From Periconia sp. R9002 (lineage: Eukaryota; Ascomycota; Dothideomycetes; Pleosporales; Periconiaceae), in NCBI GenBank assembly GCA_023627715.1, contig JAMAHW010000142.1, forward strand, positions 1-52,476: a DNA stretch of 52,476 bases, given 5' to 3'. The translations under genes and the position numbers were made by a program. The notes beneath the pieces are model-generated. The model saw only the letters and a list, made by a program, of their open reading frames with translations. It was not told the DNA's origin and did not search any database. Position 1 is the first letter of the stretch, and the number at the start of each line of letters is the position of its first letter. Shown here piece by piece: positions 1 to 52,476 of the stretch.

Positions 1-1120
1 CTGCGCCATCCACTTCTCTCCCTCCGCATACGATCCCACGAATTGCCTCTTCTGCCTCATTTGCGCTCTTCCCGACATTATTCTTCCTCTTGTAGGATGA
101 TGATCGCCTCGCTTTTCGCTTTTTTGCATATGTTCCTGCTACTCTTTATATTTAGTATCACGCATAACCGATCAACATGTACAGTGCGTCAACCTTGACA
201 TTCTTTTCGTGAAGGGCTTTGTAGATTTTATGGATCGAGGACATATTGATTTCTTCCAAGTATGAATATCGCGTGATACAGCACTTAGTATTTATTCCAT
301 GTGGTCATATACTATGCATCTTTTTGGCCTTTATTGGAGAAATTGAATCCATTTTCCTCAAAATTCCCTTGATATACGTGGCTTGATAAGTAATGCAATG
401 GGAAATTTCCCGGTGCATGTCACAGATTACTATAAAACTTAATAAAATGCGCTAATCTAAACTAAGTAGAGCTGACATCGGGCATTGTAAAATGTAACGT
501 AGCCGTGCGCTGAGCACGGTTTGTCTAGGGGTCTAAAACGGTAAGGATTTCCACGTGACGGGAAGGTTCTCATGGCTAGCGATTACGACGGACAGATTAT
601 AGTATCCCTATAGAGTGGAAGAACAATGTGCCGATGCTTCGCGATATGGAAACCGCCGTGGTCATCCCCTGGCAAGCGCTCGCTGAATGCGTCATTGATT
701 GCCTGCATATCTATCCGCTGACTCAAGGCGGAATGCGAAATGCGTCCGATGATGGTGTTTCATACTGCGGAATTCCATATAGGCTGATAGCCCTGCAGTG
801 GATAGCCACGAGCGACCATCGAGGTTCAGCTTTACACGGTCTACCGGAGGCGGCCTGTGAACGTGATCGGTAATCGTAATCTATAGAAAACGGATCTGCG
901 AAGTTAGCGTCCAATGGGTGTTGTGTCTTTCACTCGTAGGTTGTTGTCATGACTGTGCAAATTGTAAAATTTCACGCGAACGTACCTTTAACTATAGCCA
1001 ATATTCTGTGCCTAGCGAGAGGTTCGATTACGGACCCTAACTTACCTTGCGTCAAAGCGTACAGATAGGCGCTTTTTTCTCCCCCTCGCTCACTTGACAA
1101 GCGTCGCATTTGCATCTCGT
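1..1120. other. Intergenic, no gene recognised
   Basis: Only short overlapping frames occur here, on both strands around 628-914, and none has recognisable protein character. I see no tRNA, no terminal repeat and no splice-signal pattern that would build a gene. The GC is moderate and the sequence looks like decayed non-coding DNA. Confidence 0.5.
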
Positions 1121-1250
1121 TTGCATACAGTCACTAGCGAATGCGGCTTCACCCTTGCGCGCAGCTGCAACATCGGTTTGTAGAGAATGGTTAAGCCCCA
1201 CCTGCTACATACGGTAAGGCGAGGCTCACGAGTAGCGTGAGTCAGTAAGC
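1121..1250 (+). repeat. Left arm of inverted repeat around the F-box gene
   Basis: This block is the near-exact reverse complement of 3085-3210. The shared core reads from the CACTAGCGAATGC block through GGCGAGGCTCACGAG. One clear difference is a C/T transition (CCCCACCTGC here against CCCCACTTGC there); the ends differ by small indels. The arms are about 1.85 kb apart and contain the F-box gene. Confidence 0.85.
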
Positions 1251-1409
1251 AGTGTAAATAGATAGCTTTAGCAATACGCTAAGTACAATAGGCACTTTGT
1301 GTGGGTTGGGGTGGTTGTTCACACCAAATGAGTGAATGTAGTATATCCTGCGTGATTGAGTTGTATCTATGATCACCCTAGCCGTTGCTTCTTTGCAGGA
1401 AGGACAGCA

Positions 1410-1466
1410 AGATTACTAATACAGCTAGTTCCCTCACGTGCTCACGACAGTGCCTGGCCTGCGACA
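1410..1466 (+). repeat. Dispersed repeat R2, copy 1
   Basis: About 57 bp starting GATTACTAATACAGC and ending CTGCGACA. It matches 10337-10393 and 40019-40075 with mostly transition differences. It may be a relic of a transposable element; no terminal repeats or target duplication could be fixed. Confidence 0.6.
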
Positions 1467-1754
1467 GCTAAGTAGTTGCTCAACGTTTCAATACGTTACT
1501 TGCGCTATCTTGTGCTTTTGTACTCTGTGTATCTATTCCACCTACGCTTAATCGTGTAATTAGAAGAGCCCTGAACGCACGCTACTTGAGACACGAAAAC
1601 CAATCCTCAATCCACTCCCTATTATCAGGCATGAGGACGCGCATCTAGAGGTTCTTAGCCAATATTCCACAAATTAGAGAGTTCCAAATAGCATAACATT
1701 CCTTCCCTTTTCGCTCCCTGATGTGAAGCCTGATCTATTTCGTACATCGAGTGC

Positions 1755-2942
1755 TTATTCACCTTCCGGAACTTCCAAGTAACGTACGTCGATAGAGAGC
1801 CCGCTCGACTGAGCGTTTTTGACTGCGTCAAAAGCCTCAACGTTAATTGAATCTTTCTCGTATGGCTCACAAAACCAGTCAATGATCACATCAACCGAAG
1901 TCGAGCAGCGTCTTGCGTGCTGGAAAATCAGATCGAGTTGATCAGCCTTTGAATTTGCTGGGGGACACTTGCTCATATACAGTGTCCGGACTGATTGTGG
2001 AAGGAAGTCTGTTCTGATGTCTTCTGTAATTGAGCTTGTGAAGTCTGCAGAGCCGAACAAAGCATTATATTGAATATTAAGATACTCAAGCGCATTAAAG
2101 GGCGCTAATGTGTTGAAAATAGCCAAGGGTTCTCCGTCTGGTTGAGATACGTCTGATCTGTCTAGGAGACCGTAGTCGAACTGCAGATGTCGTAAGGATG
2201 ACTGGTGTAGTGCTAAGGAAGACACAAGCTGACGAGGATTAACGACAGCACTATATCGTATACCGTCTTCGAAATAAAGGCTAAAAGTTTGGATATGTTT
2301 GCAGGCTTTCGCTAGTTCCAGGGCCGCTCTTGGCGAGAAATCGGTTATGGATAGATTGATTGAGCTGAGTGCCAGAGATCTAGGTGCAATGCTGCCTAGC
2401 GAAGGAAAGATGCCGTTACCAACTAGTGCTTCGACTTTGGGAAGCCTAAGCAACTGAGTGAAATGTCGGAGATTTAGAAGTCGGTCTCGCCTGCTACCAT
2501 TGTCTAGAGACAGCTTCCGAAGCTCCAGGAAATGGTGTGCAGCCAGCGGAATCCGCCCAGGGCAAATCATTCGGTTGCCCGTTATGCTTATCTCCAGCGC
2601 GCGAGGAAGACCGGTGAAGATTTGAAATATCTCATCCTCAGTAGCGTCCTGTAAGAATTCTTCCTCGTACTGATCTCCGCTGTAATCTCCTAGCGCAAGA
2701 GTTGCTCGTATGCAGTATCGTTCGATCTTGTCCAGAGCAGCAGTGCCAACGACCGGACGGGACACCACTATATCTCGATATAAGTACTTCTCGGCCCGGT
2801 CGCACAGATATCTCGATGATAGGCAGCAAGAACAGAGGTCGACTCGAGAAACAACATGGCTCAAGATCTGATCGACGAGCTCTAGGGGCAACCTTGATAG
2901 GCGATTATGGTCTCCATGATTTGGCGTAGGCGTATTGGACAT
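1755..2942 (-). CDS. F-box domain protein
   Basis: A 395-residue uninterrupted ORF with a true ATG. Residues about 14-50 fit an F-box: RLSRLPLELVDQILSHV followed by a Cys-rich stretch and CDRAEKYLYRD. The rest has leucine-rich spaced segments (for example LRKLSLDNGS and LEYLNIQYNALFG) typical of degenerate LRRs in fungal F-box proteins. The family recruits substrates to SCF (Skp1-cullin) ubiquitin ligases; the target here is unknown. The gene stands alone between inverted-repeat arms at 1121-1250 and 3085-3210, so it may be cargo of a mobile or duplicated unit. The ORF shows no stops or frameshifts, unlike much of the surroundings. Confidence 0.8.
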   Translation of the reverse strand: MSNTPTPNHGDHNRLSRLPLELVDQILSHVVSRVDLCSCCLSSRYLCDRAEKYLYRDIVVSRPVVGTAALDKIERYCIRATLALGDYSGDQYEEEFLQDATEDEIFQIFTGLPRALEISITGNRMICPGRIPLAAHHFLELRKLSLDNGSRRDRLLNLRHFTQLLRLPKVEALVGNGIFPSLGSIAPRSLALSSINLSITDFSPRAALELAKACKHIQTFSLYFEDGIRYSAVVNPRQLVSSLALHQSSLRHLQFDYGLLDRSDVSQPDGEPLAIFNTLAPFNALEYLNIQYNALFGSADFTSSITEDIRTDFLPQSVRTLYMSKCPPANSKADQLDLIFQHARRCSTSVDVIIDWFCEPYEKDSINVEAFDAVKNAQSSGLSIDVRYLEVPEGE

Positions 2943-3084
2943 TCGCAGAGGTTCGATGGGAAGAGCTCAGTTTTCGGGTCACTAAGGCAGTACTGCAGTC
3001 CGCTGGTAAAGAGTAATGTGAAATGGATGGTGATGTGTAGTTCAGAGGGATTTAGGCAACAGCGCTGGTGGCGCAGGTCGGCGC

Positions 3085-3210
3085 TTACTACTGACTCATA
3101 CTCGTGAGCCTCGCCTTACCGTATGTAGCAAGTGGGGCTTAACCATTCTCTACAAACCGATGTTGCAGCTGCGCGCAAGGGTGAAGCCGCATTCGCTAGT
3201 GACTGTACAA
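3085..3210 (-). repeat. Right arm of inverted repeat around the F-box gene
   Basis: Reverse complement of 1121-1250. It begins about 145 bp upstream of the F-box start codon, so it could contribute to the promoter region. Confidence 0.85.
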
Positions 3211-3307
3211 GTCGCCCATGCAACGGCGTTTCATTAGCTTACTATGTCCTGACCACATCGCTGGTAACACTCCAGTCGATGGCCTTACCACGGGTGACTT
3301 ATTATAT

Positions 3308-3718
3308 TGTAGCCGAGTGGCTCGCTATGCTAGTCAAACTACGTCATCAACTCAAAACGCTCTTTTTCTTTGTGCGTCGTCAGCAGCTTAGCAACTTTGC
3401 TATGATGCCAGGTCGCTTATACCCGCTGACTCGTCGTGGACTGGGGCGAAGCACGAGTTGGTCCTCTTCGGTGCTTACTTCCCGAAGCGCATAAGCGAGA
3501 AGAGCCTCACGATGGAAGCTCCGCTGATCTAGTGCATGGGTATCGTTTGTGGATACCACTTCAGAGATTGCACACTCGATGTGCTTACCATTACTGTAGA
3601 GTTGCTAAGCTGCTGATGATGCACAATGAAAAAAGCGCTTGAGGTGATGGTGCGGTCCATCTCAGGTGATGGACAACAACTGGTTTAGCAGTGGAAAGGT
3701 GAGCCACTCGGCTGTAGC
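3308..3718. mobile_element. MITE-like element with about 100-bp imperfect terminal inverted repeats
   Basis: The left arm (3308-3402) begins with AGCCGAGTGGCTC and runs to CAGCAGCTTAGCAACT. The right arm (about 3590-3718) carries the reverse complement: GTTGCTAAGCTGCTG through GAGCCACTCGGCT. Differences between arms include many transitions (for example GTGCGTCGTCAG against GTGCATCATCAG). It encodes no protein. I infer a non-autonomous DNA transposon relic; the superfamily is not determined. Confidence 0.55.
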
Positions 3719-4429
3719 AAGGCGAGCCACCCGTTGCTACTCTAGCTAGGCCATGGTGAGCCACCTAGTCGAAAAATGGCAGGTGGTATAGTAGTTAGAA
3801 CACGGTTACTTCGCTCGAGTACATCTGCTAGCGGTATCGGAACGGTAGTAATAGTCCAACGACAACAAGAATCACTGATGTACAGCAACAGCTCGACGCT
3901 CTCCTCTAGGAAAGGGTTTCGAAGCGTCAAAAATAATGACAGGAACTGAATGTTTATGGCCATGTGATTCTAGCCCTACATGTTCATGCAAGCCTGAATA
4001 AAAATCTGGTCGTCAGCTCGTTAGCTCGAACGCGATAAATGGGAGGAGTGGGCCAGCCAGGCCACCTGTTGCGCTCTTAGTTTGCGGCGCAGCTATTTTG
4101 ATTGGCTATGAATGGCCGGATAGGCCTTATCCCCGGGTCTTTATCGGAGCAGCACAAGCACTAGATGACCCCGCACTGCTGCCTAATCGTAAAAATTTAA
4201 CTTATATCAGGCGTCTTCAGACGGTCGTTCCAGCGAACAGAACGCCCAGTCCATCCAAAGACGGAACAACGCCTCGACCGGTCCATCTTCTCGCGAACAG
4301 TAGTAGTAAACCATTTCACACTGAATAATGTGTTATGACACCAAGACTAACATCTAAAAGGTACGAAAGATCACCCTCAATAACGCACTCCACAGCGCTG
4401 CACATAACCCCAGTTACCCTTTCCGAGCA
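3719..4429. other. Intergenic, no gene recognised
   Basis: Short frames only, such as 4098-4328, without domain-like composition. Just inside the left edge is a short tandem echo of GGCGAGCCACC and GGTGAGCCACC. Nothing else stands out. Confidence 0.4.
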
Positions 4430-4729
4430 ATGGACGTCCGTTTACGTGGCTTACCCCCCAAAGAACACCAAGATCTTATCGAAATTTTGGAGAGCGATAA
4501 CCAGTCGACGTATGATAAAGCTTGCACCAAGTTCCTTATCACCCATGATTGTTATAATGATAAGAACATGAAGGATTTACAAGACATGCACAAATATATG
4601 ATTGAGGGAATGAAATGGGTAGGAGGGGCTGTTAAGAAGGTTGACAATGCAGAACTTGTGAAAAGAATGAATACCATGATAGCACAACTCGAAAATGAGG
4701 ACAAACAAGAACTAGGTAGAGAAGGTTAA
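4430..4729 (+). CDS. Small hypothetical protein
   Basis: A 99-residue ORF with a proper ATG and protein-like composition: charged and probably mostly helical, with segments such as EHQDLIEILES and ELVKRMNTMIAQLENEDK. There is no signal peptide, membrane segment or recognised domain. It could be a complete small cytosolic protein or the last exon of a larger one. It ends about 50 bp before the open frame of the helicase fragment begins and is less GC-rich than that fragment, so the two are probably unrelated. Confidence 0.35.
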   Translation: MDVRLRGLPPKEHQDLIEILESDNQSTYDKACTKFLITHDCYNDKNMKDLQDMHKYMIEGMKWVGGAVKKVDNAELVKRMNTMIAQLENEDKQELGREG

Positions 4730-4783
4730 ACAGAATCAAGTATGAGGAACAACTTAAAAGTGACGGATGTGCGTTTTCAGTAG

Positions 4784-6265
4784 CTATGTGTTAATCACTC
4801 TGACACTGACACTTATCTCACCTCCCACCGAGAGCTAGCAAAAGATGGACAAGCACGCGAATGGTTGGAAGTGCTGTACTCGAACAAAGCGCCGTCGAAG
4901 AGCAACGCGCGAGCGCTGCAGTCCGGTCACAGCCTTGAAACAGAGGAAGGGAATTACGGCCGTTCCATGATAGAGTCTCCCTTTCAAACCATGGCGGAAC
5001 GAGAGGAGTTCCGGCGTGTGAGCATGGACTGGCATCGCGTGCTGGAGTTCGCATCCGCCTGGGAAGATGGCCGCATGCACCCCGGAGTCCGCGCGGAGAT
5101 GGTAGCGCAGCAAGAGAAGCAGGCGCTGCAACGCTGGTCGTCGCTCGCAACGGTGGACCTCAAAGCGGAGTTCGGGCGGCTCGCTGGACGGCCGGACGCT
5201 GAGTACCGTGGCAAGCAAGAGGAAAGCCTCCAAGCAGTGATGCAGCGACGAATGCGCGTGCTGGTAGTGATGGCCACCGGCACCGGCAAGAGCATGCTGT
5301 TCATGCTGCCCGCGTCTGTCTCGCCGGACGGTGTCACCGTCGTCGTGGCTCCGCTGAACGCCTTGCGAGACCATCTGCAGGATCGCTGCGACCGGCTCGG
5401 CATCCCCTGCGCCAAGTGGGACGGGAGAAAACCGCCGTACTGGGCTCGCATTGTGCTGGTGACTCCCGAGGGCGCGGTCACGAAGGGATTCGGCCGGTTC
5501 CTCGACGAAAAGCGCATGCTGCACCAGCTGGACCGTATCGTGATCGACGAGTGCCACGTGCTGCTGGAGTCGATCAAGGACTGGCGGCCCGACGTCCTCA
5601 AGATGACGGAGATGACGGAGAAGGGGACGCAGGTGGTTTACCTGACGGCGACCTTGCCACCCAAGCTGCAGCCCGCCTTCTTCCAGATCACAGGACTCGA
5701 TGCCGAGACGGTGATGGTATGTCGCGACGAACGCACGACGCGAACAAACATTGCGTACCAAGTGCTGGAGTATCCACGCGGCACGCTGGAGAAGGTGCTC
5801 GTCGAGCTTGTGGCTGCGAAGAGAAGGAGATACGGACCAGAGGCGCAGGTCATCGTCTACTGCCCAACGGTGGAGGAGACGAGGCGGCTCGCGAGGCTTC
5901 TGCAGTGCTCTGCCTACTACCGCGAGATGGGCTCGGACGAGGAGAAGGCGCGCATGGTGCGAAGCTTTACCTCGGGCATGGAGAAACTCTGCACGGCCAC
6001 GAACATGCTAGGTCTTGGGCTCGACGCTGCAGGCGTCCGGGTGGTGATCCACGTTGCCATGAGTCACCTGCTGCTCCACTATGTGCAAGAGAGCGGCCGA
6101 GCAGGACGAACGGGGCTCAACAGCGAGTCCATCGTTCTCAGAGCGTACTATCGAACCAAGGAGGGGGCGCAAGCTAACCCGGCCGGCCACCATTGGAAGG
6201 AATGCCCAAAGGCCACCGAATTCAAAGCCCTGTTCAAAATGAATGGTATAGGCTTCCAAGGGTGA
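4784..6265 (+). pseudogene. RecQ-like DEAD/DEAH helicase fragment (telomere-linked-helicase type)
   Basis: An open frame from just after a TAG at 4781 to a stop at 6265, with no ATG before the conserved part. The Walker A-type motif is MATGTGKSML, the DEAH-type motif II is VIDECHVL, motif III is YLTATLPP, and motif VI is ESGRAGRTG. Upstream residues such as YSNKAPSKSNARALQSGHS resemble the central part of large fungal RecQ-like proteins. The N-terminal zinc-finger and C-terminal cysteine-rich parts of such proteins are missing, so this looks truncated at both ends. It is visibly more GC-rich than its neighbours. In fungi this helicase type is often subtelomeric or dispersed. Expression and function are doubtful. 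Confidence 0.75.
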
Positions 6266-6467
6266 ATATTTCAATATCAGTTGAGGACGCAACACGGTTT
6301 TGGAAACAGAAGAATATGGCAATAACCTTGGAAAATCACTCGAGTAATTTTACTACAACGATGCATAAACCCATATTACATTTCCATACATGTGGCCATG
6401 ACTTGTCAGTTTGCCACTTGAACCTGATCACAAGCAAACCAATGCCTTGATTCTGTTAACAGAGAGG

Positions 6468-6551
6468 GTGACCGACCCGGACTGCCCCTGACATTACGAC
6501 AGGGGCGATAATCTTTGTGATGTTGCCTTGTTTGAAAAATGTAAACGTGCT
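6468..6551 (-). repeat. Dispersed repeat R1, copy a
   Basis: Carries the R1 blocks GACCGACCCGG, GGGGCGATAATCTTTGTGA and TTTGAAAAATGTAAACGTGC. The last two match the outer part of the copy at 27710-27830 (reverse strand) and a block at 36707-36775. It lies about 200 bp after the helicase fragment. Confidence 0.55.
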
Positions 6552-9500
6552 TCATCGTCTCTTCCAAATGCTGAAGCCTTAGCTCAAGCTTACGATATCA
6601 TCCGATCAGTAAACCTGCTGTGTACATAGCTAACACAGAATCTCCTCCTGGATTTCGTTCAAAGTATTATCGTTCAACTGACGAATTATTTGGTCGGCCC
6701 TCCATATCGAGCCGAGAGTCTACCATCGCCACTATATCAGAGTCAGTGATTCATTGCTGCAACATTGACTTGTGTGTCGTTACATGTCGCTGTTGTCTTG
6801 CTTCTCTTTACAGTAAAGCCCGAGCCGTTCTTTCCATCCATTCCGCATCCGCTAGATCTGCGAACGCTTACACCACAGCTGCCCTGCTCGTTTGCTTTCG
6901 GTCATTGTACAAGGACGGCACCGAGGTCACGCTGTTATCAGAACGACTAGCTCCTATAGTGCTTAGCTCCTATAGTGCTTGGCTCCTCAGGTATATCGTT
7001 CACAAGACCTAGCAAGGCAATCTTTGCTGATAGAAGATCGATAGGGTTCGCCATCTCGAACAACAATTATTGCGTATTCTTACTTAGCGTAGTCACTGGG
7101 TGCCGAATTTCATCAGTCATATGGCACTAACGTCGACATTGTCTAACGACCCTCTCTCACATATTCTATCATACATTAAAGCCGTGATGCGACAATGGAA
7201 TTCAGTGAGCAGATTCCGTACTAATGGTCCACGGCCTCTTGTATCCTCTGCAAGCTCAGAGATTATGCATACCAATGGCTTTCGAACCATACAGAACAGC
7301 TTCTACGTCCATAAATTTCTTTAGCAATTTACTAACAATTATGTTCTTTCTACAGAGGATATGTTGACAGTAAAGAACAAGAGTTGGTAATCCCGGTCAC
7401 TCCGGCACGCATTGGTCTGTTTCTAGCAAACGTACCCATGTCGGGTTACTTCACTTTGCTTGTTGCTACGGCATTGAGTGGTTCCAGATCACTTATGCTT
7501 CTGAGGAGCTCATGGCTACACAACACATATGGGGGATTATTCTATTACTATTTTTGAACATGACTTCTCCTGTCGTATTCACGATAGCCATGAGCGTTCC
7601 ACGACAGTATAGTAACTAACTCCAGAGCGGCCGCTTATCTCCAGTTGGCGGGACAATGCTACGGGAGCGTGATTTCACGCCCACTTATAACGACGAGATG
7701 ACTATGAACCGTTATCTGCGCGCCCCTTGTTTGCCAGGCCGCGTCAACACGTACGAGGCGGTTGATGTTAGCCGGGCATGCCGAACAGGTGTAGTTACAC
7801 AACAGTGGCGGTAAGTGCATCGACCCAAGGCTTTCGGAATCGCGCCTCATCCACTGGGCAATTGCACCTTTCATAGGTGCCTGCATGATGCTGAACAACC
7901 GTTTTAGTATTGTATGTACATTGACTGATATTATCGCAATACAGGAAGCGATAGCATAACTTCAGCGCACTTTTGCATTGTATGACCCGTACAGCGCTTG
8001 ACTACGTGTAGGAACAATACAATTTAACATTACCAGTGACTATAAGGACACAGCTTTGCACCCTCCTTGGGTACTATAATTCCCACATACTGGTACCAAG
8101 CCGGACGTAGACGGCATGGCTGGAAACGCACGAAATCGGAGTAAGTTTTCATCATACTCAGAAGCCGACATGTTCTCGACGAACACTCACAATTGCTGAT
8201 AGCATTCCACGGTGGCTCTCTCCGGGCTCTGCGTTGAGTGTTTGACTATGAGGTCCACGGCGCTGGAGGCACTCTTTGCACAGACCTTGACGGAGTATTG
8301 GCTCGCAGCGAGTAGGTATGCAGTTACGATGGTCATCAGCATCGTTTCTGTCCCGGCTTTCAAGTAGATGCGAGTGTCCATGCCACGACCGCTGATGGCG
8401 TTGCTCACTGTCGACGAGCACCTTTCCGGTGCTGCCCAGTATTGCCGAGGCGCTATCTGTGATGCTGAAGACTAGCAAGTTCTTCTTCCGACGCTAATCG
8501 ACGCTGCTGAAGTGCTTACAGTGATACTAAATGTAAGAAAATTCCATGAGGATGATGCAGGATATGAACCGACGTTAGATTCGGAAGCGTGAGGGCATAG
8601 CAATGGCGGTACCTGTCTGGTGATGAGGCAAAGCTCCCAAATGTACTAGCTCAGATGCCGCGTTGCAGATGCTGGCGCGATGGTCATTGCACGCAGAATC
8701 AATACGCGTTCCAAGTCACCTCCTAGGGTACAGCGGACTTTTCATTATTAAGCATTGTAAAGCACCGTAATGCGATGCAGTTCAGTATGATCAAGACGAG
8801 CTACTGATGAGCCATGTTTGAGTTGGGGGTATACTTTGTTGTTCTTCGGAGCTCGCTTATGACCTGACTGGTGCTACGTTTTATCGTACCGGTAACATTT
8901 CGGAATGCGGTAGGAGATTGGGCTTGACATTTGCTAGGAAGGAACATTGGAAATTTAGCGTCGGAAAGGGAATTTGCTTGCATTCAACATCACCATAAGC
9001 ACTTCAGCAGCATCGGGTAGCATCGGAAAAGGAACATGCCACTGGAAGTAGCAAATGCGTTTGCACTCCGCATCAGCGTCTAGGCACCGTTCCAGCATAA
9101 GAATGAAGTGGATCAGCAGTAAGTAGATGACTCCGAGCAATGAGTGTGGCTGTTGGCGGGATAGCAAACGCTGGAACAAGCATATTCGGAGCCATGGACT
9201 TCCAAACTATGGAATTCCACGGTGATGGAAACCTACGGTCGTGGACATCCGCGCACGGCTAAGGGATGATGAGGTGCACATGTCAGCATACAAATCAAAG
9301 TAAAGACACAAAATGTGATAACTAGTTACGTCGTTAGTTAGCCTGCCGCCGAGGCGGCCGTGAACAGAGCTCGTGTCACGTGCTGCTTGATCATTACGTA
9401 TCTTGCTAGGTCAGCTTTACTTATCAAAAACCCTATTTGCGCTACACCGTAGGCAGTAGCGCTTGTTATCACGAAGATCTAAGGGCGATGACTTGTGAAG

Positions 9501-10336
9501 CGTAATGCTGGCTGTAGTTCTTGTGGCCTCACTGCCGCACCCGTATAGCGTTTCTTCAAATACCTCTCATGCATCTCCACTGACAGCCAAAGACGAACCA
9601 GTAATCAGCACTAGAGTGATGCACCGCCTATTCAGCCCAACAGGAAAAGCACGATTAGGGCCAAGTGCAATTTCTTACAGAGCTCAGAAGGAGTGATCAA
9701 GAGTGACTATGAGCTGCTAGCACGTGCAAGCGGCAGTACCTCGGAGAAACACTAGATGATGTACTGTAGTTGGTATGAGGCTGATGCCTTGCCTCTCCTA
9801 AGCAATAAAAGCCCAGCAGGAGGGATGTGGCTCTAGAAGCGTTGGCCAGCTCAGGGCCCTAGTCTCTCTGCAGACCTCGATGGCACGGCTTATGTGAGCA
9901 TCCCCGCGTCCCTTCTTGATCGACTTAATCCGTCGCCATCAAAGCGTTTGGTCATCGGAGGTGCTCCACGCTGTACATACTGATCTAACTGTCATGGACA
10001 AAACTCTCAAAGCATGGCTCATCTGATGGATAGCTGATGCATACGCGTTGTCGTACCCCAACCACTTCCCATCCTGCAGCCGATCATCAAATCACACCTG
10101 TGCGGATGGTGCTATGCGTTCATGGCTCGAGTGCTATTGTCATGTGCCAAGCCAATACTTTATCACCCGCTTCTCCACTGGAACTGTTTGCTTTCAATCC
10201 AGTTATGTAGGACAAAGACTTCTTGGACATATATTGGAGAATTGCATAAATCAAGCAGTGTTACTGAGTTACTCACGTGACCATCGTCAGATGCTTATGC
10301 TGTAATGTGCTCCGGCCCATTGGGGAACCACCGCAC
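6552..10336. other. Gene-poor stretch
   Basis: About 3.8 kb with only short, overlapping frames on both strands and no domain-like protein sequence. There is a small tandem duplication (AGCTCCTATAGTGCTT, twice) at 6949-6980. I see no transposase relic, RNA gene or splice-supported exon chain. It reads as decayed non-coding DNA. Confidence 0.5.
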
Positions 10337-10393
10337 GATTACTAATTCAGCTAACTCTTGTACGTGCCCGAGACAATGTCTAGCCTGCGACAC
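10337..10393 (+). repeat. Dispersed repeat R2, copy 2
   Basis: Matches 1410-1466 from GATTACTAATTCAGC to CTGCGACA; most substitutions are C/T or G/A. Confidence 0.6.
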
Positions 10394-12639
10394 CATCCTA
10401 CACGTGGTTACCGCTGCTGAGGCTGCTGATACATGTACAGACTGCCAGTAGATATTATCACCTAGGTTGGCAATATTATTCATAATGATGCTGAATGCAG
10501 GTAGATGCCGCCTTTCCCGTCTCCCGAAGTGGCTGATATCGCTGCTGATGGCCGCTGAGATGGTATGCGAAGCATTCGAATACCAATGCTGAGTGCGTGC
10601 AAGCACATCCCCATGCTTCACGCTAGCGGCGGAGCTTACAGTAATGCTTCTTGGTGGCGAGTTGCCACGTGAAGACTGATGACTTGGCGGTGGCTGCCTA
10701 TCCGTGGGATGATGCATCAACGGTGATTATCCCATGCGCACGAACTGGAGATAGAAAGGTATGATTGCAGCTACGTTCAAGATGCTTACCAGCTGTTGCT
10801 TTTGCGCTAATAAGCATACTAAAGGTCCGCGGAGAAGAAGGAGCCCATAACAACGGTTCGATGACGTAGCATTCTTGACCGGGTCATGAGTACCGCTTCG
10901 AGCGACGAGTCGCAGCCTTGGCTAAACGGCAACTTACAGTACATGAATATCGGAGTTCCAAGTCGAGCGTCCAGCCAAACTCCCAGTCTGCGCTTTGCCT
11001 ACACGGACTCCGCTTGCGCTATACCTTAGATAGAAACGACGGGTACCGCGGTGGGCCCACGGCCATGAGATACCAAGCGTAGGAACAATTGTGCGGTTCG
11101 TGCTGGTATGCTCAGTTGGCGTGATCTGTGCCCTGGATGAGGCTCATGATGGACGCCGAGAGTAAGAAAGAAAGCTGAAGAAGAATTTCGGCGGCGGCTC
11201 CACATGGCTTCGCTCCGAGCCGAAGGGCTGATTTTCATCCAGTAAGCGCGGATCAGCACATGTACACCATAGACGGCTTTCCGTAGATGCTATAATAACC
11301 GCATGCCGAAGTAAGATCTTGGCAATCAAGGTCTTGGATGGTGGTTCAGCGATGAGTGACATCGAAAATCGGGCAGTCGGTGGCGCTAATCCTCAACTGG
11401 TGAATGGATCATCTCGAAACTTCTTTATTGCGTATTGCCAAGCCACTTACCCGCCAGAAATGAAGGACAGCGAGCACAATACAATGTGGGGCTGGGATCC
11501 CATCGAAAGGATGTTAGTTATACCTCAGCCTACTGTCATGTTGCTCACCCTACCTTTATGATCTTGTTTTATATCCTGTGGTTTGCCCTTCTACAAGCCG
11601 TGTTGTGCTTCACATGTGGAGGTTCAGTTAAAACGATCTTGGCCTTTGCTATAAACATCTCCGTTTCATAACAGAGGCCCGAGGCCCATGGTCTGTTTTG
11701 TGCGTTGAGCAAGGCACTGTCGTAGGCATCCCGCCGAGAAACAGATGTACAGGCAATTATAGACCTTGCTGCAAGCGGAACAGTGTAATCAAAAGGACAG
11801 TTGTCTGCTTGATGGCGCAAAGTCTGACAGAACGGAAGCCAACTGTGAGGATGATCAAAGGGCTCTATCGAAGATGCTAAGCAGATGATGCTTACAATCA
11901 TGATCTTGCTTAATGTGATAGGTGGGGCATGATATTTGGCTAATGCGCATAATTCAAGGTCTGTGCAGCATCATCTACATTATCAGTAGCACATGCCTCA
12001 GGTTATCAGTAGTTGAAAAGAGTCCTGAACCTCCACCAGCTGAACAGAATCGTCCATGCTGAATCTTGACTTTGATTAGTGTGAAACTTCAAACCTCTAC
12101 TCATTAATGAGTCTTCAGCCCCTTTCCCACTACCCCAATCCAATGCACCCCGCTCACCTAAGCCTTCTACAGCAAACAAGCTAAGTTGCCTGTTCGATCT
12201 CTATGTGTCACTACTGAGGCGTCCAAGAGCTCCACTCGTACCAGGTCCCTACCATCTTTAGATACCTGTGGCATGTACACCTGACTCTCCACTGCCTTCG
12301 CAGTCGGACTTTACGTGTCTATATCTGCAGTGCCATACTACGGTTGACCCGAAAAGCATATATGGACTACTTTAATACAGCTGAGTTAACCTTGACTTAT
12401 GAGTGGGCTCACTGAAAAAGCAGGTCCGCATACAGTTACATGTCCTATCAGCTGAGTCACAATCCGCTGCCAGAACCCAAAGCCGTTACTCAAAAACAGG
12501 TTTGCCTGTATACACAACCAAGTCTCTAGTTCAAGCTAGCTTTCACCTTCAACCCCGGTTATGCTCCCTTCTACTTCAACAGCCGCTTCACTGAAATACA
12601 TTATGTTCTAGTTATCCCCTGTCCAATGATCGAAACGAC
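10394..12639. other. Gene-poor stretch
   Basis: No supported gene. The minus-strand frame at 10295-10720 (141 codons) has low-complexity, non-domain composition and overlaps repeat R2, so it is probably spurious. The remaining frames are under 80 codons. Confidence 0.45.
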
Positions 12640-12789
12640 GACCGAGACGGCCATTGAAACGACGACCGAAGACGAATTGTAAATGCATAGAAACAAGAAC
12701 ATAGTACTATCTCATTTGCTATTTATTCTCCTCTTTTCTCTTACTTGCTTGTCCTATCACTCAGCATAATGTACTCTTTTCTTGGCGCC

Positions 12790-12912
12790 TCAGGATCTGG
12801 AACTCTGGCCGCCTTCCTGGATTGATGTGGACTTGGACCTGGACCTGGAACTAGACCTGGAACCTGAATTCTGAAACTGGAGCTGGGCCTGGATTCTGGA
12901 ACTGGAACTGTA
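12790..12912 (+). repeat. Hexanucleotide-type minisatellite (TGGAMC)n
   Basis: Imperfect tandem repeats of TGGACC, TGGAAC and TGGACT over about 120 bp. About 115 bp upstream (12632-12673) is a shorter duplicated unit containing GAAACGACGACCGA. Neither carries a convincing coding frame. Confidence 0.6.
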
Positions 12913-13753
12913 TCTTTACGTCTCCGGACTCGGTTCTATGCCGAGTACTGGAAACATGTCCTCCCCTCAGGCTCTGAGCTTTTAGGACTTGATGGGTTTC
13001 CATCCCACTTGCGCCTCGCACTCTTCTTTTAATGTGATCTTTTGGCCGCGGGGCTATCCAGAAGCAACTGCCTTATGTGGGTGCGTCTATGCTGCTGCAA
13101 TATCTTCGCGGGCGTCCTCGGTGACGTTTCGGAGCGGATGTGCGGTGTGTTGCGGAGGGGTCGCCGTTGTGGGTGATGAGTCGAAAGCAGGTTCCAGTGC
13201 CTATGATGCGAGCGTTCCTGACTAAGCATTCTGAACCCAGCCCTTCGGGGTCTAGTTCTCCTTCGGGATGATACTGGGCGGTTGGCCCATTTGTGCAGCT
13301 GTCCACGTGACGGTGTACAGAGGGGCCGTGAAGGACCTCCGCACGTAGTTGCTTATCTGTGTTGTCCTTCTCTTCGTATCACTTGGTTATCCACGGGGAC
13401 CACGTTTATACGACTTGTAGACGGGACAGAAGATGGGGCCATGCGATGGTAATAACGCTTGCGGCAAATCGCGAAACGAGATGGAGTATGAATGGCGATG
13501 ACAGAAAGCTAACGTGTGAAGTTGCTTGCACCGCTGTACTGTGTGTTGTTACGGTTGCTTTGCCAGCGTATATGCACGATCTACCCAAACATCTTGGGGT
13601 TGAACCTAAGGCTGTATACCACTTTTCCTCTAGCCGGTGTGGCTCGACCATCCTCCCCTGCTAGCGGTGGCCACTCAAAGCAGCGCCTCAACTAGGCTGT
13701 GTAAATATTGAAACGCTACGAGGTTGTATAGTGCCTGAAGCTAAACGTATGTG
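12913..13753. other. Intergenic, no gene recognised
   Basis: A slightly GC-richer stretch with competing short frames on both strands at 12989-13306 and 13359-13664. None has a recognised domain or consistent splice signals. Confidence 0.4.
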
Positions 13754-15118
13754 TTAATTTGAAAACCTATTTTCTGAGAAGTCCTGTAACTTCAATCCCT
13801 CCACTTTAGTCATCGCATTCTGGACCGCTCCATCGATCTTGGAATCTAGGTTGCACGAGTGAGCCTCAAATTTCTCTTGCTCGTATCCGCTGAAGTAATC
13901 GTACTGGGCCCTTTTGTGCCACCAGGACGTATTCCCTTTCATTTTTTTCCTACTGCAGATTCCATTAAGACTGATTCCCATAAAAGGGTTTTCTGGCTTG
14001 GGCGAGAGATAACCCCATTCTGCCATATATTTCATCAATGAGCCAAAGAGAAATGCTCCACATTGGAAGGAGTAGGATGAGTCATTAGGGCAGGAATAGT
14101 TCAAGTCTCTATAGACCTCAAGTAAGCGGTGCAGTTCCGAGAGGTTATGCTCAAGGGCATTGCATCGCCTGTGATCGATACTGGCTAATCAGAGGCAGGA
14201 AGTTCAGATTCCGTCGAGGCAAGACAAGAGCATACATGTAATTTCCTGGTGGATCAGCAGGCCTAAAGTTTGAATCCAGCCTTTACTACCTTTGACCGCC
14301 ACAGCTGTCGCTTTCTCGAATTCTTCGCTAATGTAAAATACTCGGGAGATGCAGATACACAGCATAAGGTCTCGGCAGTAAGAAGTTGGAATCGCGACAC
14401 TACGCCTCACGTTGGCAATCCAGTCCTTAGTATCACGCTCTATCACTTCTGCGCTTTCGAGCTCGTAGTAATCGACAAGAACTGCGATTTTTTCGAGTAT
14501 CTCCAAACTTGCAATAGCTGGAACTTGGCGTGTTCGGACGTGGAAAACGTTTAAAAGGATGAGCAGAGCTTCTTCGTCCCAATCACTGGCTTGAATATGG
14601 TATCGTCCGTCTGATGGATCTTTCGAGGCTTCAATGAACTCTTCTCTCGTTAATGCGCGCCTAAACCATGGCGAAGCTAGCATTAAGTGACGAGACGAGA
14701 CAAGATAGTGAGTCTCGTCATCCTCCGACTTGGTCGGCTTTGAGGCGGGCTCGGATGGTTCGACGCTTAGGTTTTGTGCCCCGCCGTGCACTCTTAGTGC
14801 TGACTCCGGATCTTGAACAATTTCCTGCTCTCCATTGGAAGGTTCGGCGCGCTCGCCATTATCGTCTCGAACGTTTCGGACAATGCTGCTGCGGGAAGCT
14901 ATGGCGCGCGTCCGAGCTTTTTTTCCCTTGACAGCTTCTTGCTCGCCCGCCCGTCGTTGGAAGGTTGAGGATGTATAGGTTGTTTCTCTTCGGGCTCGGC
15001 AAACTCAGTATTGGTGGGTGTGAGGGGTCTCGTCCCATGGAGCGAAGATTCGACAGGGGTTTTTAAGGATGATAACTGTATCCGCAAAAGGATCAATCTC
15101 AAATATGACCAACGGCAT
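13754..15118 (-). pseudogene. BTB/POZ-domain protein gene, N-terminal frames disrupted
   Basis: The ATG at 15118 opens a typical fungal BTB start (FEIDPFADTVIILKNP, then FAPWDE) but hits TGA at 15005-15007. The linker (EFAEPEEKQPIHPQP, then a Lys-rich stretch) lies in a second frame. The BTB core (HYLVSSRHLMLASPWFRRAL) returns to the first frame and continues to 14236. A clear 51-nt intron (14185-14235, GTATGC to ATTAG) joins this to the last exon (13754-14184). That exon has SIDHRRCNALEHNLSELHR and a C-terminal region typical of the family. No intron explains the first two frame changes, so I infer two compensating indels or sequencing errors. BTB proteins usually mediate dimerisation and cullin-3 or transcriptional contacts; no partner is evident here. 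Confidence 0.65.
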
Positions 15119-16224
15119 GGTAGTGGTTAGTTGCTGTCGTAGCGAATATGGCACGTAGGTATGTTTTATATGGTTTTCCAGCACTTCAGCAGTGTATACT
15201 ATGCATTGATAGGTGGGTTACAGCGGGAAGCGTCATCGTTCTGTAAACTCAACCGTGATTGGACTACCACATCTCACTAGTGGGATGGGGTAGATCGTGA
15301 TAAGCTAAAACTAACTATCTTGAATGTTGAGACTAGATCCTCAGCTACCTGATCTAAAAAGTCTGCACACGTAGCTACCGTTAGTAAGAAAGGACGGAAA
15401 ACCTTCTCCAGCTATACCGTTTAATATGTTGTAAGCCCGGGACACCTACAGTCAGGTGATGTACCACTGACTAATCCGTCCTCTTCCACCTTGGGCACGA
15501 CAGCAAACATAATGCGCAAGGTAACTTCTTGTATTGTGATAATGTTCTTAGACTTAGATAGCTTGGCATAAAGTATTATAGAGCGGCTAGAGCTGAGTGC
15601 GGTGCTCTAGGGGAGAAAGTCCATCACGTCAAAGAATGAGACTCTCTAGGTATTAGCATCAACAGCAGCAATATATAATGCAGTTTCTATATAGAAACAG
15701 ATGTAAATGTTCCAAGTTAAACACGCCACATTATCCATATAGTCTTCTAATAATGCTTGGCGTGTGGGTGGGGTTATAGTTGTTTGGAGCCGAAGTACCT
15801 GTAGGGGGGTTTTTTTTTTTTGGCACAGGTGATTTTCGCTACGCGTGGGTTGACTTGAATCAAATTTAAGTTTCCAGTCATATAAACTTTCCCAATCTGA
15901 TTTCAGACGCTAATCGTTACTATGACGTCTGACATCACGCATTTAAATAAAGTTCAACGCTTTGTGTCCTACCATAGTCCCAATCATTCGCTGTTTATTC
16001 ACTAGCAGGAAGGCCTTTATAAGATTAGTACATGACACCCAACAGTGTTCTCAACAGCTTTCTCTTTTCCGATCATCTTTCCAATGATATCAGGTTGATA
16101 AATCTACCTTAACGGAGAACCCTACCAGCTCTTTATCTCAATACAATGATTAAACAAAAAAGAAAACCTGCTCGAGCGCCCTTAGCAAAGGAGGTTATCT
16201 CGTGAGGCTGTCCAAATCGAAAAT
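15119..16224. other. Intergenic between two BTB genes
   Basis: The divergent upstream regions of the damaged BTB gene (minus strand) and the intact one (plus strand). It holds a poly-T run near 15810-15820 and AT-rich tracts but no further gene or repeat that I can support. Confidence 0.5.
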
Positions 16225-16971
16225 ATGTTATCATCGCAAGCTAATGTACTCAAAAGCCCGTACCAAACTCCTATATGTACGCTCAAAATCGGGCCCAACA
16301 AAGCGGAATTCAGAGTGCCACAGCAATTCCTTGCTCAGTCCTCCAAATGGAAAACGCCGGATAATTTTCTCATTCCACCTACCTGTATCGAGCTTCCGGA
16401 GATAGGAGAAGACATCGGACACCCACTAGTACACTATCTTCATACTGGCTCGTATCAAACACTCAAGGACCACGATATGCCCGAACTTGAGATATCGGAG
16501 ATCGAGTATCGGAGAAGTGTACTGGTTTACAGTGCTGCCCGGCTTTATGAGTTAGACGGCTTAGCAGGGGAAGCGAAAAAGACCATGCAAAAGTATGATG
16601 GTACTGTAAAGTTGGCTGCAGTCTTAGCTTCCTGCAGAGATGCGTACCACTGCTTACCTCCCGGCGATACATGGTTTCCAGAGTATCTTGGAGCAAAAAT
16701 GACGGCTGCTCTGGAAGAGGACGAGACTATCTTGACGCAGGATGTTTTCCTTAATGAAATTGGAGGAGGATTAGCATTCACAAGGACACTAGTCAAGATC
16801 ATTGCAGAGTTCTATCTAAACAAGACTCGGATCCTCTTGATACAATCCAACTGTGGATCGAATCGGCGATTGGAGGTAGCTATTCAAGAGACAGAGATTG
16901 AGTCAGAGCGAGATGCCGACTTCGTCCAAATACCCGATACTTCAGAATCAAAGGACTATCCTTCTCGTTAA
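16225..16971 (+). CDS. BTB-type fungal protein
   Basis: An intact 248-residue ORF from ATG. The segment ICTLKIGPNKAEFRVPQQFL followed by SSKW is characteristic of short fungal BTB-fold proteins. A helical region with LVHYLHTGSYQTL, the POZ-style tail, follows near residue 70. The C-terminus is acidic and polar (DADFVQIPDTSESKD). There is no signal peptide, membrane segment or zinc finger. It is oriented away from the damaged BTB gene at 13754-15118. An alternative GTG start at 16202 would add eight codons; the ATG is preferred. The molecular role is unknown beyond likely protein-protein contact. Confidence 0.7.
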   Translation: MLSSQANVLKSPYQTPICTLKIGPNKAEFRVPQQFLAQSSKWKTPDNFLIPPTCIELPEIGEDIGHPLVHYLHTGSYQTLKDHDMPELEISEIEYRRSVLVYSAARLYELDGLAGEAKKTMQKYDGTVKLAAVLASCRDAYHCLPPGDTWFPEYLGAKMTAALEEDETILTQDVFLNEIGGGLAFTRTLVKIIAEFYLNKTRILLIQSNCGSNRRLEVAIQETEIESERDADFVQIPDTSESKDYPSR

Positions 16972-17288
16972 ATCATATGCGTAATGACCGATGGAAGGGA
17001 TGTACGGAATGCGAGCATTTCAGGAGCGGTTGCGAAACTCCGCGTACATGACAATCAGAATATCGATGAGTATCAACTGAAAATCTCCTATAGATAGGAA
17101 ACTAGCCATCATAGCTCGATTTTGCCTTTCGAACTCTCTTTATATCCTGCTATTCTGTATACTCTAACGCAGGTTAGTACACTAGCTTAACTGCCTAATA
17201 AAACCCCCAATAATACTTTTACTCCTTCTAGCCCCTACAGGTATTTGTTCCCGCAGTTGCTGTCTGTAACTCATTGCAGTCTGCATTC
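16972..17288. other. Intergenic downstream of BTB gene
   Basis: About 317 bp of AT-rich sequence leading into the assembly gap; no gene seen. Confidence 0.5.
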
Positions 17289-17402
17289 CCCCCCNNNNNN
17301 NNNNTTTATACTTTGCCCCCCAACCCGTTTTTTTTTCCCCCTTTGGGGTTTTTTAAAAATTTTTTTTTTTTTTCCCCCCCCCCCCCCCCCCCCTCCCCCA
17401 AA
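17289..17402. other. Assembly gap and homopolymer artefact
   Basis: Ten Ns at 17295-17304 are flanked by runs of C and by alternating long T and C homopolymers up to about 17400. This looks like low-quality read ends around a scaffold join, not real sequence. Contiguity across this point should not be assumed. Confidence 0.9.
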
Positions 17403-18949
17403 CAATTAGTAGCAGGCCATCTCAGGGCCATTCTGCTAAGTGTTCAATGCCCGGCGGCAAATGAAGCAGAACCTCTGGGCGAGAGGGTTAGTACCCTTGA
17501 AGATCATCCAAGTGGCGATGCAGCCTAATCCTTTGCCCGTGATTGATGTGACCTTGTACAAACCCTATCGCCTAGCTGGAACACTCACCGTTCCATTCCT
17601 TCCATTGCTACATTGCTGCCTATTATTCTGTAGTTTTGTTTCTTCCTGTTCCCACTCTCCAGGCTGCTGTCTGTGCTCCCCTGTGGGAAACTATGCACTT
17701 CTCCAAATAATATAATAACTTTGATATTGCATTTCTCAGAACTTGCCATAATACAATATTTCAGATTCTTTCGACATACATTTGCGTCTTGACGTCTGAC
17801 CGCGCAATCAGACTTGTGCAGCCACCCTCTTGGTTCACCGCTACTGTAGTGTAGCCTCCACTTTTTATTATTGTAACTTTATGCCCGAGTTCTAATTTAC
17901 ACCACTCAAGACAGCTGTAGTGTAGACATAGCTTTACGGCGGTTTAAGTTTACTCCTTGCCAGTCTGATGGTTTATACAACAGAACACTTCAGTAATCTG
18001 ATGCACTCTGGAAGTTTGTCAAACGTTTCAGAAAAGTACAAATCCTCTGCGACATTCTTCTCAAACACACCTAATCAGAGTTTTTGTCACATTTAAACTT
18101 TCTCCAGTCAAATTTGAATGAACGTGAAAAGTGTGGATTTCCCCCCCGTGTTTGTACTATTCGACAAACTTATATAACGTGCCTCCCTGCGTAGCGAGAC
18201 ACCCAGTGTGCCAAGACAAATGACGGGTACATGGGCTTTCAGCACGTCGAAAGCCATTGCGCACAACAAATATGGCTATAATTCTGGAAGAATAATTTTA
18301 GGTGGCAAATTCTGAACATCTATAAGCCATTCCTTACTAGGATTACGCTGGTGTTGTCGCCTCTAAGCCCTATTTTGTACGGCAAGTTCTTTCGTGTCGT
18401 AATAGACTTCCTTCCTTACAGCGCCAACGCTAAACTTTTATTGCTTCAAATCTCGTAGAATAGCCTGCCCCGAGCCTTTGAACTCCCTCCAATACTAGAA
18501 AGTCGTTATCAGCCCCATGTACGCTACTAGATACCACTTTTTGCAGGGCTGCTATATCGATTAGTACGTACTAATCCTAGCTAATGTGCAATGCACCTGT
18601 GGGTATTTTACTATAGAATACGTGGCTGTGGGGATTACATAGTCGCTCGGATTATCATTAATTTCGCCTTAGGAGTGGGAGCGGTGATAAGATTTAGCCC
18701 GGTGCTTGTTTACCTAGTCAGGGGTTCTTCTTGTAGAAATACAGTCTAACGCACATAGCGAGACCCGTGTTGTAACGTAGGAAGCATAGCAACACCATGC
18801 CCTGACCTCCAATACGTACCACTACTCCCTCCGCTAACGAATCAAGCGATCTGATCAAACCATGGTTGTAGCCAAGGATGGCAAGACCCCACATGATCCA
18901 CGAGCTACATACAGCACTCTTCCATCAGTTGTTTCTACAATCTATCGCC
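17403..18949. other. Intergenic, no gene recognised
   Basis: About 1.5 kb without a supported gene. Frames such as 17440-17715 are Cys/Leu-rich but have no domain or splice evidence. Some AT-rich decay is visible. Confidence 0.45.
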
Positions 18950-19072
18950 TCCGGCACAAGGTCAGGGCAGGAACGGGTCGGCCATCCTCCTGGCTGGTGA
19001 TGGCAAACCGCAAGAAACTAAAAGCAGCGTCTATTCTCGTAACGCGCTAAGGGTAGTTACAGTGGAAAAGGG
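18950..19072 (+). repeat. Dispersed repeat R1, copy b (left arm)
   Basis: Contains CAAGGTCAGGGCAGGAACGG then GTCGGCCATCCTCCTGGC. It pairs as an inverted repeat with 21785-21918 for about 115 bp; the differences visible are largely transitions (for example AACGCG against AATGCG). The GC-rich CAGGGC...CGGGTCGGCC pattern resembles ends of some hAT elements, but no target duplication is established. Confidence 0.75.
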
Positions 19073-19863
19073 TACTTAGCCTTACTGTGGGTGTGTAAGG
19101 TAGTTATAATGGCTGTGCGACTGTATGACTGCGCCTCGCCGTTGCCAAGCATTTCAGAATATCAGAATGCTTGACTTTCGAATCGGGAGCAGGGCGAAGA
19201 TCGCAACGACAGCTGCTCACTCGGCTTTCGACATAGCCGTCCAGTTCGCAGGCTCACTGCTGATCCCTTTTCCGAACCGTTATGAGCAACGTCTGAGACT
19301 AATTGAGATGAGAGGATCCTACACGGCGGACATAGCATCAGATAGTGACTAGCACGATGTCAAGTATCAAGACTAAATCTTGCACTTTGGTGGGAGGTCA
19401 GTATGCTATAGCTGTAACCATATACTAAGGTGGAATGACACTGTATATATTGGTGTTATAACAGTCGTACGGTCACCTACTAAGTAGGCCCTTCCACGAG
19501 CACTGCAATCAATCATTTAGCTGTAGGCAGCTGTGCGCCCATATCAATACGTCGAAATCTGTAAATTACACCACTCTAAGTTACTCTTAAACTGCGTCTT
19601 CCGTGCTCTAAGAACCCACACCAACCAAAACAAAACCAGGTGGAATTCGTCCAACGACATACAGCATTGACGGCAATACTTAGCCCATAGACAGAAAAAA
19701 GGAGTGAATCGATTTAATTACTGCTGTACTCAATTGTGGTAATGACAGAAACCCATTTTGTCCGGCCTGAGCTGAAACCCGCAAAGGGAACTCCTTACAA
19801 CGGACAAAATCTCCCGAATCCGCCGACTCCGCACCGTCCCTGCACTGTCCATTTCCCTTCGCA
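19073..19863. other. Intergenic inside the R1 pair
   Basis: The 3' side of the micro-exon gene. It holds one short frame (19125-19352) without protein character and AT-rich sequence. No other feature seen. Confidence 0.4.
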
Positions 19864-20395
19864 TTACTACACTATAATTTAGCGGCAGCCTTGCATACAG
19901 TTCAGCCTGCCAGGCAAAGATATAAAATCTACTTACACACTACACCACGACCAGCAGTTAGTACTTGCCTCATCAGCCCGTCAGGCAGGGACATAGGATC
20001 TACTTACAGCCTACACCACGACTAGCAGTTAGCACTTGCCTCATCAGCCCGTCAGGCAGGGATATAGGATCTACTTACTTGCTGCACCACGACTAGCAGT
20101 TAGCTCCTGCTTCATCAGTTCGTCAGGCAAGGACATAGGATCTACTTACACCTTACACCACGACCAGCAGTTAGTACTTGCCTCATCAGCCCGTCAGGCA
20201 GGGACATAGAATCTACTTACACCCTACACCACGATCAGCAGTTAACGACTGTATAGTACATGTGTGGAAAGGTCTTTATATGCCTACCTGTCGAATCTCA
20301 AGCCCTTGAACGTTGTCGTTTGCCGGTTTGCTAGGACTTGGGAGTGCGAAGGCCATAGAGGGCATAAGCAAGCCGAAGAGCATCAAGGATCTCAT
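19864..20395 (-). CDS. Small secreted-protein gene with a tandem intron / single-codon exon array
   Basis: Exon 1 (20288-20395) encodes 36 residues: signal peptide MRSLMLFGLLMPSMAFA, then a short pro-region ending LEIRQ, like the leaders of fungal secreted peptides. It ends in phase 0 at CAG with donor GTAGGC. Downstream the 71-bp array at about 19910-20240 supplies, in each unit, a GTAAGT donor, a CTAAC-type branch point and, 3 nt before the next donor, a TAG/CAG-type acceptor. The triplets are GGT (20221-20223), GGT (20150-20152, acceptor altered to TAA), CAA (20079-20081), GCT (20008-20010) and TGT (19937-19939). The last, 70-nt intron ends TAG followed directly by TAA (19864-19866), a stop in frame. 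A possible 5'-UTR intron runs 20526 (GTGAGT) to 20422 (ACAG). The splice model is inferred, not proven; skipping of units is plausible. Confidence 0.45.
19905..20245 (-). repeat. 71-bp tandem array, five clear units plus diverged edge units
   Basis: Five units repeat with exact 71-bp spacing of the triplet positions (20221, 20150, 20079, 20008, 19937); the last step to 19864 is 73 bp. On the minus strand each has GTAAGTAGAT, a CTGCCTGACGG-like middle and a CTAACTGCTRG-like 3' part. Variation concentrates at the triplet just before GTAAGT. Half of a unit is also recognisable inside the first intron. Confidence 0.85.
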
Positions 20396-21597
20396 ATTAA
20401 CAAATTTGTGGTAGAAGTTGCCTGTTTTGTGTGATACAATAAAGAAGTAGCTCAAGTGAGAGTTATGAAACCTGAACATATACTGCTCGAAATGTTTACT
20501 TTTTGTACCTTGAGTAGTTTACTCACCTGAATTGCGTGAACGTCATTGTGATTGTTGGCGAATGAGACTAAACTCGGACGACTCCGCCGTGCTTCCACAT
20601 TTCTACTGCATTAGCATGGTTAAGGCAACAAAGGTCCTTTGCAGTTACGCAATGAGACTTTGAACTTGGTTGCTGATGTAATGTATACTGAAGTCATGTA
20701 CTGAAGCAGCATGCTTAACTTTTTTCTTGTCATTGTCGCGCTCGGTTCTTAATGCAAGCTCAGAGGGAAAAAAACTTAACGAGGCTAACGTTCGCAACCA
20801 GCTCATAGAAACCAGCAATCTGCAGTTCTGCCTGCCAATGAGCGGCAACCAATTGCTAGATTCAGATACTCCGGAAATTTGGAGCGCACTAGCAGCGCAG
20901 ATGTGGTAGCGGAAGATGTGCAAGTAATAACCTAACGCGCACAGATGACATGTAATTGGAGGCACTTCGATCGTCAAAATATACTTTGTGATATCTGTCT
21001 TGCCATTATGCTCCGTGCCTTGACCGACATCGTTGCCTTATCATGTTTTGTTGAATCTGACGTTATCGTGCGTAACTTAGCGACTGGAAATGCCTCGAGA
21101 TCGCTATTGGGCTAAGAACAATTCCTTGATCTCAAGCGAATAGTATGCCGGGAGTACAGAGGAGGTCTGCTTGTTACTAAAACGTCACTGTGTGCTGGTT
21201 CGAAGCCAGACATCCGAGAATGCTTTTTTCGCGGCTTTGGTTGGCAGAGGTGTCATTTGTATTCGACAGTAGCACCTTTCAAATGACTGCCCATCTCTCC
21301 CGGCTTTAATTGATGGCACAAAACGGTTCATTCGATACAACCCAGCAACGGTTAAGCAAGCTGCTCCTCAGACGTCAAGCATAGCAGCGGAAACGTTCAT
21401 AGACAGCATGCCGCGGTGAATTGTAGGGCCACTAAAAATCAAGGAGAAATGAAAATGCAGTGCTTCAGACGTTGGAAAGCCATAGGGGTTTCTTCAGTGT
21501 GATGCCTTCTCGCGGCGGTCGTTGAGATCTCAGCCCTGATCCCAATTCCAAAGTCAGACGTTCTGACTTTCCGATATGCTTGGCAACGGCATCGCGC
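20396..21597. other. Promoter side of the secreted-protein gene and intergenic DNA
   Basis: Minus-strand upstream region of the micro-exon gene. A TATAT element lies near 20480, between the putative 5'-UTR intron ends. The rest (20600-21597) carries only short overlapping frames at 20645-20977 without recognisable domains. Confidence 0.4.
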
Positions 21598-21625
21598 AGT
21601 CACACAGTCACACAGTCACACAGCC
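21598..21625 (+). repeat. Short tandem repeat (CACACAGT)n
   Basis: About three copies of an 8-bp CACACAGT unit. No functional role is apparent. Confidence 0.7.
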
Positions 21626-21784
21626 ATAGATTCACCAGCCATTACAAATACAATACTGTACACGCTAACGGTAGGGCTGGATCTGCAGGTTATCAAGTGC
21701 TACATTACAGGTTCAGACAAATGTCTTGTAATTTAAAATTCAAGTGGCACTATGACTGGTCCGCTCCCGCCACCATGAAATTCG

Positions 21785-21918
21785 CTTGCTTTCCTACTGT
21801 GGCTACTTTTAGCGCATTACGAGAATAGACGCTGCTTTTAGTTTCTTGCGGTTTGCCATCACCAGCCAGGAGGATGGCCGACCCGTTCCTGCCCTGACCT
21901 TGCGCCGATGGCAATATT
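21785..21918 (-). repeat. Dispersed repeat R1, copy c (right arm)
   Basis: Reverse complement of 18950-19072. On its outer side it runs without interruption into the 5' flank of nuclease-family copy A, through CGCCGATGGCAATATTTTG. Confidence 0.75.
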
Positions 21919-22285
21919 TTGAGGATTTGGTGAAAAAATGGAGGATGATTCGTGACAAAGAGAGTTGACGCTTATACGTAAGGGTAATGGCTGTTGGTAC
22001 AAGGTGTGGTAAGAGCTTGTACAGGCGCTCCGATGTGCACTAGATCTGTACTAGGGAGCCACACTGCGACTCACTGTCAGCCCCACTGCGGGAGCCAAAA
22101 ACGGTTCGCGGGGATCAGAATAGGCTCCCGGGCGGCAACGGCTGTTTGCTTGTTGCGTGATTACATCAGCAGGCTCGGCGCTTGTCAAGGGTTGTTGCTA
22201 AGTCAACCAGCACGTCTATCGTCCCTTCCCTAATCCTCTCTTGCATCGACCCATACAACCTCGCAATGCGGTACAGCATGCGGTG
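21919..22285 (+). repeat. Conserved non-coding 5' flank of nuclease family, copy A
   Basis: Shares a series of blocks with the reverse complements of 52019-52395, 50480-50720 and 36362-36710, in the same order. Examples are ACGTAAGGGTAATGG, GGTGTGGTAAGAGCTT, ACTAGGGAGCCACA and GGGAGCCAAAA. Conservation upstream of the start codon in every copy indicates that the coding sequence spreads together with this flank. Confidence 0.75.
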
Positions 22286-23497
22286 ATGTCTACGTCCTGG
22301 GCCTCTGTGACACAAGATCAAAAAATCACACACCGCCTTCGAGCTTCACGGAACGGCCATTGACGCCGCCGCCGACCGACGAGAAGCAGTTCACACAAGC
22401 CAATCGAGTCGTCGCGCTCTTCGAAGAGATCCGGGCCGGGAGGTACATCAAGCGACACCCGTGGACAGAGTTTCAGCTTGCGGAAGGAGATTATGATCAG
22501 ATAGAGCGCCAGCTTGAGCGAGACGAGGGGCTGTCAAGATACGTCAAAGATAAGATACGGTAAGTATACTTCAGACATAGTGGGCGTGGCGACTAACAAT
22601 AGGCTGGTTAGGTATAATTACAACGGGGAAACCCATCGCCTCGTTGTTCGTATGCCGACGGGAGTACACGAGCTGTTCATTGATGGAGTTGAGGACGCAA
22701 TTCGTAGCCAGCTGAAAGTGATACGCAGCGGATCAGGCAAGAAGCCCGCTTTGCGCAGAAAGTGCGGCCAGCCCGATCGACCGAGATAGAATTTCCAGTA
22801 GAAAACGCTCCACCCGGAAAGAAATCAAAATACGAGCCGGATGCTTCTTTCTGGCACGACGATGCGCAATACCCTGGGGTTGTTATTGAAGTTGCATATT
22901 CACAGAAGAAAAAGAGGCTAGGTCGGCTGGCTGAAGACTATCTTCTCAATTCGGACGCGAACATACGCATAGTTGTCGGGCTGGATATCGAGTATGGCAA
23001 GAAAGGCTCACGCAAGGCGACATTGTCAGTGTGGCGAACCGATCTGTTCCATACTCCTAATGGGGATGAACTGCGAGTTGTTCAAGATGCCGCAGATGAG
23101 GTATATTATTTGCCCGAAAATTCTCTCTTGCCTTATCTGACAGTCAGATTAGACATTCCGGGACGATCAAGGCAACCCTACCAATTATCCAGGCTTGCAG
23201 CTGCGCCTCAGCGATTTTGCCCATAAAGGACTGGTGCAGGAAAAGCTAGGAAGCCATGATCAAAAATTGGTTATATCCGCTAAACAGCTTTGCGAATTCC
23301 TTACTGCAGCGGAGGTCAAGGTATGACAGAGAGGATCGCTTAGCAAGGATCCAATCCCCCCAGGGGTCGAGAAGAGGAAGCGGTCAGAAACACCTCCAGA
23401 AGAGATTGCGTCTGGCGATGAAGCAAGATACGTCGAACAAGAGGAGAAAGCGGCGAAGCGGATAGCGGAAGATGACCCGGATTATAGGAATAGATGA
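22286..23497 (+). pseudogene. PD-(D/E)XK nuclease-like family, copy A (decayed)
   Basis: Same family as 50789-52018. Recognisable parts are PWTEFQLAEGDYDQIERQLE, the intron after KDKIR (GTAAGT to GGTTAG), HRLVVRMPTGVHELF, the nuclease-like core KYEPDASFWHDD with VVIEVAYSQKKKR, and the charged tail KRKRSETPPEEIASGDEARY. Lesions are a 2-bp insertion near 22330 in a CA-rich tract, a frameshift near 22745 and an in-frame TGA near 23325. The second intron position (donor after ADE near 23101) is kept. It lies between repeat R1 copy c and the Tc1 element, on the strand opposite to copies B and C. Confidence 0.75.
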
Positions 23498-23649
23498 ATG
23501 GGAGGCAAATTGTTAGCCTGATATCTGACATACCCGCTTCTATCTAGCCAAACACATCGGCTACATTGGGAATTCTTAGGATAACACTTTTTCATTAGGA
23601 CTTTATCTTTCGTTTTAATCTAGATGATATTAACATTGATTAAGTACAT

Positions 23650-24768
23650 TCACCATTTTGTGTGCCCTCCCTTTGCATCTATTACAGCTTGGCACCGCTC
23701 ATTCATATTCCCAGTATATCGAGCAAAATCCGATACCTTTAATGCCGTCCACTCGTTTTCTACACATTTCCGTAGCTCTGCGAGAGATCGTGGAGATCTC
23801 TTCGCCACTCTTTGCTTCATCATCCGCCACACATTCTCTATGGGATTCAGATCAGGAGAGCTAGCAGGCCAGCACATCTTGTCTATTCCATGTTTATCGT
23901 GGAGCTGCTTGATGAGCTTGGCGGTATGCGGAGAAGCGCCATCTTCCATTAGAATGACCTGTCTCGAACGGTTCTGCGGGTGCTGAGCCACCCATTCCAT
24001 GAAACAATATACCCAAGGGAGCACCCTTTCTCTATGTACACCGCCTGTATATCTGCCCCATTCTTTTTCCATCACCACCATCGGCCCTTTACCGAATGCC
24101 GAGATGCTTCCGTGAACTGTCCACGAGGAGTAGGTTCTGAACTTAGGAACGCAACAGGACTGGTCATATTTCTCATCTGGTCGCCGGGTGACGTAGACTC
24201 TTCCGAAGACCTCGGTTGAGAAGGAACACTCGTCAGTCCAGACAATGCAAGCCCACTGCTCTGGCTTCCAGCTTAGATGCTCGGTCGCCCACGCCAGGCG
24301 CACCTGCTTCTGCGCTTCGGTGAGCAGAGGCTTCGCAGTAGCGACGCGGCGCCCGTACGACCCCATCTTGAATGCTGCCCTCAGCGCTTTGCGGCCAGCC
24401 TGAACACCCTCTAGTCGAGCGATCTCTTTGTACGTCATGCGACGATGAGCAGCATCAAGGGTAGCCCGAGCAATGAGGCGTTGGCGCACCTGATTTGTGA
24501 TAGCAGACTTTCTTCCTACTGGCTTCTTTGGAGCCTCCACTCCGGACTTGAGCACAGATTGAACGGTTGTCCGAGCAAGTCCCATGCTCGTAGCAATGGC
24601 TTCTGCGGACCAACCCAGGACCTTCGAGAAGGTGAAAATGCGACAGCGCTGCTGGTAGGTCAGTCTAGTCCCTGGCCGTCTGTTGAGGTCTCGGGTCCGC
24701 TCTGACGGCCTCAGAGCATGATACTGGCGAGAAGTTGTTCTGGGCATATTGTATTCTCTGATACGCAT
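23650..24768 (-). mobile_element. Tc1/mariner-type transposase, intact ORF
   Basis: An ATG-initiated 372-residue ORF with no stops or frameshifts. The N-terminal half has paired helix-turn-helix regions (LTYQQRCRIFTFSKVLGWS and LARTTVQSVLKSG). The DDE catalytic triad is D179 (VWTDECSF), D276 (LMEDGASPH) and E311 (PDLNPIENVW), with 34 residues between the last two, the Tc1-type DD34E spacing. It is similar in kind to Molly-like elements of Pleosporales (from memory, not compared). I could not define terminal inverted repeats or the TA duplication. It sits just downstream of nuclease copy A, which it may have interrupted. Confidence 0.85.
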
Positions 24769-25990
24769 ACTGAAGCACCTAAAGGTGCCTGCGCTTTATA
24801 CCTTGAGCTAATACTCTCGCACCTTCCATGAAGCTTTCCCGGGATGACCAATTCTCGCCAATGCTTTGGAATACAGATCCGTCGTATTCGGCTTAAATAT
24901 ATTCATTGCTCCGCATCTGCTGTGTAATCTTTGCCATCTACATACTGATGTAAAGCGTCTTCAGGTGACACTAATCCAGAAAGACGACATGCAGAGGCTG
25001 TGAGTCACTGCAGGAGTCTCATGCAGGCTGTCTTGGCTGACCGTACTGACACCTTATCTTGACCACAGCATCCCCGGTTGTAGAGCAAGGAGCCCAGTCC
25101 GCTTCTGAAGGTGTATGTCGAGGACAAGACTCAGCCACACGTGGATTTATTGGGTCCCGCTTTAGTCCCCGCGGTGGAGCTTGCGCTAGCTCCCCGTGGC
25201 GGGGCAGATCAAAGCTAAGTCTCATACAGTAATGAGATCCAGGGACCACAACGGCTCCACGACGGGAACCGAAACTGGGCCCTCGGAAGGCAAATCAAGC
25301 AAGGGTGGTGTGGGAACGGAACTCGTTCGACATGATTTGGGTAGGATCCGCAGAAGCCACATTGCAATCGGCGCTACAACGCCACTCCCAAAACAACTAG
25401 GTGCCAACCATAGCTGTTACTGTTTTCTGTATCAAAAAGTAGACCTTCACTTGTCCTCGAGGCGATTTTTTTCTTTACCGTAGAATAAAGTACAGTACAC
25501 ATCACGATACGTATTTTATATCTTGCCACAACATTCAAGAGCTCAGCGGATGATGGCGCCGGAGCGAAATGGGTCAGGCATTCTGTGCCAGAACGGGATC
25601 CACTACGGAAACCAAATTAGGCTTCTCAGTTATCTTCCGGAATAAGCGAGGTGGCGCGAGTAGATACAACACTGTAAGGCGCAGGAAAAATATCACGAGT
25701 ATGTTACAATGCTCTATAGGAAAAGGAAAGTCTTGAAGGTAAAACAAACCAAAAACAAATGTCGGGTTTTTTCTTGTTCGCACGTCAAAACCCACTTCAT
25801 CAAGACGTGTAATCCCTTGTCATGGTCCAGCAAATTCACCACCATCTTCCATGTAGAGTTTGAGCTGCCCTGCTAACATAGATACTGTACTCGGCCTTCA
25901 TACGCCCTACCAGATCGAACTAGATATGAATGTCCTGGAGGTCCTTACAGAGAGCTCGCTAGCGTTTGTACGGTCGGTTGAAGCGTGTTA
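24769..25990. other. Transposon right flank and intergenic DNA
   Basis: The first 100-200 bp presumably contain the transposon end, with a GCACCTAAAGGTGC palindrome at 24775-24788. The remainder has only short frames and no recognised gene. Confidence 0.4.
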
Positions 25991-26935
25991 TCAAACCATG
26001 TATTCCTTTGCTACCCTCCAGAAGTCCCCCACAAATTCACCACCCTCTTCTATGTACTTGATAAATTCACCCGACTTTCCAATCGTATCAATCTCGCAAA
26101 CTATATACTCAAGTACGAGCTTCCTTAAAGCATCCAGAGTATTGTCTTCGCTTCTATCCGGTAGGTCTGGGCTTGAATACGCATATCTCGCGAGCTCAAT
26201 AATGTCTCCAACGCGCTCTGCATACAATTTGAAGCTCAGGAGCGTCTTGTGCAATTTGTTAAGGGTCAGGGCTTTGAGTGGTGTGATCATACGAACATGC
26301 GCAAAACAGTAGAGTCTTGCATGGGCGAGGAGGACTGGCGTGAAGTTTTGGTATATAGTCCTATTTGGTTTGGGCTCGAAACGCTGCAGAATTTGACTTT
26401 TGGGGTCGCCGTCCCGTAAGTAGTTTCGGCTGTTGAATTCAGCTCGTAACGGAGCCCTCGAAGTGGGCCTCGGTTCGACTTGAGGCTCAGGTGTTACCTC
26501 AGGCGGACTCTCTGGGGGTATTTCCTGTTCAACAGTGGGGGGCGGTAGTGCAGCATAGCCCTTCTTGCCTTTCTTTTTTTTCTTAGATAGTGCATTGATC
26601 CCCCAAAGTTCATCGCTCTCGTTCAGCTGGATATTGCCCGGTGTGGGCGGCGAGAGTGTTTCTGACGGCGGTACCGTGTAGTCCCCACGGTAGGCGTACT
26701 CGCAGAACCGGATAAAATCGTCAACCTCAATGTCTTCGATCCGCGCACATCGCTTTTCAGATTCTTCCATTCCGCCATTGATGAGTGCATCTAGTTGTTG
26801 GCTAGTAGCAGCAAGCGCAGCTGCATGCACCATGATAGGTTTCCCCTCCTTACCAATGAAGAAGGTAAATTGGTGGGACAAGATGAGGCTGCAGGGATTT
26901 AGCTTGACCAAATCGACATAAGAGTAGGAACTCAC
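25991..26935 (-). CDS. BTB/POZ-domain protein, 5' end not fixed
   Basis: An open frame of 314 codons. FTFFIGKEGKPIMVHAAALA followed by LINGGMEESEKR and IRFCEYAYRGDYTVP is a clear fungal BTB/POZ domain in the N-terminal third. A Pro-rich and Lys-rich linker follows (KKKKKGKKGYAALPPP), then a helical C-terminal region with HARLYCFAHVRMITPL typical of this family. The first codon at 26935 is GTG. The same frame continues upstream to a good acceptor (TTTATTCTGCAG, about 26990), so a first exon probably lies above 26990 and was not located. Likely role: protein-protein adaptor. Confidence 0.75.
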   Translation of the reverse strand: MSSYSYVDLVKLNPCSLILSHQFTFFIGKEGKPIMVHAAALAATSQQLDALINGGMEESEKRCARIEDIEVDDFIRFCEYAYRGDYTVPPSETLSPPTPGNIQLNESDELWGINALSKKKKKGKKGYAALPPPTVEQEIPPESPPEVTPEPQVEPRPTSRAPLRAEFNSRNYLRDGDPKSQILQRFEPKPNRTIYQNFTPVLLAHARLYCFAHVRMITPLKALTLNKLHKTLLSFKLYAERVGDIIELARYAYSSPDLPDRSEDNTLDALRKLVLEYIVCEIDTIGKSGEFIKYIEEGGEFVGDFWRVAKEYMV

Positions 26936-26990
26936 TCCTTGAAGGTCGATGCCATTTGTGTCGAGAATAACTCTGATGACTCTGCAGAAT

Positions 26991-27709
26991 AAAAGATATC
27001 ATAGTCGACGTTTATCTTATATAAAAGTTCGCATCATAGCAAGTATGACTTGCGGGGTTGTACAGGAGACACTTGCGTGTTACGCAACGACTGGTTGGCA
27101 TAGGCTCGATATGCAACACGATATCATCAGCGCATAACCTATGGATCAACGGAACCCACTGTCTAGTCCACAGCGATTCTATGACGCGCCATCTGATTCG
27201 ACTGGGTATTCCGGTCTACCCACAGCGCTGGAATATGCTAGTAGACAAGGGGACGTATACGGATAACACGCAGCGAATTGGGCGATCTCAGTGGACGTGG
27301 GCCGTGTTCGCTCAGTCAAAAACAGCGCTTATGCATAATCTCAGCAATCATGAGATTGAATTTGTGCAAGACAGAGAGTGTCGGGCCTCGCGTGCCTTCC
27401 GAACCTATATACAAATAGCCGCCTGTTATCTCTCGATAGATGAGAGCACATTGACTTGCATAAGCGCTCAGGCTCAATCGTCTCACTGTTTTTGCAACCA
27501 GTGGGAATTCCTAGGGAGAATTTGCTTCAGTCACTGCATCGTTTTGGTTGGCGCACGTTGCTTCTTGACTCCGATACGGGTTTTACCTAGCCAATGAGAT
27601 TTGTGGGTCCACGGAAGCTTATCGAGCCTGTTTTTAATTCCCGCTGTGAGCCCTGGTTCCTATCTGTCTGTTGCTCATTAAAGCCTTTACTATACCCTAC
27701 TAAGAAAGC
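26991..27709. other. Intergenic upstream of BTB gene
   Basis: Should contain the missing first exon or promoter of the BTB gene. The plus-strand frame 27058-27597 (179 codons) has no recognised domain and is not called. Confidence 0.35.
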
Positions 27710-27830
27710 ATGTTTACATTTTTGAAAAAAAGGTTGCGACATCACAAAAATATCGCCTCCAGGGCAAGGGCAGGGCAGGAGCGGGTCGGCCACCTTCCCG
27801 CTAGCGCGTGCAAGATGTTCATGCACGTCG
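27710..27830 (+). repeat. Dispersed repeat R1, copy d (left of the receptor gene)
   Basis: Contains AAATATCGCCTCCAGGG then CAAGGGCAGGGCAGGAGCGG and CACCTTCCCGCTAGCG. It is inverted relative to copy e at 32055-32140. Its outer part (CATGTTTACATTTTTGAAAA and GACATCACAAAAATATCGCC) matches copy a at 6504-6551. Confidence 0.7.
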
Positions 27831-28124
27831 CTCATGTCCGCCTTGAGCGGCTAACTTTGCCACGCCACACTCGAGGCGTTGCAAGCGCCAAGACATAACA
27901 CTCCCTCAGCCTGCCCCAACTTCTTCTCGCAACACCAAATCATGCGACAGTGTACTGCTGCCATTACTCCTTTCGACTGCAATCTTCCAGTATCACTTAA
28001 TACTCTATGGTCCGAAGTGCTTGCTGACCTAATAGCTAGGCCCCACCTAAAACAATCTAGTTGCCGAGCTCGTCCCTCCAACTAGGCAGCCACGAACGAG
28101 CCGAGCCAACGCCTCTCCCTAGCT

Positions 28125-31100
28125 ATGGCCGATGTTATACGACTTTTAAGATGCAGTGATACTGGCGACTTCGGTCTCCCTGAAGCATTTGCCAGCGATA
28201 AGGCTGTGCCGAATTATGCAATTCTTTCCCATGGGAAGATGGGAAAGAGGTCACCTTCAACGATCTGGTGGAAGGTACTGGAACGGGCAAAACTGGCTAC
28301 CATAAGATCCGGCTCTGTGCACAACAGGCTCAACGTGATGGTCTCCAATACTTCTGGGTGGATACCTGCTGCATCGATAAATCAAATCCTGCCGAGCTTC
28401 AGAAGGCCATCAACTCGATGTTTCGATGGTATAAGAACGCGAAGAAGTGCTACGTCTATTTACAAGATGTGTCAACTATGAAGCGAAAAGCGAGCGATAG
28501 AAACATGGAACACACCTGGGAGCCAGCATTTCGACAAAGCAGATGGTTCAGGCGGGGCTGGACGCTCCAAGAGCTCCTCGCCCCAATCTCAGTCCAGTTC
28601 TTCTCGCAAGAGTGGAAAAAGCTTGGCGACAAGAATTCATTAGTGCAACACATCCATGAAGCCACAGGGGTCCCGAATGCAGCTCTACTAGGGGAACCTA
28701 TGGTCCGATTCAGCGAAAAGGAGCGATTCTCCTGGATACAAAGCCGCGAGACAAAGATCGAAGAAGACAAAGCGTACGCATTACTTGGTATTTTCGACGT
28801 TGAAATGCCGCTTTGCTATAAAGAAGGATATGCCTGTGCATTCAAAAGGCTTCAAGAAGAGATTAGCAAGCTAAATACTTGTCTCCAAGACTTACGCTCG
28901 ACTGATCCACGTAGTGACAAGAAGCGCATTGAAGACACTAAGGGTGGCCTGCTGCTGGATTCGTACCGCTGGATCCTTGAGAATCCCGAGTTCCAAAGGT
29001 GGCGCGACAGCCAGCGAGACCGATTATTTTGGATAAAGGGCGATCCAGGCAAAGGCAAAACTATGCTGCTCTGCGGCATCATCAACGAATTGAGCAAGTC
29101 GATGTCTAACACAGCACTTCTGGCATACTTCTTCTGCCAGGCCACCGATTCGCGCATTAACAACGCCACGGCCGTACTGCGAGGACTAATATATCTGCTC
29201 GTTTATCAACAGCCATCGCTTGTCGTACACGTGCGAAAGAAGTATGATCATGCGGGGAATACGGTCTTCGAGGATGCCAACGCCTGGGTTACCTTGTCCG
29301 AGATCTTTGTAGATTTAGTGCAAGACCCCAGCTTAAAAGGCATATATCTCATTATCGACGCACTCGACGAATGTGTGACGGATTCGCCGAAATTGCTAGA
29401 TTTCATCGTCCAGACATCCTCCACATCATCGCGCATCAAGTGGATCATATCGAGCCGCAACTGGCCCGACATCGAGGAGCGTCTCGAGCGAGCGCGGGAC
29501 AAGGTCAGGCTGAGTCTTGAGCTAAATGCTAAGTCAGTATCAGCCGCCGTCCATTGCTACATCAAGCATAAGGTGTTACAGCTGGCGCAAGACAAGAAAT
29601 ATAACGATCAGACGAAGGACGCCGTACTAAGGTACCTATACAATAATGCGAACGATACCTTCCTCTGGGCGGCCTTGGTCTGTCAAAACCTTAATCAGAT
29701 GTCGCGGTTCAATATCGTCAAGAAGCTGGAGGCGTTTCCTCCTGGGCTTAGATCTCTCTACAACGGGATGATACACCGCATCAACAACTCAGACGATGCT
29801 GAACTCTGCAGACATATACTCGCCACAGTGACTGTTGTATACCGACCCGTTACGCTAGAGGAGCTTACCTTGCTTGTAGAGGAGCTCGGCGATATAGCTA
29901 AAGAAACAAATTCAGTGCAAGAAGTCGTCCATCTCTGCGGCTCGCTTCTTACCGTACAGGACGGCATTGTTTACTTTGTGCACCAGTCTGCAAAGGATTT
30001 CCTCCTCAAGAAGGCATTTAATATAATATTCCCGTCCAAAAGCGAAGTGGTCCACTACACAGTCTTCTCTCGATCGCTAACAGCCATGTCTGACGTACTA
30101 CGACGGGATATATTTAACCTAGGTGCTTTAGGATATCCTGTTAAGCAGATCGAACAACCAAAGCCTGATCCGTTAGCAGCATTGCGGTACTCGTGTATTC
30201 ACTGGATTGATCACCTTTGCGAGTATATTTCTAACTCTTCAACATACGATAAGAGCATTCTTATGAGTGGCGGCGTTGTGGACGGGTTTTTGAGAAAGAA
30301 GTATCTTTACTGGCTCGAAGCTGTTAGCCTTTGCATGAGCATGTCAAAGGGTGTAGTCTCAATGTCCAGACTGGAGGCCTTGATCAAAGTAATTCCCTAC
30401 CAGCCTATACCCTATAATGCACTTATTGCTAATCAGGATAGGAGAGAGCGGCTACATCCTCGACAATGGAAGTGGTTCGAGACGCAAACCGATTCATCAT
30501 GTACCATAAACCGGCAATTGAGAGTAGTCCACTCCAGGCATATAGCGCGCTTCTGTTTAGTCCAACTGGCAGCGTCATACGGGCACTATTCAAAAATGAA
30601 GAGCCACGGGGCATAGTAATTAGCCCAGGAATGCAGCAGCAATGGAGTAGCTGCCTTTCGACGCTCGAGGGCCACAGCGCCATTGTCACCTCGGTGGCCT
30701 TCTCCCACAACTCGACCCTGCTGGCGTCCGCGTCCTACGACCGCACGGTTAGGGTGTGGAAGGTGGGCAGCGGCGAGTGCGTGTTGACACTCAAGGACCA
30801 CAGCAACTCAGTCACTTCAGTGGCCTTCTCCCACGACTCGACCCTGCTAGCGTCCGCGTCCAACGACCGCACGGTTAGGGTGTGGAAGGTGGGTAGCGGC
30901 GAGTGCGTGTTAACGCTCGAGGGCCACAGCGCCATTGTCACCTCGGTAGCCTTCTCCCACGACTCGACCCTACTGGCATCCGCGTCCTACGACCGCACAG
31001 TTAGGGTGTGGAAGGTAGGCAGCGGCGAGTACGTGTCGACGTTTAAGAGCCACAGCGACTGGGTCGCTTCAGTAGCCTTCTCCCACGACTTAACCCTACT

Positions 31101-31884
31101 AGCGTCTGCGTCCTATGACCGTACAGTTAGGGTGCAGAAGGTAGACAGCGGCAAGTGCGTGTTAACGCTTAAGGACCACAGGGACCCCGTCACCTTAGTA
31201 GCCTTCTCCTACGATTCAATCCTGCTAGCGTCCGCGTCCCGTAATAGTATAGTTAGGTTGTGGAAGGTGGGTAGCGGCGAGTGCGTGTTAACGCTTGAGG
31301 GCCACAGGGACTCCGTCACTTCGGTAGCCTTTTCCTACGATTCAACCCTGCTAGCGTCCGCGTCCGCGTCCTACGACCGCACGATTAGGGTGTGGAAGGT
31401 GAGCAGCGGCGAGTGCGTGTCGACGCTTAAGGGCCACGGGGACTCCGTCACTTCGGTAACCTTCTCCCACGATTCAACCCTGCTAGCGTCCGCGTCCGCA
31501 TTCTACGACAGCACAGTCAGGGTGTGGAAGGTGGGCAGCGGCGAGTGCTTTCAGACAAGCAACGTTAAGCAAACACCCTATCGCATTTCGTTCGACTCCA
31601 GTGATAACTTTCTGATCACTGACATTGGCGTTATTAATGTCAGTACTCAGTCGACTACTACTCCAGCGTCATCTAGTGCAGAAACTCAGACCACTCAGTA
31701 TCAAGGCCTAGCTTTAGGTGCAGGCGGCGTATGGATAACATACGATTCAGAGAATCTATTAAGGTTGCCTTCGGAGTATCGACCATCTTGCTCAGTGGTA
31801 TCAGGAGATGTTATCACTATGGGTGTTGGGAACGGAAGAGTATGGATGTGTGAAGTTCAAGGTAGCAAGTCCTTGAAATGTTAG
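28125..31884 (+). pseudogene. HET-NACHT-WD40 STAND receptor (HET-E/HNWD type), two frameshifts
   Basis: The ATG at 28125 opens MADVIRLLRCSDTG and a HET start (NYAILSH). The frame then breaks near 28232, where about four bases appear to be missing. HET continues in another frame (GLQYFWVDTCCIDK, RWYKNAKKCYVYL, RRGWTLQELLAP). NACHT follows: Walker A GDPGKGKTM (about 29040) and Walker B YLIIDALDEC (about 29350). A second frame change near 30435-30465 separates this from FIMYHKPAIESSPLQAY and seven WD40 repeats ending about 31550. The C-terminus is at 31884. Family members sense non-self or modified ligands through the WD40 surface, oligomerise by NACHT and trigger cell death by HET. No GT-AG intron of suitable length repairs either break, so this is a pseudogene or contains sequence errors. 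R1 copies flank it in inverted orientation. Confidence 0.8.
30661..31554 (+). repeat. Seven near-identical WD40 repeats (about 126 bp each)
   Basis: Each unit has the frame HS..VTSVAFSHDSTLLASAS.DRTVRVWKVGSGEC. The framework residues are almost constant while the residues after the GH/DH turn vary (S-A-I, S-N-S, S-A-I, S-D-W, R-D-P, R-D-S, G-D-S). Two units carry an extra Ala-Ser codon pair from a GCGTCC duplication. This is the pattern seen in HET-E-type receptors under concerted evolution with selection on ligand-contact positions. Confidence 0.9.
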
Positions 31885-32054
31885 AGCAGAGCATCTGCGT
31901 ACGACTTTCTCTCTCCTGTGTATTTCCTATTATTTCTATTTCATAGAGGGGTCTGGGGAGAATGAAGCTGATAGAGTATGCGAGCTTCCTCTAACGATGC
32001 TTCGAGCATGTTCTGCTCCTGTAAGCCTATTCGTTAATTTGCCACTTGCTTATT

Positions 32055-32140
32055 GTCAGGTGCGTGAACGGCTCGACCACGCCAGCGGGAAGATGGCCGA
32101 CTTGTTCCTGCCCTGCCCTTGCGCTGCAGGCGATAATTCT
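32055..32140 (-). repeat. Dispersed repeat R1, copy e (right of the receptor gene)
   Basis: Contains CCAGCGGGAAGATGGCCGAC then TTCCTGCCCTGCCCTTGCGC and GCAGGCGATAATTCTGTG. It is the inverted partner of copy d, 4.3 kb away across the receptor gene. Confidence 0.7.
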
Positions 32141-32501
32141 GTGTTGTTGTTACCTATAGTATAAGATGATAATGATTTTCAGCACGTAGAGTTATAACTA
32201 GTCCTTTGCCGAACCTGATCAACGGGGCCTAACCTTGAGATTCGCGACGCGCTTAATAACGGGCGCCAGAAAACCGAAAGAAAAGGCACAGCAGCCAACC
32301 AGATGACCATATCTGAAGTTCCCACACTTTTCCGATTCCAAATATAGCTTCTGTCACCATATGAGCTGTCATCAATTTGCCTGGGGAAGACGCAACTTCT
32401 GTCGATAGCTTAGAGCTGGAATGATATTTTCTAAACAACAACACCCAAAGAACACATACATGAGCATAGCTTTTGATTGAAAAGATTATTCATGTTGGCG
32501 C

Positions 32502-33320
32502 TCATGCATATAGACATCCTCCAGAGTTACCCTTCCCGCATTTTTTGCACCGTGCCTGCAGCGCTTCCATCGGTTGACTCGATCGACATGTCGCGCAGCT
32601 GCCGTAGAGCGTATTGTTCACATAACTTGCCAATAGATCGTTCGCAAAATCGGGGCTGTTGGAGAGAGTTTCTCGATACAGGCTTGCAATACTCTCGTCA
32701 TTGAGCATTTGTGGCAGTTGCTTTCGAGCAAACAAACAAGCTAGATCGCGCAATTTCCTAAGGCAAGCAGGTGTAGTTTCGTATATATCCAGGATAGATG
32801 CCAGAAAATCCGTCGGTTTCCACGATGCATTGCATTCATAAGTGTATTTCTTAGCAGCGACAGTAGCTAAGTTTGGAATGTCGTACTGATCCGCCAGAGC
32901 GAATATACGAACATGAAGCTGGAGCGAGGAAAGCTCAGTTCCATCCGGAATGTCATCGCTATAATCCATCTGATAGAAGAAAGTTACCAGCTTCCCCAGT
33001 TCAACATGAGACACATGGCTCATCTGGATAACGCCATTGAATTCTTCCTGGTCCAGACATTAGCGATCATTTATACACCGAGGAGCTTCCTTACTTCAAA
33101 GCCCCCTGTACATGCTTTATAGAAAACTTTCGATTGAGGACAAACGATAACTTTATGGACGCTGAAGTTCCCAGCGTCGTGGGCGAACACAAGGTCGGTG
33201 AACTTTTCTTGGTCGCGCAACCTGTGAAGATTAGTATTGCGAAAGACTTTTGTTTACAAAGCCATACCCTGAAATGTCTGAGAGAAGGGATTCTTTCATA
33301 GCATATAGGTTTGCATTCAT
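32502..33320 (-). CDS. BTB/POZ-domain protein, three exons
   Basis: Exons are 33268-33320, 33095-33221 and 32502-33047. The introns run GTATGG to TTCACAG (with TACTAATC branch) and GTAAGG to GGACCAG (with GCTAAT). Joined, they give 241 residues in phase. The start is MKESLLSDIS-like, then KFTDLVFAHDAGNFSVHKVI and CPQSKVFYKACTGGFE: a textbook fungal BTB domain. LVTFFYQMDYSDDIP and ALADQYDIPNLATVAAKKY follow. The C-terminus has CATCRSSQ and CKKCGKG, a CxxC pair that might bind zinc. The ATG at 33320 is chosen because it is in phase with the first donor; an internal Met lies seven codons on. It lies just downstream of the receptor gene, on the opposite strand. Confidence 0.8.
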
Positions 33321-33910
33321 ATGAGACATGCTCAGATACCATTGAGGCGCCCCTCAATTCTTCCAAGCACATAATAGAGATTATAAACCGCATTTCCTTG
33401 CTAACGAGCTACTTATTATAATTCTCAGTGTACCCCGCATCCTGAGTCTTGCATACGATAGCAACAAAGCTGGCGTAGGAGCGATAGTCGAACCATAGAT
33501 AACCATGTATGGGAAGCCTTTGAAAGGCTCAGATCCATTCGGGTTCCAGTCGGTTTGATTGGCTGAGTCAAAAGCTAGCAGCAGTTCATCCAGAGCAAAC
33601 GTGCCTAGTCAGCCAGCCTAGTGACAGGAATGTTTATCACACGCAATTGATCACATAGGAATTACGCAGTCTTGAGAATAAACAACTCTTCCCGACCATT
33701 CCAGAAAAGTGAGCTATGGAGTCTGGCACGCTAAACCTGAGAAAGGAATCCACTGGCAGACTATATTGAAAACGGAGATTGCCTTCTTTTAGATTTACAA
33801 GTGATAAGCAAGTGAATATTGTCGATTTATTGTGAAGAGACCAAAGTAGTCATGATGTACTGAGTGACTAACTTGCAATGACATAAAGATCCTTTCAGCG
33901 CGACGTCACA
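33321..33910. other. Intergenic, no gene recognised
   Basis: About 590 bp between the BTB and RNase III-fold genes. No supported feature. Confidence 0.5.
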
Positions 33911-34448
33911 TTACTCTTGCAAGCGCTTTGTAAGCCGCTGTACCTCCACTAAGTCTCGATGACAATCCAACCACACCGCTCCAATAATTGCTTCTACCGT
34001 TGAAGCAAGTGTGGTCCTTGGTTCTTGACCTGCCTGACAAGGGTTCTCTTTCAACCAATTTGTCAGCTTCCATTGTTTGGCAATATCCTGAAGCTTCTCG
34101 TTGGTTCCGACGTTCTGCACCATGTGCTCGCCAACCTCTTCTCTTCGTTAGCCACATTCAGGTATGTTGTTCAAACCTACTTGTACTTTTCCCGCTGGAA
34201 AACCACTCCTCTAAGACACTGAGTCTTAAAACAGCATCCCCAATCAAGGCCAGGCGTTTGTTACCCGATACATCTCCTTCCACATCGGGTCTTGATTTCG
34301 TAGCACCAGCGGCTATAAAAGCCTGTTCGAGTAGGTGGATGTCGTTGAAAAAGTATTGAAGTTGGTTCTGTAATAACTGGTAATAAGACATTTTTGACTC
34401 TTTCTTGGCCGGAAATGAGTTGCGAGATATTTTTTTGAAGAGGTGCAT
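33911..34448 (-). CDS. Small RNase III-fold protein with degenerate active site
   Basis: Exons 34181-34448 and 33911-34137, joined over a 43-nt intron (GTAGGT, branch GCTAAC, acceptor AAG), give 164 residues. The first signature is NKRLALIGDAVLRL and the second is TLASTVEAIIGAVWLD. Compared with canonical RNase III (LEFLGDAVL and LADTFEALIG), the Asp in GDAVL and the Glu in STVEA remain. The first Glu is Ala and the second-motif Asp is Ser. I infer an RNase III fold with weak or no double-strand cleavage, perhaps an RNA-binding or ribosome-associated role. There is no dsRNA-binding domain. A second in-frame Met, 19 codons downstream (about 34391), is an alternative start. Confidence 0.75.
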
Positions 34449-35151
34449 CTCTAACTATACGATGGGGAGCAGGCGAGTTAGTTTCGATGCTGGTTGATCA
34501 AGTTACCCCGCATTCCTGTGTGTATTCTAAATATTTCTCGCTACTGGTTACCATGGACAATGTCATGCAAACACTGATATGGCTTTCCACGGTTCAGAAC
34601 ATAACTAATTAAGCTTGTTCACGGCATATCTTTGTCTTTGTTGAGGGGCTACACTCAATCCGATTGTTTGCTTACAAGGAATCATTTTTGACATGCACAC
34701 AGCTTACATATCGTACATCTTATACTAAGGAGTTATTTTAAGTTCTAGCAGTGTGATGTTTCCTGAGCTATTCATACGCTTATCGGGATGTGAAAGATGA
34801 CTACTACTGTAAGATCAAAGTAGATATGAATACTAATTGACGATGTCAAAAAGAAAGTAATCCGTTACATCTGACAGGTTGACCCTACCAAGGCTATCCT
34901 ATAACACTACCCAAGTCCCCAGTACTCGCTGAATGGCTTCCTGGAAGGGCTTGTGACATCAGTATCTTGAGATTGTTGCACTATAGTCTTGCCGGCATAT
35001 TCCGCCCGCTCACAGTGGCTGCACAAGCTCCGCTGTCTGTTAGCCGATTGGACCATTTACATACGATGTGAAGGACGAAGATACACGTCGGAACGTTCTG
35101 GTCCCCTCGTTTGTATTTGGAATTGCATAAAAAAAGACGTAGAGTTGATGT
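34449..35151. other. Intergenic, no gene recognised
   Basis: AT-rich sequence with short frames only. It may include the unresolved 3' end of nuclease-family copy B. Confidence 0.45.
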
Positions 35152-36361
35152 TCATTTGTTGATTTCGCAGTCCGGATCATTCTCCGCTATACGCTTCGCG
35201 GCTCTCTCCTCTTGGCGAATGAATCTTGCTTCGTCAGCGGATACTAAATTTTTGGGAGGCGTCTCTGACTGCTTCTTTTTCTTGATGCCAGAAGGGACTG
35301 GATCCTGACTCAATGACTCTGTTCGGCGATGTTCGCCTTTGCTGCACTGAGGATCTCGCAAAGCTGTTGAGTGGATACGACTAGTTCTTGATCGTGGTCT
35401 CTGATCTCTTCCTGTACTAGTCCTTTGTTAGCAAAATCGCCAAGGCGGAACCATAGGCCTGGATGGTCGGTGGGGTTTCCATGATCGTCATGGAACGTCT
35501 AATCGAGACATTAGATATCGAAAAGCAAGCAAACATGATGAAAAACATAGCGCACCTCATCTACGATCTTTGGGTCGGCTCGTAGCTCGACTCCATGAGG
35601 AGTGTGTAAGAGATCCGTCCGCCACTTCGTCAATGTTGCTTGGCGTGATTTTTCCTTGCCATATGTGATATCTAGGCCTATCACAAGGCGTACGTTCACG
35701 TCCGAATCCAACAAATAATCTTCTGCTAGCCGGTGCAACCTTTTCTTCGTTTGGGAATACGCCATTGTGATGATAACGCCTGGATACTGCGCATCCTTGT
35801 GTCAGAACGACGCATCTGGTTCGTATCTTGAATTCCTACCCGACAAAGTATTGTCTGCTGGAAACTCGATTATGACCGAGCGGGCTGGGCGCACTTTCTA
35901 TGCGAAGCGAGCCATTGCCTAACTTATTGCGTATCGTTTTTAGCTGGCTCTGCATCACGTCTTCGGCACCATTAATGAACAGCTCATGTACTCTGGTCGG
36001 CATACGAATACAAAGACAATACATTTCTACATTGTATTTTATCTACCTGAGCTTTGTAATTGGTGATACTTCGTGCTGTCGCTAGGATCTACTCACGGTA
36101 TCTTGTCTTTTACAAATCCGATAATGCTTTGTCTTGCTGCAGCCTGCGCTCCATCTCACATACTCTCCTACAATAGGTTGAATTTAGTCTAACGCTCTCC
36201 CTTGCTGTGCCGCTCAGAATGATATGCTTGAAGAGAGCGAGGACTCGTGGAACTTTGGGGAACTGCTTTCCATAGATCGGGGGTGTCAAAGGATGCCTCG
36301 CGAGGCTCGAAGGCGATGTGGTCTTCTAATTTCATGTCACAAAGGCCCACGATGTTAACAT
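35152..36361 (-). pseudogene. PD-(D/E)XK nuclease-like family, copy B (heavily decayed)
   Basis: The ATG at 36361 aligns with the start of copy C but meets a stop at codon 10. Parts still readable are the intron donor after KDKI (GTGAGT, about 36097), RMPTRVHELFINGAEDVM, AYSQTKKRLHRLAEDYLL, VIGLDITYGKEKSRQATL and the tail KKKKQSETPP and RIAENDPD. Several frame changes separate them. The nuclease core around the expected EPDASFW is broken. It is clearly non-functional as read, and more diverged than copy A. Confidence 0.7.
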
Positions 36362-36720
36362 CGCCGCATGTTGTAGCGCACTGCCAAGTCGTACGAGGGT
36401 CGTCACAAAGAGATTCAAGAGAGGGGTGCTAGACGCGCTGTTGATTCAGCAACAGCCTTCCACAACTGCCAAGTCTGTTAACGTAATCGATTGGCAAAGT
36501 ACCCGAGCAGGAGCTTTTTCGAGCCCCAGAGGAGCATTTTTGGCTCCCCGGTACGAATCTAGACTAACAGCCTGTAGACGCTCTTAGCACACCTCGTACG
36601 CTATTAACAACAACCGTTACTTTTACATGTAAACCATCAATTCTCTTTGCAAGCAAACACGCACCACCTCCCCACCAAATCGATAAAGTATTGCCATCGA
36701 CGCAAGACGCCGGAGGCGAT
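36362..36720 (-). repeat. Conserved 5' flank of nuclease family, copy B
   Basis: Reverse-strand blocks GTTGTTGTTAATAGC, GAGGTGTGCTAAGAGC and GGGGAGCCAAAAATG align in order with the flanks of copies A and C, with many transitions and an internal deletion. The outermost part contains ATATCGCCTCCGGCG, the same block found at the outer side of R1 copies. Confidence 0.65.
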
Positions 36721-36936
36721 ATCTTTGTAATGTTGTGAGTTGCCATTGAAAATTTGAAAAATGACATGTTAGTATTCCTGGGTAGGTGTAGCAGGAGTTC
36801 AAAAACATAATCAGGCAGATCCGGACCAGCGCTCTACGGCGGGAACCAGACACAGCCCGATGCGCTTTGCAAGTGCGACGGAAGTTTTTAGCTCAGTGTT
36901 CAACAGACAAGCCATGTAACTTAGTGTACAACTTTT

Positions 36937-38141
36937 CTATAACTCGGCTTGTAGCCGCTCCTCATCGCTTTCGATATCGCCTTCCTCGATTACTACACCA
37001 AAATTTTCTTTACCAGGCCTGCTTATATTTTCTTTCTTTCTCGCTGATTCGGGCTCCTGGTCGCCAAGCAGTGTGTTGATGGACCTCTCCAGCGCCTGGC
37101 CGGCTTCGTCTGTAATTTCGATTTTCTTAAGTTCGCAATATGATGAAAGCTCTTTCTCCCGTGCTTCCAGTATGCTTTTCTGTCTTCTTATCTCCGTAAG
37201 TATGCTACACACCCGCTGCTCCATTACTTTGACGCTTCCTTCCATCCTTTTAGATTGCGTGTCTACATTTACATATAGATCTTGCAGTTTCTTAAGGGTC
37301 TTGTCGTCATGCAGAACCTCTGTTAGGATGTGTGCTGAATGAATCTGATCTAGAAATTCTTGTGGTGTAAGGTGCAGGCGATGTACTGCGGCGTGCCGGA
37401 GTTTAGACACATTTTGGATCACGCGATCAAGTGAAGCATGTCCTCCAACGGCTATATAACCACTAGGTAGGTGCTTTGCATGCTTTCTCAAGATATGCGG
37501 CCATTTGGTCAGCTCGCATGCGGCCGCACAATCCCAACCGCGTTCCTGAAGCACAGAAGGCAGCCATTTCTTCGCGAATGCGAAACATGATTCCTCGAGG
37601 AGCTGTTGAATTATTGCCAAGACACGATGCTGAGTTTCAAAAGGAAACCGGAGAGTTTGCCAGGCGGGAACTTCTATATATAAACCTGTGAGATTTTATG
37701 CATTTTTATTTGATTGTTGGGATAAAACGCACCATGTGAAATATCTGGAATGGTGCTTTTTGGAGCACTACCCAATCCTTCGTGCTTTGCCTGTATGGGT
37801 CTCTCGAGCCATGTCTTGGTCTCTTCGGATTGCTCTTTTTTAATGCTCGTCGTTCCCTTTTGCGTTGCTAGGCTGGTGATTTCGGACTTAGACACAAGCT
37901 CCGGAAACTCTTTGCTCGCTAGCTCTTCTGATTCGAAGACGCGGTCACGAAGAAGATCTCTGAGAATAGGTACCAGTTTATCGATCTCGCAATTTCTACT
38001 CAAGTTCTTGGATAGTGACCAGTGTTTTAGAACAATATTGCGTATAGCCTTCTTCTTTCGCACTCCTGCATGTTTGCCTGTAAAGACATCGCGGTATACC
38101 GAGAACACCCTTTTCCGCTCCTCCTTGGCCCGATTACTCAT
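36937..38141 (-). CDS. Conserved fungal protein of unknown function, two exons
   Basis: Exon 1 (37733-38141) and exon 2 (36937-37685) join over a 47-nt intron (GTGCGT to TCACAG) to a 385-residue protein. Exon 1 begins MSNRAKEERKRVFSVYRDVF and continues basic (GVRKKKAIRNIVLKHWSLSK). The junction gives an IEVPAWQTLRFPFETQHR stretch, followed by FAKKWLPSVLQERGWDCAAA and SKLRHAAVHR, and a long coiled coil (MEQRVCSILTEIRRQKSILE). The C-terminus is acidic (EEGDIESDEE). I recognise this arrangement from fungal databases, where such proteins are sometimes mislabelled as cytochrome c1, but there is no heme motif (CxxCH) or membrane anchor here. The frame is open upstream to 38384, so an extra N-terminal exon is possible. 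Confidence 0.65.
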
Positions 38142-38849
38142 CTCAAACGGTTGCGTCCATTCGTGAAGGCGAACAATGGTATACAGATTGCGCAAGGCAA
38201 AGCCAGAAAATGCGGGGGTACGATAGTGGCACCAGTCCCTATGGATGTATATAATGAATTGCAAGGTGGATCGGTTGGCTGAATGCTCAGCTCCAGCCAC
38301 AGTTAGTGATGGCCCGGATAAACTGGATGATCCGATCCGCACTTCCCCGCCCCTATCACATGTCGTACGAACAGTCAAGCTCACCTGGTGAATTCGCTCG
38401 ATACTAAGTTACTATCCGACTCGTTGATTCTTCCTGCCAACTTAGTACGTTAGATGTACGCTCGATCATGCTACGGGTTCGTTAGCGGGAGCATGGTGAG
38501 GACAGAACCGTTAGGACCCTGTTTGGCGCCTACGTTATTTATGGATTATGTTTAGCTAGCCGAAGGGTCTAATCTGGTCCCCGCAGGTGGGTCCCGATTT
38601 TGCACAGAACAGCCAGCCCATCTGACACTCACGCTATCATAGTTGAGTTCCCAGTTTCATTTCTGGATTTAGTGGTGATCGAGATCGATTTCCATTTCTT
38701 GCACTTTAGTTGCTCTGAGCGCACGGCCGATTAGCTGGGCGCTTACTAGATACATGTTAGCGTTTGCAGAGGTACTTGTGGCTGAGCATATGGTGTAAAA
38801 ATGAGTTGTGCCACATGTACCTTTACCTACCCAATTTCTGTACATTCGA
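38142..38849. other. Upstream region of the conserved gene and intergenic
   Basis: The minus-strand frame of the conserved gene stays open to 38384 with protein-like residues (RLHEWTQPFE). A donor-like CAGGTGAGC lies near 38385. The rest has no supported feature. Confidence 0.4.
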
Positions 38850-38900
38850 AGCGTCTGCAAGGTCAGGGCAGGAGCGGGTCGGCTACCTTTGCCACTAGTC
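38850..38900 (+). repeat. Dispersed repeat R1, copy f (solo)
   Basis: Contains CAAGGTCAGGGCAGGAGCGG then GTCGGCTACCTTTGCCACTA. The outer part is diverged and no inverted partner was found in the window. It ends about 110 bp before the truncated HET frame. Confidence 0.65.
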
Positions 38901-39012
38901 GTGGCAATTCAAAGTACATTTCACTCAGGTTACGCTTTAGGGTGATTTATAAGCGAGTTGCTGCATCCAGTCCATACCATTTTTGTACCACTTCTGACCT
39001 GCCGCTTTAGAG

Positions 39013-39837
39013 ATGAGATATTTAATGCTTCAACATTTGCGTAGGCAAGACACAGACCAGATCCTTTGGGTTGATGCAATCTGCATTAACCAAGACAACA
39101 AGAAAGAACGGGGACATCAGGTTCAACAAATGGGAAAGATATACTCTCAAGCTGAGGAGGTTATTATCTGGTTAGGCCCTACAACATATGAGACGAATGT
39201 CCTTATGGATGCTCTTCAAAAACTTAAGAATAAGAGCTTAGAGCGCGGCTATAGAGATTGGATGCTTGCAGACGAGCACTGGACCTATCTTTGGTCATCA
39301 GTACAGTCCGAACTGGACGGTCGACATCGGGATCTCCTGGCTTTACAGCATAAAGGTCTAGACTCCCTTCTCAACCGGCCTTGGTTTGAAAGAGTGTGGA
39401 TCCTGCAAGAAGTGGCCAACGCACAAAGGGCCTCAGTACGCAGCGGCATCGGATCAGTCCCAGCGTATTTCCTCGCCCTTGCTCCTTTGCTAATGCAAAA
39501 GAGACCAGAGGATCATTGGCAAGCTGTCTTAGACATCATGCCTGGACAATCAAGACAGGACTCATGGTGGAACGAGAGAAGAGATCTGCATACCCTTTTG
39601 CAAAAGTTCAGCAATAGCAAAGCTGGTGACCCACGAGATTTGGTTTACGCCTTGCTTGGTATATCCTCCGATACCAGAAGCGCCAACCATCTACGTCCAG
39701 ACTACAACAAAACTGTCCAAGAAGTCATCTGCAACACTGCTTTATTCCTATTAGGGTACTCAGACATTTCCTACGCTAGGAAGGCAGCTTACAAATTACC
39801 AATAAAACGCTGCTCCTACTGCTCTAGTTTATTCTAA
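39013..39837 (+). pseudogene. HET-domain protein, 5'-truncated
   Basis: A 274-codon frame. It contains the middle and later HET motifs: ILWVDAICINQDNKKERGHQ, EVIIWLGPTT and RPWFERVWILQEVANA, followed by a typical downstream region (DPRDLVYALLGISSD). The first HET motif (the YxALSYxWG block, normally about 40 residues before ICINQ) is absent, and a TGA lies six codons before the ATG. The C-terminus (KLPIKRCSYCSSLF) looks like frameshifted tail. HET domains trigger heterokaryon-incompatibility cell death. R1 copy f lies just upstream, so an insertion or deletion there may have removed the 5' part. Confidence 0.7.
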
Positions 39838-40767
39838 CCCTACAACTATTTCTGCGTCGCGGGTTGCACCTGTCTATGCAACTTAGACGTTTCCCTGTCT
39901 GCATGTATAGATATAAATAAGTAGTCGCACAGCGTCTGCATATCAAACGCATTATCGCTCGCGCTAGGATATAGTAAAGGAAGCCTGATGTGCGAGTTCG
40001 CCAGGGTGGAACGAGAAGCATTACTAATGCAGCCAGTTCTCATACTTGCTCGCGACAGTGACTCGCCTGCAATATAAGCTGCTGTTTAGCCTATAAAAAT
40101 CGCCTGTATATGTAAGGCGTAAAAAAGGGCACAGTTATGTAAATAAGGAGGAGGCCGAGCGACAATAGCCCCCTCTGATCGCATACAAAAAAGGCGACGA
40201 AAACGTCATGTCTGGTCCTGGATGTAACATCACATTTAGTGGCCATATTAACATGAAATTCTGCAGATCACTCCTCGGGTTCACATTTAATATAGTGATC
40301 GGTGTGCTGCGTTGGCCCACATGACCCTCATGACAGCTACTTTTATGTCATTCTTTTATTGGGCCACTGCGAAGTCACACAAAAAGCTAGCATCACAAGT
40401 GATCATCACATTGAATTCTTAGTACAGCAGGTCTGAATAACTAGAATGATCAATATTTACACATGATCGTAGTATGAGATGATCAAATGATTACAAGTAG
40501 GGCAGAAAATCACTTAGATCGTAATTGGATAAATCGTGAAGGTGTATGGCAAATGCCATCGGTTTGCCTTTTCACCCCGAAGCATTTATTGCCACATCTC
40601 GATTTCAATGTACAATCCGCGGAACGTATTGTTTTGCTGCGTCAAGCAGGAAACCTGTTCTCCATACTCCAAGTTATATAGCCCAATGTGTCCTCAGAAC
40701 TGCACAATAAACATTTCTATTTGAACAGCTGATTCCAGAATACTCAAGCTTTCTTTGACCCATCACG
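39838..40767 (+). other. Intergenic upstream of the NRPS-like gene
   Basis: Holds R2 copy 3 (40019-40075) and AT-rich sequence. A promoter for the NRPS-like gene should lie in 40450-40767 but no specific element is clear. Confidence 0.4.
40019..40075 (+). repeat. Dispersed repeat R2, copy 3
   Basis: CATTACTAATGCAGCCAGTT through GACTCGCCTGCAATA, matching 1410-1466 and 10337-10393 with mostly transitions. Confidence 0.55.
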
Positions 40768-43700
40768 ATGAACACAGAATATCCACTCCTACATGGAGTC
40801 AAGTATGGCCTGGCGGATGCCATTGCCCATAACGCGCGTATTTATGGAGGCAGGGAGGCTATTGTCGAAGAAGGCTTCTCCATCACATACAGCAGCCTTG
40901 ATGCTAGAGCAAAGGACCTTGCTACGACTCTACTTAAGCAAGGCCTTGATTACGAAGACACTGTTGGCATTCTGACTAGCTTTGGAGCCCAGCATGTCAT
41001 TGCTCAAGTAGCCGTAGTCTACGCTGGGGGTACCTGCCTTCCACTAGACGGGAGCCACCTTGATGATGACCTGCGGGCTCGCTTGAGAATGGCTGAAGTC
41101 AAATACTTGATTGTTGATGACAATCACCGCGATCGGACCCTTTCCGTTCAACATGTCGTCAATATTGGCATTCAACCCATCGATTCCCCAGACTTCAGAA
41201 GCCTGGGCAGCCTGAGAGAGGTTCACTCATCGTACCGTTCGCATATTTTCTTCACGTCAGGTACGACAGGCAGACCGAAGGCGGTGCAAGTATCAGCGGC
41301 TGGCATTCTCCGCGTCGCTAATGATCCGGTCTGCGGTGCTATCTCGGGCGAGGAGAGGGTTGCCCACATCAACAACCCATGTTTTGACGTGTCGCTCATC
41401 GACATTTGGGGTTCTCTTCTCAACGGAGCTACCATCGTCGTCCTCGATCGAAAGCTTCTGGTTGACCCAGAACTTTTCGGGCGTTCTCTCAAGGAGAAGC
41501 GGATTACCTACGCCTTTATTCCTACTGCGCTGTTTCATGTCATTGCTTTGTCGTGTCCTACTGCATTCTCTAGCCTCAGTACTCTCATTGTGGGCGGCGA
41601 GGCCTTGAGCGCAGAGCCATGCAGGGTCGTGCTGCAGAGTGGACCACCGGCCCGGCTGATAAATGGCTACGGGCCTACAGAATGTACCGTCCTCTCGCAC
41701 AGGCACATAGTCACGGTCGAGGATGTGGCTGCAGGGCATATCCCAATCGGACAACCCCTTTTACAGACTTCGGAAAAAGTCTTGGACGACGCTCTTGAAG
41801 AAGTCACGGGAGACACACCGGGCGAGCTATGCCTCGGGGGTCAAGGCGTTTCCACTGGGTATCTGAACGACCAGAAAGCAACGCAGAACGCCTTCATCAT
41901 GATGCCAGCGAGTGAGACTGGTGCTGATCCCGTCCGAATCTATCGTACTGGCGATTTAGTATGCAGAGATGGCGCAAACAATTTGATCTGGCTCGGTCGC
42001 AAAGACCGTGAGGTCAAGATTAGGGGCCATCGCGTTGCACTGGATGTTGTCGAAACCGAGCTCCTTCATACAGGCCTAGTTGAAGCAGCCGTCGCAATGA
42101 AGGTGACACCACCAGATTCCAATTCTGCTATTCTAGTGGCCTGTATTACCTACCGTTCTCCAGACGCAAGCGATGATAAGCTTTTAGCAGCAGCGAGGGC
42201 GCGGCTTCCGAGTTACATGGTGCCACAACCAGTGGCGTTTGAGAAGATGCCAATGACTGTGCATGGAAAAGTCGATAGGAAGCAAGCCAGCGAAGATTTG
42301 ATGCATTTGCTACGGGATCGTGAAGCCAATGTTGAATCTCAAACCTCTAGCATCCCAGCTTCTACAGAGACTCGGCTCCAGGCTTTATGGAGCCGTGTCC
42401 TGATCACCGTGCACGAAGAGAATATACGATCTGAATCAAATTTCTTCAATCTAGGTGCAACATCCTTGCATGTTGCCTCTTTGATTCCACTAGCGCGGAA
42501 GGTGCTAGGTATTCAGCTGTCATATAAAACTGTTTATGAAAACCCAACTCTAAGTGGCCTCGCACAAGTAATCCAGAGGAAAACGACGAAAACGTTTGCA
42601 GAACAAGTGGAAGAGACAAAGGCGCTCATGCGCAAAGATGTTTCTACGCTTGGAAAGGATATATCCATACCTACCGATCCACCGGTCAACTGGCGTTCTA
42701 GCAATGAGGGGAATCTATTTTTAACTGGCGCCACTGGCTTTATTGGAGCTTTCATGCTGCTAGAACTGCTTCGTATCCCTGAGGTTAAGACAGTTCGATG
42801 TCTGATCCGGGCAGACCGTCCGCAAAGCGCTTTCGCGAAGCTGTACAAGAACTTAGACAAGTACAGGCTGCGGGAACTGATTGAGAACTACAAGGAGAAG
42901 ATCAAAGTCGTACCTGGCGATTTTGCAGAGAACAATCTCGGCATGAATACATCTTCTTATCTGGAATTGGCTGACTGGGCCAGTGCCGTGTATCATATTG
43001 GCGCGCAGGTCAATTTCAACGAGCCATACAGTGCTTCGCGGACCCCAAACGTACTGGGTACGATGAACATCCTCCGGTTCGTTGCAACAGGGAAGCCGAA
43101 GGCGCTCCACTACGCCTCAACTATTTCAGTCTTCGGTCCAACTGGCTTGATACGAGATGAAGTAAGCATCGTGGACGAAAACACCTCCATCACACCCTTC
43201 CTTGACTCAGTCATGCCATATGAGGTTGGCTATGGTCAGACTAAGTGGGTAGTGGATGAGATTGTATTGGATCTGATGCGGCACGGGTTTCCAACCGCTA
43301 TATACCGCTTGGGGTTTGTGCTATGCAACAGTGAGACTGGCGTTTGTAACCCTGATGACTTCCTCAGCCGCTGGCTTGAGGACTGCATAAGGTTAGGCAA
43401 GTATCCTTTGCTCCTCGATATGCGCGAAGAAGTTTTACTAATCGACTATGTTTCCTCCGCAATAAGGAAGATTTCGATGTCCAACGAAAATCTCGGCCAA
43501 GTATACCATATTGTCCCGGATATTCCATCAAGTATGGACATGAACCACCTTTTTTGCACTGTCGGAAAGCATGCCGGCGTTGAGATGACCGGTTTATCAT
43601 ATCCAGACTGGCTGGAAGTGATACAAAGAGAATTGGAGGGTGGCTCTGAACTTCGACTGAAGCCTTTACTACCGATGCTAGAAGAAAAGGTTCTTGGAGA

Positions 43701-43860
43701 ACTCACACGGGTCGAAGTATACAAGCGAATGGCTCGATTCAAACAGGACAACACCGCAACTGCACTTACGCAAACCAAAGAATGGAAGTCGCTCAGGGGC
43801 TCGGCAATTAATGAAGCAGATCTCAAGCCTTATGTTCAATTCCTAATGGCGGAAGGTTAA
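40768..43860 (+). CDS. NRPS-like A-T-R enzyme (adenylation, carrier, thioester reductase)
   Basis: A single-exon 1030-residue ORF. The adenylation domain (about 20-510) has A3 FTSGTTGRPKAV, A4 FDVSLIDIWGSLLNG, A5 NGYGPTE, A7 YRTGDLV, A8 GRKDREVKIRGHRV and A10 HGKVDRK. The carrier domain (about 545-600) has FFNLGATSLHV, where Ser is the phosphopantetheine site. The reductase domain (about 645-1025) has LFLTGATGFIGAF (NAD(P)H) and YGQTKWV (YxxxK). It lacks a condensation domain, so it should activate one carboxylic acid or amino acid and release it as an aldehyde or alcohol. My reading of the pocket code is roughly D-V-I-T-I-G-G-V-L-K, uncertain. Its architecture recalls Lys2-type reductases, but the pocket need not be for aminoadipate. 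No tailoring, transport or regulator genes adjoin it. Confidence 0.9.
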   Translation: MNTEYPLLHGVKYGLADAIAHNARIYGGREAIVEEGFSITYSSLDARAKDLATTLLKQGLDYEDTVGILTSFGAQHVIAQVAVVYAGGTCLPLDGSHLDDDLRARLRMAEVKYLIVDDNHRDRTLSVQHVVNIGIQPIDSPDFRSLGSLREVHSSYRSHIFFTSGTTGRPKAVQVSAAGILRVANDPVCGAISGEERVAHINNPCFDVSLIDIWGSLLNGATIVVLDRKLLVDPELFGRSLKEKRITYAFIPTALFHVIALSCPTAFSSLSTLIVGGEALSAEPCRVVLQSGPPARLINGYGPTECTVLSHRHIVTVEDVAAGHIPIGQPLLQTSEKVLDDALEEVTGDTPGELCLGGQGVSTGYLNDQKATQNAFIMMPASETGADPVRIYRTGDLVCRDGANNLIWLGRKDREVKIRGHRVALDVVETELLHTGLVEAAVAMKVTPPDSNSAILVACITYRSPDASDDKLLAAARARLPSYMVPQPVAFEKMPMTVHGKVDRKQASEDLMHLLRDREANVESQTSSIPASTETRLQALWSRVLITVHEENIRSESNFFNLGATSLHVASLIPLARKVLGIQLSYKTVYENPTLSGLAQVIQRKTTKTFAEQVEETKALMRKDVSTLGKDISIPTDPPVNWRSSNEGNLFLTGATGFIGAFMLLELLRIPEVKTVRCLIRADRPQSAFAKLYKNLDKYRLRELIENYKEKIKVVPGDFAENNLGMNTSSYLELADWASAVYHIGAQVNFNEPYSASRTPNVLGTMNILRFVATGKPKALHYASTISVFGPTGLIRDEVSIVDENTSITPFLDSVMPYEVGYGQTKWVVDEIVLDLMRHGFPTAIYRLGFVLCNSETGVCNPDDFLSRWLEDCIRLGKYPLLLDMREEVLLIDYVSSAIRKISMSNENLGQVYHIVPDIPSSMDMNHLFCTVGKHAGVEMTGLSYPDWLEVIQRELEGGSELRLKPLLPMLEEKVLGELTRVEVYKRMARFKQDNTATALTQTKEWKSLRGSAINEADLKPYVQFLMAEG

Positions 43861-46052
43861 AATTATCCTTTGGCTTTTATAGAAGTCTCCTGACAAGTAT
43901 TCCAATTCACGTAGTTAAGCTCTTTGTGATTCCCTTACCCTGTGCACGCTAACAGTCCCCCTTTTGTGATTACTCTGGCCCGTGCGTGCTCCTTAATGAC
44001 CCCTTATGTGATTTACAATCCCGACTTCACCTTTTCTTATTTCCAACATACTTCCTGCAGTGGGTGTTGCAATTGGATGGTAAACACTCCTTTTTGTTTA
44101 TTTGTTTCGTGTCTATTTACTGTTTACTAGCATTTCTTCTCTTCTCTTCCATTTCTCTTCCTAGCAGTCCATAGGTAAATAGGATTATGGGTATAATCCC
44201 TACTCAGGTATTCGGGTTGGAATGAAGGGGCATTCCAAAACTAAACCCGGTTAGGAAATGCGTTGCCGCTCGGGCCACCCCCGAGGTACTCTCACGCATT
44301 GATATCCTCAGTGCAGATAAACAACCTTGCAGCTTGATAGCAGATACATCATCCTGGGCTGCTCATCGCTGAAGATTGTACTGGCTGGGTGTCTGCCTCC
44401 ACGCCGAGCTATAATGGCTGATCAATCGATCTTTCCTTCGCTATCTGTAAGAGACCTTGTTACGGCTCCGCCTCAGAAATAGGTTCAGCAGCAACATGGA
44501 ACATGACTGGTACTCTGATGACAATGAAAGAAACGTAGCACCAGAAGCAGAACACAACATAGACGCGAGATAAAGGTCACGTGATGAACTCCGATTCCGT
44601 GAACTCTGTGAACTCTGCGACATAGAGTATCAGAGTTGCCAGGTATTCTCATGTATATAGGAGTCATCATGCTCATTAGTTAGTCTTTATCCTCAATCCA
44701 ATCTTTTGACCAGAGAGCTACCCGCTCTTGACGTCCACTGTTTGGGATCAATATTGTGTGTTGTTCATTGACGGTCAAAATCGTAGCCTCGAACCCCTAA
44801 CCCTAACACTGAGGCCCCAACGTCACGCTTCCAAGTAGATACAAGTAGAACAAGTTGATCGTAAATATCACTATAGTACTCCACTACAAAACCTCGTGAG
44901 TGCTGAACAAATCGTTAAGGGCCACGATTGATTGGTTCAGAGCCAGATAAACAGACTTCAGGGCCGCGGCAGCGCGTATAGGAATTGAATGAAACATGGA
45001 GAGACAAATACCTCTCCGGAAAGGCGGAATAAAAATTTATCAACAAACCCGGCCCATGACCACGCTAAAAGTATTCTTCGCAAATTGTTGAAGCTTGTCC
45101 GGTGCACCTGTATACCCCTAGCTTATGGAGCTGAGTTCGCATCCACCGTCGTTAGGCAGTCACTAGTTCATCTCAGCGCTAACTTCTCTTGTTCAATTAC
45201 AAACTATCAGTGTAGTTTCTCAACCTTTTTCGGATTAGGGAATCATACTAATTTTAACTGCCCTGTTTGTGCTGTCTCACAAAAGATTAGGATTTTTCGA
45301 TCACGAATGCAAGAGCCCTGCAGTGATGACTGAAGGCTATATTCCGCACGCAGAGGAGCGGCATCTGAATTTCTTCAGTTTGTTTCAGCATGTTGTTTAT
45401 TTCTTCCAGTGTTGGAAGTGGTGGATGACCAATGCTGATACTCCTATTTTTGTCTATCCGTCTTCCATAGGCTCGAGAAAATTCAGTGATGAGCTCGCAG
45501 CTGTATAGCATCTAATAAAATCAATTTGGAGTGCAAAGGAAGGTAAAGCTTTTCGTACCCCATCCAGTCGTGCACAAGGCGGCTATCCTAGCCAATTGTA
45601 CTTTGCTTCTAAAAGTCACCCTCGTTTATGTACGGGCTGCTCTCCCTGCTTCTCCTCCCATAGAACACCTCGGTTAGTAGCCAATTAGCGAACTTGTGAT
45701 TGAAAGAGTTATAGTGGCATACTTTTTAAAGTAGAATCCTTGGGTACGATACTAAAATGGTATGGCGGAAGTACAGCAGTTCGCTTACACATCATCATGA
45801 AGTGCAGCCTGTGCAAGGCGGTACTTCATGTTGCCACCACACATAAGATAATGGCCGACGCGCACCGGCCCCAACCTTGTGCGAGAGGCGTTGTGGTCTT
45901 TGAAAATTCATTATTTTGAGGTTGTGGTGGTGGTTGTGGCTAGATGCACCTTCTCAGTGGGACGCTAATCCAAGAAACCACTAGTTGGTTTGCTCACATA
46001 TCGGAAACGATATTGTATGTTGACAGAGTCTACTCATGCTCATATTGATAAG
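43861..46052. other. Gene-poor stretch with possible retroelement remnant
   Basis: No supported gene in 2.2 kb. At 44560-44815 a TATATA-like box, a repeated GTGAACTCT, and an end reading AACCCCTAACCCTAACAC resemble the 3' part of a fungal LTR, but I could not find the partner end. Frames at 44989-45333 and 45287-45511 lack domains. A C/T-rich stretch follows 44050. Confidence 0.35.
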
Positions 46053-47635
46053 TTACCTAAAGGCTCCATACCGGTGTACCCTATCCAACTTTTTCACTAT
46101 GCCTTCTTTGAAACTTCCTCTGCCCCATTCCATTATTCGAGCTAGAAAATGTGCAAGCCCTTCCGCATCGCGTTTACGTGTAGTGCGCCATGACTGAAGA
46201 AACTCCATACAATACCCATCTTCATACTCAAAATGCACCCACAACTCATGTACGGGACCCTCCGTCACGATAGAAAAACAGAGCGCTGGGGTCAGTTGCG
46301 GCGCTAACGGCGTCGAGGATGGCGATGTAAGTTCCACATCCAGCGCGCGGGATTCAGAATTGGAGTCTGGGTTCGCATTCCATGCCGCCTGATGGTTAAG
46401 ATCCTTCATGATTGTGAGCATAGAAGCACCGCTAATGGCGGCTTGATTCTGTGCACTAATCAGACTCCCAGTCAAACTCAAACCCTTCGCTTCTACAACC
46501 AAGAAGGGAAACCGTATACCCATGTCAGCCGCATGTGGATCGCTCAAGATTGAACCGGATGCCTGATGGTCAACTAGCCGCCGTTGATGCCGTTGTACGA
46601 ATGCAGTGTGTGCGAGCCCAATTGTGATATCCGGTTTCGGTGTCGATATGTGATATGGGTCCGCAGCATCGGTACTGGTGGTCGACGCAACTGATTGTGC
46701 ATATGGCGGTAGTGATGGTATAGGCCCGACAAAGGCGGCGGCTGCTGCTGCAGCATCATTTGGATTGAAGTTGGGGAGAGCAGCCTGTGCTGATATAAAG
46801 CGAGGAGTTTGCATTCCGCTGCGATCTTCATCTTGTAAATCGTCAAAGGACCGGCAGGTTGGCTTAAGATCGGAATTCCAGACTGTCATAGAAAGTTAGC
46901 ATGCGGTCGACGAAACCCTTCGGGATTACGTGGAAATCTACCTTTCTCAGACATGTGCGTCTTCAGAGCGCCTGGCCAAAGATCCGTTAGGTTCCTTACA
47001 AGGCCGTTCAAACTGGCCTTCCAATCGCCCTCGAGTAAACACTCCCGTGCGTTTCTTTGTGATTCGGCCCAGAATCTCGATACCAGCCCAGTAAAATGTA
47101 CAGCGGCTTGTGGCCTGTCTAGAGCAGCGACCACTTGATCCTCCCATGACTCAATTCCTAGTATTCGCCGTACCTCGAGATCGATCGGGGGTGGAAGGTC
47201 GGCCAACTTGTCGACGAAGACGCCAGCGTGGTACATATTCCGTGTACGGTAGGTTTGCGGAGACGGTCTCTTGCTAGGACTAGGCGTTCGAGATCCCCCA
47301 GAGCGCGCATAGCGTTTCGCGCTGCGGCGCCCGCGATCGGTCGAATACGCGCTTCTAGGCGTCGGAGGTGCTGCCATCATCTCTGGGTTGTAGCTAGCCG
47401 TACAGCCTTCTGCCCAATCCAGTACTGACGGCCCTGTCACCCGGTGAATTGACTGTTGAATGGAGCAGAGCGCTTCTTCGGTTAGTGCAGACGGCTGCGA
47501 TGATAGATTCGATGGAGGTGGTGAGAATGTGTGAGGTGCGCTGACGTCGGCGGGTTGCAATTTGTGGCGCTTCGCTCTGCAAGCGTTGGAGCAAAAGGAC
47601 TGTCTGCTATCGCTATTTGATACTCGTCGTTTCAT
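46053..47635 (-). CDS. PD-(D/E)XK nuclease-like fungal protein (DUF7924 type)
   Basis: Exons 46942-47635 and 46053-46882 join over a 59-nt intron (GTAGAT, branch GCTAAC, acceptor GACAG) to a 507-residue protein. The start MKRRVSNSDSRQSFC is preferred over the longer frame to 47869. The N-terminal half is low complexity (Pro/Ser-rich) with basic RKS/T patches and then ILGIESWEDQVV. The second exon has KPDITIGLAH and FPFLVVEAKG, the D...ExK core of the PD-(D/E)XK superfamily, followed by QNQAAISGASML. The family is common in fungi and largely uncharacterised. Predicted nuclear, given KRR and KRP basic patches. It is not close in sequence to the other nuclease-like family in this window. Confidence 0.7.
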
Positions 47636-48073
47636 TTTCTGGCATATCTGTGTACATAGTGAGCTGGGGTGGAGTTGGTATTGTGAGTGGGCGTCGTGAT
47701 GTTGATGTTCGAGCGTGAGCCCAAACACTCGGAAAAACATCGGCGCTACTAAGTTTTGACCGGATGCCCCGCATGGGGTCCCATATCGGCTCCCAGTTCT
47801 AGATTTGGGCTCCCTCATCTGCACCGAACTCTTCTTCTCAACGCCGAATACAACAAACGCCACTTCCACAACTTGCTATCGCTGTAAATATTGACTGGAA
47901 TTTTGGTGACCCAGTATCGGCAGGTTAGATGCCGATTTGTACTCAGCTAAGCCTCAAGCCATGTTCAGCAAGAGCAGCATCGCTCTCCTGTTGGTGCCTG
48001 ATTTAGCTTCCACAGAGCCCGATTCTAGCTCCTGGCGTGGACCCTCTGATCCTTAGCTTGGCGCAGTCGCTGA
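47636..48073. other. Intergenic, no gene recognised
   Basis: About 440 bp between the nuclease-like gene and the HET gene, both on the minus strand. The frame of the nuclease-like gene stays open to 47869. Confidence 0.45.
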
Positions 48074-49681
48074 CTATATAATGTTAAATGCTACGGTGGC
48101 GCTATTCTCGCCACATAATTGACTAACAGCTTCTCCGTACATTATGCCATGAACATATGCCTCGCCAATAAGCGCAAACCTTCTCTTCCGCGGGTGTGAA
48201 CGCGAGTCCTGCCTTAAAACAAAGGGCATGGCTCCGCCAGCCAAAACACATATCATATCTCCAGCCTTTGATATGGCAGGCCCAATTCCTGCATAGCCCT
48301 TGGAAGTGTAAAATAGCCGCCTGCCACCACAAGCGGATCCAGCCGCTATGAGAAAGCGGTCAATGTCGTTGTGGGGAGGATTGTCTTCACAGGGTAGTCG
48401 GTATGAGTCTTGTTGCACAAAACGACCAAACTTGGTTCGAAATGCAGCAAAATCAGCCAGATGTTGTGACATATTCTCAACCATCATCCCATACTCATCT
48501 TTACCCGCTGTCAATATCCAGCAACACACATGGACGATAGATTCTCTAGTTGGATAAGAAGAGATTTTGGCAAAAAAATCGTTCGATACGTCTGACAGTA
48601 TTGCTCTTAATTTGTGAAGGCTGGTCAGATCTGTCATCGCTTCCGTCGTCTCGATGATTCTATCAAACTCGATACCTTCGGTATGTAAAAATTGTTCCCA
48701 GTTCCCAGTCCATTCTATCGGAGCAGTTGTGAGGCCTTGGTAGGCATGATATCTTTCGTATTTCAGTCCAAGCGGTGCCAAGGTATCGGCGGAACAGATA
48801 TCCCACTTTGGAACCCATGTCCATTTTCGAATGCTAGGTTCGCTGGGTTTATGTTGCACAGCTGACAATAGATCAAGTGTCTGCATCCGCTCGAGCACCT
48901 TTCTAGCAAACTCTTGGTACACCGTGCGAAGGCGTTTTCTCCGGTCAAATTGGTCGCAGAAATCAGCCGAGAAGGTATCCAAAGTCTTGAACCCCGAAAG
49001 TGCATATATACGATCTTTCTGGTATGAGCACTTGAGTTTTCGAGTGGTTTGCAACATGTACAGAAAGGTTTCGGGTGAGTTGGGTCGTTCATTGATGGCC
49101 GACCATTTGTAGAACATATAACCATGGTATACATTCGTCATTGAATGCTGCAAGATTTGTCGATGTAGTAGCGTTCGAATGCGAACTGTGGCTTGGCCAA
49201 CCGTTTTCCATGATATTTGCGAAGCTCCCCAAAGCACATCTGCAGTAGTAGCTACAGATATTTCCTGGAAAACCCACAATCTTGAGAACCAGTCGCACCT
49301 ATAGAAAGCTGCCACTACGTTCCACCATGGGTGTTGAGGAGGAGGAAGGTCAGTCCCTGGCTGAGCAATTCGCTCAATGCGATCAAATGCTCGTTCAGCT
49401 TGGTTCTTTGAGTCTTTTCCAAGCCAAACAATGACACGAGTTGCCTTACTATAGAGCTCTCTCATGAGCTTTATCTGCTCTCTCTTTTCTTCGTTGTTTT
49501 TTTGGTTTATGCAAATAGCGTCGGTCCACATAGTCCGCTGGCTATGAGTTAATCGAAGACTCTTCAATAGATCGTTCAGATTTCGCCGGATGCTGAGCTT
49601 CTGTCCACCGCACTGTACAAATGCTTCATCTTTACTACCCCAACAGTAAGACAGGGCCTCGTATGATGGTGCCGAGTCCAA
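48074..49681 (-). CDS. HET-domain protein, start not resolved
   Basis: An uninterrupted 535-codon frame. HET motifs in order are SYEALSYCWGSKDEA, RTMWTDAICINQKN, TRVIVWLGKDS and WFSRLWVFQEI, then a long C-terminal part with YQKDRIYALSGF and a terminal region with MPFVLRQDS. The first codon listed (49681) is TTG. The homologous-looking frame continues about 20 codons upstream (CQLQTAYLDSAPS) before a TGA, without an ATG. Either a first exon lies further upstream or the 5' end has been lost. HET proteins act in non-self recognition and programmed cell death. All core motifs are present, so the domain may be functional. Confidence 0.8.
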   Translation of the reverse strand: MDSAPSYEALSYCWGSKDEAFVQCGGQKLSIRRNLNDLLKSLRLTHSQRTMWTDAICINQKNNEEKREQIKLMRELYSKATRVIVWLGKDSKNQAERAFDRIERIAQPGTDLPPPQHPWWNVVAAFYRCDWFSRLWVFQEISVATTADVLWGASQISWKTVGQATVRIRTLLHRQILQHSMTNVYHGYMFYKWSAINERPNSPETFLYMLQTTRKLKCSYQKDRIYALSGFKTLDTFSADFCDQFDRRKRLRTVYQEFARKVLERMQTLDLLSAVQHKPSEPSIRKWTWVPKWDICSADTLAPLGLKYERYHAYQGLTTAPIEWTGNWEQFLHTEGIEFDRIIETTEAMTDLTSLHKLRAILSDVSNDFFAKISSYPTRESIVHVCCWILTAGKDEYGMMVENMSQHLADFAAFRTKFGRFVQQDSYRLPCEDNPPHNDIDRFLIAAGSACGGRRLFYTSKGYAGIGPAISKAGDMICVLAGGAMPFVLRQDSRSHPRKRRFALIGEAYVHGIMYGEAVSQLCGENSATVAFNII

Positions 49682-49776
49682 GTAAGCAGTTTGGAGTTGG
49701 CAAGACAGATTTGCACTGGTTTTTTTGGCATGGATCGATTGACATCAATCTTATCGTTCTTGGCTCATGAAAAGGC

Positions 49777-50163
49777 TCATATGCATAGTCTGCGAGTTTT
49801 TGTGGTCTTGAATTTAGCGAGGCATGCTTTTCTACATTGGATTAGAAACACTAAACGTCTTGGCCAAGCAGGTTTGAACACACCTCTTGCATACTCATTT
49901 TGTTCCTTTTGGTGTTGTTGTCTGTCGGGTTTGTAGTCGGTTGTAGCTACGTGTCGAGTGTCATACACTGCCCATTCATCATCTTTATACTGTCTGATAC
50001 CTAATGGTAAAGCTTTCAGTGCTCTAGATATGCTTGATAACGTGCTATACTAACCTGATGTGGATGGGGTACCCAAACTAGCTTCATAAATCAAGCCAAC
50101 CTTGCTTCTCTCGTCAGGATCACCGACAATTATTGCATTTAACTCCTTGACTAGTCGAGGCAT
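49777..50163 (-). CDS. Small two-exon hypothetical protein
   Basis: Exon 1 (50055-50163) starts MPRLVKELNAIIVGDPDERS. A 54-nt intron (GTTAGT to CATTAG) joins it in phase to exon 2 (49777-50000), with VYDTRHVATTDYKPDRQ and a basic, Arg/Lys-rich C-terminus; 110 residues in total. No domain, signal peptide or membrane segment is recognised. The consistent splice phase and protein-like first exon support it, but it may be a relic or a misread upstream part of the HET gene on the same strand. Confidence 0.35.
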
Positions 50164-50479
50164 CGCTGGACGGCAAAAACAATACGAAAATACAGGAAAA
50201 GTAGACAATAGTGTGCTGGACACCGCATTTTGAACTGATGCCAGGCAGCAGCGCCGCACTTCCTATACTGCCTTAGCTCATATGACTGGCAGTAAGCCTC
50301 CGAGAATTTTGTGGCTGTGCAGAGCATTACGGATCTTGCAGCCCGGTTCTGAGCTGGCAGCCGCCCTCAGAACAACGCACCACGCACTTATAGACGTATA
50401 TCATTCATCCATCTTTGGCAATATCAGAAAATCATCATGTTCAGCGTTTGCGCTAATAAGGGCCGGGACTCTACATTGC
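50164..50479. other. Intergenic, no gene recognised
   Basis: A short stretch between the small gene and the solo nuclease-family flank. The plus-strand frame 50282-50578 has no domain and overlaps the repeat. Confidence 0.4.
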
Positions 50480-50720
50480 GAAATCGGATTTATGATATTC
50501 CGAGATCTTGGACAACTTCTAGCCACTGTGGCTAGAGCCGAAGCCGTCTGTTGGCTCCCGCAGTCGGTCAGACAATAAGTCCTAATGTGGCTCCCTAGAC
50601 CGGATCCAGCGCATATCAGAGAGCCCGTACAAGCTCTTACCACATCTTGTACTAACAACCACTATCCTTACGTGTAGGCGTCAGCTTATCATGATTCGTG
50701 CTACACTGCTTCGCCAAGCT
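50480..50720 (-). repeat. Solo copy of the nuclease-family 5' flank
   Basis: On the minus strand it carries the flank blocks in order (ACACGTAAGGATAGTGG, GGTAAGAGCTTGTACGGG, CTAGGGAGCCACATTAGG and GCGGGAGCCAACAGACGG) with no coding sequence following. It lies immediately 3' of copy C and in the same orientation. Confidence 0.7.
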
Positions 50721-50788
50721 GATGCATTATTGCCATCAGCGCTTGTCTTGGAGGCAATAAATTATCGATTTGGTGAACAAGTATTATT

Positions 50789-52018
50789 TTATGACGAGTT
50801 CTTCATTGATAACATATCTTCATAATCGGGATCATTTCGATCTAAACGCTTAGCTGCTTTCTCTTCTCGCTCCCTGTATCTCGCCTCGTCACCTGCTGTG
50901 ATCTCTTCTGGAGGCGTTTCCGACCTTTTTCTCTTTTTGACTCCTGGGGCAATAGAATGCTGGCCAAGGGTTCCTGCTTGCTGCATCTTGGCCTCTGCTG
51001 CCGCGAGGTAATTACAAAGTTGTTCGGAAGAAATGGTCAGTTCTTGATCCCAATCTCCTATTTCCTGTTGCACCAGTTCCTGATAAGCAAAATCACGAAG
51101 TCCAAGTCGCAGGTCTGTATGACTGGTGGGATGTCCTTCATCGTCACGGATTACCTATTGGGACCGTCAGTCATCGGCTAGAAAGTGCTACACAATATGA
51201 TCTACCTTGTCCGCAACTACTTGAACTGCGCGCAGCTCAGGTCCATCATCAGTAGGAAACTCGCGGGTTCGCCAAATCGATAGCGCTGCTTTGCGTGAAC
51301 CCTTCTTGCCATACTCAATATCTAGACCGACAACAACCTGCACGCTGGCGTCAGAGTCCAGAAGATAGTTTTCTGCCAAGCGATACAGTCTCTTCCTCTT
51401 CTGCGAGTATGCAACTTCGATGATGATCCCGGGGTATTTCGCGTCTTCATGCCAGAAAGATGCGTCCGGCTCGTACTTCGACTGCTTGGAAAAAGGCGCG
51501 TTTTCGACCGGGAAAAATATCTCCGTAGACCGTGCTGGTTGCACCTTCCTAGCGAAAACCGCTGCGTCACCCGATCCTTCACGAATTGTCTTCAGCTGAC
51601 TCAATATGTTGTCCTCGATGCGGGCGATGAATAGTTCATGTATAGCTGTAGGCATGCGGACGACTAGACGATGTGTATCTCCGTCGTAGTCATACCTGCC
51701 CAGGCCTTGTTAGCTCGAGTGTTCACTGTGCTTGATGCACACTCACCGTATCTTGTCTTTGACGTATCCCCACAAGCTGTCGTCTTGCTGAAGCTGGCGC
51801 TCTATCTCATCATACTCCCCTTCAGCAAGCTGAAATTCTGTCCACGGGTCTCGCCTGTTGTGCCGTCCAGTCTGTATTTGCTTGAAGAGCGCGAGGACGC
51901 GTGGGACTTGGGAGGACTGCTTTTCGTCGGTTGGCGGCGGCGTCAGTAGTCGTTCTGTGAAGCTCGAAGGCGGTGTGGTATTTTGGTCCTGTGTCACAGA
52001 GGCCCCGGATGTAGACAT
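50789..52018 (-). CDS. PD-(D/E)XK nuclease-like family, copy C (apparently intact)
   Basis: Exons 51747-52018, 51206-51695 and 50789-51154 join over two introns (GTGAGT to GGGCAG; GTAGAT to CAATAG) to a 375-residue protein in phase. The N-terminus is TPPPTDEKQ-rich, then PWTEFQLAEGEYDEIERQ and HRLVVRMPTAIHELF. The putative nuclease core is KYEPDASFWHEDAKYPGIII followed by EVAYSQKRKR. The Asp and Glu fit PD-(D/E)XK; the usual Lys of ExK is not in place, and a nearby Lys of SQKRKR could substitute. LDIEYGKKGSRKAALSIWRT follows. The tail is basic then acidic (KKRKRSETPPEE, RNDPDYEDM), with a likely nuclear signal. Copies A and B are decayed relatives. I know no characterised function. Confidence 0.75.
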
Positions 52019-52395
52019 CGCCGCATGTCGTACCGCATTGCGAGGTTGTACGGGTTGTTGCAAAAGAGAATCGGGAAATGGACGCTAGACGTGCTGGTTG
52101 ACTCAGGAACAACAGGCGCTAATTCTGCTGACATAATCGCGCAGCAATGAAACAGCCCTCGTGCCCAGAAGCTTGTTCCGATCCCCAAGGGACCGTCTTT
52201 TGGCTCCCCGCTGTGGGTCTGACAATGGATCCTAATGTGGCTCCCTAGTATGAACCAGCGCACATCGGAGAACCTGAAGAAGCTCTTACCACACCCTGTA
52301 CTAACAACAACCACTACCCTTACGCGTAAGCGTGAGCTCTCCTTGTAAGAAACTGTCCAACGCTGCTTCCCCAAAACGTTGAAATGTTGCCATCA
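52019..52395 (-). repeat. Conserved 5' flank of nuclease family, copy C
   Basis: Shares ACGCGTAAGGGTAGTGG, GGGTGTGGTAAGAGCTT, ACTAGGGAGCCACATTAGG and GGGGAGCCAAAAGACGG with the other flanks. Its outer end (GATGGCAACATTTCAACG) resembles the outer ends at copy A and copy B (GATGGCAATA...). Confidence 0.7.
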
Positions 52396-52399
52396 ACAC

Positions 52400-52422
52400 G
52401 TGTGTGTGTGTGTGTGTGTGTT
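52400..52422 (+). repeat. (TG)n microsatellite
   Basis: About eleven TG dinucleotides directly next to the outer end of the copy C flank. Confidence 0.9.
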
Positions 52423-52476
52423 CTATTATGGCCATGCACCTTGGGGGTATGGGCCGTTACTACGTGCTAGCTAATA

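Follow-up and report, generated by a model that had tools for sequence, protein, structure and literature searches.

The micro-exon genes (MEGs) of schistosomes consist of numerous small exons, each a multiple of three in length, and code for secreted products that can vary with exon use. Among the known systems, their way of working is most alike to that of the fungal locus presented here, both having many small in-frame exons and secreted products, the latter predicted in our case. Unlike MEGs, every micro-exon of the arrays described below comprises one codon, the introns are tandem near-copies and each array is built from different introns. Regarding the sizes and phase expected of a micro-exon gene, both fit in 48 exons, parsed from genomic sequence alone.

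Tiny exons have also been reported in filamentous ascomycetes. A 2024 paper describes a functional micro-exon of Xlr2 in Trichoderma virens and states functional micro-exons in filamentous fungi as previously undescribed (PMC11121469), and two 3-nt exons are mentioned for lipS of Dactylellina haptotyla in PMC5639578. In view of the latter, a remark of the original prediction, that no fungal case with single-codon exons was known, needs correcting. Xlr2 and lipS present one or two such exons in ordinary genes, whereas here they are arrayed in tandem and their codons are hypervariable. Among the papers listed by searches of open-access literature, none describes, by title and abstract start, introns arrayed in tandem around one-codon exons. 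Considering repetition, the fungal NLR genes het-d and het-e carry highly internally conserved repeats with few hypervariable sites, according to PMC12222747, resembling the present arrays in their near-identical repeats, hypervariable sites, unit gain and loss, and occurrence in receptor genes; however, the het-d/het-e repeat is coding WD40, whereas here the conserved part is intronic, with one exonic codon per unit. Introner-like elements and repeated stwintrons of fungi are also related intron sequences that were multiplied, but they are dispersed over many genes (PMC8469720), whereas the arrays here stand in tandem at one site.

The locus lies on the minus strand of the window, the whole 52,476-nucleotide stretch of Periconia sp. 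R9002 that was analysed (contig JAMAHW010000142.1, here C142), and its features are collected in Table 1. The array is real, and most of what had been claimed for it from the letters was borne out. Exon 1 ends in phase 0 at 20288, directly before GTAGGC, and the GTAAGT donors at 20220, 20149, 20078, 20007 and 19936 are exactly 71 apart, as proposed. The triplets GGT, GGT, CAA, GCT and TGT stand between an acceptor and the next donor, and a branch-point-like CTAAC or TTAAC is located about 20 nt before the acceptor in 5/5 introns preceding a triplet. These acceptors are, in order, TAG, TAA, CAG, TAG and TAG, so the one mutated acceptor that had been noticed is indeed present. Tandem Repeats Finder (TRF) delimits a 71-bp array at 19902-20244, with 4.8 copies and 85% matches; the likeness to the repeat is confined to the 3' part in intron 1 and to the 5' part in intron 6, whose 3' part has diverged.

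Table 1. Features of the C142 array and its leader in the window.
Feature	Positions	Strand	Remarks
Possible 5' UTR intron	20422..20526	-	GTGAGT...ACAG, upstream of ATG, tentatively read from the sequence
Exon 1, 36-codon leader ending LEIRQ	20288..20395	-	ATG at 20395, phase 0 end
Intron 1	20224..20287	-	64 nt, donor GTAGGC, acceptor TAG
Micro-exon 1 GGT (Gly)	20221..20223	-	
Intron 2	20153..20220	-	68 nt, GTAAGT...CTAAC...TAA (mutated acceptor)
Micro-exon 2 GGT (Gly)	20150..20152	-	position set by register
Intron 3	20082..20149	-	68 nt, acceptor CAG
Micro-exon 3 CAA (Gln)	20079..20081	-	purine-ended, as only 2/48 triplets
Intron 4	20011..20078	-	68 nt
Micro-exon 4 GCT (Ala)	20008..20010	-	
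Intron 5	19940..20007	-	68 nt
Micro-exon 5 TGT (Cys)	19937..19939	-	
Intron 6	19867..19936	-	70 nt with acceptor GTGTAG, or 65 nt to 19872 with TATAG
TAA stop	19864..19866	-	applies if the GTGTAG acceptor is used
Alternative last exon after TATAG	19680..19871	-	63 codons, same phase, three Cys, then stop

The end of the gene is less defined than originally proposed. The claim that a stop codon directly follows the last acceptor holds with GTGTAG, ending at 19867, but not with TATAG, which ends at 19872, five bases upstream, and is followed in phase by 63 open codons. This frame is no strong sign, as about 10% of the 1678 YAG sites on the minus strand of the window precede at least 68 open codons; it has no Pfam match, and a genome search at E<=10 returns only itself. 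The claim that the units differ most at the triplets was upheld by comparing the four complete units pairwise, site by site, giving 13/18 differences at the triplets vs 38/408 in the other 68 columns; three columns drawn at random reach 13 differences in 61/200,000 draws.

Arrays of the C142 type are probably single-codon exons, spliced individually and translated, judging from their sequence. C142 would then be a secreted-peptide gene, where a single short spliceosomal intron has been copied in tandem behind a leader, with 3-nt exons between the copies, the introns leaving one by one and every unit contributing one amino acid. In the predicted product, the leader up to LEIRQ would be followed by Gly-Gly-Gln-Ala-Cys, with a single Gly should unit 2 be skipped, and then by the stop or by a short last exon. 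Duplicating a unit would add one residue and leave the frame unshifted, and selection would have altered the codons as the introns stayed similar. For spliceosomes, some distance between an acceptor and the donor that follows is generally considered necessary, and a 3-nt exon between them is sterically hard unless the introns are removed successively. Short fungal introns are recognised as units; because of this, and because the donor that follows a removed intron then has an ordinary exon in front of it, sequential removal is the most likely route. An array with as many as 24 such 3-nt exons would put this spacing limit to a direct test.

The TAA acceptor of unit 2 counts against individual splicing of each intron, and because of it micro-exon 2 may be skipped. 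The broken acceptor would rather suit an array mostly spliced as one intron, with any subset of the codons kept in some transcripts, which we regard as improbable. In its favour as well, all parsed exons are 3 nt long, thus any subset would keep the frame.

Individually spliced codons are also suggested by the recurrence of the design in the same genome. The pattern GTAAGT-N44..74-YAG-NNN-GTAAGT gives 47 matches in the 42.9-Mb genome vs 7 for the reversed pattern, 36 of them falling in five arrays (C124, 5; C142, 3; C161, 3; C197, 6; C211, 19), 1 at C214 and 10 elsewhere. The four arrays besides C142 have other intron sequences but the same 3-nt design; between arrays, blastn at E<=0.01 pairs solely C161 with C211, weakly (28 nt, 79%, E 0.006). 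It seems that the same design would have been built from other introns in leader genes (C124 and C197), in a receptor-like NACHT-ankyrin gene (C211) and in the short C161 array. C161 (L037) and C214 (L040 = C214:1-5000, near 823-896) are short arrays without a leader, both probably degenerate; C214 may hold a degenerate array, having one complete intron, no blastn match to other arrays and a likeness to C161 by eye.

The parsed micro-exons (C211, 24; C197, 9; C124, 7; C142, 5; C161, 3) are 3 nt long in 48/48 cases, with a parser that demands 3-nt exons, and cutting at GTAAGT alone gives the same picture. Their introns measure 64-84 nt, with one exception of 166 nt in C197 unit 8 (L038), about twice the usual length by an apparent insertion that left the flanking exon pattern intact. 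The donors of the 48 introns are GTAAGT (42), GTGAGT (3), GTAAGC (2) and GTAGGC (1), the acceptors are TAG (46), CAG (1) and TAA (1), and a CTAAY-type site occurs within the last 35 nt in 42/48. Just 6/48 unit lengths are divisible by 3, consequently reading through the array would lose the frame. No new array was revealed by related patterns, whether with GTGAGT donors (11 matches vs 5 in the control), GTATGT donors (12 vs 13), short spacing (3 vs 6) or long spacing (2, one inside C124, vs 5). A wide pattern allowing exon sizes of 1-16 gave 113 matches vs 192 reversed, with no overall enrichment, and among the matches listed the clusters have spacing 3. A chain scan used loci partly picked by the 3-nt pattern and is biased as a test. 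The contigs that carry the arrays measure 15.8 to 74.6 kb, and larger contigs carry none of them. By GC content, contamination is not indicated, as the array loci (0.46-0.505) fall inside the range of 30 pattern-picked samples taken from larger contigs (0.20-0.55).

The variation within the arrays is shaped like that of codons. Column tests were applied to 42/48 triplets, leaving out C161 (3 units) and dropping the first introns of C142 and C197 and the 166-nt C197 intron as unalignable. In C211, with 24 units, diversity reaches 0.768 at position 1 and 0.746 at position 2 of the triplet vs a maximum of 0.672 over 76 intron columns. Position 3 is only C or T there, with 144 transitions and 0 transversions; the transition to transversion counts are 3176:876 in the introns vs 146:272 at positions 1 and 2. 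Taken jointly among adjacent column pairs, positions 1 and 2 rank 1/78, 2/81, 2/79 and 1/70 in the four arrays (Fisher p 9e-5), a probability that serves as a guide only, as do the others for these arrays, because units within one array are related. Taken singly, 10 (position 1) and 3 (position 2) of 77 intron columns are equally or more diverse in C197, and 1 and 5 of 79, respectively, in C124. From positions 1 and 2 we infer that the codons were diversified by selection.

The last base of the triplet is the -1 position of the next donor, where G is usual and a pyrimidine makes a poor U1 match, a point against single-codon exons. C or T ends 46/48 triplets vs a proportion of 0.526 among 3615 codons taken as background from five frames, and 31/31 of the triplets with a synonymous choice, where 15.7 would be expected. 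Triplets for Lys, Glu, Gln, Met and Trp number 2/48 vs 0.183 of the background. In C142, the three transversions at position 3 all come from CAA. A recent block duplication of units is seen in C211, whose recent copies (units 3, 6, 7, 8 and 13, 15, 16, 17; 2.6-5.2% apart) retain their triplets; pairs of units share a triplet in 5/8 cases when less than 10% apart and in 3/41 when 10-15% apart.

Those columns bear on a simpler account, where a duplicated intron array (about 420 nt in C142, 1.9 kb in C211) is removed whole as one long intron, the triplets being intronic. It agrees with the first donor and last acceptor of C142, which are in phase. The triplets should then evolve like intron columns, yet positions 1 and 2 lead in diversity, mostly by transversions, position 3 stays C/T in C211, C124 and C197, and the 3-nt spacing persists through intron indels. 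Removal of the array in one piece would leave the codon-shaped variation without a cause, and this account appears unlikely, even with the C211 junction described below.

The largest array, with 24 codons at L039:4241-6145 (-), follows an 819-codon frame at L039:6146-8602 (-), which has NPHP3_N and ankyrin matches over their cut-offs, the NACHT model itself reaching 24.4 bits, below its cut-off of 26.7. The C211 gene thereby shows the NACHT-type domain with C-terminal repeats of an NLR-like receptor. Downstream of the array, the ankyrin-like TPIRRAKELGHEAVVRLLL is followed by an early stop, which counts against single-codon exons; the array would be located in a loop between two ankyrin repeats. 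Removal of the whole array would also yield a near-normal ankyrin junction, which counts against single-codon exons and in favour of one long intron; the C211 products with all codons in and with all codons out could both suit the loop, as optional inclusion would have it.

The relatives of this gene number at least 3362, of which 120 are listed, and the counts below come from these 120. The closest named one among the matches listed is from Byssothecium circinans (85%; Pleosporales). At least seven listed relatives (P0015, P0036, P0053, P0058, P0061, P0071 and P0098; six from Elaphomyces and one from Dendryphion) run straight on at the array site with an uninterrupted, DYKY..-TPLSRA-like protein, similar to the junction expected after removal of the C211 array as a single long intron; the protein alone reads the same for an intron removed and an intron absent. 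In Elaphomyces (P0036, P0053, P0058, P0061, P0071 and P0098), the two or three residues before TPLSRA differ (KI, NV, FT, IF, KIV and TF), and they might be leftover single-codon exons.

At the array site, 31/120 listed relatives read in through a donor-like VS (GS in P0001, with Gly where the donor GTA should give Val), and their tails are like a C211 unit in 16 cases (P0001, P0003, P0004, P0007, P0008, P0009, P0010, P0013, P0016, P0019, P0021, P0025, P0027, P0030, P0051 and P0055) and unlike it in 15. Tails of 27 residues ending Y-[SR]-[VLM] are found in 11/16 of the C211-like cases; those 11 were picked by their ends, hence the figure is 11/16 and not 11/11, and the other 5/16 (P0007, P0009, P0010, P0016 and P0051) end otherwise than predicted. 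Back-translated, the fitting ends agree with TAT AGN NNG TAA, that is, TATAG, NNT and GTAA, suggesting, from the protein ends, that a first one-codon exon stands directly before another donor and that its codon differs between proteins. The named sources among the 11 are Phaeosphaeriaceae sp. PMI808 and Monosporascus sp. mg162, the latter from Xylariales, another class. In P0021 (Phaeosphaeriaceae sp. PMI808), an insert, IRARDYPYHRYDRPYG, has a likeness to the C211 peptide at YDxPYG, which is no more than a hint, as 169/5000 shuffles equal it. Some fungal gene models may thus end too early at such arrays, as these tails hint.

Those tails could instead be genuine protein ends, with the first intron of the ankyrin gene left unspliced and coding for a conserved 27-residue tail, the remaining array being an untranslated repeat. 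This is suggested by 11 relatives of the 120 listed with tails equal in length and similar in sequence, and by the C211 introns, where third positions are the most variable ones when the donor frame is read on (0.266 vs 0.165 and 0.137; 13 units of 77 nt). However, the donor frame has stops within the first C211 unit, and 9/11 tails are from sources without an organism name, where gene models are often built without introns. Moreover, such a coding tail explains neither the codon-shaped variation over 24 units nor the leader genes, and it is very improbable. The reading of single-codon micro-exons is supported by the four additional arrays, the codon-shaped variation and the 11/16 tails that fit a 3-nt exon followed by GTAA.

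Leaders that look signal-like by eye precede three arrays, ending in LEIRQ (C142), LDQRQT (C124) and LELR (C197). By eye, the C142 leader presents a signal-peptide-like and a pro-part, with LxxR at its Kex2-like end, suggesting secretion; its single genome match at E<=10 is itself, and no protein relatives were found for it or for the C197 product. In fungal pro-domains LxxR is a Kex2 motif, for which Asp at P3 is unfavourable, according to PMC8528282; the LDQR of the C124 leader carries Asp at this position. The Kex2-processed pro-domain proteins of the same paper are similar in having a signal peptide, a pro-part and LxxR before the mature part; unlike them, the mature part here is mostly spelled by one-codon exons. 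If Kex2 cuts at LxxR, the mature peptide predicted from the sequence would be almost wholly coded by micro-exons in C142 and C124. The residues predicted after the leader are G-G-Q-A-C for C142, C-T-C-V-P-C-G then PEKAA-stop for C124, and F-G-V-G-F-D-N-R-R, a 12-codon exon and PK-stop for C197, with exon ends set by eye in the last two.

Other classes of elements were considered and rejected. Dispersed introners do not agree with genome-wide searches limited to three queries, the C142 array, a single C142 unit and the C211 array, each of which, at the settings used, finds no copy outside its own array, nor is there an introner-type fold or inverted-repeat symmetry, as the mean z per array is 0.05 to 0.98 (48 single introns, 60 shuffles each). 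Stwintrons do not agree with the units, each of which runs from its own donor to its own acceptor, with no nesting. Regarding a RiPP of the dikaritin type, 61 UstYa matches occur in the genome and 0 on C124, C142, C161, C197, C211 or C214, which are short contigs, a location beyond their ends being possible. The fold of the whole C142 array has a z of +1.15, with nothing unusual, and no RNA family was found in the window at Rfam gathering scores; a CTGATGA in the C142 unit may resemble hammerhead or box C motifs.

Should RNA confirm it, the one-codon exon array would be a new kind of gene layout, by which short peptides might be varied. It would present a new route to protein variation, where conserved introns bear single hypervariable codons, and, if units can be skipped, it would be relevant to the diversification of secreted peptides and receptor loops in fungi. 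With one codon per exon, the duplication, loss or skipping of a unit would alter the peptide or loop residue by residue with the frame unbroken. A broader proposal, that such arrays are a diversification device of filamentous ascomycetes, serving secreted peptides and an NLR-like ankyrin loop with many variants per individual, is speculative and rather doubtful.

Regarding the surroundings of the C142 array, a HET/NACHT frame stands before a WD40 frame that contains seven 126-bp repeats (81% matches) at 28202-31884 (+) of the window, 8 kb from the array, and together they look like an NLR of the highly internally conserved type. In addition, the window holds a Tc1/mariner-like transposase frame (DDE_3, HTH_Tnp_Tc3_2) at 23650-24795 (-) and a single-frame NRPS-like reductase (AMP-binding, PP-binding, NAD_binding_4) at 40759-43860 (+).
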